From contig JALOTL010000024.1 in NCBI GenBank assembly GCA_025457915.1, positions 1-61,642 of the forward strand: DNA of 61,642 nt. Reading direction: 5' to 3'. Both the position numbers and the translations under genes were made by a program. This DNA comes from Spirochaetota bacterium (GTDB taxonomy: Bacteria; Spirochaetota; UBA4802; UBA5550). The first letter of the stretch is position 1; the number at the start of each line of letters is the position of its first letter. The notes under the pieces are model-generated. The model was given only the letters and a program-made list of their open reading frames with translations. It ran no database searches and had not been told where the DNA came from. This document shows, piece after piece, positions 1 to 61,642 of this stretch.

Positions 1-1520
1 TCCCTGAATCTTTCCCCGATGGAAAACTCGCGGCTCAATCTCTCAATCAGCCTGAGCATCAGGAGGTATGCATAGTTCACCCAGATGGTGTATCCACGCT
101 CAATGGCCGATTCGTGTATCGATGTCGTGGAATAAAAAAGATGCAGCTCGTTCCTGTAATAATTCCTCCTCGCGAATTCGGAGGCCCTTGATATGGCATC
201 CAGGTACCTGTCAAGGGACGGGATCTCCCTGTTCCTTTTTTTTGCCGCAAGCAGGTATCTCGACAGGATGATGACCCCGTGGGCCACGTTGTCCTCCTGC
301 CTGTAGATTCCCTTGTCGGAGAGGTCGATGCCGTAACGCTGCCCCCAGTAACCGTCCTTCCTCTGGCATTTCAGTATGAACCTTGATATTTCCTGGAGAT
401 GCCTGAAGGCCGTCTCCCCTGCGTTCAAATTGCTTATCGAAAGCCTGTAAAGAAACCTGGACGCGCATGCGCTGTCCCTGGGATAAACGTACGGATACCT
501 CGACCCGAGCATCGTGGCAAGGAGCGCGCTGCCGTGTTCGGTGTCAACCATGCACTGGGACAATATGTCGAGGTGCCTGTTGACGTCCCTGTTCAGCTCA
601 AGCACCCTTCTTGTCGCAACGGCGATCTCCGGATTCCTCAGAGCGTCTGCCTGCTGGCCGGTCCTGTCACGCACAACCACGACAAGCTCTGCCATCATGT
701 CTTTGTCACGCTCGACTATGGAAATGAAGTTCTCACTGGATATTTTTACAAGTTCGGTCTGGGACAGGGTCATCACTGTTGCGTTTCTTCGCTCATCCGT
801 CATCAGGGACATCTCGCCGAAAAACTGCCCGTCGGTAAGTATCGCGATGAGTTTTTCCTCGTTTTCATGATGCCTGAACACCTTTACCTCCCCCTCCCTG
901 ATAAGGTAGAAGGAGTCTCCGGGATCGCCCTCGTTAAAAATTATCCTGTCCTCGGGAAGACTAAGAAGCTCGGCCCTGGAAAGGACTTCCTGAAAGAGGT
1001 CCGGATTGAGTTTTGTAAAAATCGGCACGCTCCTGAGGTCGCTTTTAAGCTTCCTGTCTATATACAGCCTGTTCATGATGGTCATGATTTTAGAGGACCG
1101 CTTGATGAGAGGCTTGAGTATTTCCGCGCCCAGGGATACCGTCGTGGTTTTTTCGCGCGCGATTACCGTGTTCTCCCTTGGTTCGGATGAAAACACGATC
1201 TCTTCCCCGAAAAAATCACCTGGGCCGAGGCTGAACAGCTCGTACTTGGGATTGTCCGGCGTGGGGATGACAGCGGTGACCTTTCCGGACAGCAGGACAT
1301 GGAATTTTTCATCATACTTTCCATGCCTGCAGATTATATCGCCGGTGTTGAACTCGCTGATGCTCACGGATCCGGATATCTCATCAAGAAGCGCGGCATC
1401 GACATCTGAAAAAAAATCTATTCCCTTCAGGAGCGATGACGGCAACAGGTCCCTGAGCGACGGAAAATTCCTGAGCCTCCCGGTGAGATCAAGTATGTTA
1501 TTTGCTTCGTTTGAAATCAT
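1..1520 (-). CDS. Tandem cyclic-nucleotide-binding domains fused to a GH15-like glucoamylase domain (partial)
   Basis: The reading frame runs from an ATG at 1520 off the left edge, about 506 residues visible. Residues ~38-140 and ~165-275 are two cyclic-nucleotide-binding (CNB) domains; the second has a good phosphate-binding cassette (FGEMSLM...RRNATV), the first a weaker one (FFGEEIVF...PRENTV). From ~320 the protein becomes an alpha/alpha-toroid of the glucoamylase (GH15) kind: YPYVYPRDSA near 342, DGYWGQRY near 389, RQEDNVAHG, and an ESAIERGYTIW stretch. CNB domains sense cAMP or cGMP; GH15 proteins hydrolyse alpha-glucans. There is no signal peptide, so it is probably cytosolic and could act on glycogen. 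The catalytic acids cannot be judged because the C-terminus is missing. It lies 32 bp downstream of the J-domain gene on the same strand, so the two are probably co-transcribed. No strong Shine-Dalgarno precedes the ATG. The domain calls are fairly secure; the enzymatic role is inference. Confidence 0.8.
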   Translation of the reverse strand, partial: MISNEANNILDLTGRLRNFPSLRDLLPSSLLKGIDFFSDVDAALLDEISGSVSISEFNTGDIICRHGKYDEKFHVLLSGKVTAVIPTPDNPKYELFSLGPGDFFGEEIVFSSEPRENTVIAREKTTTVSLGAEILKPLIKRSSKIMTIMNRLYIDRKLKSDLRSVPIFTKLNPDLFQEVLSRAELLSLPEDRIIFNEGDPGDSFYLIREGEVKVFRHHENEEKLIAILTDGQFFGEMSLMTDERRNATVMTLSQTELVKISSENFISIVERDKDMMAELVVVVRDRTGQQADALRNPEIAVATRRVLELNRDVNRHLDILSQCMVDTEHGSALLATMLGSRYPYVYPRDSACASRFLYRLSISNLNAGETAFRHLQEISRFILKCQRKDGYWGQRYGIDLSDKGIYRQEDNVAHGVIILSRYLLAAKKRNREIPSLDRYLDAISRASEFARRNYYRNELHLFYSTTSIHESAIERGYTIWVNYAYLLMLRLIERLSREFSIGERFR

Positions 1521-1552
1521 ATCGTCTATTTAATTAAGCCCCGGAAAAAAAA

Positions 1553-2239
1553 TCAAGAGGCAACAATCATAATGGTTTCCTTCAGCACCTGATAGGACCT
1601 GTTAAGACTTTTCATCATCGATTCGTCGCCACCCATCATGTCCGGATGATATTTCTGCGCCAGTTCCCTATATCTGGTCTTTACCGATCTCCAGTCCGGT
1701 TTTGACAGACCGAAAAAAGCGAGGGCTGAATCGACCTCCCCCCTTTTCAAGGCATAAATGACGACGCCCCTCATCAATTTTTTCAGGACGGGGCTCTTCC
1801 CGTATTCAATGTTCTCCGTGTTGAGATAAAAATCGAGGAGCGGATCGAATATCACACCGGCGATTTCGCCGGTATGCTTTTTCAAATGGTAGGCGCAAAA
1901 ACCGGAATCATCGCTGGAAGAACCGCAATAATTTCCATCCTCCGGATGATAATGCCTGCAGGAACCGGATTCCGGGACCTTTATGAGCCGGATCCTCATC
2001 GGATCAAGATGAAGGTAATATCCGGATTCACCGGAAATGCTTTTCAACAGATACAGGTGATGGTAAAGGGAGAAATGGAGGCGAAATAGACCGTCCTGAT
2101 TCCCGGGAAGCCTTGTAATCCCGGCAATCTCCTTCAAAAGGTCGAATTCCATCACGGGTGCTTTTTTTAGGTCAAGGCATCTGAAAAGACTGTCCGTATT
2201 GAAATCGAAAATTCTTTCTGTATTTGTTCCACTGGACAT
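1553..2239 (-). CDS. Protein with C-terminal J domain (DnaJ-like)
   Basis: 228 residues. Only the last ~58 are recognisable: a J domain with the HPD tripeptide in KYHPDMMGGDE (around 198) and the helix III/IV pattern MKSLNRSYQVLKE. J domains stimulate DnaK ATPase, so this is probably an Hsp70 co-chaperone that recruits DnaK to whatever the N-terminal ~165 residues bind. That part has no motif I recognise; it contains several Cys and His (CRHYHPEDGNYCGS, CAYHLKKH) that could bind metal, which is a guess. A terminal rather than N-terminal J domain is common in non-canonical J proteins. No Shine-Dalgarno is visible and a predicted promoter sits almost on the start codon. The CNB/GH15 gene follows 32 bp downstream. 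Confidence 0.75.
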   Translation of the reverse strand: MSSGTNTERIFDFNTDSLFRCLDLKKAPVMEFDLLKEIAGITRLPGNQDGLFRLHFSLYHHLYLLKSISGESGYYLHLDPMRIRLIKVPESGSCRHYHPEDGNYCGSSSDDSGFCAYHLKKHTGEIAGVIFDPLLDFYLNTENIEYGKSPVLKKLMRGVVIYALKRGEVDSALAFFGLSKPDWRSVKTRYRELAQKYHPDMMGGDESMMKSLNRSYQVLKETIMIVAS

Positions 2240-2584
2240 ATCAGTTTAAAGAATAATCATTAAAACACATGATGTCAAACAATATTTATCCGGCCCTGAT
2301 TAAGGCGTCTGCTGCAGGCATATTTATCATTCATTTATAACGCATGATTTCACTTCCAGAACCTTGCCGGTAACGTGCAAATATAAGCCGCCCTGCAGGA
2401 AATGGATTTTATTAATCAAAAAATAAAAAATAATTGAAAAAATACATACGAATAACAGATTTATTAGTCCTGATGAATTCAGGTCCATGGAGCATATAAA
2501 ACCTGACGGATGCTTTTTATCCCTGATAGATCAGCGATCAATTATCGGATACATCATCTGCAGGGGATTTATAAAAAACATACA
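2240..2584. other. Divergent intergenic region
   Basis: This 345-bp AT-rich region lies between the J-domain gene (minus) and pgsB (plus). Apart from the minus-strand promoter at 2250-2278 I see no RNA gene, repeat or terminator. A longer pgsB frame opens at 2510, but its extra 25 residues do not look like family sequence. Confidence 0.5.
2250..2278 (-). promoter_or_regulatory. Sigma70-type promoter for the J-domain gene
   Basis: On the minus strand TTGACA (2278-2273), a 17-nt spacer and TATTCT (2255-2250, 4/6 of the -10 consensus). The expected transcription start near 2243 would leave only a few bases before the ATG at 2239, that is, an almost leaderless mRNA. This fits the lack of a Shine-Dalgarno. 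Confidence 0.4.
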
Positions 2585-3781
2585 ATGACTGGATTTTTAT
2601 TATTATCAGTGCTGGTATTCTGCATCGTGGCATCAGGACTTCTCGAATACTACCTGCATAAAAAAAACCTGGATTCAATTCCGATCAGGATACACGTCAA
2701 CGGCACCCGCGGAAAATCATCGGTGACAAGGCTTATTGCCGCCGGGCTCAGGGAGGGCGGAATTAAAACCTTCGCAAAAACCACCGGCACTCTCCCTAAA
2801 ATGATCATCAGCGACGGCACGGAATACCCGGTTTTCCGCCGGGGAAGGCCGAACATCATCGAACAGCTCAGGATCGTATCTTTTGCAGCCAGCAACAATG
2901 CCAGGGCGCTCGTCATAGAATGCATGGCCCTTCAGCCCTTTCTTCAGACCCTGTGCGAATTGAAAATCATCAAATCCACGCACGGCGTGATAACCAACGT
3001 AAGGGAAGACCATCTTGATGTCATGGGCCCCGCGGAGAAGGATGTGGCACTCGCACTACTGGGAACGGCGCCAGTCAAATCCAGGCTTTATACCTGTGAA
3101 ACCGATTACAGGGATGAATTTAATAAGGTCTGCACCGAAAGGGACACGGAGCTTATAACAGTGGAAAAAAAGGATATCCAGGATATTCCGGACTCTGTGG
3201 CCGAAGAATTCCAGTACTTCGAACACAAGGAAAACATCGCCCTCGCACTTAAGGTTTGCGAATCAATCGGCGTAAGAAGGGATACAGCTCTTTCCGGCAT
3301 GAAAAAGGCCGCGCCGGACGTCGGGGCCATGAGCGATTTCAAGCTTAATTTTTTCGGCAGGGAAATATTCTTCATCAACGGGTTCGCAGCAAATGACCCC
3401 GAATCCACTGAGACTATATGGAGGATCGCCATAAACCGGCATAAAAATGTGGAATCCAGGATTCTTGTCATCAACAGCAGGATCGACAGGCCGGACAGGT
3501 CCCGGCAGTTCGGGGAATCGATTGTCAAATGGCCGCTGGCCGACAAATACATACTGATCGGGAGCGGGTCATATTTTCTGATAAAATACGCGATAAAATC
3601 CGGTATGGACCCCAGGCACTTCATAAACGCCGAGGACCTGGTCACAGAATCGGTTTTTGAAGAAATACTCAATTATTGCAAAAAAGCTACGCTGGTTATG
3701 GGTATCGGCAACATAGCCGGACCGGGACTTGAACTGATAAAATACTTCAGCAACAGATCGCAGATCATGCAGCAGCGATAA
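2585..3781 (+). CDS. pgsB: Poly-gamma-glutamate synthase PgsB/CapB
   Basis: 398 residues from the ATG at 2585. PgsB is the Mur-ligase-like, ATP-dependent amide ligase that polymerises glutamate through the gamma carboxylate, working at the inner face of the membrane with PgsC. A single N-terminal membrane helix (MTGFLLLSVLVFCIVASGLL) is followed by the P-loop HVNGTRGKSSVTRL, then the family blocks KTTGTLPKMI, RRGRPNIIEQ, VIECMALQP and TNVREDHLDVMGP. The longer frame from 2510 was set aside because Bacillus PgsB (393 aa) begins at the membrane helix. PgsC follows after 9 bp and PgsW overlaps PgsC, giving a compact operon. The usual fourth component, PgsA/CapA, is not here; a broken CapA-like gene lies at 16.2-17.5 kb. 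Confidence 0.93.
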   Translation: MTGFLLLSVLVFCIVASGLLEYYLHKKNLDSIPIRIHVNGTRGKSSVTRLIAAGLREGGIKTFAKTTGTLPKMIISDGTEYPVFRRGRPNIIEQLRIVSFAASNNARALVIECMALQPFLQTLCELKIIKSTHGVITNVREDHLDVMGPAEKDVALALLGTAPVKSRLYTCETDYRDEFNKVCTERDTELITVEKKDIQDIPDSVAEEFQYFEHKENIALALKVCESIGVRRDTALSGMKKAAPDVGAMSDFKLNFFGREIFFINGFAANDPESTETIWRIAINRHKNVESRILVINSRIDRPDRSRQFGESIVKWPLADKYILIGSGSYFLIKYAIKSGMDPRHFINAEDLVTESVFEEILNYCKKATLVMGIGNIAGPGLELIKYFSNRSQIMQQR

Positions 3782-3790
3782 GGAGAAGCC

Positions 3791-4249
3791 ATGGACAACA
3801 TTCTCACACTCTCGATCGGACTCGGACTCGTGGTCAGCCTGCTCTTCTCGGAAATACTGGGCATAGCGGCAGGCGGCATGGTCGTCCCGGGATATATCGC
3901 GCTGTTCATAAACCATCCTGCGACGATAGCCATCACGATGATCATCAGCCTGGTCACATACTTCATAGTTCACTCATTGAGTTCCATCATAATAATATAC
4001 GGCAAGAGGAGGACCGTCCTCATGATACTCGTGGGGTTCATGCTCGGATGGCTCGTCAAGTCTGTGGACTCAATCAGCCTGGGGGGAAATTCAATAGAGC
4101 TTACGGTAGTGGGCTACATCATCCCGGGACTGATAGCCATATGGATGGACAGGCAGGGCATACTCGAAACTATAACCGCTCTCATTACATCCTCGATTAT
4201 CGTAAGGCTGATTCTCATTCTGATCGTCGGAAGGGAGTATGCATTATGA
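3791..4249 (+). CDS. pgsC: Poly-gamma-glutamate biosynthesis protein PgsC/CapC
   Basis: 152 residues, about the usual PgsC length, with four to five membrane helices. Family-specific stretches are FSEILGIAAGGMVVPGYIAL near residue 18 and VGYIIPGLIAIWMDRQG near 106. PgsC is the integral membrane partner of PgsB in making the gamma-linked polyglutamate chain. An AGGAGA Shine-Dalgarno lies just before the ATG. The end of the gene overlaps pgsW in an ATGA (4246-4249), which suggests translational coupling. Confidence 0.93.
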   Translation: MDNILTLSIGLGLVVSLLFSEILGIAAGGMVVPGYIALFINHPATIAITMIISLVTYFIVHSLSSIIIIYGKRRTVLMILVGFMLGWLVKSVDSISLGGNSIELTVVGYIIPGLIAIWMDRQGILETITALITSSIIVRLILILIVGREYAL

Positions 4250-5388
4250 AAAAACTCCTGTGGAAACCAAGCCGGATAACCTGGCAGATCAACCTCCTTA
4301 TCGCCATAATCGCCATCATTGGCGTCGTGGTGATAGAAATCTTCAAGGTCAACATAAAACAGCCTTATTACACCCAGAAACTCAGGGCGGCAAAAATCAT
4401 GAGGACCGGGATGGCCATAGTCAGAAAACACAGGGTCGACAATTTCGGACCGATAAATAAAAAAATAGACACCCCCAATTCAGGATTGATCGGCGTTCTT
4501 TCCTCGCCGATAACCAGCTCCACGATCGAGCTCGACGCAAAACTGACCACGATCAATCCCAACTGGGCGGCCGTCGTCGTAGATATGCTGAAAAACGCGA
4601 AGGTGAAGGACGGCAGCACCGTTGCCGTATCATTCACCGGATCGTTTCCGGCGATCAACCTGGCTGTCCTTTCCGCGGCCAGGGCGATGAACCTCAGACT
4701 GATAATCATAACAAGCGTATCCTCTTCCACCTGGGGCGCGAACCTGCCGAACTTCACATGGCTGGACATGGAAAGCCTCCTTGTGAAAAAGGGCCTGTTC
4801 AATTACAGGACCGTTGCGGCCTCGCTGGGCGGCGTTAAGGACAACGCGTACGGAATGTCCGATGACGGCAGGAGAATGCTTCGCGCGGCCATCGCAAGAA
4901 ACGGGATACCCATGCTCGAATTCGAGGACGTCAAGGACAACATCAACGCGAGAACGGAGCTTTACGTTGAGAAATCAGGTGACGTACCTATATCGGCGTA
5001 CATAAACGTTGGCGGCGGTACAATTTCGACAGGCACATACATTGGTAAAAGAAGGTTCAAGCCCGGATTGAACATCAAGCCGTCACACATGGCGCTCAAG
5101 ATCGACAGCGTCATGAGCAGATATGCGCGCGAGGGCATACCCGTGATGAACATGAATTACATGAGCACAATAGCTAAAGAATACGATCTCCCCACCGAGA
5201 TAAAAAAAATGCCGAAGATAGGGGCCGGTAATCTCTACAACAGGCTCGAGTACAACAGGCTCCTTGTGCTCGGCACGCTTGCCGTTCTGCTCCTTTCAAT
5301 TTATTTTTTTATAGGATTGGGTATCGGATACAGGATATTTTCATTAACCAAAAAAGAGGAGAGGAGGCCGCCGGAACACATGGTCTGA
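4246..5388 (+). CDS. pgsW: Poly-gamma-glutamate system protein PgsW
   Basis: 380 residues from the ATG that overlaps the pgsC stop (ATGA). A frame open from 4048 lies inside pgsC in another frame and is not used. There is one membrane helix near the N-terminus (LLIAIIAIIGVVVIEIF) and one near the C-terminus (LLVLGTLAVLLLSIYFF). Between them is a ~310-residue domain with SGLIGVLSSPITSSTI, AVSFTGSFPAINLAVL, SSSTWGANLPNFTW and NVGGGTISTGTYIGKRR. This matches the family annotated as poly-gamma-glutamate system protein, found beside pgsBC in diverse bacteria; its exact job (export, tailoring or accessory) is not established. The domain would lie outside the cytoplasm if the first helix is an N-in anchor, which is inference. 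Confidence 0.85.
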   Translation: MKKLLWKPSRITWQINLLIAIIAIIGVVVIEIFKVNIKQPYYTQKLRAAKIMRTGMAIVRKHRVDNFGPINKKIDTPNSGLIGVLSSPITSSTIELDAKLTTINPNWAAVVVDMLKNAKVKDGSTVAVSFTGSFPAINLAVLSAARAMNLRLIIITSVSSSTWGANLPNFTWLDMESLLVKKGLFNYRTVAASLGGVKDNAYGMSDDGRRMLRAAIARNGIPMLEFEDVKDNINARTELYVEKSGDVPISAYINVGGGTISTGTYIGKRRFKPGLNIKPSHMALKIDSVMSRYAREGIPVMNMNYMSTIAKEYDLPTEIKKMPKIGAGNLYNRLEYNRLLVLGTLAVLLLSIYFFIGLGIGYRIFSLTKKEERRPPEHMV

Positions 5389-5408
5389 TTCCGAACGGCA
5401 GGTTCCGT

Positions 5409-6761
5409 TTATTTTCTCCTGTTTATCGGCATGTACTTTTTTTCCTCAACTGTCGCGTGTATGTAGGCCGGCCTTATTATTTTCCCCTGTACTATCTGCT
5501 CCAGCCTGTGGGCAGACCATCCCACGACCCTGGACATGGCGAATATGGGAGTATAGAGCTCCTTGGGTATGCCCATAAGCTGATAGACGAAGCCGGAATA
5601 AAAATCCACGTTCGCGCTTATGGATTTCCCCTTGCGTCCCGAAAGAAGCCCGGTCGCGATCCTTTCCACCATGTCGTATAAAAGAAATTCATCATAGGCT
5701 CCCTTCATTTTCGCAAGCTTTTCAGCGTGTTTCTTCAGTATTACGGCTCTTGGATCTGAAATGGTATATACAGCGTGTCCGAACCCGAATATCTTTCCTG
5801 ACCTGTCAAAACCCTTCCTGGCCATGAGGCTTTCGAGGTAAGCCTTGACCTTCTTTTCATTTTGCCAGTCCTTCACGTTTTTCATCAGGTCCTTCATCAT
5901 CATCTTTACCGTTTCGTTTGCGCCCCCGTGCAGATGCCCGCTCAAAGAAGCGATGCCGGCCGCTATAGACATGTAAGTGTTCGCCCCGCTGGAGGAAACC
6001 GTCCTGACGGTGAAGGTTGAATTGTTCCCGCCGCCGTGGTCCGCATGCAGGATCAGCGCGATATCAAAAAGAAGCGCCTCATACCTGTCCGGCTTTTCGC
6101 CCTTCAGCATGTAAAGAAAATTCTCCGCCGTGCTCAATTCCGGGTCGGGACGTACTATTTTAAGGTCATTGCCCTTTCCGAACCTCGAGACGTTATAATT
6201 GTAGGCGACTATCGTCGGAAATTTGGCGATCAGGTTGAGACACTGCCTGAGAACATCATTCGTATCTGTTGAATCGGCGGTGGGATCGCATCTTGACATG
6301 TGGGATATTACGCTGTGAAGGGCGTACATCTGGTTGTCGTTCTGCACCTCGTCCATGATGATGCTTCTTTCGGATTTGGAAAGCGCCCGTCTCTTTGAAA
6401 GGTCCCTGACGAACTTCTTCAGATCATGCTGGTTCGGAAGCTCGCCCGTCATCAGAAGATACACGATTTCGTCGAAACAAAACTTCTGTTCGGCTGCGAC
6501 CTCTTCCACGATTTTAATGACATCATACCCGCAGTAAAACAGCCTCCCTGGTATCGGCCTGATCGAAAATTTCTTTTTTTCATCGTCATCGAAGACTTTT
6601 TCATAGCCGACGACATTCCCTTTCGTGGTTATGCCCACGACCACTCCGGTTCCGTCGGGGTTCCTGAGTCCGAGCTTGACGTTCTTCTCCCTGATAAGAT
6701 CAGGAGTAAGCATATCGTTGATGAGCGTGAGTTTTTCGATTTTTTTCTGCATGTTTTCCAT
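5409..6761 (-). CDS. gltA: Citrate synthase
   Basis: 450 residues. It condenses acetyl-CoA with oxaloacetate to citrate at the entry of the TCA cycle. Visible motifs: HADHGGGNNSTFTVRTVSSS near 245, catalytic His in SGHLHGGANE (~285), GFGHAVYTISDPRA with the second catalytic His (~333), and VDFYSGFVYQLMGIP with the catalytic Asp (~395). It belongs to the longer bacterial type with an N-terminal extension (residues 1-60, GVVVGITTKGNVVGYE). AGAAGGG lies 5 nt before the ATG. It converges with pgsW, leaving only 20 bp, and no terminator hairpin is evident there. It seems monocistronic or loosely linked to the gene upstream on the same strand (~140 bp away). Confidence 0.93.
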   Translation of the reverse strand: MENMQKKIEKLTLINDMLTPDLIREKNVKLGLRNPDGTGVVVGITTKGNVVGYEKVFDDDEKKKFSIRPIPGRLFYCGYDVIKIVEEVAAEQKFCFDEIVYLLMTGELPNQHDLKKFVRDLSKRRALSKSERSIIMDEVQNDNQMYALHSVISHMSRCDPTADSTDTNDVLRQCLNLIAKFPTIVAYNYNVSRFGKGNDLKIVRPDPELSTAENFLYMLKGEKPDRYEALLFDIALILHADHGGGNNSTFTVRTVSSSGANTYMSIAAGIASLSGHLHGGANETVKMMMKDLMKNVKDWQNEKKVKAYLESLMARKGFDRSGKIFGFGHAVYTISDPRAVILKKHAEKLAKMKGAYDEFLLYDMVERIATGLLSGRKGKSISANVDFYSGFVYQLMGIPKELYTPIFAMSRVVGWSAHRLEQIVQGKIIRPAYIHATVEEKKYMPINRRK

Positions 6762-6899
6762 ATGCCCTTCTAATCGATCATTTTTTGAAAAAAGGACGCA
6801 AGATCCACGGCCAGAAAATCAATTCGACGAAAGAAGGCAAACAAAATTTAGCGGAAAGGCAAAAAAAGATGGCAAGAATAGGGCCCCGGCTGACCGGGT

Positions 6900-8834
6900 T
6901 CAATCCCTGTTGGTCTTTCTTCCTATTCTGGACTCTGCCGCATGGAGTATGGAGCCGAGCATGCCGGAATACGACTTGCTTTTAATCTTGGCCATCTTGG
7001 CCAGATGGCCGTCCCAGCACCATCCGGGATTGGGATTGACTTCGAGAAGTTTGGGATTGCCAAGGGCATCGAGTCTCCAGTCAAATCTGCTGTAATCCTT
7101 GCATTCGAGCCTCTCAAAAAGCTTCAGGCAGCATTCCACTATGAACTTTTCTGTTTCCTCGGGCAGCTGCGCCGGGACGGATGTGATCTTCCAGTATGGC
7201 GAATCCGGTATCCATTTGGCCTCATACGCGCAAATCCTGGGGAGCTCCGGCGGAAGGTTGGAATAATCCTCCTCTATGATAGGAAGCACCTCGTAGGAAT
7301 CCGGAGGGTTGCCGATGATTCCGATGCTCAGGTCCTTGCCGGTCAGGAATTCCTCAACAAGAATAGGTTTTTCATAGCCGGAATTTTCCCTTATCTCAGC
7401 TATGGCATTTACGAGATCCTCTATCCCGTGCGCGACGCTCCTCTGCGTTATCCCGAAGCTTGAATCGCCGAGGTTGGGCTTTACGATTACCGGGAACCTG
7501 AAGGACATCTCATAAATGGAATCCTCCGGTTTTATGAAAAAACCATCCGGGACGGGTATCTCCATTTCCTTGGCTATGCCTCGTACGAGGGATTTGTCGT
7601 AACAGAATGCCAGGCATTGCGGTCCGGAACCGGTATATTCAATTTCCAGAATTTCAAGAACCGAGGGAATATGAAGCTCCTTTCTCGCATCATTGTTGTA
7701 TCCCTCATCGCAGAGATTGAATACAAAATCAATTCTCGGTTTGAGCTTTTCCAGGTCATGGATGATGGTATCGTGGTTGCATAAAAAACTGAAATTATGG
7801 GATTCGACTTCCCTCAACGCGTTTTTAAGCTGGTCTATCGTATAGAAATCATCGTCGTCAAAAACGCTCTGGGGCTTCAACGGATCAAGCTTAGACGGAT
7901 CGCCCAGCAGGACTACTATGTTCTTGATGTCCTCCTTCTTCTTTTTTACGGGCGTCCATTCCTTCCTGACAGAGGCAGTCATAATGATCCTCTTTTCCAT
8001 CATGCCGAGATCCTGGTTCCTCTGCGACCCGGTATTTATCTCTCCATGAAAAGCTATGGTGCTGAATCCTGCGGTGTTCATTATTTCTTCAATGCTTTCC
8101 CTGGTATAAAGCCTTTCGGCGTAGAACTGGTCGGCAATAACGCCCCTCTCGACGTTGGTTATGACCTCCCTCGAAATCAGCCTCTGCCTGTCCAGCGACA
8201 GGGACCTTTCCCTGCAGACGAAATGGCTCTTGTCGATCCATTCCCAGGACCTGGGCTGGAACTGCGCCCTGAGATAATCCCCGTCAGCCACGTCGATCAG
8301 AAGCCTGCCCCAGGGCTTCATGACCCTGAAGACCTCACGTAAAACCCTGAGGTCGTCCTGTATCGTTTCGAAATATCCGAAACTGTTCCCGAGTATCATT
8401 ATTACATCGAACGTATCGTTTGGATATGGAAGATTTCTGGCCTCGCCCTCCCGGAATCTGACCGTGAGGTTCTCCTTCTTGGCCTGGGACTTCGCCTTCT
8501 GTATCAGGTATCTTGAACGGTCCAATCCCTCAACGGAATGAAATCCTCTTCGCGCAAGCTCGAGGGAGTGCCTCCCCTGCCCGCAAGACAGATCGAGTAT
8601 CTTCATTTCCGGGAGCAGGTTCGCAATTTTTAAAAAAAGATCGATCTCGCCGGTAGTAATAATATGATCATCAACTACATCCGCGTCCGTTTTCAGGTAT
8701 GTCGAATTGAAGATTTTACTCCACCAGTCGGGCTGGACGTGTTCTTCCAGGTTGGAAACAGGCCCCAGGGATCTGCAGGGGTCACCGGCAACCCGCGCCT
8801 TTCCCGATAACTTGTTTTTCGATGTGGTCGCCAT
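6900..8834 (-). CDS. Fusion of SAM-dependent methyltransferase and D-Ala-D-Ala ligase-like ATP-grasp enzyme
   Basis: 644 residues with a strong start (AGGAGGAA 9 nt before the ATG). Residues ~60-295 are a class I methyltransferase: motif I LDLSCGQGRHSLELA near 80, acidic VEGLDRS, and NDTFDVIMILGNSFGYF. Residues ~305-644 are an ATP-grasp ligase of the D-alanine-D-alanine ligase type: VFNLCDEG, YTGSGPQCLAFCYDKSLVR, FPVIVKPNLGDSSFGI with the ATP lysine, VEEFLTGKDLSIGI, and the metal-binding end LEVNPNPGWCWDGH. The first half would methylate a small molecule; the second would join a carboxylate to an amine at ATP cost. Both halves look intact, so one polypeptide probably performs two steps on one product. 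The substrate is unknown. Neighbours do not fix it, although the pgs genes raise the idea of peptide-like polymer tailoring, which is weak inference. Confidence 0.88.
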   Translation of the reverse strand: MATTSKNKLSGKARVAGDPCRSLGPVSNLEEHVQPDWWSKIFNSTYLKTDADVVDDHIITTGEIDLFLKIANLLPEMKILDLSCGQGRHSLELARRGFHSVEGLDRSRYLIQKAKSQAKKENLTVRFREGEARNLPYPNDTFDVIMILGNSFGYFETIQDDLRVLREVFRVMKPWGRLLIDVADGDYLRAQFQPRSWEWIDKSHFVCRERSLSLDRQRLISREVITNVERGVIADQFYAERLYTRESIEEIMNTAGFSTIAFHGEINTGSQRNQDLGMMEKRIIMTASVRKEWTPVKKKKEDIKNIVVLLGDPSKLDPLKPQSVFDDDDFYTIDQLKNALREVESHNFSFLCNHDTIIHDLEKLKPRIDFVFNLCDEGYNNDARKELHIPSVLEILEIEYTGSGPQCLAFCYDKSLVRGIAKEMEIPVPDGFFIKPEDSIYEMSFRFPVIVKPNLGDSSFGITQRSVAHGIEDLVNAIAEIRENSGYEKPILVEEFLTGKDLSIGIIGNPPDSYEVLPIIEEDYSNLPPELPRICAYEAKWIPDSPYWKITSVPAQLPEETEKFIVECCLKLFERLECKDYSRFDWRLDALGNPKLLEVNPNPGWCWDGHLAKMAKIKSKSYSGMLGSILHAAESRIGRKTNRD

Positions 8835-9048
8835 ATCTAGATTCCTCCTGAAAAGCCTACTCGTTTTTATGTCGCATCAGCTGCTATTAATACAAATACG
8901 GATTAATTTCAAATTATTTTTATCTAAATATTAAAATAATTTCAAAAAACATCTTTTTTTTCAATTCTTAATTTTCGGAAGTGCCAGTTGTTTCCGGAAG
9001 GCATTTAGTCAAAACAGATGTAATATTGTATTAAACATTTAATAAGTT

Positions 9049-9885
9049 TCATATCAGATCATCGACGTAATCCCGGAGCTTCACGAAGCTGAATCCCTTT
9101 TCTTTCAAAAATTTAACCGCCCTCGCGAGGGCGATCCCTGTATTTTTTTCCGGGTGATTCATGTGCAGGAGAATTATCGAGCCGCTGCGGGAATTTCTGA
9201 TGATATTTTCGAAAACCCTGTCTTCATGCAGGCTCAAGTCGCTGTCATTGGGAGTACCGGTAAAATTTACCGGCGTTTCCCCGAGATCGTATACCAGCCT
9301 CACCCCGATATCATCGTAATGAGCTCCGGCGGATCTGTAAAATGCCGGACTCTTCCCGGTTATGTCGCGGATCTTCCTGGCATTCAGCTCTACCTCGTCA
9401 ACTGCCTCGCTGACGCTTCTGGTTCCCGTCATGTTGTAAATTTCAAAGCCCCTGACTGAAAGCGGCCTGTGCTCGAGACCGTGATTCGCGATATCAAAAA
9501 GGCCTGAAGAGGACAGGATCAAAAAAGCATCATGGTTGAGATCTATCCAGTTTCCGGAAACGAAGAGCGTGGCCGGTATGCCCTCTTTTTTAAGATAATT
9601 GATTATCTTCCAGTCAAGCCTCTTGCCCGCAGTCCCGCCGCAGCCGTCAAACGTAAGTGCGATGATCTTTTTATCGGTCCTGATCCTGGTTTTTACTCCT
9701 GCCGGCCATAATGAAAAAATAACCGGCTTTTGCCAGGAATACCTGGAAATAATATTATTTTTGAAATCGACATAATCCGCTGATTTATATTTCTCATTTA
9801 CATCCGGATAAGGACATGTTTTCAGCGAAAATATAAAAACTACCATGAGCATTATAATGCATTTTATGATGATTTTCATGTTCAT
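9049..9885 (-). CDS. Polysaccharide deacetylase (NodB-type), membrane-anchored or secreted
   Basis: 278 residues. It should remove N- or O-acetyl groups from an envelope polysaccharide or peptidoglycan. An N-terminal hydrophobic segment (IIIKCIIMLMVVFIFSL) exports or anchors it. The NodB fold starts near residue 75 with KKIIALTFDGCGG, continues with ATLFVSGNWIDLN and the metal-binding HxxxH in IANHGLEHRPLS, then FYRSAGAHYD and IILLHMNHP. In the usual TFDDGP motif the first Asp is the base and the second binds metal; here the second is replaced (TFDGCGG), as in a subgroup with TFDACGG, so metal binding may differ. It stands alone, with 214 bp upstream and 124 bp downstream to the next genes. 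No Shine-Dalgarno is obvious. Confidence 0.88.
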   Translation of the reverse strand: MNMKIIIKCIIMLMVVFIFSLKTCPYPDVNEKYKSADYVDFKNNIISRYSWQKPVIFSLWPAGVKTRIRTDKKIIALTFDGCGGTAGKRLDWKIINYLKKEGIPATLFVSGNWIDLNHDAFLILSSSGLFDIANHGLEHRPLSVRGFEIYNMTGTRSVSEAVDEVELNARKIRDITGKSPAFYRSAGAHYDDIGVRLVYDLGETPVNFTGTPNDSDLSLHEDRVFENIIRNSRSGSIILLHMNHPEKNTGIALARAVKFLKEKGFSFVKLRDYVDDLI

Positions 9886-10009
9886 TGATAAAATGAATAT
9901 TAATAAATTATATGAATTTCTTTAATAATATTACTGCTTGAAGAATCATTGATCCTTTTTTAAATCCCTGTTTTTATATGGCGCCCGGAAAAAATCTGTA
10001 CATCAAAAG

Positions 10010-11077
10010 CTATATTATCGTGATCCCGGGACCTTTATATTTTTTTACTTCCCCAATTATAGCGGATGACTTCAAGCCCGAAACCCTCAGTTCATCAAGC
10101 AGACGTTCCGAATCTTTTTTATCAACGGCAATAAGCAGTCCCCCCGAGGTTTGCGGATCGTGGAATATATCGACAAGGGCCGTATCCACGGGATCTTCAA
10201 CCCTGCAGATCCCGCGCGAAAATTCCCTGTTCCTGTGGAGACCGGCGGGCATCATTCCGGAACAGGCAAAATCGAGCGCACCGGCAAAAACTGACACTCT
10301 TTTCGAATCCACTACCACTTCCAGACCGGATTGTCCGATCATTTCCCGGAGATGCCCCACAAGACCGAATCCGGTCACATCAGTGCAGGCGTGCACATCG
10401 TATCCGAGCATAATTTCCGAGGCCTGCCTGTTTAGTGAAACCATCGATTCAATCATTGGATCCAGGATCCTGCCGTCAAGCGGTTCCGCCTTGTTGGCAG
10501 TTGCCAGTATTCCGGTTCCGACAGCCTTGGTCAGAATTATCCCGTCTCCATCCCTCATGCCGATATTTCTCAAGATCCTTGCAGGATCAGCCATGCCAGT
10601 CACGGAGAGTCCGTATTTTAGCTCATTGTCCTGGACGCTGTGCCCTCCCAGTAGCTGGACCCCTGCCTCTTTCATCCTGTCCAGTCCGCCCTTAAGTATT
10701 TCTTCGAGGACCTCCAGTGGAAATTTTCCGCAGGGAAAGCAAACGATGTTCATCGCCGTAATTGGCTTTCCGCCCATCGCGTAAACGTCGGAAAGGCTGT
10801 TGGCGGCCGCTATCCTGCCGAATGTGAAGGGATCGTCGACAACAGGAGTGATGAAATCAACCGTCTGGACCAGCGCTCTTTTTGCGTCCAACCTGTAAAC
10901 ACCGGCGTCATCGGATGTTTCAGGACCCACGATTACATTTTCATCCCTCGGGATTGAAATGCTGCTCATAACCCTATCAAGGTCGCCCGGACCCATCTTT
11001 GCAGCTCAACCGGCGCCTGTTACTGTTTCCGTCAGCCTTAACGGTTTATTTATTCCGCAATTTTCGCACATAATCAT
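10010..11077 (-). CDS. selD: Selenide, water dikinase (selenophosphate synthase), selenocysteine-containing
   Basis: SelD makes selenophosphate from selenide and ATP. A plain ORF call begins at 10996, but the same frame continues upstream through one TGA (11008-11006) to the ATG at 11077, giving 355 residues. The added N-terminus (RLTETVTGAGUAAKMGPGDL, U = TGA) matches the family start, where E. coli has HGAGCGCK: the TGA sits exactly at the active-site cysteine, followed by the essential Lys. The rest is typical: TSDDAGVYRL, VQTVDFITPVVDDP, AANSLSDVYAMGGKP, TGFGLVGHL and DPQTSGGLLIA. The start overlaps the upstream desulfurase stop in an ATGA, which strongly supports 11077. The organism must therefore decode selenocysteine; selA, selB and selC are not in this window. 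Confidence 0.95.
10981..10993 (-). promoter_or_regulatory. Candidate bacterial SECIS hairpin in selD
   Basis: Starting 12 nt after the TGA, the minus strand reads GGTC-CGGGC-GACC, a 4-bp stem with a 5-nt loop inside the coding sequence. Position and size suit a bacterial SECIS element bound by SelB, but the stem is short and I could not fold it properly. Confidence 0.4.
11006..11008 (-). other. In-frame TGA read as selenocysteine in selD
   Basis: TGA (minus strand 11008-11006) stands at the catalytic Cys/Sec position of SelD, between TGAG and AAKMGPGDL. The frame is open on both sides, and family similarity continues across it. Confidence 0.9.
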
Positions 11078-12237
11078 TTCCCTTCAGTTATTTCTATCAA
11101 CGCGTCAACCGCCGTGTCAACTTCTTTGTCAGTATTAAAAATCCCGAACCCGAATCTCAGTGTGCCAATGGGATAGGTACCTATCGTCCTGTGGACCAGC
11201 GGAGCACAGTGAAGTCCCGGCCTGCACATTATGGAAAAATTATCGGAGAGGACCTGGGAAATCCATGCCGGGTCTTTTTCTTTTATATTGAAGGCGACAA
11301 TTCCGCAGTTGTTCATTTTTTTTGAAAAACATTGAAACCCTTTGATTTTGTTCTCAGCCGAGGAAATAAAATATTCCGCCAGAAGACGCCTGTGTTCATA
11401 AACAGCCTGGGGGCCGCCAGCGTATTCCTCGATAAATCTCACGCCCTCGTTAAGCCCTATTATTCCCGCCGCATTCAATGTGCCGCTTTCAAAGCGGTCC
11501 GGCAGGAAATCCGGCTGTTCGGTACTTTCAGAACCGCTTCCGGTTCCGCCGAACCTGAGCGGCCTGATCCTTTTATAATCAAAGGACCTTGATATCAGGA
11601 GTCCGCCTGTTCCGGCGGGACCGTAAAGGGATTTGTGGCCTGTGAAAGCGAAAAGATCTATCCCGAGTTCATCCATATCTACCGGTACAGATCCGGCTGA
11701 TTGCGCGCCGTCCACTAAAAACGCAATCCCTGCCTTTTTGCAGATTTTCCCGATTTCCTTCAGATCCTGAACGATCCCGGTCACGTTCGAAGCGTGATTT
11801 ACGATTACCAGTTTCGTGCTCCCATTAATTTTAACGGCGATATCGTCCGGATCGATAATCCCGTCTCCCGAGGCCGCTGCCGAACCAAGGGAAATTAGAC
11901 CCATTTTTTCCAGCTCCCTCAGGGGCCTGATCACGCTGTTGTGCTCGAGTGAAGTAGTAACAACATGCCCCCCTTTGTGCATCAGACCCATTATCGCAAG
12001 ATTGAGGGCATCGGTCGCATTCATGCAGAATATGACCCTTAGGGGATCGCCCAGTCCGAAAAAATCCGAAATCCTCCCCCTTGATTCAAACACCATCCTC
12101 GCCGAAGCAGCGGAAAGCGCGTGGCCCGACCTGCCTGGATTTCCGCCGTCATTCCTCATGAATTTCTCGATGGATGATATCACAGGTTCAGGTTTAGGGT
12201 AGGATGTTGCCGGATTGTCGAAATATATTAATTCCAT
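11074..12237 (-). CDS. Cysteine desulfurase-like class V aminotransferase
   Basis: 387 residues from the ATG at 12237. A longer frame from 12333 adds 32 residues unlike the family, whose proteins begin near MELIYFDNPATSYPKP. PLP enzyme of the NifS/SufS/Csd superfamily: NATDALNLAI, TSLEHNSVIRPL, LVDGAQSAGSVPVD with the PLP-binding Asp, FTGHKSLYGPAGTGGL with the PLP Lys, and a C-terminal MCRPGLHCAP active-site Cys loop. It removes sulfur (or selenium) from cysteine (selenocysteine). This EGGP-type subfamily often sits beside selD. Here its stop overlaps the selD start (ATGA, 11074-11077), so a role in supplying selenium to SelD is likely but inferred. It follows the hydrogenase operon terminator on the same strand. 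Confidence 0.9.
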   Translation of the reverse strand: MELIYFDNPATSYPKPEPVISSIEKFMRNDGGNPGRSGHALSAASARMVFESRGRISDFFGLGDPLRVIFCMNATDALNLAIMGLMHKGGHVVTTSLEHNSVIRPLRELEKMGLISLGSAAASGDGIIDPDDIAVKINGSTKLVIVNHASNVTGIVQDLKEIGKICKKAGIAFLVDGAQSAGSVPVDMDELGIDLFAFTGHKSLYGPAGTGGLLISRSFDYKRIRPLRFGGTGSGSESTEQPDFLPDRFESGTLNAAGIIGLNEGVRFIEEYAGGPQAVYEHRRLLAEYFISSAENKIKGFQCFSKKMNNCGIVAFNIKEKDPAWISQVLSDNFSIMCRPGLHCAPLVHRTIGTYPIGTLRFGFGIFNTDKEVDTAVDALIEITEGK

Positions 12238-12360
12238 AAAAAATTTACCCGTTGCAAATAAACAGTGCGGTCCCGTATAAAAATTTGCTTCCGCATGAAG
12301 CAGCCGAAAAACAGATTCTTTTAAAAATAACAAGTATATTCATGATTATCCGGACTGCAA

Positions 12361-12406
12361 CAATAAAAAAACAAACAGGGCTGCCCTCCGATGGAAAGCA
12401 GCCCTG
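12361..12406 (-). terminator. Rho-independent terminator of the hydrogenase operon
   Basis: Perfect 9-bp stem CAGGGCTGC (12376-12384) / GCAGCCCTG (12398-12406), 13-nt loop. Reading on the minus strand it is followed by TTTGTTTTTTTATTG. It lies 25 bp after the large-subunit stop. Confidence 0.9.
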
Positions 12407-12430
12407 GTATTTTCGTAGAAATGTTTTTTT

Positions 12431-13996
12431 TCAGCAGACTCTGAATTTGGATATCTCCCGCCCGCCCTCTACTATATGAACCGCGCAGGCTATGCACGGG
12501 TCAAAGGACCTTACCACCCTGGCGGCCTCTATGGGATTGTTTACATCGGAAATCGGCGTGCCGATAAGCGCCTGCTCCACGGGACCCCTTGTTCCGTTAT
12601 CGTCCCTGGGTCCGCAGAACCAGGTGGTGGGAACGACGCACTGGTAATTCTCAATCTTCTTGTTCTTTACTACTATCCAGTGGCCGAGCGCGCCCCTCGA
12701 AGCCTCGACAAGCCCCTGTCCTTCGCCGCTGTCCGGTATTTCATATTCGTTCCTCGGTTTCCCGCCGACCTCGAGCTGATCGAGCCATTCCTTCGCGTTC
12801 TTGCAGATAAGTTTGGCTTCGATTGCTCTCGAAGCATGCCTGCCCAGTACTGAAAATACAGCAGACAGGTCCGCCTTGAAAATTTTGAGGAGATCGTCCA
12901 CTTCTTTCTTTACGTCGGCGTTGTTTGAGAGATAGCTGATGACGACCCTGGCCAGCGGACCCACTTCCATGCCCAGACCGTTGTACCTCGGGGCCTTCAG
13001 CCAGGTATAGGCTCCGCCCTTATGAGGATCCGGATTGGTTTCACCCTTGTACGGATGCAGGTTCGACCCGGAATTGTATCTCGCGTATTTCACCTGTTCC
13101 TTGATCAGATCGGTATCCAGTTTATCAAGCTTGCCGTTTGCGTAAACTCCACGCTGCATCATGAATTTTTTATCTTCATTGTCCTGGTCGAACAGGCCAT
13201 AGGACATGAAATTGTTGAATTTGCCTATCTTGAAGTAATCCGGGAATGTTTTCGCGACGGCAATGACATGATTGACATAGGTGTTGTTTATGAACTTCTC
13301 GACTTCTTTAAGAAGGCTCCTGTATTCCCTTATCCTGTCGCTGGTCGGAACCTGGGTGACGCCGCCCGGAACAAGCCCGATCAGGTGGGGCACTCTTCCG
13401 CCGAAGAGGGCGACCATCTTGTGGGCCTTGGCCCTGATCTCAAGGGCCTTGACATAACCCGCAATGGCATCAATATTGGTGTCGACGTCCTTAATATAGA
13501 AATTACCCTCATACCTGGGCAGGAAAGGCGCAACGGCAGTCAATGCGTCAGGCCTGTTTTTCTTCGCCTCAATCTCGCCCTGGGCCCATTCCTTGAGCCT
13601 GTTTATTCCGGAATCTCCGCCTTTATACTTCAAAAGGGCCGTTATATCGACGAAGTCAAGCGCCGCAAGGTGATAAAAGTGTATCAGGTGCGAATGAAGA
13701 TAGTTTGCAGCCAGAACAAGGTTCCTCAGGATCCTTCCGTTATTATTGGGCTTGATCCCGAATGCGCCGTCAAGGCTTTTGCTGGATGCTATGCCGTGTG
13801 ATACCGGGCATACGCCGCATATCCTCTGTGTTATCTGGTTCGCGTCTACGGGGTTTCTTCCCTTGAGAATGGATTCGTAACCCCTGAACATGTCCCCTAT
13901 GCTCCATGCATCCACCACCTTTCCATTCTGGACCTCGAGTTCAATTGAAAGGTGTCCTTCAATCCTGGTGATGGGATCTATTAATACCTTAGCCAT
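12431..13996 (-). CDS. [NiFe] hydrogenase large subunit (group 1, periplasmic)
   Basis: 521 residues. It carries the Ni-Fe active site that splits or forms H2. The N-terminal L1 motif RICGVCPVSHG (near 58) and C-terminal L2 motif DPCIACAVH provide the four Cys ligands; all are ordinary cysteines (TGC in L2), so it is not a selenohydrogenase. After the L2 His a 14-residue tail (IVEGGREISKFRVC) remains, which the maturation protease would cut off. The start MAKVLIDPITRIEGHL is standard. It overlaps the end of the small-subunit gene by 8 bp. Without its own signal it travels with the Tat-exported small subunit. It is the last gene of the operon, before a strong terminator. Confidence 0.96.
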   Translation of the reverse strand: MAKVLIDPITRIEGHLSIELEVQNGKVVDAWSIGDMFRGYESILKGRNPVDANQITQRICGVCPVSHGIASSKSLDGAFGIKPNNNGRILRNLVLAANYLHSHLIHFYHLAALDFVDITALLKYKGGDSGINRLKEWAQGEIEAKKNRPDALTAVAPFLPRYEGNFYIKDVDTNIDAIAGYVKALEIRAKAHKMVALFGGRVPHLIGLVPGGVTQVPTSDRIREYRSLLKEVEKFINNTYVNHVIAVAKTFPDYFKIGKFNNFMSYGLFDQDNEDKKFMMQRGVYANGKLDKLDTDLIKEQVKYARYNSGSNLHPYKGETNPDPHKGGAYTWLKAPRYNGLGMEVGPLARVVISYLSNNADVKKEVDDLLKIFKADLSAVFSVLGRHASRAIEAKLICKNAKEWLDQLEVGGKPRNEYEIPDSGEGQGLVEASRGALGHWIVVKNKKIENYQCVVPTTWFCGPRDDNGTRGPVEQALIGTPISDVNNPIEAARVVRSFDPCIACAVHIVEGGREISKFRVC

Positions 13997-15005
13997 TTAT
14001 AATACCTCCATTCCTGAGATTAAGAACAGCCTCGCGTACGGCGGGATGCTCGATTTTTTCTATTTCTTCAAGCTTCGCTTCCAGGTGTTTGTAAATGCCC
14101 CTCTTGCCGTAATCAGGGAAAACGCTTTCGGTGCAGCCTATGCACCCGCCACCGCATTCGGTACAGGAGTTCATTCCGCCGACCCATTTCCTGTTGGGAA
14201 TATCGCAGCCGGAATCCATTCCAAGGCAGCCCAGGTTGTAAAGGCAGCCCTTATCGCCCCAGTGTTTGGCGAATACGCCTCGCTTGTATTCGCTCAGGTG
14301 TTCGCACTGGTCATGGACGGTCTTTCCATAATACATCTTGGGCCTTCTGAATTCGTCAAGCGCAGGCACCTCTTTCTTTAAAAGTACATGAAGCAATGTC
14401 CCCACCATCCAGTCAGGATGAGGAGGACATCCAGGTACGTTTATGAGCTTGTTCTTGATTTCCGGCAATACCTCCACTGTCGGCTTGGCGCCTGTAGGAT
14501 TATCGCCGTTCGCCCTCAGCTTCCCGGCCGGTATTCCGCCGAACGCTGAGCAGGTTCCGATATTTACAACATAAAGCGCGTTTTTGGCAAGGCTTTCAAA
14601 CCATTCCCTCGCGCCAACCGCTTTTCCGTTTATTTTGCCTATTGTGCAGTATTCGTCCGATTTGGTCGGGATTGAGCCTTCCACAAGAAGGACGAAATCC
14701 TTTCTCTTTTTATCCACGGCCTCTTTCAGGACCTTTATAGCGACATCGCCCTGTCCGCCCATCAGTGTCTGATGGAAATTGAGACTGATATACTCCGTGA
14801 TAACAGCTACAATCCCCGGATCAAGATAGTTTAACAAAGAAACCGAACAACCGGAACATGACTGTGCCTGAATCCAGATCACAGGAGTTCTCCCCGCCGC
14901 TTTTTCCAACGCCTTTTTACAACCCTGGAACATGACGCTGGGGAACGTCAGGGCTGCAGCAGTTCCTCCCATGATTTTCAGGAACTCGCGTCTATTCAAT
15001 GCCAT
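13989..15005 (-). CDS. [NiFe] hydrogenase small subunit with Tat signal
   Basis: 338 residues. It holds the iron-sulfur relay. A twin-arginine signal opens the protein (NRREFLKIMGG, then a hydrophobic stretch), so the enzyme faces the periplasm. Proximal cluster: AQSCSGCSVSLL near 50 and later VPGCPPHPDW. Distal cluster: HDQCEH...CLYNLGC. Medial region: NSCTECGGGCIGCTES. The proline usually found in the medial loop is not evident and extra cysteines occur, so the medial cluster could be 4Fe-4S instead of 3Fe-4S (inference). The C-terminus lacks the hydrophobic anchor seen in membrane-bound HyaA types. AGGAGG lies close before the ATG. Gene order is cytochrome, protease, small, large. Confidence 0.95.
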   Translation of the reverse strand: MALNRREFLKIMGGTAAALTFPSVMFQGCKKALEKAAGRTPVIWIQAQSCSGCSVSLLNYLDPGIVAVITEYISLNFHQTLMGGQGDVAIKVLKEAVDKKRKDFVLLVEGSIPTKSDEYCTIGKINGKAVGAREWFESLAKNALYVVNIGTCSAFGGIPAGKLRANGDNPTGAKPTVEVLPEIKNKLINVPGCPPHPDWMVGTLLHVLLKKEVPALDEFRRPKMYYGKTVHDQCEHLSEYKRGVFAKHWGDKGCLYNLGCLGMDSGCDIPNRKWVGGMNSCTECGGGCIGCTESVFPDYGKRGIYKHLEAKLEEIEKIEHPAVREAVLNLRNGGIING

Positions 15006-15019
15006 ACCATCCTCCTTTT

Positions 15020-15478
15020 TTATTGACTTACTGCTTTCAAAATCTGTTCTATGGCTTTTGGAATCGATTCCATCACCGCAGAGCTTAATCCTATATCCAG
15101 AGTAGTGATGTCCTGCGGCACGATTCCGATGATCTCCACTTCCGGTGCTTCACCCATGATCCGGAGAGTGTCGATTATCTTTTTAATCCCGAACTCGTGA
15201 AGCGAGAACACCTTTCTGTCATCTGCCAGGCTTTCCGGCCTGAACCTGTAAATGCTGCCGGGCGCGTCGTCCACTTTCAGGGCATCTACGATTACTATTT
15301 TACTTCTGCCCTGCATCAGTGGTATCAGATCGAATCCGGCCGTACCCCCGTCTATTATCTCAACATCATCGGGAATATCGATCCCTGATTCCTGGATCCT
15401 GTTAACCACGTGGACCCCGATTCCGTCGTCGTAGTGAAGTATGTTTCCGACCCCGAGTATGAGAATCCTTTTTGTCAT
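15020..15478 (-). CDS. Hydrogenase maturation protease (HyaD/HycI family)
   Basis: 152 residues, the usual family length. This endopeptidase trims the C-terminal tail of the large subunit once nickel is inserted. Signature ILGVGNILHYDDGIG at the N-terminus contains a Ni-sensing acidic residue; further conserved features are IDGGTAGFDL and VIVDALK, which carry the other metal-contacting residues. It is encoded 14 bp before the small subunit. Its target is presumably the 14-residue tail after DPCIACAVH in the large subunit of this operon. It ends before the small-subunit start without overlap. Confidence 0.93.
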   Translation of the reverse strand: MTKRILILGVGNILHYDDGIGVHVVNRIQESGIDIPDDVEIIDGGTAGFDLIPLMQGRSKIVIVDALKVDDAPGSIYRFRPESLADDRKVFSLHEFGIKKIIDTLRIMGEAPEVEIIGIVPQDITTLDIGLSSAVMESIPKAIEQILKAVSQ

Positions 15479-15508
15479 GATGTCGGCGGAGGAAATAATT
15501 TCACTTTA

Positions 15509-15892
15509 TCAGTGGCACTGCTTGCACTTCTCGACGCCTATCTTTTTAGCCATATGGCAATCGAGGCAGAGGCCGTGCATTACCTCGTATCCCTCTTCTC
15601 CTTTATGACACACCGCGCAGGTTTTAATCCGTTCGTCATTGCCTTTCTTGTGATGGCAGTCGATGCAATTCAGCTTATGGTCCTGGTGGACCTTATGGGA
15701 CATTTTCACCGGGCCCACCTTGCTCTTTAACGGAGAAATCCCATCCTTCTGCTTTCCATATTTTGTTATTTTGGTGATAGTTACAATATCGGTCGTGCTG
15801 CCGGTAATCCAGGGATCGACCCCGCACGACGTGAGACACAATGCGATTATAGCGCACAAAATGATGATGGGATAAATCTTCCTGATCTCCAC
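15509..15892 (-). CDS. Tetraheme c-type cytochrome lipoprotein (cytochrome c3-like)
   Basis: 127 residues from a GTG at 15892, chosen because AAGGAGGGG precedes it directly. A TTG at 15907 in the same frame would overlap that Shine-Dalgarno. The signal peptide ends in a lipobox (CLTSCG), so the mature protein should be lipid-anchored on the periplasmic side. Four CXXCH haem sites follow: CIDCH, CAVCH, CLDCH, CKQCH, with extra His residues (HKVHQDH) as axial ligands, as in class III cytochromes c. It is the first gene of the hydrogenase operon and the probable electron acceptor of the periplasmic hydrogenase; no cytochrome b subunit is encoded with it. What it passes electrons to is unknown. 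Confidence 0.9.
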   Translation of the reverse strand: MEIRKIYPIIILCAIIALCLTSCGVDPWITGSTTDIVTITKITKYGKQKDGISPLKSKVGPVKMSHKVHQDHKLNCIDCHHKKGNDERIKTCAVCHKGEEGYEVMHGLCLDCHMAKKIGVEKCKQCH

Positions 15893-16203
15893 TGTCCCCT
15901 CCTTCAAAATATTCTCATTATTGAATTTTAGATGTAACGGCCAGGTGAGTAAAAATTAGCGAGTGTCAAATATCTATAAAAAAAGGTGTTTCTAAAAATC
16001 CAGATGAATTAAATAACCTGTATCAACAATAAAAAACTAAAACCGATATTTGATTTGTCAATCATATTATTGAATTTTATTTTTTTTGATTTATAAATTT
16101 TTTGTATACATTTTTTTTAGTAAAAAAATTATACATCCAATTGTGCTATCTCAAAATATAAAGTAATTATAGATAATAAAATATATCATTTTTTTTATTA
16201 ATA
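15893..16203. other. AT-rich divergent intergenic region
   Basis: This 311-bp region between the hydrogenase operon (minus) and the CapA-like gene (plus) should hold both promoters. It is extremely AT-rich around 16050-16200. I found no convincing -35/-10 pair, hairpin or small RNA. Confidence 0.4.
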
Positions 16204-17521
16204 ATGAATACTATAAGACCAAAAATAATTTTAATTATTTCAGCCGGGATCATCCTGCAGTGCGCGTCCGGTTTTTTATACGCTTATAAGCCGCTGTTCA
16301 TCACTGTCCATTATGCCAATTCCCTGAGCGGTCTTTCATCCGCACAGCTTGAATCAATCCTGAAGGGCGGCATAACCAACTTTAATAAAGTCGGCGGACC
16401 GGACAGAAAGATTAACATCTATGCTGATAAAAAAATTAGCCCTGAAATAACAGGGAGATACGGCAATCCAGCCATAAATTCCCGCGACTTTTCCGATATT
16501 AATATTTCATACGATAAATCATTATTGGGTATAAGCGGCATCGAAGGACTGACTCCCGGGATCAAAGCCCTCTATATAGACAACAGGCTCCCATGGGGGA
16601 AAATAAATGATAATTACGCGCTCTCCCGCGACGGCGATTATTCCCTGGCGGCTGATTCCGCGGATAAATACGATGAAAAACGCCATATAACCGTGATACA
16701 GACAGGTGTAACTCACAAAAGGCGCGGATATTTCCACCACGTCCAACGAGGTGTCCTTCATGGACCCCTGCACTTATCCGCTAAAAAACAACCTTGTCTT
16801 CTGTTCTCCCGCAAGGTACTTCCAGATACTTGAAAAATCTGGATTCAACGTTATAGAGCTTACCGGAAACCACAACAACGATTTCGGCGACAGACACAGC
16901 CTGAATACGATCCAGATGATGTCTAAAGCCGGAATGAGGTATTACGGAGGCGGAATGGATAAAAACGACTCCGAAAAAATCCTTCAATTGGATGTGAAGG
17001 GTGAGAAAATTTCATTCATCGGGTTCAACGAAATAGGCCCGGAACAGGCATTCGCAGGCAACAACAGGTCCGGGGCAGCCAGGCTTACCCGTGAAAAATA
17101 TTATGATGCTGTAAAAAGGGCCGTTTACGGACCCGGCATAGTCTTCGTCTGCGTACAATGGGGGAATGAAAACAATCCGGTTCCGGAAAAGAAACAGGAG
17201 AAGTATTTCCGCGACGCAGCGGACATGGGAGCCACGATAATGGTTTCATCATCCGCGCACAGACCCATGGGAATAGAATTCTACAGGGGTAAATTCATTT
17301 CATACGGCCTGGGCAATTTCCTGTTCGACCAGATGCAGACTGTCAATCACAGAAGGGGAATCATCGCCAGGCACCATTTCTACAGGGGACGCCATATCCA
17401 GACCGAGCTTATCCCTTACATGATTCATGACTACTGCCAGCCGAGGCCCCTTCACGGCAAAGAGGCCCGGGAACTGATGGAGGAAATCTTCAGATACAGC
17501 CTTGGACCCGTATTCCGCTGA
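16204..17521 (+). pseudogene. CapA/PgsA-like capsule synthesis protein, broken by frameshift and probable deletion
   Basis: Two frames make one protein. Frame 1 (from ATG 16204) has a signal-like N-terminus, a phosphate-binding-protein-like domain (SSAQLESILKGGITNF, VGGPDRKINIYAD), then ITVIQTGVT. It loses similarity after ~16713. The -1 frame takes over from ~16715-16721 with KGADISTTSNEVSF, VIELTGNHNNDFG, SFIGFNEIGP, SSAHRPMGIEF and YGLGNFLFDQM, the metallophosphatase-like CapA core. In related proteins as I remember them, about 20-25 residues separate GVT from the ADI..SNEV block; those are absent here, so a deletion of a few dozen bases that also shifts the frame is the best explanation. 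CapA/PgsA proteins act outside the membrane in polyglutamate or capsule assembly. This is the only PgsA-like gene in the window, 11 kb from pgsBCW. A sequencing or assembly error cannot be excluded. Confidence 0.82.
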
Positions 17522-18652
17522 TCACAGCTTTTCCGCAACGATGACATGGCTCCTGTTGGGGACGAAACCGTACCCGTAACTGAAAGGCAGCAGACCCGTC
17601 GACTGCTTTCTGATTACTGCATCAAAATCCGGCTGGAATTTCCTGGAAAACATCTCCAGCACCCTGTAATATCCGTAATAATGTATCCGCCAGTTTTTCT
17701 CTTCAAAAAACCTGTACGGTATGCCGCTGTCGTCCTGTAGGACCTTCTTGCTGTTGGAGAGAACAAAGGACCGGAGCGTATCAAAATAGTCATAGCTGAG
17801 CAGGTATGACGCCGATTTAAGCATGGTATTGAATTTTTCATATTTTTTCAGGAATTCCATGAAATGCGGCATTCCCTTGAGCGCATTATCCGAAAGATCC
17901 ACCCTGAAAAATCTCGCTATCTGCAGGGGATGGCCCTTGCCCTTCCTGAAAACCACTTCCAGACCGGCAGGGTTGGCGCCCCCGAGTTCTCCGTAAGACA
18001 GATTCCCGCCCTTCCCGACCGCTATCTTCTTCATGTCGAGAATCTCATAACCGCATCTTGACAGAAAAAACATCATGATGCCTGCAACGCTGTTGAACGA
18101 ATCGGTCCTGAAATCCACCTGCATTTCCTGGGTACGGAAAAGGTTGAGCTGCAGCAGGGTCCTCATCGCTTTTTTCATGTTCCACAGTCCGTTAAAAACG
18201 TTCATCCTGTTCATCGTTCTCGGGTCCGGGATCTGGCCGGGCTGTTCGAGGCCGATCATTATTATTTCCCTTACATCCGGGAAAAAAGTCACCGCGTTCA
18301 GAATGTCCGGACCGCTGAAGGGGTAAAAAAGCACGTCGCTTTTTTTCCTGGTCAGGTTCTTGCTGCTCCAGCCGCGTATCTGCTTCAGCTGAAAATCATT
18401 GTATTTACCCCATATCTGGTCTATCTGCGCCCTGTACTGGATGTATTCCTGGCTCTGGGTGAGTTGAAACAGCGGTGAACCGGCAGGAATCGGCAATCCA
18501 GCGAGGAACGCCGCAGTCTCATTGTAAACGGAAGCATTTTTATACTGCTGCTTGATTTCAGATTCGCTTAAATTCTCGCAACCGGAATAAAATGCGATGA
18601 CAAGCAAGGCAAGCGGCGCAATGAATGCCCTTCGGCCAGAAATTCTTTTCAT
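17522..18652 (-). CDS. Uncharacterised lipoprotein
   Basis: 376 residues. I recognise no family. The N-terminus is a lipoprotein signal (LALLVIAFYSGC), so the mature protein starts at Cys ~25 and is membrane-anchored outside the cytoplasm. The body is mixed alpha/beta with many aromatic residues and no cysteine cluster or known catalytic motif. A block reading SDVLFYPFSGPDILNAVTFFP, followed by a phrase about REIIMIGLEQPG, gives it a globular look. Its stop codon abuts that of the CapA-like gene (17521/17522), so the two converge with no room for a terminator. The 194 bp upstream separates it from the transglutaminase gene. A cell-envelope role is likely only because of its location signal. 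Confidence 0.8.
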   Translation of the reverse strand: MKRISGRRAFIAPLALLVIAFYSGCENLSESEIKQQYKNASVYNETAAFLAGLPIPAGSPLFQLTQSQEYIQYRAQIDQIWGKYNDFQLKQIRGWSSKNLTRKKSDVLFYPFSGPDILNAVTFFPDVREIIMIGLEQPGQIPDPRTMNRMNVFNGLWNMKKAMRTLLQLNLFRTQEMQVDFRTDSFNSVAGIMMFFLSRCGYEILDMKKIAVGKGGNLSYGELGGANPAGLEVVFRKGKGHPLQIARFFRVDLSDNALKGMPHFMEFLKKYEKFNTMLKSASYLLSYDYFDTLRSFVLSNSKKVLQDDSGIPYRFFEEKNWRIHYYGYYRVLEMFSRKFQPDFDAVIRKQSTGLLPFSYGYGFVPNRSHVIVAEKL

Positions 18653-18846
18653 GTTATCAACCCCGTCGGTTTAATATATTCAAGGCAGCAAGCTGCGGAA
18701 TATTTCTAATTTGATATAACTTGTCCCGGTTATCGGAACGGCCGGTCTTTTTTTAAACGTACAAATTAAAATAAATCGGATCTGGTGCAATAAATAAAAC
18801 AACCTTTTTGTTTTTCAAATATTTTTCAGGGAGAACGGATAATATT

Positions 18847-20004
18847 TCACGGATTGAGGACCTCCATCCTGGTCACCGGGCCTTTTACCCCGTATTTATT
18901 CACTATCCTGGTCTTTATCTCATTTCTCCCCGGTTTAAGAATCCAGTTGAATCCGGGGCCCCTGTTCTCCCATTCCCCTTCGTCGATCTTTATTTCATAT
19001 CTGTTGAAATACGGGGTAAAATTGAATTCCCCGTAGCAATCGAGGGTTACGGATGCCGCCCTTTTCCCTGAAAAAAACGCCCTCCCGCCGTTGTATACGA
19101 TCTTGAGGTCCACCCTGTTCAAATCGTGAAACAGCGCGTTCATATCCTCAACCGCGTCGTACTTGATAAAGTACCAGTTCCGGTCGTTTTTATTTATATC
19201 GTCCTTGATTATATAAATCTTCTGCCACATCTGGTCGCCGTTCCCGCTTTTTCCGGAAAAAAAATCGTTTCTTCCCACAATCGCAATCTCGGCCGTATAA
19301 GCAAGCCAGTCCTTGTTGAAGGGACACCACTGCCATATCCTGCTGTTGTTTCTCCTGATCGGCAGGTCTCCGCAGGCATAAACTTTTCTCACGATACCCT
19401 CGCCGAAAACATATTCCAGGTCGGAACCGTTGTTATCAATGTATTCCTTTCTTAATTCCAGCAGTGAAAGGGGCATGCCGGATTTTTCAACATGTATATT
19501 ATAGGTCGGGTCCACGTATACCCACTTCCTGTACTGATTTGACCAGATGTCGTTGCCTGCGTGCTGCTCGCCGGTGAGTTTCCTTAGAAAAACGTACCTG
19601 GATGTCCATCCCATGCTGAGGGCGCACTGCATGTATACCGCCGCATAGTTCGTGCAGAGGAATGTCTCTTTTTTTTTCGCCATCCGTAGTATCTTGATGG
19701 AATTCCTGATGTCCTGGTTTTTTGACTCCTCGTCGTATTTCAGGCGGGAATAAACCCAATTTTTCAGCAGCATCATTTTCTCGAATTCGGATGATCCTTT
19801 TTTTGAATATTCATCGTAATCGAATTCCTTCCTGAGAGATGCCAGGTGGGGATTGTTGAAATACTCATGATGGAAGGCCAGGGGCTTTTCCTGAAGCTCG
19901 AATGAATATGCATCAGCGACGATTTTTACCGGAACGAATTCCGGAAGATATAATCCCGACAGGCAGGCCGTATAAATCATCAGTATGATTGCTGTTCTTC
20001 TCAT
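18847..20004 (-). CDS. Secreted transglutaminase-like protein, triad intact
   Basis: 385 residues with a signal peptide (AIILMIYTACLSGLYLPEF). The transglutaminase/protease-like fold occupies roughly residues 75-185: the catalytic Cys is in ETFLCTNYAAVYMQCALSMG, the His in LTGEQHAGNDIW and the Asp in WVYVDPTYN, in the right order and spacing. Bacterial proteins of this superfamily cleave or cross-link peptides, often in the envelope. The last ~90 residues resemble a beta-sandwich (GRNEIKTRIVNKYGVKGPV). It lies 28 bp downstream of a longer protein of similar fold and is probably co-transcribed with it. The substrate is unknown. Confidence 0.82.
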   Translation of the reverse strand: MRRTAIILMIYTACLSGLYLPEFVPVKIVADAYSFELQEKPLAFHHEYFNNPHLASLRKEFDYDEYSKKGSSEFEKMMLLKNWVYSRLKYDEESKNQDIRNSIKILRMAKKKETFLCTNYAAVYMQCALSMGWTSRYVFLRKLTGEQHAGNDIWSNQYRKWVYVDPTYNIHVEKSGMPLSLLELRKEYIDNNGSDLEYVFGEGIVRKVYACGDLPIRRNNSRIWQWCPFNKDWLAYTAEIAIVGRNDFFSGKSGNGDQMWQKIYIIKDDINKNDRNWYFIKYDAVEDMNALFHDLNRVDLKIVYNGGRAFFSGKRAASVTLDCYGEFNFTPYFNRYEIKIDEGEWENRGPGFNWILKPGRNEIKTRIVNKYGVKGPVTRMEVLNP

Positions 20005-20032
20005 GTCCTATCTTTATTCATGGTTTTTTCTG

Positions 20033-21742
20033 TTATCTGACGCCCGACGAGGTAACCGTAATCTGCGCGTCCCTGACGTTCTCGGCTTTCCCCGATCCTG
20101 ATTTTCTGCATACGACCGGATATGGACCGTCCGCAAAAGAATCCTCGAAATCCTGGACGTCGAAACCGCCGGAGTAGCTTATAAAAACGTTGTTTAGCCT
20201 GTATCCCGCGATTTTTGTCGATGCTTTTTTCCCAGAACCGTCAGTTATTTTTAAATCCGTCCATCCCGAACCCGGCATATAAAACTGGTTCCATACCGCG
20301 GTTTTACCCTTATAGATGGCCGGTCTGTCATCATAATAATTATAAGCGCATACTGCCCTAACAGGGTAGCCGAATAACCTTGAAATGGCCGCGAATCCGA
20401 GCGATTGTCCGTAGCCGCCTCCCGTCCCCTTGTATAGAAATGTACTGGCCTTCGGCTCATCCGTGGTCAATTCCTCGTCTTTAATGCTGGTGCCGACATA
20501 GTCCCTTATGGCCATAAGGCTCGGGATATATTCAGGGCAGGTCTTTATCCTTGAGGAATGCGATTTAACAATAAAGCTGGACAGGTCCAAAGAGCAGGTT
20601 TCGCCCGTGTTTTCCGTAAAAACTGCTTCGGGAACGTGTTTTTTATCAAACATATATTTCAGGTCAAGTGTATACGCGACGCTTACAGTTGAAAGATCGA
20701 ATTCCAGGTCGACCGTATTGTTCATTATTTTTTCCGACTTTATTTTGGCCCATTTGTTTTCATGCCTGTCTACGAACAGACCTTCCGGTTCCGGCTTCAA
20801 TGAAATGTTCTTCACGCTCTGGAAATCCCTGTTGACGGGATAGGGGATAAATACCTCGTACCCATGTCTTGCTTCCCTGCCCGGCAGCACGATCCTGACA
20901 TGCACCCTCCTCCTGAGCGGGTCGGCCGCGATGATGTTCTCTTTTTCAAGGACTGCGAGCGGATAAATCATCGCGCCCTTTTTTCTGCGTCTCAACGCAT
21001 AGAGCTGTCCGGATTCCGAAGCCATGCAGTGTGCGGCGGAATTGATGAACAACATTTTTTTGACAATCCCCCTTTCGGGGTCGTATATTACAAGCCGTCG
21101 CATGGGTTCCTGTCCAGGATAGTCAAGGAACATGGCAAGGTTGCCCGAATAACCCGCGATTGACCGCACGGAACCCTTCATTGACGATAAAATCCTGAAG
21201 GATTTATTTGCGAGGTTGCAGGAATATATCTTCGACTCTCCTCCCGACCTTACGGAAAATACAAGCCCGCCCCTGGAATAAGCCAGCCCCGATATCCTTC
21301 CGGAAAGCGATGACCTTGATTCTATTATTGCGGCAGCTTTGCCGGCGAGATTGAATTTCCTCAGGAAATTCTTCCTTGATTCGCTTATTACCCACAGGTT
21401 ACGGCCGTCGGATGCGATGCACCTGGCGCCTACCCTTCCTATTCCCCAGATCGACTTGATCCTGCCGGTATCCTGGTTTATTTTAAATATAACGTCCGTT
21501 ATACCGTTGAAACCTCCGACGAGAAGAAATACATGGTCCTCCATAACGGCCATCCCCAGTATTTTACCGATGCCGATCGGTTCAACCCTGGTTCTGGCGT
21601 TTTTTAAAAACAGATTTTCAGGATTACGAAAAGAGGCCGGGCTGCTGAAATCAGAGCCTTCTCCGGCAAAAGCGCCGGCAAAGAATAAAAGCAGGGCTAT
21701 AAATACCGGTTTTAACGGATGTTTTTTTATATTTTTGGGCAT
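20033..21742 (-). CDS. Secreted beta-propeller-like protein with degenerate transglutaminase domain
   Basis: 569 residues with a signal peptide (KPVFIALLLFFAGAFA). Residues ~60-290 carry repeated short beta motifs (DHVFLLVGGFNGITDVIFKI, GRNLWVISES, GGLVFSVRSGGESKIYSC, GQLYALRRRKKG) typical of a beta-propeller. Residues ~400-530 look like a transglutaminase core: GGGYGQSLGFAAISRLFGYP fits the active-site helix, but Gly stands where Cys should be. TAVWNQFYMPGSGW matches the HAW strand with Ala for His, and the following Asp position is Lys. The triad is therefore lost and the domain probably only binds. It sits between the acyl-CoA synthetase gene (22 bp) and the active homologue (28 bp), which suggests the pair works together. 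Confidence 0.75.
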   Translation of the reverse strand: MPKNIKKHPLKPVFIALLLFFAGAFAGEGSDFSSPASFRNPENLFLKNARTRVEPIGIGKILGMAVMEDHVFLLVGGFNGITDVIFKINQDTGRIKSIWGIGRVGARCIASDGRNLWVISESRKNFLRKFNLAGKAAAIIESRSSLSGRISGLAYSRGGLVFSVRSGGESKIYSCNLANKSFRILSSMKGSVRSIAGYSGNLAMFLDYPGQEPMRRLVIYDPERGIVKKMLFINSAAHCMASESGQLYALRRRKKGAMIYPLAVLEKENIIAADPLRRRVHVRIVLPGREARHGYEVFIPYPVNRDFQSVKNISLKPEPEGLFVDRHENKWAKIKSEKIMNNTVDLEFDLSTVSVAYTLDLKYMFDKKHVPEAVFTENTGETCSLDLSSFIVKSHSSRIKTCPEYIPSLMAIRDYVGTSIKDEELTTDEPKASTFLYKGTGGGYGQSLGFAAISRLFGYPVRAVCAYNYYDDRPAIYKGKTAVWNQFYMPGSGWTDLKITDGSGKKASTKIAGYRLNNVFISYSGGFDVQDFEDSFADGPYPVVCRKSGSGKAENVRDAQITVTSSGVR

Positions 21743-21764
21743 CTTAAATACAATGGAGATAATA

Positions 21765-23846
21765 TTATCTAAAAATAATCCTGCAGTCCACGATGGAAGC
21801 CCCGTTCCCGCGAGTGTGAAGAATTACCGGATTCAAATCAATCTCGCTGATCGACCGGTCCATGTAAAGCAGATTTGAAATCCTGCAGATGATGTCGATA
21901 AACGCCGATTCATCCAGCGGTTCTCTCCCCCTGGCTCCCTCAATAAGCCTGTAACTCTTCAGCCTCCTGATCATGTCCCTCGCCTCATTAACAGTAACAG
22001 GAGCGATCCTGATTTCCCTGTCCTTGAAGACCTCAACGTAAATGCCGCCGTAGCCTGCCAGCACGACGGGACCGAACACCGGGTCCTGCCTTCCTCCCAC
22101 GAAAAATTCCACCCCGGGCGCGGCCATTTTCTGGACCATGAACCCGTCAATGGCCGGGGAGCCTTCCGCCTTTGATACCGCGGCCTTCATGGATGAAATG
22201 GAATCCATGAGCTCGCCGGGTCCCCTGATACCGGTTGCCACGCCGTCCACCTCGGTCTTGTGCGACGCGTCCCTGGAGAGGAGTTTAAGGGCCACGGGAT
22301 ATTCCATTCCCGTGTCAGGCGACTCTCCGGAAATCCTCACGTATGGAAGGGGGGTCATGCCCGCGGCGGAGCATATGTCCAGGCATTCGTCCGTGTACGG
22401 CTGCCTGTGTTCTTCAAGAACCTTCCTCCTGATTCCGCTTATGTGTTTCTCATCAATAGTGAATTGCGGCAGGTCACCTCTCGAATTCCTCGCCGTTTTT
22501 CTCCTGAAATAATCCAGCGATATCGACAGAGCGGTCGCAGCCTGCAGCGGCGTGCTGAATGTGGGGAATTTATGGTTCTTGGAAATGTCCATTATCTCCT
22601 CCGCGTCTGATGTGAGGGAGACAAATACCGGCTTGCCGTATTTCCTGACCAGTTCGCCGACGCCGTCAAGGAAGGTCCTGGACATCCGGGATTCATACCC
22701 GGACTGGTAGAGATGATTGAATATAACCCCGTCGATCTGGTCAAGCATCAGCGTCTCCTCAAGGATCTTCGTGAAAATCGTGTAATCGAAAATCTCGCCC
22801 AGGTCAAGGGGATTCTGATGGTCTATAACCCTTGTTTCATAAATTGTTTTAATTCTTGAGATGTATGATGACGGAAAATCGATCATTTCCAGACCGTATT
22901 TCGCGCAGGCATCGGCCGTAATCACGGCATGTCCGCCAGATCTCGAAAGGACGCCCACCCTGTTTCCCTTCATCAGGGGAAGCATGAAGGCCTTCACGGC
23001 CATTGACAGCCCGTCTTCCCCCTCCACCCTCACGGTTGCAGACTGGTAAAACGCGGCATCCACAACGTCGTCGCTGGAGGATATGGCGGTCGTATGTGAT
23101 TTGGCGATCCTTGCGGTAGAAGGGCTCCTGTTGGATTTCAATATGACCATCGGTTTCTCTGATTTCATCGCCAGGTTGAAGAAATCCCTGCCCCTTTTAA
23201 ATCCCTCAAGGTACATGAGAAGCAGTGACGTGCCGTCGTCCTTCATGAAATATTCTGAAAAATCGGTCTCGTCGAGCATGAGCTTGTTGCCGACGCTCAC
23301 GAACTTCCTGTAGAAGATGTGATTGTCGTTGAGAATGCGTATCAGCGTATTTCCTATGCCGCCGCTCTGGGTGATCGCCGAAACCGTACCAGGGGTGCCT
23401 TCCTTTTTGAAAATGCTGAAGGCCATCATCATGTTGATTTCCTTGTTAGCTGTGCCGACGCAGTTGGGCCCTATTACGCTCATTCCGCATCTGCCGGCGA
23501 TTTCGAGAACGGTCTTCTCCAGTGAATTCTTTTCATCGGAGTATTCGCTGAATCCACCGGATTCGATGACTATCCTCTTGATGCCCTTTCGGCCGCACTC
23601 CTCCATGATGTCCGGAACGGCCCTGGCCGGGGTGATTATCACGGCCACGTCCGGGACCTCCGGCAGGTCCATAACGCTTTTAAATACGGGGATGGTTTCT
23701 ATTTTCCCTTCATCCTTGCCGATCCCGTAAAGCCTTCCCCCGTATCCCAGCTGAAGATTGTTTAAAAGGATTATTTTGCCCAGGTTTATTCTGGTAAGGG
23801 ATACTCCAATAACCACCATGCTTTCGGGAAAGAAAAATTTATCCAT
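21765..23846 (-). CDS. Acyl-CoA synthetase (NDP-forming), fused alpha-beta
   Basis: 693 residues from the ATG at 23846. A TTG at 23864 in frame adds six residues of no value. Order of domains: CoA-binding Rossmann (MVVIGVSLTRINLGKI), succinyl-CoA-ligase-like blocks (VIGPNCVGTANKE, SAITQSGGIGNTLI, SHTTAISSSDDVVDAAFYQS, GVLSRSGGHAVITADACAKYGLE), then a C-terminal ATP-grasp (YPVALKLLSRDASHKTEVDGVATG, DPVFGPVVLAGYGGIYVEVFKD, EIDLNPVILH). ADP-forming acetyl-CoA synthetases make ATP from acetyl- or other acyl-CoA in fermenting anaerobes. Fused alpha-beta forms are common in bacteria; the acyl group cannot be told. It starts an apparent operon with the two secreted proteins downstream. Confidence 0.9.
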   Translation of the reverse strand: MDKFFFPESMVVIGVSLTRINLGKIILLNNLQLGYGGRLYGIGKDEGKIETIPVFKSVMDLPEVPDVAVIITPARAVPDIMEECGRKGIKRIVIESGGFSEYSDEKNSLEKTVLEIAGRCGMSVIGPNCVGTANKEINMMMAFSIFKKEGTPGTVSAITQSGGIGNTLIRILNDNHIFYRKFVSVGNKLMLDETDFSEYFMKDDGTSLLLMYLEGFKRGRDFFNLAMKSEKPMVILKSNRSPSTARIAKSHTTAISSSDDVVDAAFYQSATVRVEGEDGLSMAVKAFMLPLMKGNRVGVLSRSGGHAVITADACAKYGLEMIDFPSSYISRIKTIYETRVIDHQNPLDLGEIFDYTIFTKILEETLMLDQIDGVIFNHLYQSGYESRMSRTFLDGVGELVRKYGKPVFVSLTSDAEEIMDISKNHKFPTFSTPLQAATALSISLDYFRRKTARNSRGDLPQFTIDEKHISGIRRKVLEEHRQPYTDECLDICSAAGMTPLPYVRISGESPDTGMEYPVALKLLSRDASHKTEVDGVATGIRGPGELMDSISSMKAAVSKAEGSPAIDGFMVQKMAAPGVEFFVGGRQDPVFGPVVLAGYGGIYVEVFKDREIRIAPVTVNEARDMIRRLKSYRLIEGARGREPLDESAFIDIICRISNLLYMDRSISEIDLNPVILHTRGNGASIVDCRIIFR

Positions 23847-23941
23847 CGCACCACCGATATTCAAATCATGTTTGTATGAGTGTTCAAAATACCTGTTTAG
23901 AAAGCAAATAAAATTTTAATGAATGCCCGTATTTGAATGGA

Positions 23942-25399
23942 TCAGATATCAAGCCTTCCGGCTGGCGCCTCCGGGATACAGGGGGGAAGGCATACGTTGC
24001 TCTCTTCTATCACCTTCATACTCTTCCATCTGCCCGATCTGAACCTGATAAGGAACGAGATCCCGAGAACCATGACATAGGCTGTGGCGAACGACCATCC
24101 CGCATAAATTCCCAGGTTGAAGACGAATATGACGAGAAATGTCGGAATAATGAGGACCAGGGCGGAGATGCTGCTTATCATTTTCATTACGAAACTTGTA
24201 TCCCCGGCGCCTTTCAGCGCCGAAGAAAAAATTATGTTCATTGCGTCGAAGACGCAATAGGCGGCCACGAACCTCAGAAGGACGCGGGCCGTTTCAATGA
24301 TCTTGCCCAGGTCATTATACGAGGCGTTCGAGGAAAACGGTGCGAGGAAAACCCCTGGTATCGCGCCGTAAAGAATGCCTATGAAGGAAAGATAAAGAAA
24401 TGCAAGCTGGAACCCGGAATACGCGCAGTACTCCGACAGGTCCGGCCTGTTCCTGCCTATGTTCTGTCCTACAAGAACGGACACCGCTATCCCCACCCCG
24501 ATCATGGGCATGAAGGAGAGTGTGTTTATGTTGAAGGCGATATTCGACGCGGCAAGATACTCCATCCCGAGCCTGCCTATGAAAATTATAAAGAAGGTGA
24601 AGCCGGCGACATCGATGAAGAAATGAATACCGCTCGGCAGGCCGTATTTTACGAGCCTGAAAAACAGGTCGGTCCTGGGCCTCCATCCGCTCAAAACCCT
24701 GTATTCCCTGTTGTTTTCCGCATTGAATATCAATAATGAATACGCGATGAAAGAAAATACTGCGGACATCGCCGTTGCCGTGCCCGCGCCAGCCATGCCC
24801 ATTTCCGGAAAACCCGCGTTTCCGAATATCAGAAGGTAGTCCAGGACAATATTTACCATGGTGGACAAAAGATTCACCCACATTATAACCGATGTCCTGC
24901 CCAGCCCTGAAAAAAAACCGGACATGGCCGAGGACGCGACAGCCGGGAAAGCGGCCATGGAGAGTATCCTGAAAAACACGATCTCGTTTTTCATCACGGC
25001 CCTTTCATGCCCGACCAGTAAAAAAATCCTTTCGGTAAACGGGATAACGGCAAGAAAAAAAATTCCGGCAATAAAAGAAACATAAATAGACTGCCATAAA
25101 ACCGGTCCTACCATGTCCCTTTTACCAGACCCGTAATACTGCGCGATGAATACGTTTACGTACCCGGCAAGGCCGATGAAAAGGCTCATGAGGGTGAAAT
25201 TCAATATGCCTGCAGGCATGGCCGCCGCGATGGTCTCCGGGGAGTACCAGGTCAGAAACATCCTGTCGATAAAGTGCTGCAGCGACCAGGAACCGGTGCT
25301 CACGATCAGCGGCAGGGCAATAACGAGAACCTCCCTGTAGCCGCCCTCCGCAAACCACCTTTTTTTAATTCCGGTTGTGAGGCTATTTAAGATCTTCAA
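23942..25399 (-). CDS. MATE family cation-coupled efflux transporter
   Basis: 485 residues with about twelve membrane helices in two similar halves, the layout of multidrug and toxin extrusion transporters. Recognisable features are VLVIALPLIVSTGSWSLQHFIDRMFL at the start of the first half, AAAMPAGI, and in the second half YGLPSGIHFFIDVAGF and VGQNIGRNRPD. MATE proteins export drugs, metabolites or lipid-linked compounds using Na+ or H+. The start overlaps the end of the 650-residue unknown gene by 17 bp, so they are translationally linked. The exported compound cannot be deduced. Confidence 0.92.
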   Translation of the reverse strand: MKILNSLTTGIKKRWFAEGGYREVLVIALPLIVSTGSWSLQHFIDRMFLTWYSPETIAAAMPAGILNFTLMSLFIGLAGYVNVFIAQYYGSGKRDMVGPVLWQSIYVSFIAGIFFLAVIPFTERIFLLVGHERAVMKNEIVFFRILSMAAFPAVASSAMSGFFSGLGRTSVIMWVNLLSTMVNIVLDYLLIFGNAGFPEMGMAGAGTATAMSAVFSFIAYSLLIFNAENNREYRVLSGWRPRTDLFFRLVKYGLPSGIHFFIDVAGFTFFIIFIGRLGMEYLAASNIAFNINTLSFMPMIGVGIAVSVLVGQNIGRNRPDLSEYCAYSGFQLAFLYLSFIGILYGAIPGVFLAPFSSNASYNDLGKIIETARVLLRFVAAYCVFDAMNIIFSSALKGAGDTSFVMKMISSISALVLIIPTFLVIFVFNLGIYAGWSFATAYVMVLGISFLIRFRSGRWKSMKVIEESNVCLPPCIPEAPAGRLDI

Positions 25400-27335
25400 T
25401 TTTTTTTAATATGCCAGTTCTCTGATCAAGATCGCCGGAAATCCTTTCATTGAAGCATTCGAAAGAGGCCTGGAAACAGAAGGCTATCAAATCGATGATG
25501 ATGCCCGAGGATGATTTGCCGTCAAGCACACGGCTGCCGTAAATTTCTTTTATCAGGGGGTTCTGAGACTCCGCTCCGGCCAGCGTGCAATCGCTGTAGG
25601 GGCACGGCATGCCGGTGTCCCTGTAAATCTCAAGGTCTTCTATTAAGACAGGCTTCCTGAACCTGTCCTTTGATACGGTCCTGCCGCCGTTGTAAACCCA
25701 CAGTCTGTGCAGGTCATAAACACTCTGGATCCTTTTACCGAGAAAATAAAAAAAATCGCCGACCCCCCTCATGAACCTCTCGGCATGGGTCATAGTATTT
25801 ATATGCCCGTTCATTATCTTTTTCACCTCGTCCCTGGTTATCGAAAGGGTCGGGTTTTTGCTCCTGAAGAAATGCATCTCGTCCATCAGGGAGTTCAATG
25901 CAGAAAAATTTTCGGCGAAAAAGTTTTTTGAAAAAATAGAGCCCGCCATCTCGGTCCTGTCCGCGTCAATGAAATACAGGATGGACCCGTCCAGTATGTG
26001 CCTGTAGCAATTCTTAAAATACTGGAGGACCGCGTCGATAAAGTTGAAAAAGTTTTCGGCATAAACGGATTTGGCATCATAGTGCTTTCTGTCCACGAGC
26101 CTCCACTGGTCCTGCGCGGATTTCATGAGGATGTTTTCGCCGGACGACTCGTATGCAAGCATCCTGTAAACAAATTCGTAGGGCACAAGGTCGTTCTTCA
26201 ATTTATCGATAACGCGCTGCTTCCGGGATTCAGGGTCCTTCCCCAGCTTGCGGAGCGCATCAACGGAATAATCCCAGATTTCTCCGCTCACCTTGTGGGG
26301 CGTTATATTAAAATAGGTCTGGAGCTCATCCATCCTGAACTTCCTTTGAAAGATAAGGCCCTCCGTGAATATAAGCAAAAGGTCCGTGAATCCGTTTATC
26401 CTGAATCCGCTCCTCAGCCTTTTTGAAAGCTCGGAATCGTCTTTCGTGTTCGCGGGAAGGAAGGATCTCAGTATAAGTATGTAATCGTAAACATCCTTTT
26501 CCCGCGCCAGGTTCCGCTTCTCCTTGCCCCTCTTCTCGTTTTCCGAGTCGAATTGATAAACCTCTTCCTTCCGAAGATCCGTGAGCGATCTCAGCGCAGT
26601 TTCGGCCTGGATAAGCACCCTCTCCCGCGTTTCCGGATCCATGAGAAGGAATGAAAAATAATTCATGATGTACGACTTGAATTCACGTTCGTAATTGTGC
26701 CTCTCCATCCACTTCAGGGTCCCGATTTTGAATTTTACCAGCGGCGTATCCATCATCCACTTCCTGAAAATCCTGAGATAGTTGAATTCAGTCGGGTCCT
26801 GAATGCCTTCATCGTTCAGGATCTGGTTGAGGATGTCGGGAAGTCTGGCCATCAGGTATTCCTGCATATCGGCCACGTATTTCATGATTCTGATTAATAT
26901 CCCGGACGGCATTAACCGCTTCCTGAGTCCGTAACCGAAACGGTTGTTGCGCAAAACAAGGCGTCTCTTCTTGAAAAGCTTCAAGCGCCTGTAGCGCCTG
27001 TATATCTCGTCGATATAAAGTGAGGTATCTGTCGGGATGGGCACTTCCGTTACAGGCTCCGCCTGTTCCTCGTCCCGGCCTTTTTTTGTTATAGATTTGC
27101 TTTTTACGTCATCTTTCTTCGAAACGGATTCCGGCGGTTTGCTTAAATTGACCTTTCTTTCCGGGCAGCTTTTTATCAACTCAATGATGGCGGAATACCT
27201 TTCCTCGGAATGAAGGTTCTCGTTTTTCATGAGGCTCCTGACAACCTTCATCTTTTCGGCGGGTATCTCCCTGCTCATCATCAGGGAGATGGCTTTGCGC
27301 TCAATTTTTTTTATATCATCGCTGTTTTTAGCCAT
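25383..27335 (-). CDS. Large uncharacterised cytoplasmic protein
   Basis: 650 residues. No signal peptide or membrane helix is evident and I recognise no family. Residues 1-75 are short charged helices, ~70-105 a low-complexity linker rich in Lys, Glu and Pro, and ~110-150 a very basic run (YRRYRRLKLFKKRRLVLRNN) that could bind nucleic acid or acidic lipid. The rest is almost all alpha-helical with many Phe, Tyr and Arg. One cysteine pair (MPCPYSDC) appears near 588. The end overlaps the MATE gene by 17 bp, so they belong to one transcript. The upstream OmpA gene is on the same strand but 73 bp away. No function can be given. Confidence 0.78.
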   Translation of the reverse strand: MAKNSDDIKKIERKAISLMMSREIPAEKMKVVRSLMKNENLHSEERYSAIIELIKSCPERKVNLSKPPESVSKKDDVKSKSITKKGRDEEQAEPVTEVPIPTDTSLYIDEIYRRYRRLKLFKKRRLVLRNNRFGYGLRKRLMPSGILIRIMKYVADMQEYLMARLPDILNQILNDEGIQDPTEFNYLRIFRKWMMDTPLVKFKIGTLKWMERHNYEREFKSYIMNYFSFLLMDPETRERVLIQAETALRSLTDLRKEEVYQFDSENEKRGKEKRNLAREKDVYDYILILRSFLPANTKDDSELSKRLRSGFRINGFTDLLLIFTEGLIFQRKFRMDELQTYFNITPHKVSGEIWDYSVDALRKLGKDPESRKQRVIDKLKNDLVPYEFVYRMLAYESSGENILMKSAQDQWRLVDRKHYDAKSVYAENFFNFIDAVLQYFKNCYRHILDGSILYFIDADRTEMAGSIFSKNFFAENFSALNSLMDEMHFFRSKNPTLSITRDEVKKIMNGHINTMTHAERFMRGVGDFFYFLGKRIQSVYDLHRLWVYNGGRTVSKDRFRKPVLIEDLEIYRDTGMPCPYSDCTLAGAESQNPLIKEIYGSRVLDGKSSSGIIIDLIAFCFQASFECFNERISGDLDQRTGILKKIEDLK

Positions 27336-27408
27336 CTTCCCTATCTGGAGTTATTATTTAAAATAATATGAAACCGGCAACGCCGGTCCTGGGCATCGAC
27401 CATCGGGA

Positions 27409-28449
27409 TTATTTTTTTACCCTGGGAATAACCACGATGTCAACCCTCCTGTTAAGGGAACGGTTTTCAGGGGTGTTGTTGGATACTATGGGATTATACT
27501 CTCCAAAACCGGCCGCTGAGAATCTTGACGGGGCGATTTTCCTGTTTTTCAGTATGTAACCCAGCACCGAAAGCGCCCTCTCCGTTGAAAGCTGCCAGTT
27601 GTTGCGGAATTTTGCCGTGCGAATCGGGACATTGTCCGTATGGCCCTCGACAACAATCTGATACTCCGGATAGTCCGATAAAATTTTGGTGATCTTGTCA
27701 AGTGCGGGCAGTATTTCCTTTTTAAGCTCCGAGGATCCCGAATCAAAACTTATCCTGTCGTCTATGTTTATGACAAGCTTGTCGTGAAATCTTTTGAGAC
27801 GTATCTCCCCCTTTTTAATTTCATCCTGCAGCTGCTTCTCAAGCTCGTTGGCCTGTGCTTCCATTCTCTGGAGCTCTTCCTTCTGCTGCTTGTTCAGTTT
27901 CTTGAGCTCGGAAAGCTCGTCGTTCAGGTTTGATATCTCCCTTTTAAGCTCGGCGATCTTTTTCTCGTATCCCTCCTTCAGGTCCGCGATCTGCCTGATA
28001 TTGCCCTCCAGGGCGTCCTTCAACTGGGCCCTCATTTTTTTGAGTTCATCCTCATATCTCTGCTGAAGCTTCCTGTTTTCTTCTATGAGCACCTTTTCCC
28101 TGTCGCCGCCCTTCTTCTTGAGGATATCAGTCCTATTCTCCAGCTCCTTGATCCTCTTATCATAGAGTGCCCTGTCATCCTCGTTCCTTTTTTTCAGGAT
28201 TTCAATTTCCTTATTCAGGCCTTCAATCCTGGATTCAAGATCCTTTCGTTTTGAATCACAATCCGACAGTTCGTTTTTATATTGATTTTTTACCGCTTTG
28301 AGCTCGAGCTCAAGGGCCACCTTCTCATTATACAGCCTGTTGTATTCGGCTGAAGAATAGAATAAATCCGCACGCAGTGGCGTTACAACGGTGAAAAAAA
28401 GGAGGATAACGGCCGGGCATAATGCCTTCTTCATGCTGCAATAGTTCAT
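27409..28449 (-). CDS. OmpA-family protein with long coiled coil
   Basis: 346 residues. A signal peptide (CPAVILLFFTVVTPLRA) is followed by a ~185-residue continuous coiled coil (residues ~45-230, heptads rich in Lys/Glu/Leu). The C-terminal ~115 residues are an OmpA/MotB peptidoglycan-binding domain: ISFDSGSSELKKEILPALD, VVEGHTDNVPIRT, NWQLSTERALSVLGY, SAAGFGEYNPIVSN, NRRVDIVV. There is no beta-barrel, so it probably links peptidoglycan to another envelope structure across the periplasm, the coil acting as a rod. Its ATG overlaps the stop of the coiled-coil lipoprotein gene (ATGA, 28446-28449), and the two are likely partners. Confidence 0.92.
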   Translation of the reverse strand: MNYCSMKKALCPAVILLFFTVVTPLRADLFYSSAEYNRLYNEKVALELELKAVKNQYKNELSDCDSKRKDLESRIEGLNKEIEILKKRNEDDRALYDKRIKELENRTDILKKKGGDREKVLIEENRKLQQRYEDELKKMRAQLKDALEGNIRQIADLKEGYEKKIAELKREISNLNDELSELKKLNKQQKEELQRMEAQANELEKQLQDEIKKGEIRLKRFHDKLVINIDDRISFDSGSSELKKEILPALDKITKILSDYPEYQIVVEGHTDNVPIRTAKFRNNWQLSTERALSVLGYILKNRKIAPSRFSAAGFGEYNPIVSNNTPENRSLNRRVDIVVIPRVKK

Positions 28450-29165
28450 TTGGGGACCTCGCAGCCTATGGCCTTCAGCTTGTTCTCCGCGCTTCTAAGC
28501 TTCGCGGTCATTTCCTTGAGTTTGTCGCCCTTGCCCCTGAGAGCGTCCTTCTGTTTGACGAAATAATTTGAGTACATCTGAACATCAACGGCCTTGTCGC
28601 TGTCCTGGTTCGCGAAAGTCGCGGTTTTTACCGTGTCCGTGTTCTGCTGCCTGGCCCTGTCGTCCTTTTTCAATAGAAAATCCCTCGCGATAAGCGACTT
28701 TTCGTAGTAAAGTTCGGCAACCGAAACGGCCAGCTCAGTTTCATTGTATTCAAACAGGGCCCTGCAGTAGTCCCTGTAGGCTGACGAGTATTCTGATATC
28801 GCCCTGGCCTTTACGAGCTGGGTTTCGTTTTCAACGATCTTGTTCCTGATATCGCCCAGATTCTTTTCATCCTTTTCAATAGTATAAAGCTTTTCCTTCT
28901 CGGCAAAAAGGGATTTTTCCTTTTCCAGGACCGATATCCTTTCTTCGGCTATATTCGCCTTTTCTTCCGACTGGTCGTATTCCTTCCTGGCCCTGTCTAT
29001 CTCGTTCTTTTTCTTGATTATTGCTGACTCGATATCCGCGAGTTTTTTAGACTCCTCCGGGGTTTTATTTACCAGGAATTCTTCCGGTACCGGATCCGGA
29101 AGCGAGACGCAGCCGGTTATAACTATCGACAGGATCAATCCTGTTAAGGAAAAACGCTTCATCAT
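28446..29165 (-). CDS. Coiled-coil lipoprotein
   Basis: 239 residues from the ATG at 29165, preceded by AAGGGTGG. The frame is open further upstream to 29282, but that part has no Shine-Dalgarno and would bury the signal. The lipobox is LILSIVITGC, so the mature protein begins at Cys ~20. The remainder is largely helical coiled coil (KKKNEIDRARKEYDQSEEKA and following). No domain beyond this is recognised. Translational coupling to the OmpA-domain protein downstream suggests both form one periplasmic assembly. Designs of this kind (lipoprotein plus OmpA coil) are frequent in outer-membrane tethering, which is inference. Confidence 0.82.
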   Translation of the reverse strand: MMKRFSLTGLILSIVITGCVSLPDPVPEEFLVNKTPEESKKLADIESAIIKKKNEIDRARKEYDQSEEKANIAEERISVLEKEKSLFAEKEKLYTIEKDEKNLGDIRNKIVENETQLVKARAISEYSSAYRDYCRALFEYNETELAVSVAELYYEKSLIARDFLLKKDDRARQQNTDTVKTATFANQDSDKAVDVQMYSNYFVKQKDALRGKGDKLKEMTAKLRSAENKLKAIGCEVPK

Positions 29166-29467
29166 GCCACCCTTGTAATTTAATTTAATGAAAAAGGTTA
29201 AGTAATACATCATAAAATAGACAAAAAAGTCAAGTATAATAAGCGGCAAAATGGTCGGCCCGAGCGGAAGATGCCGTTCCAAAAAATCTATCCCGCAGAA
29301 AATCAGAATATCTGCAATATATCCTGATTTCTGGTTAAATAAAAGAGGGACATTTTACGAAAATATTAATGAAGGAAGAATCCGATAATTAAATCATGTA
29401 AAACCATGCCGGCTCGCTTGCTGAAGGATCCGGTGTGACATTATAACCCGGATCTTCAGGAACTCCG
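29166..29467. other. Divergent intergenic region
   Basis: These 302 bp separate the lipoprotein/OmpA genes (minus) from the K+ channel (plus). AGGA lies 8 nt before the channel ATG. I recognise no riboswitch, RNA gene or strong promoter. Confidence 0.4.
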
Positions 29468-30742
29468 ATGAATACTTCATTGCATGATATGAAAAACCAG
29501 GAATACAGATCAATTAAAACCAGGCTGATCAGGCACTTTGCCATTAAGATATTGGGAAACTTCATATTTAAGATCCTCTTCACCAGCGGGTTTATTCTAT
29601 TAATCCTGTCTGCGGCAGTTTATTATTCTGAAAAGGATTTCATCTTCTACAAGGTTGAGAACGGTCAAAGGGTTGAGGACCAGGGAAATTCCAGCAACAT
29701 CAGGACATTCCAGGACTCGATCTGGTGGGCCTTCGTCACTTCAACAACGGTGGGATACGGGGATTTCTTCCCGAAATCCCCGGCTGGCAGGCTGTTCGGC
29801 ATTATGCTGATGTTTTTCGGAGTATCTTTCGTGGGCGTGATCACCGGTAACATAGCGTCGTTTCTCGTTGAAAAACAGCTGAGGGAGGAAAGAGGCTTGA
29901 AGGATTTAAAATTGAAAAACCATTTCATTATATGCGGATGGAAAAGGAACATGGCCGAGGTGCTCTACGATATACTTGAAAAAAACAAGGGCTTCCTCAC
30001 TTCGGAAATCGTCCTGATAAACACTGCGGATCCTGAGGAGATTGAAAACCTGAAAAGCGACGGGAGGCTTTCCGAGATCAATTATATAAGCGGCGATTAC
30101 GTGGATGAAAGGGTCCTTCACAGGGCGAACGTCAAATACGCAAAAAAGGTGCTTGTGCTGGTCGACAGGATGGTAAAGGGTTCGATACAGGAGATCGATT
30201 CAAGGACCGTCATGACCATAATCACGATAAAATCCATAACAAAGACGGCTTACACTTGCGCGGAACTGCTCGATTCCAAGTTTGAAAGGTACCTGAGATT
30301 CTCCAACTGCGACGAGATAGTACTGTCTTCCGACTACAACAAGGCGTTGATAGCGAACGCTTCCGCGGGCAGCGGTATTTCGCACGTCATAAGCGCGCTC
30401 CTCAACGTCAACGCCGAGGTATCGATAAACACCATCGACATTCCCGACAGCTTCATCGGAAAAAAATACGACGAGCTGTCCAGACACCTTATTGACAGGG
30501 ACGGATCGATACTGATAGGCATACTTGAAAATACCGGGAATTTTTTCATGAGAAAAAAAGAAGCCATCAAAGAGGCGCAGAAGACCCCGGACATATCAAA
30601 GCTGGTGGACAATCTCAAAACGGCGAAAAACCTGACCCCGAACCTGCCCGTAATAAATCCCGGGCATGACTACATAATAAAAAAATACTGCAAGTCCATC
30701 ATAATCGAAGGAAGGGAAAATAAAAAAGCGAGGACGGTGTAA
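29468..30742 (+). CDS. MthK-like potassium channel with RCK domain
   Basis: 424 residues. Two membrane helices (IFKILFTSGFILLILSAAVYY and AGRLFGIMLMFFGVSFVGVI) flank a pore loop with the selectivity filter TTVGYGDFFP near 95. A cytoplasmic RCK domain follows from ~150: LKNHFIICGWKRNMAEVL matches the MthK type (ICGWS) rather than the NAD-binding GxGxxG type, so gating by NADH is unlikely. One of the MthK calcium-ligand glutamates seems kept (CAELL), the other not. A second RCK C-like part (NTIDIPDSFIGKKYDEL) ends near 380. It conducts K+. The cyclic-nucleotide-binding gene begins immediately after its stop codon (TAA ATG), suggesting a regulatory partner. Confidence 0.92.
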   Translation: MNTSLHDMKNQEYRSIKTRLIRHFAIKILGNFIFKILFTSGFILLILSAAVYYSEKDFIFYKVENGQRVEDQGNSSNIRTFQDSIWWAFVTSTTVGYGDFFPKSPAGRLFGIMLMFFGVSFVGVITGNIASFLVEKQLREERGLKDLKLKNHFIICGWKRNMAEVLYDILEKNKGFLTSEIVLINTADPEEIENLKSDGRLSEINYISGDYVDERVLHRANVKYAKKVLVLVDRMVKGSIQEIDSRTVMTIITIKSITKTAYTCAELLDSKFERYLRFSNCDEIVLSSDYNKALIANASAGSGISHVISALLNVNAEVSINTIDIPDSFIGKKYDELSRHLIDRDGSILIGILENTGNFFMRKKEAIKEAQKTPDISKLVDNLKTAKNLTPNLPVINPGHDYIIKKYCKSIIIEGRENKKARTV

Positions 30743-31267
30743 ATGTTGTTCTTCAAGAAAAAAACCCCGAAGTCGAACGGCATAATAGACAAGCTGAAGC
30801 AGTTTTCATATTTCAAGATGTATTCCAACGACGACGAGACCCTGGTAAAACTGGCGGGTATCTGCAGGGACATATCATTTTCGAAGGGAAAGGTCATCAT
30901 CAACGAGGGGGACTCCGGCGACGAGCTGTTCATCGTGATAAATGGCGAGATAGATATAGTGAAAAAAACGCTTCAGAACGAAAAGTATACGGTCACCACG
31001 CTGGGCGCGGACAAATCAATAATCAGTGTCGGCGAACAGGCCCTGATAGACAGCGATAAAAGGTCCGCGTCCGTCATTGCGAGGACCGATTGCGAATGCC
31101 TTGTCATCAAGAGGGACGATTTCATCAAGTTCGGCGATGAAAACCCGAAAATAGGACTGGATGTAACCAGGGCCATCGCCCGGCAGCTGTCAATGAATTT
31201 AAGAAAATCGAACGCGGATGTCATAACGCTCTTCTCGGCGCTTGTCGAGGAGATCTCCGACAGGTGA
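30743..31267 (+). CDS. Stand-alone cyclic-nucleotide-binding protein
   Basis: 174 residues. One CNB domain at ~20-135: GKVIINEGDSGDELFIVINGEIDIV, then the phosphate-binding region SVGEQALIDSDKRSASVIA with the ligand Arg, as in cAMP receptor-type pockets (FGE replaced by VGE). No DNA-binding helix-turn-helix follows; the last ~35 residues are a plain helix, so it is not a CRP-like transcription factor. It starts directly at the channel stop codon, which makes co-translation near certain. The simplest idea is that it gates the channel in trans, as the C-terminal CNB domain does in cyclic-nucleotide-gated channels. Its stop abuts that of the convergent phosphatase gene. Confidence 0.88.
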   Translation: MLFFKKKTPKSNGIIDKLKQFSYFKMYSNDDETLVKLAGICRDISFSKGKVIINEGDSGDELFIVINGEIDIVKKTLQNEKYTVTTLGADKSIISVGEQALIDSDKRSASVIARTDCECLVIKRDDFIKFGDENPKIGLDVTRAIARQLSMNLRKSNADVITLFSALVEEISDR

Positions 31268-33184
31268 TTACAGTATCTCGAAACCGATGATGATTATATC
31301 GTCGCCGGGAGGCCTGGTACTCCTGAATTCTATCACCCTCCTCATGATTTCATCCAGATAATCCGAGAGATCGTCTTTCACCGACGATTTAAAAAGATCG
31401 GCCAGTCCCTCTTCGAAGCCTATCATTTCACCTTTATCATTTTCAGTTTCAGGGATCCCGTCAGTGAAAACGAAAAGCCTGTCACCCGAATTGATTTCCA
31501 CCGTAAAATCGATATACCTGCCATCATCCAGTATTCCGATCAGCGTTCCACCGGATTTAATGATTTCGATGTCGCCGTTCGACCTGATGATCACTGGATA
31601 GGGATGCCCGCCGTTAGCAAGCGTCAGCGATTTCGTCTCCCCACTCTTTCTCATGATCCCGTATATGCCGGTTATGAAATGGGAGGTCATGAACCCCTTG
31701 AGGTCGCGGTTCAGGGCGCTGATGTATTCGGATGGCGATTCCGCGTGTTTCCTGAAAATCCTGTCCGTGGAGGATTTAATGAGGGACAGGAAAAGGGCCG
31801 ATGAAACGCCGTGCCCAGATACGTCTCCTATGAAAAAAGCGAAACCGTCTTTGATATACGGATAAAAATTAAAAAAATCACCCCCCACGCTTCCCAGCGG
31901 TTTGTACCTGTAATCTATCCTTATGAAATCCAGTTCGGGTATCTCCATGTGGAGCAGAGCGTTCTGGGTGATCTGCGCGAGCTCAAGGTCCTTCTCCATG
32001 ATGTCGTTCTTTCTGCTGAGATCCTCCTCTCTTATTTTAAGGGCTATTTCAGCGTTCTTTCTTTCGGTTATGTCTTCCTTGACCGCGATATAGTTCACGA
32101 TTTTTCCTTCTTCATCAAGTATGGGCGAGATCGACGCCAGCTCCCAGTACATTTCCCCGTTTTTCTTTTTGTTGTGAAACTCGCCGTGCCAGTCCCTGCC
32201 GGCGGAAATCGTCTCCCAGAGCTCGCTGTAATACTCCGCGGGTTGTTCCCCCGACTTGAGTATCCTCGGGTTGGCCCCCATGGCCTCCTCGAAGCTGTAA
32301 CCGGTCAGCCTTGTGAATTTAGGGTTCACGTATTCAATGTTTCCTTTACTGTCAGTAATCACTACCGTCGATGGACTCTTCTCTACGGCGGCGACAAGCT
32401 TCCGCAGCTCGTTTTCCGTTTTTTTCCTTTCCGTTATATCGGTTATGACCGCGACCACGCCGGAAACTTCTCCGGCGGCATTCATATACGGAGCGTTGTT
32501 GATGATGATGTTCCTTTCATCGCCATCCGGCGTCCTCAATTTAAAATCCCTGGAGACAGGGGCTTTTCTGAAAAGTATTTCCGCGTCCATCTGGTCCAGC
32601 ATAGCCGCGAACTCCTCTTCGAAAACGTCATAAGCCGTCTTTCCCGTCAATTCGCTCTTTGGAACGCCGAAAAACGCCTCATACGACTTGTTGCATCCCA
32701 GGAAAACCCGGTTCCTGTCCTTGTAAAAAACCGGATTCGGTATGTTGTCGATAATGGTGTTGATCAGCTCCTGCTGTTCCCTCTGCTTTTTCTCGGACAG
32801 CTTTTTCTCAATCGAGTATTTGATGGAGCGCCTCAGCGAGGATGCGTTTACCAGGTCCTTTATGATGTAATCGGATGCTCCCTTCTTCATGGCCTCGAGG
32901 GCGGAAGCCTCCGCTCCGCTCCCGGTCAAAAAAACCACAGGGATGCCGTGATGTCCTATCATACCGGCGAACCTTTCCAGGAATTCAATGCCGGTCATGT
33001 CCGGGAGCCGGCAGTCAAGCAGTATGCAGTCGACGCGGCCGTGCTCCAGGTATTCAAAAGCTTCGTATCCCCTGTTGATGCAGGTGGTATCGTATGACGC
33101 AGAGGGATCCGCCGACAACAACTCTTTTAATAAATCGGCCTCGCCGGATTTATCGTTAATTAAGAGTATCTTGATATCCATCAA
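31268..33184 (-). CDS. Response regulator with two PAS domains and SpoIIE-type PP2C phosphatase
   Basis: 638 residues. Receiver domain 1-125 with phospho-acceptor Asp in CILLDCRLPDMTG and the conserved Lys in GASDYIIKD. PAS 1 at ~140-255 (NPVFYKDRNRVFLGCNKSYE, ITDITERKK). PAS 2 at ~265-380 (VVITDSKGNIEYVNPKFTRLTGY, AVKEDITERK). PP2C/SpoIIE phosphatase ~400-638 with metal-binding motifs GGDFFNF, GDVSGHG, FTDGIPE and PPGDDIIII. Proteins of this build act in partner-switching: phosphorylation or PAS ligands switch a Ser/Thr phosphatase that frees an anti-sigma antagonist. No anti-sigma antagonist or kinase gene is adjacent. Convergent with the CNB gene without spacing. Confidence 0.93.
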   Translation of the reverse strand: MMDIKILLINDKSGEADLLKELLSADPSASYDTTCINRGYEAFEYLEHGRVDCILLDCRLPDMTGIEFLERFAGMIGHHGIPVVFLTGSGAEASALEAMKKGASDYIIKDLVNASSLRRSIKYSIEKKLSEKKQREQQELINTIIDNIPNPVFYKDRNRVFLGCNKSYEAFFGVPKSELTGKTAYDVFEEEFAAMLDQMDAEILFRKAPVSRDFKLRTPDGDERNIIINNAPYMNAAGEVSGVVAVITDITERKKTENELRKLVAAVEKSPSTVVITDSKGNIEYVNPKFTRLTGYSFEEAMGANPRILKSGEQPAEYYSELWETISAGRDWHGEFHNKKKNGEMYWELASISPILDEEGKIVNYIAVKEDITERKNAEIALKIREEDLSRKNDIMEKDLELAQITQNALLHMEIPELDFIRIDYRYKPLGSVGGDFFNFYPYIKDGFAFFIGDVSGHGVSSALFLSLIKSSTDRIFRKHAESPSEYISALNRDLKGFMTSHFITGIYGIMRKSGETKSLTLANGGHPYPVIIRSNGDIEIIKSGGTLIGILDDGRYIDFTVEINSGDRLFVFTDGIPETENDKGEMIGFEEGLADLFKSSVKDDLSDYLDEIMRRVIEFRSTRPPGDDIIIIGFEIL

Positions 33185-33352
33185 CAGTCACCGAGAATCA
33201 TCTGAAATATCCTTATCAAACGGATTTTTAACTGAAAGATAAACCATTTAACAGATTAATTCAATCTAAAAAAACGGTGACTGCCGGGATGGAAATAAAT
33301 TTCTTACGCTTTTCTCTTGACTTTTTTGCCCCCTGATCGTTTTTTCTCGCTG

Positions 33353-34105
33353 ATGCAGAAAAATTTTACAGACAATTCCCTTATCGAAATCAGATGGCAC
33401 GGCAGGGGCGGACAGGGCACGGTAACCGGCGCCAAATCCCTGACGGAGGCCGTCCAGGGAACCGGAAAATTCGTGGTGATCGGCGGCGACGGCGGGACAT
33501 ATGACATAGGGCTCCAGTCCCTGAGCGGCGCTTTTGAAAGGGGACACGATCTCTGCTACATATGCTACGACAACGGCGCATACATGAATACCGGGATCCA
33601 GAGAAGCGGAGCCACGCCCCTGGGCGCCTCCACAATGACAAGCCCCGCAAGCGAAGCCGATTTCGGAAAAAACCGCCACAGGAAGGACCTGACGCTGATC
33701 ATGATGGGCCATAATATAGATTACGTTGCACAGGCGAGCATTCATGACCCCATAGACCTGTCGAACAAGATAAAAAAGGGCATAGAGACTGACGGACCGG
33801 CCTTCATCAATATCATATCACCATGCATTCCGGGATGGAAAATCGAATCCGACATGGCGGTCGAAATGGCAAGGATGGCGGTAGAAACCTGTCACTGGCC
33901 CCTTTATGAATTCAAGAAAGGCCTTATAAAGATAAATTACCGCCCCAAGAAACACATCAGCATGGCGGAATGGATGTTCGTCCAGGGCAGATTCAACCAC
34001 CTCAAGGACCCGAAATGGGGCCACGTGATAGAATCCCTTCAGAAAGAGACGGACGCAAAATGGGCATGGCTGCTGGACCAGGAGGCAAAAAACCCGGCCG
34101 AATGA
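33353..34105 (+). CDS. Chimeric 2-oxoacid:ferredoxin oxidoreductase ORF (gamma N-terminus joined to beta C-terminal half)
   Basis: 250 residues from the ATG at 33353; a TTG at 33317 in frame is less likely. The first ~30 residues (IEIRWHGRGGQGTVTGAKSL) are the start of a gamma subunit, which normally runs ~180 residues. At about residue 32 the sequence switches without a stop to the beta subunit: VVIGGDGGTYDIGLQSLSGA, CYDNGAYMNTGIQRSGATP, NRHRKDL, PCIPGW and VETCHWPLYEF. The beta N-terminal half with its cluster-binding cysteines, the rest of gamma, and the whole delta and alpha subunits are missing. The natural gene order gamma-delta-alpha-beta makes one deletion sufficient. The joint lies in a GTGKFV context that could occur in both subunits. 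The product cannot be a working oxidoreductase. Either a genomic deletion or an assembly collapse. Confidence 0.8.
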   Translation: MQKNFTDNSLIEIRWHGRGGQGTVTGAKSLTEAVQGTGKFVVIGGDGGTYDIGLQSLSGAFERGHDLCYICYDNGAYMNTGIQRSGATPLGASTMTSPASEADFGKNRHRKDLTLIMMGHNIDYVAQASIHDPIDLSNKIKKGIETDGPAFINIISPCIPGWKIESDMAVEMARMAVETCHWPLYEFKKGLIKINYRPKKHISMAEWMFVQGRFNHLKDPKWGHVIESLQKETDAKWAWLLDQEAKNPAE

Positions 34106-34785
34106 AAAAAAGGAAACGAGTGATAATCATCACGGACTCCATATCCATGCCCAGACCCGGCTTGAGCTATGAAAAGACCTGGCCCTTCATGATGAAGCAG
34201 GCATATCCTCATTATGATTTTATCGAAAGGTCCGCAAGGGGATCGACGACAAGGCGGCTGGCAACCGAGGGCGGCGGCGGGGTGGACCTCCTTGAAACCT
34301 ACTCCCCGGATACGGTAATCATCCAGCTGGGAACCGCCGATTGCGCGCCGCGTCTTTTCAGTAAAACCGGCTTCGAATACCGCCTGTTACAGAAAATCCC
34401 ATTCGAAAAAATTCGCAAAAAATATATCGACCGGGTTAAAAAAAAACGAGGCAGAAACCCCAACATCACCGAAATCGGGATTGAAGAATTCAGCTCCAAC
34501 CTTGCAGGTTTCTTCGGGAGGGCGAAAAAAATCGGAACCAGCGTGATCATGTTCCTTCTCATCAATCCGAATTCATTATTCATCAAAAAAAGTCCGCATA
34601 TCGGGAAAAACATAGACCGGTACAACCATTTAATAAAAAAAACAGCCGGTCTTTTCCCCAATGTAAAAATAATGGCGCCTTTTGATCCGGGGTATGATAT
34701 AGACAGCATTACCGTGGACGAGCTTCATATCAACGAGATGGGAAATAAAATTATTTTTAACAAATTGAAGCCCCTCTTAAGGTAA
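34102..34785 (+). CDS. SGNH/GDSL-like hydrolase
   Basis: 227 residues from the ATG that overlaps the previous stop (ATGA, 34102-34105). An upstream frame from 33970 lies inside the oxidoreductase ORF and is rejected. Motifs of the SGNH fold: IIITDSISMPRPG with the nucleophile Ser in block I, ARGSTTRRL (block II Gly), IIQLGTADCAPR in place of GxND (block III) and VDELHINEMGNKII with the Asp-His pair (block V). Such enzymes are esterases or acetyl-transferring hydrolases, often acting on glycans in polysaccharide loci. No signal peptide, so cytosolic as encoded. The oxidoreductase/hydrolase pairing is odd functionally and may be a result of the deletion upstream. Confidence 0.82.
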   Translation: MKKRKRVIIITDSISMPRPGLSYEKTWPFMMKQAYPHYDFIERSARGSTTRRLATEGGGGVDLLETYSPDTVIIQLGTADCAPRLFSKTGFEYRLLQKIPFEKIRKKYIDRVKKKRGRNPNITEIGIEEFSSNLAGFFGRAKKIGTSVIMFLLINPNSLFIKKSPHIGKNIDRYNHLIKKTAGLFPNVKIMAPFDPGYDIDSITVDELHINEMGNKIIFNKLKPLLR

Positions 34786-34790
34786 AATTA

Positions 34791-34818
34791 TTGACATTAT
34801 CCGCAATTTATATATCCT
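34791..34818 (+). promoter_or_regulatory. Promoter for first Cache-type sensor gene
   Basis: TTGACA (34791-34796), 16-nt spacer, TATCCT (34813-34818). It lies 39 bp before the ATG at 34857 and just after the SGNH gene stop. Confidence 0.4.
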
Positions 34819-34856
34819 GCAACACGCAGCCGGCTGTAATAAACCGCTCATAAAAA

Positions 34857-35624
34857 ATGGATCTGAAAAAGAAAATCATACTGATAGTGTCTTTCTGCCT
34901 GTTCCTCTGCATCGGGGCATTTATCATCATAAGCAGCCTTTTCGACAACATTGAACGGCAGCTGCTGGAAAAATGCAGGATAGAGGCCCATATAGGAGCC
35001 GCGGTAATGACAGAATTGATGGAGCTCATGATCCAGAGAAACCTGCTTACCGAAAATGATATTTTCGATACGAACTATGTTCCGATACCCGGCACCAGGC
35101 CCACTAAATACCACACCAGGTACGACTTGATTTTCGATCAGTTCATACAGAAGATAGAGGATGAATTTTTACTGGACCCCGATGTGGTATTTTCGATACT
35201 CATCGATAAAAACGGGTATGTCCCGACCCACAACACCCGCTTCTCGCAGTCTGAGACTAAAAACTACGCCAGGGATATTAATTTCAGCAGATCAAAAAGA
35301 AATTTCGCGGATTCACCGGCCATAAAAACCGCCCTCCTTTACAGGGGGGAAGGCACCGTGAAACTATACTATGTAAGGGACACTGGCGAAATGATGTGGA
35401 ACATAGGGGCGCCCGTGAAAGTGAAGGGAAAACACTGGGGCGCTTTTCTTATTGGCGTTTCCCTTCAGAGGATTGAAGCGATAAAAAACCAGATGGTAAT
35501 CCTTATAATCACAGTCATGTTTGTCATACTCAGCCTCACGATGCTGGCGATACTCGCGGTAATTCCAAGGAAATATTTCACACCCGAAGGTAACGGAAAC
35601 TCCACCGGCCAGTTCATGAACTGA
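34857..35624 (+). CDS. Membrane protein with periplasmic Cache-like sensor, no output domain (paralogue 1)
   Basis: 255 residues. A membrane helix near the N-terminus (IILIVSFCLFLCIGAFIII) and one near the C-terminus (VILIITVMFVILSLTMLAILAVI) enclose ~185 periplasmic residues. These resemble the Cache/extracellular part of chemotaxis receptors: VFSILIDKNGYVPTHNTRFS, DTGEMMWNIGAPVKVKGKHWG, FLIGVSLQRI. After the second helix only ~20 residues remain, with no HAMP, kinase or methyl-accepting domain. It has a close paralogue at 37.5 kb. It probably binds a small ligand and passes the signal through a separate partner. The end overlaps the convergent thioesterase gene by 11 bp. What partner it uses is unknown. 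Confidence 0.85.
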   Translation: MDLKKKIILIVSFCLFLCIGAFIIISSLFDNIERQLLEKCRIEAHIGAAVMTELMELMIQRNLLTENDIFDTNYVPIPGTRPTKYHTRYDLIFDQFIQKIEDEFLLDPDVVFSILIDKNGYVPTHNTRFSQSETKNYARDINFSRSKRNFADSPAIKTALLYRGEGTVKLYYVRDTGEMMWNIGAPVKVKGKHWGAFLIGVSLQRIEAIKNQMVILIITVMFVILSLTMLAILAVIPRKYFTPEGNGNSTGQFMN

Positions 35625-36126
35625 AATGCTTGATTAAGGCCTCAAAGGACTTGAACATGTCCTCATCCATGATGCCGAATTTCCTGACAGCTTCCGAATC
35701 GATCAATGCGAAACTGCCTGTTGATCTGGCGCACAGCTCCCCCTTTTTATTATAAAGAAAACCGTTCATTACGGCCTCACGCTCGCTTTTTCTTTCACCC
35801 ACCCTTCCTTCCGCCTTGAGGTCGTCCGTCACATACAGCGGCTTCAGGAAATCAACCTGGATTGATTTGGTCAGTATGAATTTTTTAAGCAGATATATTG
35901 CCGACCAGCTCATGATTTCGTCCAGAATGCTGCTGATTATTCCCCCGTGCATCAGATTGCTCCAACCGCAAAAATCCTTTTTTACGTGAAGCCAGGACAC
36001 CACGGCGTCCTCCTCGGCAAAAAACTTCATTTTCAGGCCTGAATTATTTTCAGGTCCGCAACCGAAGCAGTGATTGCCCTCGACATTGGGAAGTTCCATC
36101 GATGTTTTATTTTCATGTGTTTTCAT
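35614..36126 (-). CDS. PaaI-type thioesterase (hotdog fold)
   Basis: 170 residues. A single hotdog domain of the 4HBT/PaaI group: NLMHGGIISSILDEIMSWSA holds the family's active-site HGG and acidic residue, with TKSIQVDFLKPLYVTDDLKAEG as the central strands. PaaI-like enzymes hydrolyse acyl-CoA esters. The N-terminus has CFGCGPENNSGL, a short Cys pair seen in many members of this subfamily. The alternative start MELPN at 36099 would drop nine residues. It sits between the two Cache genes on the opposite strand, and its end overlaps the first one. The acyl substrate is unknown. Confidence 0.85.
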   Translation of the reverse strand: MKTHENKTSMELPNVEGNHCFGCGPENNSGLKMKFFAEEDAVVSWLHVKKDFCGWSNLMHGGIISSILDEIMSWSAIYLLKKFILTKSIQVDFLKPLYVTDDLKAEGRVGERKSEREAVMNGFLYNKKGELCARSTGSFALIDSEAVRKFGIMDEDMFKSFEALIKHFSS

Positions 36127-36219
36127 ATGCCTGTAAGGATGTTTTTATGTCAAATTATACGTGGCTTGCAAGATTTTGTAGAAAAAAAATATAACCGGCA
36201 GATTCAATAATTTCCAGGT

Positions 36220-37248
36220 TTATTTATTGTTGAGCAACTCAAGGCGGGCCTTCAGAGAATAGTACGCCTTCTGAGCTTCTTTCCTGACGTTTGTATTGTA
36301 ATCGCTCATCGCCTTTTCGATGGCGGCAAGTGCCAGGTTGTCGTTCATCTTCTCCAGTGTCTTTACCGCCTCAAGACGTATGTCATAGTATGGATCATCG
36401 ATCATTTTTATTACTATTCCCATCGATGACTTGTCCCTCATTATTCCGATGACCCTGACGGCCTCGAGTCTTACGTTTTTATATTCGTCCCTGCAGGCCT
36501 GTTTTATCAGAGGAAGTCCTTCCTTTAATTTATGCTTCCCGATGTGCCTGATCGTTTCCTCCCTGCTTGCGACGCTTTCATTCATTTTTTTCACGAGAAG
36601 CATAAAGGGCGCGTCGTTCAAGGCCCTCGTGGCGATTTCTGATCCTATCGTTTCCAGGGAGTCCCTTGCGGCCTTCCTGACATCGGCATGTGAATCCATC
36701 AGCGCCCCTATGAGCGTCTCGGTCGCTTCTTCGTTTGCTATCATCCCGAGGGCTCTGGCCGATTCGACCCGCATGTTGTGCCTCTTGTCATGCATCATCT
36801 CGTCAAGATGAAGTACGAATAGCGGGCTCTTTAGAATTCCCATCACCTTTATTGACTCGATCTGCACCAGCGCCTTTTTATCATTAAGAGCGAGAACAAC
36901 CAGATTGGTGATGTCATCGTTGTCGACAAAACCCCTGTCCGCGATTATTCTGAGGGCTTCTATCTTTTCGTTCGTGGAGCCGTCGATTATGATGGGCCTG
37001 AGTTTTTCGAACAGTCCCTTCTCCCCGAACTGGGCGAACTTCAATACCGCCAGGGTCTTGAGTTTTGTATCCTTATCGTCCTGTAAAACCTTTAGTTTTT
37101 GTATTATGTCCGGATCTTCGGTTTTGTTTAAAATCGCGATAAATGCCGCCAGCCTTATATCTGACTTTCTGTGCTTGAGGCATTTCAACAGCCCCTGCAT
37201 GTCGTCGTTTTTATCAAGCCTGTCTATGTTTGGAGTGAAGAGACCCAT
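36220..37248 (-). CDS. HEAT-repeat protein
   Basis: 342 residues built from about nine to ten HEAT-like repeats of ~30 residues, e.g. DIRLAAFIAILNKTEDPDI, NMRVESARALGMIANEEATE, DVRKAARDSLETIGSEIA, NVRLEAVRVIGIMRDKSS, DIRLEAVKTLEKMNDNLA. Such alpha-solenoids act as protein-binding scaffolds; related repeats occur in phycobilisome lyases, but no lyase residues are implied here. No signal peptide, so cytosolic. It is transcribed from its own promoter (37284-37311). The next gene on this strand, the thioesterase, lies 93 bp beyond its end. The binding partner is unknown. Confidence 0.9.
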   Translation of the reverse strand: MGLFTPNIDRLDKNDDMQGLLKCLKHRKSDIRLAAFIAILNKTEDPDIIQKLKVLQDDKDTKLKTLAVLKFAQFGEKGLFEKLRPIIIDGSTNEKIEALRIIADRGFVDNDDITNLVVLALNDKKALVQIESIKVMGILKSPLFVLHLDEMMHDKRHNMRVESARALGMIANEEATETLIGALMDSHADVRKAARDSLETIGSEIATRALNDAPFMLLVKKMNESVASREETIRHIGKHKLKEGLPLIKQACRDEYKNVRLEAVRVIGIMRDKSSMGIVIKMIDDPYYDIRLEAVKTLEKMNDNLALAAIEKAMSDYNTNVRKEAQKAYYSLKARLELLNNK

Positions 37249-37283
37249 TAATGATTGAATCCTTTACATTGAGGTTAATGTCG

Positions 37284-37311
37284 ATTTTAATAACAGGGGT
37301 GTAATTGTCAA
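37284..37311 (-). promoter_or_regulatory. Promoter for the HEAT-repeat gene
   Basis: On the minus strand TTGACA (37311-37306), 16-nt spacer, TAAAAT (37289-37284, 5/6 of -10). The start site near 37277 leaves a ~29-nt leader to the ATG at 37248. Confidence 0.5.
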
Positions 37312-37461
37312 TACAAAACAATGCATTCATTAATGTTAATTGTTTTTTTTTCCATTAGCATATGGAATTATTTTTATAATTCCTTTCACTGGAAAACAGC
37401 AAAAAAATATGTATTGTTAATTGCATCTCTAATATAATTTATCAAACCATTGATAAAATAA

Positions 37462-37491
37462 TTGACAATTTTTAATAAATATCAAGATTAT
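37462..37491 (+). promoter_or_regulatory. Promoter for second Cache-type sensor gene
   Basis: TTGACA (37462-37467), 18-nt spacer, GATTAT (37486-37491). It lies 33 bp before the ATG at 37524. Confidence 0.35.
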
Positions 37492-37523
37492 AAAAACTCA
37501 AATTTCATTTTTAAACGGAACTA

Positions 37524-38288
37524 ATGAATTTCAAATCCAAATTAATGCTGATATTGATCCTGTGCCTTGTTTCATGCATAGGCGCCTATTTCATCATCAC
37601 AAAAATGTATGACAATCTTGAAAACCAGTTTTTTGAAAAATGCAGAATAGAATCAAAAACCGGTGCCAGGATCATGAGCGAGATGATGGAATTCATGGTG
37701 AAGAATAATATCCTGAAAGAAGCCGAGCTGTTTGATACCAACTATAGAGAAATTAAAGGCACCAATCCAAAAAAATACTCCACGATGTACGACGCAGTTT
37801 TTGACAAACATATACAAAATATTGAAGATGTATTTTTAAAGGATCCGGACATTGATTTTGCGGTGCTGATTGATAAAAACGGTTACATATCCACACATAA
37901 CAGGAAATATTCAAAAGTCGAGACCGGGGATTATAAAACAGATATAATAAACAGCCGCTCAAAAAGAATATATCTCAGCTTTCCGGCGATAAAAAAGGCT
38001 CTTGAGTACCGCGGAAATGATACGATAAAAACACTTTACCACAGGGACACGGGCGAAATCATGTGGAACATCGGCGCACCGGTAAAATTCAGGGAAAAAC
38101 ACTGGGGAACGTTTCTTATCGGGGTATCGCTTGAAAGAATCAACGCGCTCAAACAAAGCATGAGCATTATGATAATCGTTGTAATGTTCATCATTCTTGG
38201 GCTCACTCTGCTGGCAATAATCGCAATAATTCCGAAGAAGCTGCTGGCCAAGGAAATGGACATTAAATCAGGTGAAGGAATATTATAA
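37524..38288 (+). CDS. Membrane protein with periplasmic Cache-like sensor, no output domain (paralogue 2)
   Basis: 254 residues, the same architecture and almost the same length as the protein at 34857. Shared blocks include FAVLIDKNGYISTHNRKYS, DTGEIMWNIGAPVKFREKHWG, TFLIGVSLERI and two enclosing membrane helices (LMLILILCLVSCIGAYFII; IIVVMFIILGLTLLAIIAII). The C-terminal tail is short again (KEMDIKSGEGIL) with no HAMP or signalling domain. Because the two copies differ in the ligand-facing middle, they may sense different molecules or form a heterodimer. It has its own promoter and is not in an operon with known genes. Its output partner is unknown. Confidence 0.85.
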   Translation: MNFKSKLMLILILCLVSCIGAYFIITKMYDNLENQFFEKCRIESKTGARIMSEMMEFMVKNNILKEAELFDTNYREIKGTNPKKYSTMYDAVFDKHIQNIEDVFLKDPDIDFAVLIDKNGYISTHNRKYSKVETGDYKTDIINSRSKRIYLSFPAIKKALEYRGNDTIKTLYHRDTGEIMWNIGAPVKFREKHWGTFLIGVSLERINALKQSMSIMIIVVMFIILGLTLLAIIAIIPKKLLAKEMDIKSGEGIL

Positions 38289-38629
38289 TTTCTCTGAAAG
38301 ATAATTCCATCGTCTCCATTTAGTCATCAATCCCGCAAGCTTCAATCTCATCATGAATCTTTTAACATCCGGAAACGGCTTTGGAACAAAAGAAAAAACC
38401 AAGAATCGTATAAGCGATAACCGCTTATTATCTAATTATGAATCCAACATTGATATTTTTTCTTGACACATGGTTCCTGTTCCTTTATTAATATTAATGA
38501 CTTTGACTGAACACAGATCAATAATTATTTTTCCTGTTCAATATCAACATTTCAATTTGCCAGGGTTCAATAAAGTCATGCTCGTTATTTTTTGGGGAAT
38601 ACCCGAATAATATAAAATGGGAGGAAAAA
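38289..38629. other. Intergenic region with promoter
   Basis: These 341 bp lie between the second Cache gene and a small ORF. They hold the promoter at 38463-38491 and, at the right end, GGGAGG just before the small ORF. No RNA gene recognised. The ~130-nt leader downstream of the promoter could be regulatory; I see no known riboswitch. Confidence 0.4.
38463..38491 (+). promoter_or_regulatory. Sigma70-type promoter for the small ORF at 38630
   Basis: TTGACA (38463-38468), 17-nt spacer, TATTAA (38486-38491). Consensus -35, optimal spacing. The leader to the ATG would be about 130 nt. Confidence 0.5.
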
Positions 38630-38857
38630 ATGTCATTAGTCGATGAAAAAACAATGAAAAATGCCGAGAAATGCAAAGAGTTTATGGAAGCCACCATGAA
38701 TCTCGTCAATAAAATAGACAGGCACAGCGTAATGGCGGAGGAAATGGAAGCCACGGTCAAACAGCTGGCAAGAGTTGCGCCGCACAAAGCCGATTTTGAA
38801 AAAATATTCGGACTGTCGCCTTACGATTACTACATGAAAAAAGAAAAGGAAAAATAA
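38630..38857 (+). CDS. Small uncharacterised protein (75 aa)
   Basis: 75 residues, charged and mostly helical (MKNAEKCKEFMEATMNLVNK, MAEEMEATVKQLARVAPHK), ending in KKEKEK. I recognise no family. It looks real because a strong GGGAGG Shine-Dalgarno lies 6 nt before the ATG, a consensus promoter lies upstream, and a rho-independent terminator lies 28 bp after the stop, that is, a complete single-gene unit. One cysteine. Cytosolic. It could be a small regulator or anti-factor; nothing proves this. Confidence 0.75.
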   Translation: MSLVDEKTMKNAEKCKEFMEATMNLVNKIDRHSVMAEEMEATVKQLARVAPHKADFEKIFGLSPYDYYMKKEKEK

Positions 38858-38885
38858 AACGCAATCATATCGGAGATCATATTAG

Positions 38886-38918
38886 ATAACTCTTTCATCA
38901 TGGAAGAGTTATTTTTTT
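38886..38918 (+). terminator. Rho-independent terminator after the small ORF
   Basis: Perfect 9-bp stem ATAACTCTT (38886-38894) / AAGAGTTAT (38904-38912), 9-nt loop, then TTTTTT. It ends at the stop of the convergent membrane-protein gene. Confidence 0.85.
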
Positions 38919-39375
38919 ATAAATGCCTGTAAAGATAAAGATTCAACAGCCTCGCGACAAAATACGCGCCTGCAAAACAGAAAAAAGGCATGGTCACAAA
39001 AAATATTCCGATTTCAATAGGGGTTGCCACCTTTGAATGAAGGACCTTCTTCCCGAAATAATTGAAATGGTAGTTGTCAGGATCTTTGGCCCTTCTGTAT
39101 ATCCTGTGGAGTATTGAAATTTTTATAAAAAGAGTAAGTCCCAGCACCATGCCCGAAACCATCCATAATAAAAGCTTGATGTTTATTTCTTGTATCTGAT
39201 CGGGCTTGTACAGTGAAACTATGATGAGGGACAGAGCCAGCAGTACGTTCAAAACCGCGCTGTTTATGAAATTACGAAGGTATTTCCCCTCCCTTTTATA
39301 AACGTATTTGGCCAGGAACATTATATGGAAGGAAAAAGAGAGCACTAAAAGTAGAAATAGTGTTATTAATATCAT
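38917..39375 (-). CDS. Small uncharacterised membrane protein
   Basis: 152 residues with about four membrane helices: ILITLFLLLVLSFSFHIMFL, NSAVLNVLLALSLIIVSLY, LLLWMVSGMVLGLTLFIKI and IGIFFVTMPFFCFAGAYFVA. A basic, aromatic loop lies between helix 3 and 4 (HRIYRRAKDPDNYHFNYFG). I recognise no family. It is a single gene converging with the small ORF; the sigma factor gene begins on the other strand 195 bp upstream. Inner-membrane location follows from the helices only. Confidence 0.7.
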   Translation of the reverse strand: MILITLFLLLVLSFSFHIMFLAKYVYKREGKYLRNFINSAVLNVLLALSLIIVSLYKPDQIQEINIKLLLWMVSGMVLGLTLFIKISILHRIYRRAKDPDNYHFNYFGKKVLHSKVATPIEIGIFFVTMPFFCFAGAYFVARLLNLYLYRHL

Positions 39376-39570
39376 TGAATACTAAAACATTTATTATATT
39401 TTTACTTTACCTGAAAATAACATAAGGATATAACGACAAACAAGCCGCACCCTGGATTAAAAAATAAAAAAACGCGAAGTTAAAATAATAATTGATTCAT
39501 AAAGACAAGTCAAGAAAAAGAATCTTTAAAAGCAAAAAAATAGATCCTATCAGGTACAGAACGAGTCTAA

Positions 39571-40182
39571 ATGAAAGAAGAGTTAAAAAAATCGACAGAA
39601 AGGGATGAAAAGCTGATCGGCGATTTTCTCGGAAATGACCATTTGGCTTTTGAAAAACTCGTAATCAGGTACAAGGATATGATATTCAACCTCTGTTTCA
39701 GGATAACTTGCGATTATGACGAGGCAAACGATTGCGCCCAGGAAACCTTCATAAAGGTTTACAGGAGCCTCGGGGGGTTTCAGTTCAGGTCGTCTTTTAA
39801 GACATGGCTGTACCGGATAGCCATAAATACATGCAGGAGCAGAATATCTTCAAAAAAACGAAAAATAAATGGAAAGACCGTCAGCATGGAGAGTATTATT
39901 AATCCGGAAGCAAGATTCAGCGGACCAGGCAGGAATGCCGATTCAGACCCGGCTTTTAATTATGAAAAAAAGGAGTTCGAGGTTGAAATACAGGAAGCGC
40001 TCGCTTCATTACCGGAGGATGAGCGCATGCTGGTGGTCCTCAGGGACATCGACAACAGGTCTTATGATGAAATAATAACCGTCACCGGGATCAACGAGGG
40101 AACGGTTAAATCGAGATTATCAAGGGCGCGGCACAGGCTGAGAAGCAGCCTGAGGGACAAGTTTAAAGATGAAATGCAATAG
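39571..40182 (+). CDS. ECF-type RNA polymerase sigma factor
   Basis: 203 residues. Region 2 at ~25-95 (AFEKLVIRYKDMIFNLCFRI, DEANDCAQETFIKVYRSL, FKTWLYRIAINTCRS) and region 4 at ~130-190 (ALASLPEDERMLVVLRDIDN, SYDEIITVTGINEGTVKSRLSRARHRLR) with no region 3 between them, which is the ECF layout. It directs RNA polymerase to a stress or envelope regulon. The linker of ~35 residues between regions 2 and 4 is somewhat long. It overlaps the anti-sigma gene by 14 bp. Such pairs normally autoregulate; no -35 AAC-type motif was confirmed upstream. Confidence 0.93.
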   Translation: MKEELKKSTERDEKLIGDFLGNDHLAFEKLVIRYKDMIFNLCFRITCDYDEANDCAQETFIKVYRSLGGFQFRSSFKTWLYRIAINTCRSRISSKKRKINGKTVSMESIINPEARFSGPGRNADSDPAFNYEKKEFEVEIQEALASLPEDERMLVVLRDIDNRSYDEIITVTGINEGTVKSRLSRARHRLRSSLRDKFKDEMQ

Positions 40183-41167
40183 AAAAATCGATATCCTTTA
40201 CGACTATACAGAAGGAATCCTTCCGGAAAAGGAGGCCCTGCGCGTCAGGAAACATCTGTCCGTATGCGACAGGTGCAGTATTGAGCTGGCCGGAATAATG
40301 GAATACAGGAAAACCCTTTCCGGCCTGCAGCCAAAAAATGCGCCGGACGGATTCATGAAAGCGATTAATCAAAGACTCGGAGTCGAAATAATAAAAAAAG
40401 ACGGCAGTTTAAAATTAATTATTAAAAAATTGGTTTCACCGGCCGTGGTGAAAATACCGGTCGGCGCCGCCGGTCTTATTGCGGCTTCGGTTCTGTTATT
40501 CATCTTTTTAAACAGAGAAGACAGGCCAATGGATAATATCAGGCTCGCTGAAAGGACGGACGAAAGAAACATTGTGAAGATAGATAAAAAACACATCAAG
40601 ATTCCCGCGGAAAAACCTGCAGACATGATCATAGCAAGCAGGGAAATCGTGCAGAAAAATATGCGTCCGGGTCAGCCCGTATTGCGAAGCATGCAGATGG
40701 CCCGAAAGGATCCCATACGTTCAGAGAGCTCAATCGGAACCGGGGCCGAAGAAATCGAGATCACCCTGCTGGTCGGGGCCGCGGATGAAAAAACTGCAGA
40801 TGATGCGTCGATGAAAAAAGCCAAGGAAAGCGATGCAACCGAATATGATAAAAAGGACCGTGCCAGGTCTTCCTCAGGCGCAAAAGCATCTATCCAGAAG
40901 ACTGAAAGGCAAAACGAGGCCGTCCGAGTACAGGATAACTCCCTGGAAAGGATAAAAAGCATGTCAAGGAGCTCTGGCGCCCGCATAATCGAGGAAAAAT
41001 ACAGTAAAGGCAGCAACGGCTATATCATTATGACGATCCCCCAGAAAAATTACGATTCCTTCGTCAGGCAGCTCAATACAATGGGCACTGTAAAGGACGG
41101 AAAACAAAAATTGGGCCAGCAGCAGGAAAAGATGAAGCTGAGGCTGAATATCAACGCTGATCAATAA
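40169..41167 (+). CDS. Anti-sigma factor with zinc-binding N-terminus and membrane helix
   Basis: 332 residues. The N-terminus has the zinc anti-sigma arrangement (KHLSVCDRC, His-x3-Cys-x2-Cys) near 29-37. A membrane helix follows at ~97-112 (VGAAGLIAASVLLFIFL). The remaining ~220 residues are outside the cytoplasm: a Lys/Glu-rich low-complexity stretch, then a C-terminal alpha/beta domain (SLERIKSMSRSSGARIIEEK, GYIIMTIPQKNYDSFVRQL) of the sort found in DUF2275/DUF4349-like anti-sigma proteins. It would hold the ECF factor at the membrane until an envelope signal reaches the outer domain. The overlap with the sigma gene points to coupled translation. Confidence 0.85.
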   Translation: MKCNRKIDILYDYTEGILPEKEALRVRKHLSVCDRCSIELAGIMEYRKTLSGLQPKNAPDGFMKAINQRLGVEIIKKDGSLKLIIKKLVSPAVVKIPVGAAGLIAASVLLFIFLNREDRPMDNIRLAERTDERNIVKIDKKHIKIPAEKPADMIIASREIVQKNMRPGQPVLRSMQMARKDPIRSESSIGTGAEEIEITLLVGAADEKTADDASMKKAKESDATEYDKKDRARSSSGAKASIQKTERQNEAVRVQDNSLERIKSMSRSSGARIIEEKYSKGSNGYIIMTIPQKNYDSFVRQLNTMGTVKDGKQKLGQQQEKMKLRLNINADQ

Positions 41168-41224
41168 CCGCATGATTCGTATTCCATGAAATCATGACGG
41201 GAACCGTGCGATTTATTTAAGCAT

Positions 41225-41258
41225 AAAAAAGGGGCGCCGAATACGGCGTCCCTTTTTT
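41225..41258. terminator. Bidirectional rho-independent terminator
   Basis: Stem GGGGCGCCG (41231-41239) / CGGCGTCCC (41244-41252) with one G-T pair, flanked by an A run on the left and a T run on the right, so it can stop both the sigma/anti-sigma operon (plus) and hppA (minus). Confidence 0.88.
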
Positions 41259-41281
41259 ATCTATTTGCGAGAAGTTTCTTT

Positions 41282-43711
41282 TTACAGTTCTTTCGGGATC
41301 CTCATCGTGAAGAATGAACGCCATACAAAGATGAAGGCGATTATCAGGAAAGGGATACCTATGAACAGCGTATAGTCCATGGTGCCCGCTTTCGTCGCAT
41401 GAAGCTTCATCTCAATAGCGATCTCAGTTGCGAGAAGGCCGAAAAGTGTTGAGAACTTGATGATCGGGTTCAGGGATACAGAAGAAGTGTCCTTGAACGG
41501 ATCACCGACTGTGTCGCCTATGACCGTAGCGGCATGAAGTTCGGTGTTCTTCATCTTCAGGTCAACCTCTACGACCTTCTTCGCGTTGTCCCATGCGCCG
41601 CCGGTATTGGCCATGTATATGGCCTGGAAAAGACCGAAGCATGCTATGGAAATGAGATATGCAACGAAGAAGTTAGGATCGAAGAACGCGAAAGCCAGCG
41701 TGATGGACATCAGCGCAATGAAGATGTTCCACATGCCTTTCTGCGCGTACTGGGTGCAGATCTTAACGACGGTTTTTGAGTCTTCAAGGTCTGCTTCCTG
41801 CTTTTCGAGATTGAGGTTCTTTTTGATGAACTCGACAGCCCTGTAGGCGCCGGTCGTAACGGCCTGCATTGACGCGCCGCAGAACCAGTAGACCACAGCG
41901 CCGCCGCTTATAAGCCCGAGTAGGACAGGCGCGTCGGTAAGTGAGATTTTCAGGAATCCGACTTTCTTGAGAAGAAGGATGATCGCGAAAATCATCGTCG
42001 TGGCACCGACAACCGCGGTTCCTATAAGGACAGGTTTTGCAGTGGCCTTAAAGGTATTGCCGGCTCCGTCGTTTGATTCGAGATAAAATTTTCCAAGTTC
42101 GAAATCAGGCGTGAAACCGAAATCCCTTTTGATTTCTTCGGAGATCCCCTTTATGGACTCTATCTGGGAGAGTTCAAAAATCGACTGCGCATTGTCCGTA
42201 ACAGGACCGTAGCTGTCGACGGCTATGTTGACAGGGCCCATGCAGAGGAAGCCGAAAGCGACCATACCGAATGCGAAAATCGGCGCGTATTCTCCCATGA
42301 CCGCCCCGAGGCCCTGCAGGCTCGTAAAGTAAGCGCCGGTCATGAGGCCGACTATCAGCATCCCCATGTAGAATGCGCTGAAGTTACCGGCAACTATACC
42401 GGAAAGGATCGTAAGGGAAGCGCCCCCTTCCTTGGTGGCCGTAACGATTTCATTTACGTGCTTGGATTTGGCGCTTGTGAAAATCTTAGTGAATTCCGGT
42501 ATAAGAACAGCGGCAAGAGTTCCGCAGCTGATTATTATCGCGAGCTTCCACCAGAGTGAATTCAATTCCGGATTGTTCATGATGTCGCCGATATCGCCTA
42601 TCAGCATGTAGCTCATGAAAAATGACGTGCTTATGCAGAGTATGGCTGCTATCCATATAAGCCTCATCAAGGGCTCTTCGAAATCGAATTCTTTTTTGCC
42701 TTTGTATTTCGCGGAGGAAATGGCCTGGTTGATGAAATATGAACATCCCGAGCAGAAGTCCATGAGGAACCTCATCGCGAATATCCATACAATCAATTTT
42801 GCCTGTATCTCCGGGTTCGCCACCGCGAGGGTGATGAATGATATGAGGGCAACACCGGTTACGCCGTATGTTTCGAAACCGTCAGCCGTCGGGCCCACGC
42901 TGTCGCCGGCATTGTCGCCAGTGCAGTCCGCTATAACGCCAGGGTTCCTTGGGTCGTCTTCTTTTATCTTGAAGACTATCTTCATGAGGTCGGAACCTAT
43001 GTCGGCAATCTTCGTGAAGATACCCCCCGCGATCCTGAGGGCCGATGCGCCGAGGGATTCACCTATGGCGAATCCGAGGAAGCAGACGCCGACTATTTCA
43101 CGGTCAACGAAAAGGAGGATGATAACCATCATGACCAGCTCGAGGGAAATGAGGAAGAGACCGACGCTCATCCCCGCCCTGAGCGGAATGTTTACGACAT
43201 CCCAGGGCTTCCCGGCCAGGGAGGCAAAGGCCGTACGGGCGTTTGCGTATGTATTGATTCGTATGCCATACCATGCGACAGCATAGGAACCGCCCATACC
43301 GACGACCGAGAAAAGGAGAACCATCATCAGCGTGGAAACGCCTTTACCCTGAAGGCCGACAAAATAAATCGTCATTGCAATAGCAATGAAGCCGAAAAGC
43401 ATGAGGAGGAATTTCCCCTGCTGTATCAGATAAGTACGGCAGGTCTGAAATATTATTTCAGCAATTTTGAGCATTGAATTATGCGCCCTGAGTCTTTTGA
43501 CCTGGAAACGCAGCAACAGGCTGAAACCCAGCGTACCGCAGATCACCAACGCGCCGTAGAAAAGAAGATCCCACGCGTTTATTCCGCCGAAGTTGTTGAA
43601 TTTTCCCGCATGCAAGTCCGGAATAGCGAGATCGGCCTCGCTGGCAAATACCTGCAGTGCGGTTAGCGGGAGTACTCCCAGCGTTAAAAAGATTCTCTTT
43701 AAAATCTTCAT
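41282..43711 (-). CDS. hppA: Membrane-bound proton/sodium-translocating pyrophosphatase
   Basis: 809 residues, about sixteen membrane helices. It couples pyrophosphate hydrolysis to ion pumping and so recovers energy from biosynthesis. The substrate site is clear: IADIGSDLMKIVFKIKEDDP, then CTGDNAGDSVGPTADGFETY instead of the common DNVGDNVGD-type sequence, and NTGGAWDNAKK, GDTVGDPFKDTSSVSLNP near the end. The K+-dependence position reads GNTFKATAK, with Lys as in K+-independent enzymes (Ala in K+-dependent). The divergent GDNAGDSVGP motif is shared with a separate group of H+/Na+-regulated pumps, as I recall. A signal-like N-terminal extension (residues 1-25) is present. AGAGG before the ATG. 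Which ion is pumped cannot be read off. Confidence 0.95.
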   Translation of the reverse strand: MKILKRIFLTLGVLPLTALQVFASEADLAIPDLHAGKFNNFGGINAWDLLFYGALVICGTLGFSLLLRFQVKRLRAHNSMLKIAEIIFQTCRTYLIQQGKFLLMLFGFIAIAMTIYFVGLQGKGVSTLMMVLLFSVVGMGGSYAVAWYGIRINTYANARTAFASLAGKPWDVVNIPLRAGMSVGLFLISLELVMMVIILLFVDREIVGVCFLGFAIGESLGASALRIAGGIFTKIADIGSDLMKIVFKIKEDDPRNPGVIADCTGDNAGDSVGPTADGFETYGVTGVALISFITLAVANPEIQAKLIVWIFAMRFLMDFCSGCSYFINQAISSAKYKGKKEFDFEEPLMRLIWIAAILCISTSFFMSYMLIGDIGDIMNNPELNSLWWKLAIIISCGTLAAVLIPEFTKIFTSAKSKHVNEIVTATKEGGASLTILSGIVAGNFSAFYMGMLIVGLMTGAYFTSLQGLGAVMGEYAPIFAFGMVAFGFLCMGPVNIAVDSYGPVTDNAQSIFELSQIESIKGISEEIKRDFGFTPDFELGKFYLESNDGAGNTFKATAKPVLIGTAVVGATTMIFAIILLLKKVGFLKISLTDAPVLLGLISGGAVVYWFCGASMQAVTTGAYRAVEFIKKNLNLEKQEADLEDSKTVVKICTQYAQKGMWNIFIALMSITLAFAFFDPNFFVAYLISIACFGLFQAIYMANTGGAWDNAKKVVEVDLKMKNTELHAATVIGDTVGDPFKDTSSVSLNPIIKFSTLFGLLATEIAIEMKLHATKAGTMDYTLFIGIPFLIIAFIFVWRSFFTMRIPKEL

Positions 43712-44191
43712 ACTAACCTCTAACCTTTAAATTAAATTTAAAAAAAGCCTGCAACCGGCCATATGGCAGAATTGCACTCACACCCTGCCGCAAATACCCA
43801 GAAGACCCCGGAATAATATGTGTTCTAATATTCTATAAGCCTTAGAAAAAACAAGCGGCTCAAGTGTCCTGATTAATAGCATTGAAGGTTTCAAATTCAT
43901 CATCATTATAAGCTTATGGTGCAGGTAATAGATCATTTTTTCATTGAGAGCATTTGGGCTTATCTAAAGGATCATCAAACCCTTTTTGATCAAGAAAAAT
44001 AATTATGTCATTTTTTTCAAGTCTTTTTCATGCCAAATTATTTAAAAAATACCATGTATTTAACATTAATAGCACATTAGGGTCCAGACCGTTTAAATAA
44101 TAATAAATTAAATTTGACAAAATCCTATTTCTAATAAGTATAAATTTTAATAAAATAAAAAAACATTCCCGATGGATACAGGAAAAAAGCC
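43712..44191. other. Long AT-rich divergent intergenic region
   Basis: 480 bp between hppA (minus) and the SRPBCC gene (plus). The promoter at 44114-44144 serves the latter. I found no RNA gene, repeat or terminator; the 5' side close to hppA probably holds its promoter but no clear match was found. Confidence 0.45.
44114..44144 (+). promoter_or_regulatory. Candidate promoter for the SRPBCC gene
   Basis: TTGACA (44114-44119), a rather long 19-nt spacer, TATAAA (44139-44144). It lies 48 bp before the GTG at 44192. Confidence 0.35.
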
Positions 44192-44893
44192 GTGTTAAAA
44201 AAAATAAGCATGCTTTTCCAGATTATATTAATCTCCGCGATATTCATGCAGGCCGATTCAAACGCCTGCAAGCCGGAAAAAAACAGCTCCATGAAATTCA
44301 TGATGAGGCACAGCGTGGCGCCTTATGAATTTGAAAGAATAATGAAGTCCCCGGCCATGATAGAAGACCAGGTCGAGGAAATCGATTCCGGCAATGGGAA
44401 GCTTCTCGTCACTAGGGGCGATTATCACGCTATTTTTCCGATAAAAAAAGAAAAGCTGGCCGCCGCAATTACGGATTATGAACATTACGCATCCTTCATG
44501 CCGAGGGTGGCAAACGCGAAGGTGATCTGCAGAAACTCGACACCGGTGCCATACTATAAATGCGAACAGTATCTAAAAATAAAATTCCTGGGAATAGGCG
44601 TCGAATACAATTACATCGTGAACATCTATTCTCCGGTTTCCGGAGATAAAAATGTTTTCGCTACCAAGTGGAACCTCGAGGAATCCATCGACGGGGCCTT
44701 CGCGGACTGTTACGGTTCATGGTACCTGAAGGAATTCGAGAAAGACGGCCAGACCTACACCTACATGAGATACTTTCTTTCAACCGTGTTTAAAAAATAC
44801 AACTCGGCGATAAAATTCATGATGAGGAATTTCGCGGAAAACGACATCAAGGCCCTGTTTAAATCCGTTTATTCCGAGGCCCAGAAAAAATAG
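44192..44893 (+). CDS. Secreted SRPBCC (START/Bet v1-like) family protein
   Basis: 233 residues from a GTG with AGGA 9 nt before it; an ATG at 44210 is the alternative. The signal peptide is IISMLF-type (SMLFQIILISAIFMQADSNA). The SRPBCC fold begins near 80 with IFPIKKEKLAAAITDYEHYASFMP (the helix after the first strand), then AKVICRNSTP, IKFLGIGVEYNYIVNIYSP and SWYLKEFEKDGQTYTYMRYFL. These domains form a deep hydrophobic pocket for lipids or polyketide-like molecules; a polyketide cyclase role is not implied. It converges with glgX with 2 bp between stops. A periplasmic lipid- or hydrophobe-binding role is inferred. Confidence 0.8.
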   Translation: MLKKISMLFQIILISAIFMQADSNACKPEKNSSMKFMMRHSVAPYEFERIMKSPAMIEDQVEEIDSGNGKLLVTRGDYHAIFPIKKEKLAAAITDYEHYASFMPRVANAKVICRNSTPVPYYKCEQYLKIKFLGIGVEYNYIVNIYSPVSGDKNVFATKWNLEESIDGAFADCYGSWYLKEFEKDGQTYTYMRYFLSTVFKKYNSAIKFMMRNFAENDIKALFKSVYSEAQKK

Positions 44894-44895
44894 CG

Positions 44896-47028
44896 TCACG
44901 TTCCGATCAAAACAACGACGCTCCTCGGGTTTGCCATGTAATGATCCTGCGGGTCTATAACCACCTCGTTTCCATCGTCCGCAAAATCCTCCGGGGAATC
45001 GAGACCTGTATCCACCGCCCTTCTCCATTTTATGTCATTATAAACCGGCAGCTTGATATACTGGGACCGGTGATCCGAATTCAAGATGAAAAAAAGAAGA
45101 TAATCTCCGATGTCGGATTTCTCTTCGCTCCCGTCCAGCTGGTAGCAAAGGGTCTTCTGCTCGGTGTCGTCCCAGGCCGGCCTGTCGAGATTTTTGCCGA
45201 ACCAGGTTATGTCCGCAAAGGAATCGCCGTCGCTGTCGATGCCGTATAAAAATTTTCTCCTCTGAAGAATCGTATGGGCTTTCCTGAAGCGGACCGCCTT
45301 TCTGAAAAAATCAACCATGTCCCTGTTTCTTTCCGCAAGAGTCCAGTCGTGCCAGCTTATTTCATTGTCCTGGCAGTACGCGTTGTTGTTTCCCGCCTGC
45401 GTCCTCATGAACTCATCGCCGCCGAGAACCATCGGCGTGCCGAGGGAAAATAAAAGGATACAGTAATAATTTTTAACGAGCCTTTTCCTCAGCCTGATGA
45501 CGTTTTCATCGTCAGTCGCGCCCTCGCAACCGCAGTTCCACGAGTTATTGTCGTTGGTGCCGTCGCTGTTGTTTTCAAGGTTCGCCTCGTTGTGCTTGCG
45601 GTCGAACGAAACCAGGTCATTCAGCGTGAATCCGTCGTGGCAGGTGATAAAGTTTAAGCTGTTGTAAGCGGACCTGCCGTCGTCTCCGTAAAGGTCGAAT
45701 GAACCAGTGATTCTTCCCGCAAGATCCCTCATCTGCCCGAGATCGCCCTTCCCGAATTTTCTGACAGTGTCCCTGAACCTGCCGTTCCATTCGGACCAGT
45801 CGAGCGGAAAATTCCCAACCTGATAGGTGCCCAGGTCCCACGGTTCCGCGATGAGCTTTACCCTGTTCAGGACCGGGTCCTGGGTTATCGCGTCGAAAAA
45901 TGAGGCCGATTTCTGATAATAGCCGTCCTCCCTTCCAAGGACGGATGCCAGGTCGAACCTGAATCCGTCGACGCGCATCTGTTCGACCCAGTACCTGAGC
46001 GAGTCCATCACGAACCTGATGACCTGGGGGTTGGACAGGTTCAGGCTGTTGCCGCACCCGGTATAGTTCATGTAATACCTTGCCGGGTATTGCGCGGTGC
46101 CGGTCAGGCAGTAGTAGGTCGGATTGTCTATGCCCTTGAAAATGAAGCTGGGGCCCAGTTCATTGCCCTCACCCGTGTGATTGTAAACAACGTCCAGGAT
46201 CACTTCTATCCCGGCCCTGTGGAGCTCCCTGACCATGGTTTTGAACTCATTTACCTGGCAGCCGTATTGCTTCCCGGACCCATAAGACGATTCCGGCGCG
46301 AAAAACCCCATGCTGTTGTATCCCCAGAAATTCGTAAGGCCCCTGGACCTCAAAAAGTCCTCGACGTAATACTCGTGAACAGGCAGCAGCTCCACCGCGT
46401 TAATTCCAAGGTCCCTCAGATATGGGATCTTATCAATGAATCCAAGATACGTTCCAGGATTCTTAACCCCGGAGGACCTGTGGGCGGTAAAACCCTTGAG
46501 GTGCGTTTCATAGATCACGAGCCTGTTTAAAGGTATCTCGGGATGACCGACGCCCTGCCAGTCGAATCCGTCGTCAACAACAACCGCCCTCGGAACAATC
46601 CGGGTATTGTCCCTCGAATCGCATGATAAATCCAGGTCCGGCGACATGGAGTCATATGCCAGGAGGAGATTGTCTGGGTTCACTAGCTTGGAAGTTAGGG
46701 CCCTGGCGCAGGGATCCAGGAGAAGCTTGTTTTCATTGAAACGAAAACCCCATGTCGGATTATAATCTCCAACCACCTTGTATCCGTAAAGCTGGCCGGC
46801 CTTTACGCCCTTTATGAAAACATGCCATATGAATTTCGTGCGATTTTCAATCTTTATGATGTCCGAAGGATCATCATCCGGGCCGTTGAAAAGCAGAAGG
46901 TACACCTCCCTCGCGTTCTGGGAGAAAACGGCGAAATTGACGCCGTCATCCGAGAGGGTGGCGCCCAGCGGATAATACCTGCCCTCGGAAAGGGTCCTGG
47001 ATGTTTTATGAATCAGTTTATAGCCCAT
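44896..47028 (-). CDS. glgX: Glycogen debranching enzyme (GH13 isoamylase type)
   Basis: 710 residues, the usual length. It removes alpha-1,6 branches from glycogen. An N-terminal CBM48 domain (PLGATLSDDGVNFAVFSQNAR) precedes the GH13 barrel: WGYNSMGFFAPE, VILDVVYNHTGEGN, nucleophile Asp in DGFRFDLASVLG (~340), acid/base Glu in LIAEPWDLGTYQVG (~375) and transition-state Asp in NFITCHDGFTL (~440). The GlgX-type insert DNNSWNCGCEG follows. There is no signal peptide. The nearest gene upstream on its strand, the DegT aminotransferase, is 72 bp away. Together with the GH15-like protein at the left edge it suggests glycogen storage. Confidence 0.95.
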   Translation of the reverse strand: MGYKLIHKTSRTLSEGRYYPLGATLSDDGVNFAVFSQNAREVYLLLFNGPDDDPSDIIKIENRTKFIWHVFIKGVKAGQLYGYKVVGDYNPTWGFRFNENKLLLDPCARALTSKLVNPDNLLLAYDSMSPDLDLSCDSRDNTRIVPRAVVVDDGFDWQGVGHPEIPLNRLVIYETHLKGFTAHRSSGVKNPGTYLGFIDKIPYLRDLGINAVELLPVHEYYVEDFLRSRGLTNFWGYNSMGFFAPESSYGSGKQYGCQVNEFKTMVRELHRAGIEVILDVVYNHTGEGNELGPSFIFKGIDNPTYYCLTGTAQYPARYYMNYTGCGNSLNLSNPQVIRFVMDSLRYWVEQMRVDGFRFDLASVLGREDGYYQKSASFFDAITQDPVLNRVKLIAEPWDLGTYQVGNFPLDWSEWNGRFRDTVRKFGKGDLGQMRDLAGRITGSFDLYGDDGRSAYNSLNFITCHDGFTLNDLVSFDRKHNEANLENNSDGTNDNNSWNCGCEGATDDENVIRLRKRLVKNYYCILLFSLGTPMVLGGDEFMRTQAGNNNAYCQDNEISWHDWTLAERNRDMVDFFRKAVRFRKAHTILQRRKFLYGIDSDGDSFADITWFGKNLDRPAWDDTEQKTLCYQLDGSEEKSDIGDYLLFFILNSDHRSQYIKLPVYNDIKWRRAVDTGLDSPEDFADDGNEVVIDPQDHYMANPRSVVVLIGT

Positions 47029-47099
47029 GATACGCCAATCTTTAGATTGCGCTCATTTCGTACAAATGTCAATAAGTTTACGGTCCGTCCAGTAAACGA

Positions 47100-48194
47100 T
47101 TATTTAAAAAAAGACCTTACCGTTTCGCATATGCCGGAGACCATTTCCCTTGTAAGTCCCGGCCAGCTGGGAAGGTTTATGCCCCTCCAGCCAAGATTGT
47201 CCGCGACCGGAAATTTCTGATACCTGGATGAATACATCGGCATCGTGTGGGCCGGATAGAAAAGCGGCCTGGTCTCAATGCCTGCGTCCTCGAGGTGCTT
47301 TCTCAGCAAATCCCTCGCGGAGGGTTCCTCGACAAGGATTGAATACATCCAGTATGAATGCCGGACATCCCCTGTCTGTCCGTGCGTTTTAACAGGAAGG
47401 CCTTTCAGAAAACCGTCGTACCAGCTGGCTATCTGGATTTTTTTCGAAATGAATTCATCCGCCTGCTCGAGCTGGGCGAGCCCGATCGCCGCGCAGATAT
47501 TGGTCATCCTGTAATTGTATCCGATGACGTCATGCCAGTACTGCCTGTGCGCGGCAAGGCCCTGCCCCTTGTAATGCACCGACCTGTCATAAAGGGTTTT
47601 ATCGTTAGTGACGACCATTCCCCCCTCGCCCGTGGTAATCGTCTTGTTCCCGAAAAAACTGTATGTTGAAATATCCCCGAATTGTCCGACGTGCTTTCCC
47701 CTGTAGAGCGTTCCGAAAGCCTCGGCGCAGTCCTCCACTAGAAAAAGGTCATTTGATTTTGTTATATCAACGAGTGGATCCATATCGCACGGGTGCCCGT
47801 ACAGGTGGACGGCCATGATCGCCTTCGTCCTTGGCGTAATCTTTCTTTTTACGTCCTCCGGGTCTATCTGCCATGTGTCCATTAATGAATCCGCGAAAAC
47901 CGGTTCGGCTCCCGTATAGCTGATCGAATTTACCGAGGCTATATAGGTCAGGGTCGGAACGATTACCTCGTCGCTCCTTCCGATTCCCAGCGCTACCAGG
48001 GCCAGATGAAGGGCAACCGTACCGTTGCTTACGGCGGTGGCGTATTTTATGCCGGTGTATTCGGCGAAGCGTTTTTCAAATTCAGCTAAAAATTTTCCCT
48101 TGGATGAAATCCATGTCGAGTCCAGACACTCGGCGACATATTTTTTTTCGTTTCCCGTCAGGGACGGCTGATAAATCGGTATGCGTATCATCAT
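47100..48194 (-). CDS. DegT/DnrJ/EryC1/StrS-family sugar aminotransferase
   Basis: 364 residues. A PLP enzyme that transfers an amino group to a nucleotide-linked keto sugar, similar to perosamine synthetase. Signature blocks: YTGIKYATAVSNGTVALHLA near 50, AVHLYGHPCDMDPL near 130, VEDCAEAFGTLYRGKHVG with the PLP Asp, SFFGNKTITTGEGGMV with the PLP Lys (~190) and GYNYRMTNICAAIGLAQLEQ. No signal. It opens the sugar/polysaccharide part of the window, followed 22 bp later by the GT-C-like membrane gene on the same strand (upstream in sequence order). The sugar nucleotide substrate is not determined. Confidence 0.92.
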   Translation of the reverse strand: MMIRIPIYQPSLTGNEKKYVAECLDSTWISSKGKFLAEFEKRFAEYTGIKYATAVSNGTVALHLALVALGIGRSDEVIVPTLTYIASVNSISYTGAEPVFADSLMDTWQIDPEDVKRKITPRTKAIMAVHLYGHPCDMDPLVDITKSNDLFLVEDCAEAFGTLYRGKHVGQFGDISTYSFFGNKTITTGEGGMVVTNDKTLYDRSVHYKGQGLAAHRQYWHDVIGYNYRMTNICAAIGLAQLEQADEFISKKIQIASWYDGFLKGLPVKTHGQTGDVRHSYWMYSILVEEPSARDLLRKHLEDAGIETRPLFYPAHTMPMYSSRYQKFPVADNLGWRGINLPSWPGLTREMVSGICETVRSFFK

Positions 48195-48216
48195 AACACT
48201 CGTTTTTAGAAATTTT

Positions 48217-50766
48217 TTATTTTTGAACCGGATACTCCATTTTTTTAATCCCGTCCGGTGTTTCCTCGATAACGATCAACCTTTCAAATCCCATGCTGAT
48301 GATCTTTGTATACACATCGGATATGCTTCCATATTTATTAACCGAAGAAAAATCATTCCGGTCGTATGTATGATATCCATATCCAAGCCTTCTTATATCC
48401 GTCTCCGGCAATCCGTCAAACATGGGAATCCCTGTCAATGCGGGCGCTATGAAAGGTGCCGCATTGTTATAATTCGACATTGTCCAGTATACTCTATTAG
48501 TCTTGGGAACATATATTATACTTTTTCTTTTATCTTTCAATGGCTTTTTTCCAATAGATTCCAGAATTTTTAACAGAGAATATTTTTTATTAATTCGATA
48601 AGATCTACCTTTTATAATCCCGTTTGATTTTTCGCAGAAGGACTCCTGTGTGGGAGTAATTTTAATAGATTCTAAAATTATTCCCGTATCATTAATTCCA
48701 TTTGCATGATCTTTTAATCTGAATATTAAATTTAATGAATCGCCTGAAATAAATCTTTTAGGAATTGTAATATTATACTTATTATTATTATCAAAATATA
48801 TACTTCCAGCCGAATTACCATTAACAATCAGCTGTATAATATTTTTTTCCTGTTTTTGCATGTCGTTAAGTCTTCTCATTTCAACAACCATGATTAAATC
48901 TGATGAAGCGTTGTTGATCGGGATATTTAAAATATTTTCGGTCCCAAGTATGAATTTATTGTCCTTGATGATAATCGGCTGCCTGCCAATCGGTGAAATG
49001 TAATACAGCATGTCACCTGTTTGAGTTAATGTTATTTGTTTTCCGTAATCATAAACCGGGACTTTAATAAGTTTCTTAACCATTGATGCAGTTTTTAAAG
49101 CACCCGCGAGTTTATTAATAACATCAACATCATACCTTATAATAAACAATAGGGATAACAACAATAAAAGGAATATCTTATATATGGACTTTCTTGAAAA
49201 AAAATACTTAAAATCAAATCTTGAAGAATACTCAATCACATGAACAAGAAGCAACAATAAAGAGATCCTTATTACAGGATCAATAAAGTATTGCATGCTG
49301 GGCGATGGAATTGAAAGAAAAAATCCAGGAATTGATCCGGCGACACACAAGACGAGAATTGTTTCTGCATCAAATAATTTCTTTTCCTTTATTACGGTTT
49401 TCCAGAAAAATTCGAATAAATTATCTGTTTTTAATTTATTGAATTCATTTATTATTAAAATATATAACCTGAAAATGATATAACCAGTTACCGGTAAATA
49501 ATAAAGAAAGAAATAAAGAATATTTGATTTCACATAATCCTTGTGAAAGGCCATGAATCGAATATTGTTTTCAGTTGCACTTAATGAATCATTAGTTAAA
49601 TAATAAATAACAAACGATGCCGCAATTATTAAAAAATAAGTCATCAAATATTCAATTTTTTTATACAGATCGAATCTCAAAAATAAATAAGAAAAAAACA
49701 CGAATAGAATGACCATGGTGGATATTTTACTAACACCCACAAAGACAATTGAAAGAGGAATGAAAATCAACAAAAAGAAAAAATTGTTTTTGCCATTTAA
49801 ATAATTTTCCCAGAAAATGATTGCGGATGAAAGAAAGACAAATATGATAATAAGTGAAATTGTGTATGACTCGCTCATTATCTGGTACTCATCCCAATAA
49901 ATATAAATGTTCCTGAGAAATGAATCCGGCAAAAAACCTATGACCAAAACGAATGAAATTATCCAGAATCTGATATTCAAAACATCCCACCTTTTCGGAT
50001 AAAACAATGACCGCAATTGATCGATCAGCAAGTAATAGGTTTTATAGAATAGAGGGACTATGATAACAGGAAATATTACATTATATCCGGCGAATGTTGA
50101 AATATTTAATAGGGATGATAAATTTGCAATTACCCAGTGGCTCCCCAAATGATATCTTAATGACGGTATGCCGTTTAAACCCGTACTCGGAATTCCAAAC
50201 GTCTGTATCATTCCGGAAATGCTTGAATGGAAAAGAGTATCTGCATTTGAATTTCCGGTCAACATCAACTCCAGATATACAGGAGTCTGATATGCCGAGT
50301 TATACAATCTATTTATTACCCATAAAAAGAAAATAACCCAGACAAAGAAGATGAAAATTTTTCTTGAGTTTATCTTTCTAAAATAATGAAAACTAAAAAA
50401 AAGAAAGAATAGTATTCCGGGAACAATCAGCAGCCATTTTAATTCATTAAAATAATGAAATGAAATATATCCTGCGGCACAGCAAAAAACAAGACCGTAA
50501 AAAGTCACCATAGAATCCGTTAAGTAGAATTTCCCTGTGATGTTGAAATTAAATATTCCGGATAAATGACTGACGGCATCAGAAAGAAAAATAAGAAAAA
50601 ACCCGGCACCCAGGATTTCAATCAAGAATGATAAACTGTTGTCTACTAATCCTTTACGTAAAAACCAATAAAAAAATGCGATTGAGATGGACATGAAAGC
50701 GGCGAAAAGGGATATCGTCGATTTATGAAAAGATTCATGATCTGATGAGAATAATACGTTTTTCAT
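48217..50766 (-). CDS. Large polytopic membrane protein, GT-C-like
   Basis: 849 residues, about 13-15 membrane helices in the first ~560 residues, then a ~280-residue soluble domain. One loop after the first helices reads NADTLFHSSISGMIQTFGIP and SLRYHLGSHWVIA, the Asp/His spacing seen in membrane GT-C glycosyltransferases and O-antigen-type enzymes that use lipid-linked sugars. The C-terminal domain has beta-rich stretches (YNITIPKRFISGDSLNLIFR) resembling a carbohydrate-binding fold, which is my reading only. It lies between two sugar aminotransferases on the same strand. Strongly AT-rich codon use compared with the genes to its left. A surface-glycan transferase is the most likely role, not proved. 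Confidence 0.7.
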   Translation of the reverse strand: MKNVLFSSDHESFHKSTISLFAAFMSISIAFFYWFLRKGLVDNSLSFLIEILGAGFFLIFLSDAVSHLSGIFNFNITGKFYLTDSMVTFYGLVFCCAAGYISFHYFNELKWLLIVPGILFFLFFSFHYFRKINSRKIFIFFVWVIFFLWVINRLYNSAYQTPVYLELMLTGNSNADTLFHSSISGMIQTFGIPSTGLNGIPSLRYHLGSHWVIANLSSLLNISTFAGYNVIFPVIIVPLFYKTYYLLIDQLRSLFYPKRWDVLNIRFWIISFVLVIGFLPDSFLRNIYIYWDEYQIMSESYTISLIIIFVFLSSAIIFWENYLNGKNNFFFLLIFIPLSIVFVGVSKISTMVILFVFFSYLFLRFDLYKKIEYLMTYFLIIAASFVIYYLTNDSLSATENNIRFMAFHKDYVKSNILYFFLYYLPVTGYIIFRLYILIINEFNKLKTDNLFEFFWKTVIKEKKLFDAETILVLCVAGSIPGFFLSIPSPSMQYFIDPVIRISLLLLLVHVIEYSSRFDFKYFFSRKSIYKIFLLLLLSLLFIIRYDVDVINKLAGALKTASMVKKLIKVPVYDYGKQITLTQTGDMLYYISPIGRQPIIIKDNKFILGTENILNIPINNASSDLIMVVEMRRLNDMQKQEKNIIQLIVNGNSAGSIYFDNNNKYNITIPKRFISGDSLNLIFRLKDHANGINDTGIILESIKITPTQESFCEKSNGIIKGRSYRINKKYSLLKILESIGKKPLKDKRKSIIYVPKTNRVYWTMSNYNNAAPFIAPALTGIPMFDGLPETDIRRLGYGYHTYDRNDFSSVNKYGSISDVYTKIISMGFERLIVIEETPDGIKKMEYPVQK

Positions 50767-51014
50767 GTTATTAATATTAGATTTAATTGCTCTTAAGCGG
50801 AATTTTAATTAAAGTATCATAATATAACAAGAAATTTCTTCCCGGTTCAATCTTTCTGTGCAGTCACACCGGAAATTCATTTAATCTGTTTTTCCAGTAT
50901 AATAGTTGAAACATTTCCGTGATCAAAAAAATTCCTTGTTATTAATATTGGAACAAGTAAATGAATTATTTATCGGATTCTGTAAAAATCACGGGTCTTG
51001 ACGAGCTCTTTTAG

Positions 51015-52157
51015 CTATTTATTATAAAACTTTTTGATCATTTCGCATACATGTGCAATCTGATCACTCTTGAGTCCGTACCACATTGGGAGCCGCAGTA
51101 GTCGCTCACTGTCCGAAGTTGTAAAACTGTCATCACCGTAAAACCGACCGTATTTTTTTCCCGCCCTGGAACTGTGAAGGGGTATATAATGAAACACGCA
51201 ATTGATATTGTTTTCATTTAAATACTTCTGCAGGGATGTTCTTTCAGAAAGATCCCTGGTTTTTATATAGAAAAGATGACCATTGTGCGACATGTATTCC
51301 GGAATTTTAGCGAGTTGGATCAGCCCTTCAACCTGAAGCGAGTTAAGTCCCATATAATATGCTTTCCAAGATTCCAATCTGTCCGTGATGATTTCTTCCG
51401 CGATTTCAAGCTGTGCAAAAAGAAAAGCGGCGCTTAATTCACCGGGAAGGTAGGATGATCCGAAATCGACCCATCCGTATTTATTTATTTCGCCCCTGAA
51501 AAATCTTGACCTGTCAGTTCCCTTTTCCCTTATGATTTCAGCCCTTTCTATAAAATCCGGATCATTAATCAGTAGAGCGCCGCCTTCACCGCACTGGATA
51601 TTTTTTGTTTCATGAAAACTAAGTGCCGCCATGTTCCCGAGGGTCCCGGCAAATCTGCCTTTATGTTTTGAAAGAATGGCCTGCGCAGCGTCCTCAAACA
51701 CATAGAGATGATGCTTTTCTCCTATGCTTAAAATTGTATCCATTTCGCAGGGGACCCCGGCGTAATGGACGGCAACAATTGCCTTTGTTTTTTCTGTCAC
51801 GGCTTTTTCAACAATCGCCTCATCTATGTTCATGGTATCTGGATTGACATCAACGAATACTATCTTTGCCCCTCTCAGGACGAAAGCATTTGCAGTGGAT
51901 GAAAAAGTAAATGACGGCATGATTACTTCATCGCCGGGCTTAATGCCTATAAGGATGGCCATCATGTCCAGGGCATGTGTCCCTGACGTTGTCAGAAGGA
52001 CTTTCCTGCATCCAAGTTTATTCTCGATCCAGGAATTGCATTTTTTTGTATAATCGTTATCACCACTGAATTTTCCTTTGGCGATGACATCTTTTATGTA
52101 TTCAATTTCCTTCCCGGTCACGCAGGGACGGTTGAATGCAATTCTTGATTTATCCAT
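51015..52157 (-). CDS. wecE: dTDP-4-amino-4,6-dideoxygalactose transaminase
   Basis: 380 residues, with close likeness along the whole length to E. coli WecE/RffA. It converts dTDP-4-keto-6-deoxyglucose to dTDP-4-amino-4,6-dideoxygalactose (dTDP-Fuc4N), a precursor of enterobacterial common antigen and other glycans. Shared blocks: KVLLTTSGTHALDMMAILIG, SFTFSSTANAFVLRGAKIVF, PDTMNIDEAIVEKAV, VHYAGVPCEMDTI, FEDAAQAILSKHKGR, SFHETKNIQCGEGGAL with the PLP Lys, and IIREKGTDRSRFFRGEINKYGW. The enzymes giving dTDP-4-keto-6-deoxyglucose (RmlA/RmlB) are outside the window. A 248-bp gap separates it from the membrane gene that follows. Confidence 0.95.
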   Translation of the reverse strand: MDKSRIAFNRPCVTGKEIEYIKDVIAKGKFSGDNDYTKKCNSWIENKLGCRKVLLTTSGTHALDMMAILIGIKPGDEVIMPSFTFSSTANAFVLRGAKIVFVDVNPDTMNIDEAIVEKAVTEKTKAIVAVHYAGVPCEMDTILSIGEKHHLYVFEDAAQAILSKHKGRFAGTLGNMAALSFHETKNIQCGEGGALLINDPDFIERAEIIREKGTDRSRFFRGEINKYGWVDFGSSYLPGELSAAFLFAQLEIAEEIITDRLESWKAYYMGLNSLQVEGLIQLAKIPEYMSHNGHLFYIKTRDLSERTSLQKYLNENNINCVFHYIPLHSSRAGKKYGRFYGDDSFTTSDSERLLRLPMWYGLKSDQIAHVCEMIKKFYNK

Positions 52158-52485
52158 ATTTTAAACCAGATCAAATATTTTATTGATAAAGTCATTAACT
52201 CTGCCGGAAAGAAATTTCAGACCGAATCATCAATGCTCAAATACGGCGCCATGTCAAGATAATTATGAACCCATTTATCCCAGTAATATAAAAATCAAGC
52301 GGCTTGGATTGTAGTTATTTATAAAGAAATGATTAATTTGATTCTATAATTTATTAGTTAGATAATGCACCTCATGTTGCATAAGCAACTGCCGTAGCTC
52401 AGTGTGATGGAACAATTCAGGAATGGTTTAAATCAATGAAGTCCCGCAGAATGATAAATCAGGAATCAATTAAGCTGGATATTGA

Positions 52486-52668
52486 TTATAATGACTTTCC
52501 TTTATATCCAGAATCTGTATAGCTTATCATATTCAATCTTTTTCCGTTTTCAATTTCAACGCGTATTTTTTCAGCATCAGAGGTCGCCTTATCAATGGCC
52601 GCCCTTGCCTCATCCTTCAACAATTTTTTGCTTTCTATCGTGTATTCATTAGATTTATCATTCCCCAC
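52486..52668 (-). pseudogene. Possible protein remnant (60 aa, low confidence)
   Basis: 60 residues from a GTG; the frame stays open a further ~18 codons upstream to a stop. The composition looks protein-like (ESKKLLKDEARAAIDKATSD, EKIRVEIENGKRL), unlike a random AT-rich frame, but no start signal or family is known. It may be a gene fragment or chance. Confidence 0.25.
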
Positions 52669-52685
52669 TACAACGAATTTTGGCG

Positions 52686-52719
52686 CCCGTTGAGGCGATT
52701 CATGAATCTTCCCAACGGG
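52686..52719. repeat. Inverted repeat (hairpin)
   Basis: CCCGTTG (52686-52692) pairs with CAACGGG (52713-52719); between them GATTCATGAATC is itself palindromic. There is no clean T run on either side, so it is a poor terminator. It could be a protein-binding site or leader structure of the downstream gene. Confidence 0.45.
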
Positions 52720-52791
52720 TTAAAAAATTTTCAAAAAAATGAGAACCGGCAGGGCCCCGTATCAGTCTATTGTATAAAAAAGGAGGATGAT

Positions 52792-53901
52792 ATGAAAAAA
52801 TATATTCTTATATCGATGATATTGAGCATCTGCATTATGCCTTCAATATTGGCCGCAAAGGATGAAAACCTCATACAGGTCGCGATATTGCTGGATACCA
52901 GCAACAGCATGGACGGCCTTATAGACCAGGCCAAATCACAGCTCTGGAAAATAGTAAACGAGCTTTCAGCAGGGAAAAAAGACGGCAAGGCGCCCAGGCT
53001 GCAGGTGGCCCTTTATGAATACGGAAATGACGGCATCCCTGCCGGAGAAGGCCACATCAGAATGGCTTCCCCTCTCACGAACGACCTGGATAAAATTTCA
53101 AACGAGCTCTTCAAACTGACAACCAACGGGGGTTCCGAATACTGCGGGATGGTCATAGATTCCGCGGTTAAAGGGCTCAAGTGGAGCAAAGACGGCAATG
53201 TCTTCAAGGTGATCTTCATAGCCGGCAACGAACCATTCACACAGGGAGGTTCTGACTATACGGAGTCGGTAAAACGCGCCGTATCAAAGGGAATAACCGT
53301 GAATACTATTTTCTGCGGAAATTACGATGAAGGCGTCAATACGAAATGGAAACACGGGGCCGACCTGTCCGACGGCACCTACATTAACATCGACCACAAT
53401 CAGAAAATCGCGCACATAAACGCCCCCCAGGACAAGGAGATAATGAAGCTCGGCGAAGAGCTGAATAAGACATATGTAGCCTACGGCGCCAAAGGGATGA
53501 TAAAAAAGGAAATGCAGGCCGAGCAGGATAAAAACGCCAGGACCGTCAGCGAAGAATCCCTTGTGCAGAGGTCCGTGTCCAAAGCATCAGGCCAGTACGT
53601 GAACAATACGTGGGACCTCGTGGACGCGGTAAAGGACAGCAAGGTCAAGGTGTCCGATGTGGACGAAAAGCTTCTCCCGGGCGAGATGAAAAAAATGGAC
53701 AGGAATGAAAGGGACAATTACATCAAGTCCAAGATCAAGGAAAGGGAAAGGCTGCAGAAAAAAATCAACGCGCTTAACGCCGAGAGAAAAATATACGTCG
53801 ACAGGGAATTGAAAAAAAACGGCGAGCAGAACACATTCGACGCCGCCATACTCAGGGCCGTTAAAAAGCAGGCAACTGAAAAAAATTTCAAGTTCCAGTA
53901 A
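52792..53901 (+). CDS. Secreted von Willebrand factor A domain protein
   Basis: 369 residues from the ATG at 52792, chosen for AGGAGG directly before it; a frame open from 52690 has no such signal. Signal peptide (KYILISMILSICIMPSILAA). The vWA domain (~25-220) has a MIDAS metal site DTSNSM near 36, LQVALYEYGNDG and VIFIAGNEPFTQGGSDY. The last ~130 residues are a Lys/Glu-rich helical region (MDRNERDNYIKSKIKERERL). Such periplasmic vWA proteins bind other proteins through Mg2+ and a partner Asp/Glu. No AAA ATPase partner is nearby. It has its own terminator-like hairpin. Confidence 0.88.
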   Translation: MKKYILISMILSICIMPSILAAKDENLIQVAILLDTSNSMDGLIDQAKSQLWKIVNELSAGKKDGKAPRLQVALYEYGNDGIPAGEGHIRMASPLTNDLDKISNELFKLTTNGGSEYCGMVIDSAVKGLKWSKDGNVFKVIFIAGNEPFTQGGSDYTESVKRAVSKGITVNTIFCGNYDEGVNTKWKHGADLSDGTYINIDHNQKIAHINAPQDKEIMKLGEELNKTYVAYGAKGMIKKEMQAEQDKNARTVSEESLVQRSVSKASGQYVNNTWDLVDAVKDSKVKVSDVDEKLLPGEMKKMDRNERDNYIKSKIKERERLQKKINALNAERKIYVDRELKKNGEQNTFDAAILRAVKKQATEKNFKFQ

Positions 53902-53913
53902 TTTCCATATTCA

Positions 53914-53940
53914 AGGGGAAGTGCAACAAGCACTTCCCCT
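53914..53940 (+). terminator. Terminator-like hairpin after the vWA gene
   Basis: Perfect 11-bp stem AGGGGAAGTGC (53914-53924) / GCACTTCCCCT (53930-53940), 5-nt loop AACAA. The tail (GTTTCATAAA) is T-poor, so strength is uncertain. Confidence 0.7.
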
Positions 53941-54144
53941 GTTTCATAAAAAAAATTATTACCGCTTAAAAAATCAATATAAAATATTAACAATGATAAA
54001 TTAACACAAATAAAAAAAGTTCTAATATCTATTATTATGAAAATTATAAAAAATTCACTTGCTTTATGGCATTTAATGCTTGATAAAGAGTATTAATAAA
54101 ATAATGAGGTATAATACTGATTTGAAATTATTTTGAGTTTAAAA

Positions 54145-55185
54145 ATGCAAATATTTAAGAAAAAACCCTTGATTATTGCCGGACCCTGCAGCGCGGAAAG
54201 TGAAGAGCAATTATTCAAAATAACAAGCACTCTCCAAAAAAACAATGTTGATATTATCCGTGCCGGTATTTGGAAGCCGAGAACCCGTCCGGGAACTTTT
54301 CACGGGGTTGGAGCCGTCGGTTTAAAATGGATAACTGAAATAAAAAAAAATATTCCTGCGGTTTTTACCATTGAAATCGCCACTCCGCAACATGTGGAAA
54401 TGGCACTCAAAGCCGGAATAGATGTACTCTGGATCGGAGCCCGCAGTACGGTCAATCCATTCACAGTTCAGGGCATAGCGGACGCACTTCGTGGAATCGA
54501 TATCCCGGTTATGGTCAAGAATCCCATCAATCCGGACCTTTCGCTCTGGATAGGAGCTTTCGAAAGATTAGATCATGCCGGAATCAAACAAATTGCCGCG
54601 ATACACAGAGGTTTCAGTACAATCCAGATGAGCAAATACCGTAATCTGCCTTTGTGGCGTATACCCCTCGAGTTTACAGATAAATACCCAGATATTCCCC
54701 TTATTTGCGACCCAAGCCATATAGCAGGGAAAAGAAATCTGGTCTATGAGATAGCCCAGAAAGCCATGGATCTTGATTATGACGGACTGATGATCGAAGT
54801 TGATCTTGATCCTGATAAAGCGTTGAGTGATCCCGACCAGCAGCTGACCCCGGATGCTTTTTTGCAGATGCTTAAATCACTCCGCTTTAAGGCGCCCGAT
54901 ACAGACACATCGATATTTCACCAGCTTGAGGATATTCAGGATGAAATTGACCAACTTGACCGTGAGATGGGCGCAATAATTGAAGCAAGGATGCTCCTTG
55001 TAAAAAAAGTCGGATTATATAAAGCGAATAACAATATGAACGACGATCAGATAGAGAAATGGAAAAGTATTATTGAATCACGACTCCAATCGATAATAAA
55101 CAGCCATGAAAATAAAAAATTGATACAAAAAATCTTCAGAATCATCCAGAATGAATCTTCAGACAATCAAAACGAAATCAAGTAG
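54145..55185 (+). CDS. Bifunctional DAHP synthase / chorismate mutase
   Basis: 346 residues from the ATG at 54145; a TTG at 54133 is less likely. Residues 1-255 are a KDPG-type (AroAbeta/KdsA-like) 3-deoxy-7-phosphoheptulonate synthase: IIAGPCSAESEEQL, IIRAGIWKPRTRPGTFHGVG, VLWIGARSTVNPFTVQGIAD, VMVKNPINPDLSLW and CDPSHIAGKRNL. Residues ~270-346 are a helical type II chorismate mutase (LEDIQDEIDQLDREMGAIIE, KVGLYK). This order is the one known from Bacteroidota. The first reaction opens the shikimate pathway; the second leads chorismate to prephenate. It is unexpected beside sugar genes and may have come by transfer. Upstream is a near-perfect -10 TATAAT but no good -35. Confidence 0.93.
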   Translation: MQIFKKKPLIIAGPCSAESEEQLFKITSTLQKNNVDIIRAGIWKPRTRPGTFHGVGAVGLKWITEIKKNIPAVFTIEIATPQHVEMALKAGIDVLWIGARSTVNPFTVQGIADALRGIDIPVMVKNPINPDLSLWIGAFERLDHAGIKQIAAIHRGFSTIQMSKYRNLPLWRIPLEFTDKYPDIPLICDPSHIAGKRNLVYEIAQKAMDLDYDGLMIEVDLDPDKALSDPDQQLTPDAFLQMLKSLRFKAPDTDTSIFHQLEDIQDEIDQLDREMGAIIEARMLLVKKVGLYKANNNMNDDQIEKWKSIIESRLQSIINSHENKKLIQKIFRIIQNESSDNQNEIK

Positions 55186-55242
55186 CTATATATCTTCAAG
55201 GCTATAAATGAAATTGATATCCAAAACAACTCGCGCGGGAGG

Positions 55243-55296
55243 CGCGGTTAATCGGTTTTCTTATAAAGCTTTTTTAACACTACTGTTATAACCGCG
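55243..55296. repeat. Inverted repeat upstream of the ATP-grasp gene
   Basis: CGCGGTTA (55243-55250) and TAACCGCG (55289-55296) are exact inverted copies 38 nt apart, in an AT-rich interval. A small CGCGC/GCGCG hairpin overlaps the first arm. It could be a regulatory hairpin; significance is low. Confidence 0.3.
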
Positions 55297-55450
55297 GATT
55301 TTCATCGTAAAGATTAATCCTTTCTTACTTGACCTTCCGGGGAGCGTCTCATAAAATAGATCCAACCTCATGCCATTTTACCAACACAAAATCGGCTAAG
55401 GATCATTGAGGGATGCATCAGATCATCTATTGGAGAAAATTGTATTAGCA

Positions 55451-56638
55451 ATGACGTCATATGATAAAAAAATGCTTATAGCCGGCGGGGGTTACGCAGA
55501 CATCCCATTGATTTTATCAGCTAAAAAACTCGGATATTATGTGTATACAACCGGCAACAGACCGGAGGAATTGGGTCACAATTATTCGAATGAATACATC
55601 AAGGCGGATTTCTCAAATCTTGATGAAATGTTGGACCTTGCGAATCAAATAAAAATTGATGCCGTTTGTCCGTGCTGCAATGATTTTTCCGCCCTTTCTT
55701 CATCTTATATAGCCGAGAACATGAATTTGCCCGGGCATGATAAATTTTTAACGACAAAGCTGATCCACCATAAAGATTCATATAGAAAATTTGCATCGGA
55801 AAATGGAATAGCTACCCCCAGAGCAAAATCTTATACTGATTCGGCCGAAGCTATACTTGACATAGATTCCTTTCTATTCCCGCTTATAGTCAAACCTGTT
55901 GACCTCACAGGAGGCAAGGGTGTTACGACCATAAGATCAAAAGATGAAACAAAAAAAGCAATAAATAAGGCATTTGATATTTCCAGAGCTAAAAAAATTG
56001 TAATCGAGGAATTCCTTCAAGGCACCCGCCATGGTTTTTCCGCATTCCTTCGTGACAGCAAGGTAGTGTTTTATTTTACCGATAATGAATACTATTATCT
56101 CAACCAGTACCTTGTCTCAGGCGCTTCCGCCCCCGGAGATGTCCCGCAAAATGTAGTAAAAATACTCATTGCTGATTCTGAAAAAATAGCCTCCATACTG
56201 AAATTAAAAACCGGAATCTTCCATATACAGTTTATAATAAACAACGGCGAACCAGTTATCATCGAAATCTGCAGGCGACCTCCAGGTGATCTATATGTAA
56301 AACTGGTCGAAATATCAACCGGGATCGACTATCCCGGATACATTGTCAGGGCTTTTACCGGCGATAATTGCGATGACATGACTCATGCCGACCCAAAAGG
56401 ATTCTACACGCGACATTGCGTAATGTGCGACAGAACCGGGATTATAAAAGATATTTTTATTGACCCGGCAATAAAAGACAATATTATTGAAAAATTCATG
56501 TGGTGGAACCCAGATGACAGTGTAACCGATATTTATACTGCAAAATTCGGTATAGTGTTTCTAAAATTCAATTCAATGGATGAAATGCTGAAAAAATCAT
56601 CAGAGCTGCAGGAATTGATCAAAGTTAAAATTGAATAG
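55451..56638 (+). CDS. ATP-grasp domain ligase
   Basis: 395 residues from the ATG at 55451; a TTG at 55406 adds 15 residues of no clear use. Pre-ATP-grasp Rossmann part: MLIAGGGYADIPLILSAKK. ATP-grasp proper from ~110: DSYRKFASENGIATPRAKSY, FPLIVKPVDLTGGKGVTTIR with the ATP Lys, KIVIEEFLQGTRHGFSAFL, and the metal end PVIIEICRRPPGDLY. It joins a carboxylate to an amine, thiol or similar with ATP; the substrate is not evident. Related enzymes occur in peptide, carbamoyl-type and sugar-acid ligation. It probably works with the following SDR and methyltransferase genes (gaps 36 and 79 bp). Confidence 0.85.
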   Translation: MTSYDKKMLIAGGGYADIPLILSAKKLGYYVYTTGNRPEELGHNYSNEYIKADFSNLDEMLDLANQIKIDAVCPCCNDFSALSSSYIAENMNLPGHDKFLTTKLIHHKDSYRKFASENGIATPRAKSYTDSAEAILDIDSFLFPLIVKPVDLTGGKGVTTIRSKDETKKAINKAFDISRAKKIVIEEFLQGTRHGFSAFLRDSKVVFYFTDNEYYYLNQYLVSGASAPGDVPQNVVKILIADSEKIASILKLKTGIFHIQFIINNGEPVIIEICRRPPGDLYVKLVEISTGIDYPGYIVRAFTGDNCDDMTHADPKGFYTRHCVMCDRTGIIKDIFIDPAIKDNIIEKFMWWNPDDSVTDIYTAKFGIVFLKFNSMDEMLKKSSELQELIKVKIE

Positions 56639-56674
56639 CAGCCGGTCCGCAAAAAATCATGGAGAAAAAGATGC

Positions 56675-57430
56675 ATGGAAAAATCAATACTGAAAGATAA
56701 AATAGCAATAATAACAGGCGCTTCCCGCGGCATTGGTAAAGCCATAGCCGTAAAATACGCTTCAGAAGGCGCCGCGATCGTCCTTGTATCCGATGAAGAA
56801 GATAACCTGAAACTTGAATCAAAACAAATTAACGAATCGGGATCAAAGACAGCTTACATTGCAGGAGATGTCGCCCAGCCTGATTTTGCTGATAAAATTG
56901 TCAAAAAGGTCATTGCTGATTTCAATAAAATCGATATCCTTGTGAACTGCGCCGGCATCATCACAAGAACACCTTTTGAAGAATTGTCTCTTGAGGATTG
57001 GAACCGGGTGATTCATGTCAATCTATACGGAACATATTACATGTGCAAATCAGTTCTCCCAATCATGCGCGGCAATAAAAGCGGAAAGGTCATCAATATA
57101 ACTTCCCAGATGGCCAAGATGCCACACCCGGGAGCTTCACCGAGTTATGAAGTATCAAAGGCGGGACAGGCGGCTTTGACGCGTCATCTTGCCTACCATT
57201 ACGCCAAGTATAACATTAATATAAACGGCATCGCGCCGGGATCAATCGACACCGGGCTGGCCGCAACGATGAAACCCGAAGCACGCGAATTATTGCTGAA
57301 AGGAATCCCTCTCCAAAGGCTCGGCCGGCCGGAAGAAGTCGCGGATTGCGCCCTTTTTTTGGCCTCATCAATGTCTGATTATATAACCGGAGAGATAATT
57401 GATGTTAACGGCGGATCATTGATGGATTAG
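56675..57430 (+). CDS. SDR family oxidoreductase
   Basis: 251 residues. Classical short-chain dehydrogenase: NAD(P) motif IITGASRGIGKAIA (TGxxxGIG), VNCAGI (NNAG-like), catalytic Ser in NITSQMAK and Tyr-x3-Lys in SPSYEVSKAGQAAL, GIAPGSIDTG, and a C-terminal EIIDVNGGSLMD. It resembles FabG-type 3-oxoacyl reductases and sugar dehydrogenases alike. GGAGA lies 11 nt before the ATG. Directly between an ATP-grasp ligase and an FkbM methyltransferase, so a role in making a modified glycan or small-molecule precursor is more likely than fatty acid synthesis. Confidence 0.92.
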   Translation: MEKSILKDKIAIITGASRGIGKAIAVKYASEGAAIVLVSDEEDNLKLESKQINESGSKTAYIAGDVAQPDFADKIVKKVIADFNKIDILVNCAGIITRTPFEELSLEDWNRVIHVNLYGTYYMCKSVLPIMRGNKSGKVINITSQMAKMPHPGASPSYEVSKAGQAALTRHLAYHYAKYNININGIAPGSIDTGLAATMKPEARELLLKGIPLQRLGRPEEVADCALFLASSMSDYITGEIIDVNGGSLMD

Positions 57431-57509
57431 TGACCGGAATGATTGCAAAAGCATTCGGCATTAATTCTACAACATGACAAATTGAAATCATCAATAAACG
57501 GAGGAAAAA

Positions 57510-58592
57510 ATGTTTTTAGATAAAATAGTCAGTGGAACAGATAAGCGCGAAGCAGATATTAAAATCCTAAAAAATTCCAAGTACCCGGTCGTATTTTACG
57601 GAGCCGCCGAATTTGCTTCGGAGCTGGGAAAATTTTTGTGCAATTATGGAATTTCCGCAGCCGCATATTTTGTTGACGATGAATATATAAACAGTGATTT
57701 AAATTTTTTCAAAGATGTAAAAACCTTCGATGAAATAACAAAATTATTTGATAAATTCAATATAGTTATAGCCAATATAAGCGACGTCAAGCGTGCGAGA
57801 GATAAAATATCCTCGAAGAAATGCGATCAGGTAATGGGTGTATATCTATTTGATTATTTAAGGGACAATTCCTTTGACGGTTTTGACATGAATTACATAA
57901 AAAAGCATGAAAAAGAATTCGGCAGGGTTTATGAATTATTAAATGATGATTTATCTAAAAAAACATATACTGATTTTATAAACTCAAAATTAAACAACAA
58001 TTATGAATACCTGCATGATTTTTTTTATGAACAATATTTTCTTAAGGATTTAATTACCGTCTCAGACGACGAGGTTTTTGTGGACGGTGGAGCATTTACT
58101 GGCGATACACTCTTATCATACATAAAAAATTTCGGCAATAGATATCAAAAGTATTATGCCTTTGAACCAGGAACCGGTCTGCCTGGACTGCGGAAATTAA
58201 TCGAAAAAGAAAATATTAAGAACGTCACCATTATTGAAAAGGGACTGTGGAGCAAACAGGATGTCCTGCATTTTTCGACCGGGACCCAGGACGGCAGAAT
58301 CAATGAAAGCGGCGATTTGGAGATTTCAGTTGATTCAATCGACAACCTGTGCGCCGATGCGACATTCATTAAAATGGATATAGAAGGCGCAGAACTTGAA
58401 GCCCTGAAAGGCGCGGCCGGTACGATTAATAAAAACATGCCGAAACTCGCAATATGCATTTATCATAAACCCGAAGATTTATTTGAAATACCGCTGTATA
58501 TTAAATCAATCGCTCCGGATTATAAAATCTTTGTCCGCCATCACAAATATGAAATCGGGGTTGAACTTGTGCTATACGCAATAATGAAATAA
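57510..58592 (+). CDS. FkbM-family methyltransferase
   Basis: 360 residues. The N-terminal ~180 residues include a Rossmann-like part (YPVVFYGAAEFASELGKFL, AAYFVDDEYINS) not typical of simple methyltransferases. The FkbM domain follows: VDGGAFTGDTLLSYI with the SAM motif, YYAFEPGTG, NVTIIEKGLWSKQDVLHF, ADATFIKMDIEGAELEALKGA and AICIYHKPEDLFEIPLYI. FkbM enzymes O-methylate sugars and macrolides. GGAGGAAAAAATG gives an excellent start. The family often tailors surface glycans, matching the neighbours. Confidence 0.92.
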   Translation: MFLDKIVSGTDKREADIKILKNSKYPVVFYGAAEFASELGKFLCNYGISAAAYFVDDEYINSDLNFFKDVKTFDEITKLFDKFNIVIANISDVKRARDKISSKKCDQVMGVYLFDYLRDNSFDGFDMNYIKKHEKEFGRVYELLNDDLSKKTYTDFINSKLNNNYEYLHDFFYEQYFLKDLITVSDDEVFVDGGAFTGDTLLSYIKNFGNRYQKYYAFEPGTGLPGLRKLIEKENIKNVTIIEKGLWSKQDVLHFSTGTQDGRINESGDLEISVDSIDNLCADATFIKMDIEGAELEALKGAAGTINKNMPKLAICIYHKPEDLFEIPLYIKSIAPDYKIFVRHHKYEIGVELVLYAIMK

Positions 58593-58661
58593 ATCAATAT
58601 TTCATTTAATCTCTTTAAATAAAAAAACGGTATTGAATCCATTGTTTATCAGAGTTCTATC

Positions 58662-59606
58662 ATGAAAAAATTATTATCATTTGTGATTCCCTGCTATTGT
58701 TCTACCACCACCCTGCCCCTGGTGGTCAAAGAAATTATCGACACGATCACAAAAAGCAAAGAATTCGACTACCAGATTATTTTAGTAAATGATAATTCTC
58801 CTGATGAAACATTTAAGGTTATAAAAAATCTCTGCTTAAAAAATTCAAGAATTACCGGGATTAATCTATCCAGAAATTTCGGACAGCATGCCGCTCTGCT
58901 CGCAGGATATTCCCGCGCAAATGGCGATTACATTATCAGCATTGATGATGACGGAGAGATACCGATAAATGAAATATACAAGCTTATAGATAAATTAAAC
59001 GAGGGGTATGATGTCGTCCTGGGCAAGTACGGAAAAAAAACGCATAATATCTTTAAAATTATCAGCAGTGAATTAACAAGGGTAATGTGCCAGGTATTGG
59101 TCGGACAGCCTAAAAATATTTATACGACAAGCTTCTATATATCACGGCGATTTGTCATCAAGGAAATGCTGCGGTATAAAAATTCATACCCTTTCATAGC
59201 CGGACTCATTTTCCGAACGACTCAAAATGTCGCGAATGTAATCGTTTCGCATCGTGCAAGACTGGAAGGCAAATCCAATTATACTTTATCAAAAATGTTT
59301 AAACTATGGTTTAATGGATTTACGGCTTTTTCGATCATACCATTGCGCATAGCATCCGTGATGGGTTCAGTCTGCGCTTTTTTAGGATTAATTTTTGTTT
59401 GTAAGATAATCATCAATAAATTCACGAATCCTGATATTCCATTGGGATACAGCTCTATGATGGCATCAATACTTTTTATTGGCGGAATGATAATGATCAT
59501 GCTGGGATTAATCGGCGAGTATGTCGGAAGGATTTATATTTCAATAAACAACAATCCTCAGTATGTAATAAAAGAAATTGTATGTTCAAAACCGTTAAAA
59601 AAATAA
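58662..59606 (+). CDS. Polyprenyl-phosphate glycosyltransferase (GT2, ArnC/GtrB type)
   Basis: 314 residues. GT2 domain: LSFVIPCYCSTTTLP, VNDNSPDETFKVI, LSRNFGQHAALLAGY and the metal site SIDDDGEIP. Two C-terminal membrane helices (LRIASVMGSVCAFLGLIFVC; MASILFIGGMIMIMLGLIGE), the build of enzymes that put a sugar on undecaprenyl phosphate. It is followed 108 bp later by an EamA/ArnE-like small membrane protein, a common partner that moves the lipid-linked sugar across the membrane. Which sugar is used is unknown. Confidence 0.93.
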   Translation: MKKLLSFVIPCYCSTTTLPLVVKEIIDTITKSKEFDYQIILVNDNSPDETFKVIKNLCLKNSRITGINLSRNFGQHAALLAGYSRANGDYIISIDDDGEIPINEIYKLIDKLNEGYDVVLGKYGKKTHNIFKIISSELTRVMCQVLVGQPKNIYTTSFYISRRFVIKEMLRYKNSYPFIAGLIFRTTQNVANVIVSHRARLEGKSNYTLSKMFKLWFNGFTAFSIIPLRIASVMGSVCAFLGLIFVCKIIINKFTNPDIPLGYSSMMASILFIGGMIMIMLGLIGEYVGRIYISINNNPQYVIKEIVCSKPLKK

Positions 59607-59714
59607 ACTCAATCTTGTAAAATACAATAATGGTTCATTATAATTATCTGCCTGGAAAATAGATAAATGCTGATTAACATTTTTTAAATCGAATTAAATC
59701 TCAAGGAAACGCCA

Positions 59715-60080
59715 ATGTCATATTTATACATTTTAGGAACAATATTATTTACAGTTCTCGGACAATTAATTATTAAATGGAGGATGAATCGTTTTAATAC
59801 TCTGCCGGATGACTTGTTGGGAAAAGGTGTTTTTTTATTAAAATTAATTTTTGATCCATTTATTTTTTCAGGACTTCTGTGTGCTGGTATAGCATGGCTA
59901 TTATGGATGGGTGCAATGACAAAATTCGAATTAAGCTATGCATATCCTTTTGCCGGTTTAACTTTTATTTTGATTTTGGTTTTTTCAGTAATCCTGTTTA
60001 ACGAACCATTAACGATACATAAAATAATAGGTACTATATTAATTGCAATAGGTCTTATTATTTCAAGCAGATCATTATAA
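59715..60080 (+). CDS. Small four-helix EamA/ArnE-like transporter
   Basis: 121 residues with four helices: SYLYILGTILFTVLGQLIIKW, LIFDPFIFSGLLCAGIAWLLW, YAYPFAGLTFILILVFSVIL and IHKIIGTILIAIGLIISSR. Belongs to the small drug/metabolite transporter group. ArnE/ArnF and related proteins of this size flip undecaprenyl-phosphate sugars; the adjacency to the GT2 gene favours that over drug efflux. It would act as a dimer. AAGGAAACGCC precedes the ATG. Downstream 156 bp is empty. Confidence 0.85.
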   Translation: MSYLYILGTILFTVLGQLIIKWRMNRFNTLPDDLLGKGVFLLKLIFDPFIFSGLLCAGIAWLLWMGAMTKFELSYAYPFAGLTFILILVFSVILFNEPLTIHKIIGTILIAIGLIISSRSL

Positions 60081-60236
60081 TTATTTGCAAGAATCTATAA
60101 TTGCGCAAATAATTACTTTTTAAAAAATGAATTTAAAATCAGAAGGATGTTTAAAAAATTTAATAATCCGGCCAAACTGACAGCGCTTTTTTTAAAAGCT
60201 TCATGAAATGTGAATATTTAAGCGGCATAAAAATTC

Positions 60237-61004
60237 TTATTTGTTCTTCTTCCTCGTATCAACCTTACGGAATTCGGGTTTGGACGCTTTGACAAAATAG
60301 TTCAGAGTATATTCCCTCTTTTTATCCAGGAAATCCATGGAATTGAGTATAGCTGGAAAAAAGAAAACAAAGAAAAAAAATGACAATAATTCAAAAGGTA
60401 AAAATAAAATCCGTATTAAAGGATTTTTAATTTGCCAGAATAAATACTTGGGCAGTATGGATAATCGATTGGCCAGGTAGCCAAAATAACCTGATGATGG
60501 TTTTATATAAATAATCTGGAATCCTGCTTTTTCGAATAAATATTGAAGACCATAGCATGTGAATCGAAAAAAATCGTACGGCTCCTGGTGCACGCCCCAT
60601 CCCTGAGGAGCGGAAAGATAGAGAAAACCGCCGGGCTGAAGTATCCTGAACATTTCATTTATTATAGCCTGGGGTTCTTTTACATGCTCAAGAACCTGTG
60701 TGCATATAACGGTTTTGAAAGTTTCCTTTCTAAAAGGCATCCTGCTTAAATCACTTACCGCATCAAGTTCAGAATAATTCCAATTTATATCTCCAATTGC
60801 GGCATCAATAGCAAAATATTTCTGTTTATGAAAAATATCTTTATATTGGCATTGTCCCGCCCCGGCATCCAGGAATAAACTTTCAGGCGGGATTTCAATT
60901 ACAATTGATTTTAAAAATTCTCTTGCTTCAATCCAATTTGGAAAAACTAATTTTTTTATGAAGTGGGGAAATAATGAAACTATTTTCTCTTGTAATGTCT
61001 GCAT
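60237..61004 (-). CDS. Class I SAM-dependent methyltransferase
   Basis: 255 residues. SAM motif LFLDAGAGQCQYKDIF near 45, FAIDAAIGD, FKTVICTQVLEHVKEP and RILQPGGFLYLSAP, then RFTCYGLQYLFEKAG. A hydrophobic stretch near 195 (FLPFELLSFFFFVFFF) suggests membrane contact. Many glycan-locus methyltransferases have this shape. Convergent with the transporter gene. The target is unknown. Confidence 0.9.
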   Translation of the reverse strand: MQTLQEKIVSLFPHFIKKLVFPNWIEAREFLKSIVIEIPPESLFLDAGAGQCQYKDIFHKQKYFAIDAAIGDINWNYSELDAVSDLSRMPFRKETFKTVICTQVLEHVKEPQAIINEMFRILQPGGFLYLSAPQGWGVHQEPYDFFRFTCYGLQYLFEKAGFQIIYIKPSSGYFGYLANRLSILPKYLFWQIKNPLIRILFLPFELLSFFFFVFFFPAILNSMDFLDKKREYTLNYFVKASKPEFRKVDTRKKNK

Positions 61005-61467
61005 ATCATGTGCTCAAAAATTTTTTCTAATAAAGCGGAAACCGTAAAAAATTAATAATGGCAAGTCAACAAAAAATATGAAATACGCTTTTTGTCAAGC
61101 GCTTAATAGGTTATTGAAATATAATTGCCAGTTGATGATTTTTCTACTTTAAAAATATATTATTTCATACTGACACATATTTCAAATTATATTGGACCCC
61201 GAAATCCGGACAGGTTGAGGGAAGCCTGATGAGTGTAAATCTCTGTAATGCCCCCATTCTGGGAAGAGAGTTACGATGCATATGATTTGAAGAAAGAACG
61301 AATTCAGGAACAGAATTACCGAATTGAGTTGCAAATAAGAAGATTGAAACCATTGATGTGAATCACACACATAAAACTGGAAAAACCTGAAAAACTATCT
61401 TGACTAACCGGTTCAGATCAGAATATGATTCTTCTAAATATAAGATCTTTATCTTAAAAAATCCATC
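61005..61467. other. Intergenic region, possible mobile-element relict
   Basis: 463 bp. At 61191-61343 a stretch begins GGACCCCGAAATCCGGACAGG, like the ends of some IS elements, and a plus-strand frame ends in KERIQEQNYRIELQIRR, which resembles the coiled tail of a transposase helper. No full element, inverted repeats or target-site duplication can be seen. A weak lead only. Confidence 0.3.
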
Positions 61468-61642
61468 ATGAAAAAAATAACACAATATTTATTATTTATT
61501 AATAATAAAAAAATATTCAAACCCTTTAAAGTTACAATCTGGACATTGTTTTATTCATCAATTTTTATTTTTCTGGCCCAGCGATTATTTAAAAAACAAG
61601 TCTCATTATTTTTTGAAAATGCGAATCCCCTGTTGTCAATCA
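61468..61642 (+). CDS. Start of a membrane protein, cut by the window edge
   Basis: ATG at 61468, open to the end (58 residues). A lysine-rich start (KKITQYLLFINNKKIFK) and one membrane helix (TIWTLFYSSIFIFLAQRLF) suggest the beginning of an integral membrane protein, for example a flippase or glycan polymerase given the surroundings, which is a guess. No Shine-Dalgarno seen. Confidence 0.5.
   Translation, partial: MKKITQYLLFINNKKIFKPFKVTIWTLFYSSIFIFLAQRLFKKQVSLFFENANPLLSI

Follow-up and report, generated by a model that had tools for sequence, protein, structure and literature searches.

Genes and features at the selD locus

The window, that is, the whole stretch of 61,642 nucleotides of Spirochaetota DNA analyzed here, carries on its minus strand a gene that we identified as selD, directly preceded by a gene of the class V aminotransferase / cysteine desulfurase family. 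The following features were recognized:

10010..11077, minus strand: selD, predicted to encode a full-length selenocysteine (Sec)-containing selenophosphate synthetase (match to TIGR00476 and translation with TGA as U)
11006..11008, minus strand: in-frame TGA at the catalytic position, predicted to be read as Sec (alignment with 2yye and 3u0o; conserved in relatives)
10980..10994, minus strand: hairpin resembling a bacterial SECIS, in which the arms GGUC and GACC (10993-10981) enclose the loop CGGGC and are closed by an additional G-U pair
11074..12237, minus strand: gene upstream of selD, which it overlaps by ATGA; matches TIGR01977 and belongs to the class V aminotransferase / cysteine desulfurase family

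The selD frame extends for 355 amino acids from the first ATG (11077) to the stop at 10010, with the TGA at 11008-11006 as its sole interruption; when this codon is translated as U, the protein reads MIMCENCGINKPLRLTETVTGAG-U-AAKMGPGDL.... The product scored above the cut-off of two NCBIfam models, TIGR00476 (369.6 bits, cut-off 125) and NF002098 (316.7 bits, cut-off 299). As the earlier note had claimed, the first ATG (11077-11075) overlaps the TGA stop of the upstream gene (11076-11074) as ATGA. That translation starts there is less certain, since a second ATG at 11071, two codons further on, has the more favorable distance from an AAGGG motif (8 nt, as against 2 nt for the first ATG). The start is therefore uncertain by two codons, and the true one may be the second ATG. 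An ORF finder without recoding returned 10996-10010 (328 amino acids), exactly the truncated annotation that had been anticipated; automatic gene callers would start selD at this position and lose the catalytic residue, which makes the locus a matter for annotation.

The product of the upstream gene scored 422.5 bits against TIGR01977, over the cut-off of 377. In five relatives (L022, L023, L024, L025 and L029), a homolog of this gene is located near selD. Against NF040779, the model of the selenocysteine lyase SclA, it reached 336.9 bits, below the cut-off of 525. In Enterococcus faecalis, the similar enzyme SclA is encoded in a selD operon and has a preference for selenocysteine (reviewed in PMC13188914). 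The upstream enzyme is a candidate selenium donor, although this role is only suggested because the score lies below the SclA cut-off.

Further upstream lie the genes of a NiFeSe-type NiFe hydrogenase (12431-15005; NF033181, 690 bits), of the small subunit of this enzyme and of a maturation protease. This hydrogenase was considered as a selenoprotein and rejected on its sequence, which has a Cys (DPCIACAVH) at the position occupied by Sec in NiFeSe enzymes; it keeps this Cys although the organism can make Sec. In relatives G004 and G017, a hydrogenase homolog with 40% identity has one in-frame TGA. In ORF 6900-8834, elsewhere in the window, a methyltransferase domain is joined to an ATP-grasp domain at the C-terminus that resembles D-Ala-D-Ala ligase.

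Position and conservation of the TGA

The earlier note had placed the TGA at the catalytic Cys/Sec position of SelD and proposed an alignment of the N-terminus with known Sec-containing SelD proteins. When this SelD was aligned with two solved structures, 2yye and 3u0o, homology was found on both sides of the TGA, and U24 and K27 matched the catalytic Cys/Sec and the conserved Lys that follows it in the N-terminal loop (GAGUAAKMGPGDL here, SSGCAAKVGPGDL in 2yye and GAGCGCKISP in 3u0o), in agreement with that placement. The structure 2yye is that of the SelD of Aquifex aeolicus, which naturally contains Sec and of which 2zod and 2zau are further structures. The two proteins share the Sec/Cys at the same aligned site, followed by AAKxGPGDL, but they belong to different lineages, and the one studied here has at its N-terminus a short extension containing a CxxC motif (MCENCG). 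The Cys-type SelD of E. coli (3u0o; selD b1764) belongs to the same protein family and has the same catalytic position, with a Cys codon in place of the TGA.

The alignment also bears on the possibility that functional SelD starts at the ATG located after the TGA (10996, Met28), without the Sec loop. This codon does open an ORF of 328 amino acids; however, SelD homology runs on through the TGA towards the N-terminus, Ile or Leu replaces Met28 in most family members, and a protein begun at Met28 would be missing the catalytic residue. We consider such a late start extremely improbable, and the full-length frame with Sec at the catalytic position is the reading followed below.

Conservation of the TGA was examined in 20 genomes of the same family, including that of the window, with stops read through. 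A Sec-type SelD was present in 17 of them, and each of these genes had exactly one internal stop, a TGA, which occupied the catalytic codon in 17 of 17 cases, beyond what chance would give; within the family, the UGA is kept in every Sec-type SelD found. The three genomes that yielded no Sec-type SelD are 72-83% complete. Among named genomes of Deltaproteobacteria, Bacillota and Actinomycetota, the TGA was found at the same site in 27 of 28 SelD loci (the remaining one, L052, was unparsed), in a sample skewed to close relatives because the scan patterns were derived from this SelD protein.

These data are difficult to reconcile with an ordinary Cys-type SelD in which an error of sequencing or assembly had turned TGC or TGT into TGA. 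Such an error would fit the draft state of the assembly (50 contigs) and the fact that the Cys type is the commoner form of SelD among prokaryotes (PMC4561486). Nevertheless, the same TGA appears in the SelD genes of 16 other family genomes and in distant lineages, and the genome has the Sec machinery described below. Because the TGA recurs in genomes of several further genera, an error is in practice ruled out, its probability being close to nil. A Sec-containing SelD is a well-known arrangement in many bacteria: Mariotti et al. (2015) surveyed reference prokaryotes and found Sec in about 19% of their SelD genes, always at this position (PMC4561486), and the selD described here adds one further case.

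Selenocysteine machinery and the hairpin after the TGA

A search of the genome for selA, selB and selC, which the earlier note had put forward as a check, detected all three: tRNA-Sec (selC; 72.7 bits, anticodon TCA), SelA (457.7 bits) and SelB (284.3 bits) are encoded in one cluster on contig C47, a contig other than that of selD. A genome lacking selB and selC, which that note had named as a refutation of its claim, is thus not what was found. SelB carries the winged-helix domain SelB-wing_3, which binds the SECIS. Within the family, selA was found in 18 of the 20 genomes, and in all 15 of those that are at least 90% complete. Alternative readings of the UGA, such as tryptophan through a change of the code or non-Sec readthrough, were also considered. 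No support for these was found; TGA serves as the stop of genes in the window, including the upstream aminotransferase, and a tRNA-Sec with the TCA anticodon is present, all of which leaves a non-Sec reading with a negligible likelihood compared with Sec.

Two molybdopterin oxidoreductases encoded in the same genome (L077 and L079) have one in-frame UGA each, within motifs typical of formate dehydrogenases (CARLUHSSTVAGL and QARIUHSATVAGL), and are probable selenoproteins. The genome also encodes the tRNA selenouridine synthase SelU (305.9 bits). Therefore, SelD is probably not the only selenoprotein of this organism, and the selenophosphate that it makes is probably used for tRNA modification as well.

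A short hairpin beginning 12 nt after the TGA had been pointed out previously, and GGUC-CGGGC-GACC does start 12 nt downstream (10993-10981). The bacterial SECIS model that we used specifies an apical loop of 3-9 nt with a G among its first two nucleotides, an upper stem of 4-16 bp, a distance of 16-37 nt from the UGA to the loop, and a minimum free energy of -7.5 kcal/mol or lower (PMC13188914). As to geometry, the hairpin fits this model: the loop CGGGC has 5 nt with G in second place, the stem has 4 bp plus the G-U pair, and the spacing is 16 nt. In contrast, the stability of this single sequence was no better than that of shuffles (z about 0). The 49-nt stretch that includes the lower stem reached -11.6 kcal/mol and the upper hairpin alone about -5, the energy rule being reached only when the lower stem is counted in, and 16% of the synonymous recodings of this selD folded at least as well.

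A different picture emerged from the 17 family members considered together. The mean folding energy of their region after the TGA is -8.4 kcal/mol, versus -3.2 kcal/mol when each gene is recoded synonymously from its own codons. This region ranked first of 52 segments scanned along the gene (mean z of -2.6), whereas the other segments stayed near zero (standard deviation 0.31) and none resembled it. Other lineages fold at the same place with different sequences (GGCCAGG/CCUGGCC in Bacillota, GAUCCAG/CUGGAUC in Desulfobacula), and the Cys-type selD of E. coli exhibited no excess hairpin stability after its Cys codon. No compensatory changes were observed in the family alignment, a count that is uninformative because the hairpin pairs hardly vary, and no Rfam family passed its gathering threshold when the window was scanned. 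Judging from the family comparison, the hairpin downstream of the TGA is subject to selection over and above that on the encoded protein, and the family contributes a well-supported group of SelD genes in which the UGA is accompanied by a SECIS hairpin under clear selection.

Proposed reading of the UGA and additional SelD copies

The claim of the earlier note that SelD is itself a selenoprotein is thus supported, at the level of sequence, by the frame, the alignment of the catalytic position, the conserved TGA, the complete set of selC, selA and selB, and the selected hairpin. We regard it as nearly certain that selD encodes a selenoprotein whose UGA at 11008-11006 is read as the catalytic Sec through selC, SelA, SelB and the hairpin. 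The ribosome would read this codon using tRNA-Sec; SelA would make the Sec-tRNA from selenophosphate, the product of SelD itself, with selenium possibly supplied by the upstream desulfurase-family enzyme, and SelB would deliver it while attached to the hairpin that lies shortly after the UGA. The Sec would then be the catalytic residue in the flexible N-terminal loop of SelD. From the sequence features, we infer the insertion of Sec, the catalysis and the dependence of the enzyme on its own product. Because SelD would need this product, and the UGA can terminate translation when selenium is short, selD could function in this lineage as a selenium-sensing switch with positive feedback, a role that we consider unlikely.

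Additional SelD sequences were observed in two relatives. Besides its Sec-type SelD, G013 encodes a second one, 41% identical and of the Cys type (GGCSAK; L083:4264-5325), which could act as a selenium-independent starter. A homolog of the gene upstream of selD adjoins it, and its cluster includes a TIGR01977-like aminotransferase and a small protein that by eye resembles TusA/YedF. In G006, a second N-terminal SelD fragment (L082:4999-5124; 45% identical) retains the TGA in frame and continues without the rest of SelD; it is apparently a decayed partial duplicate.
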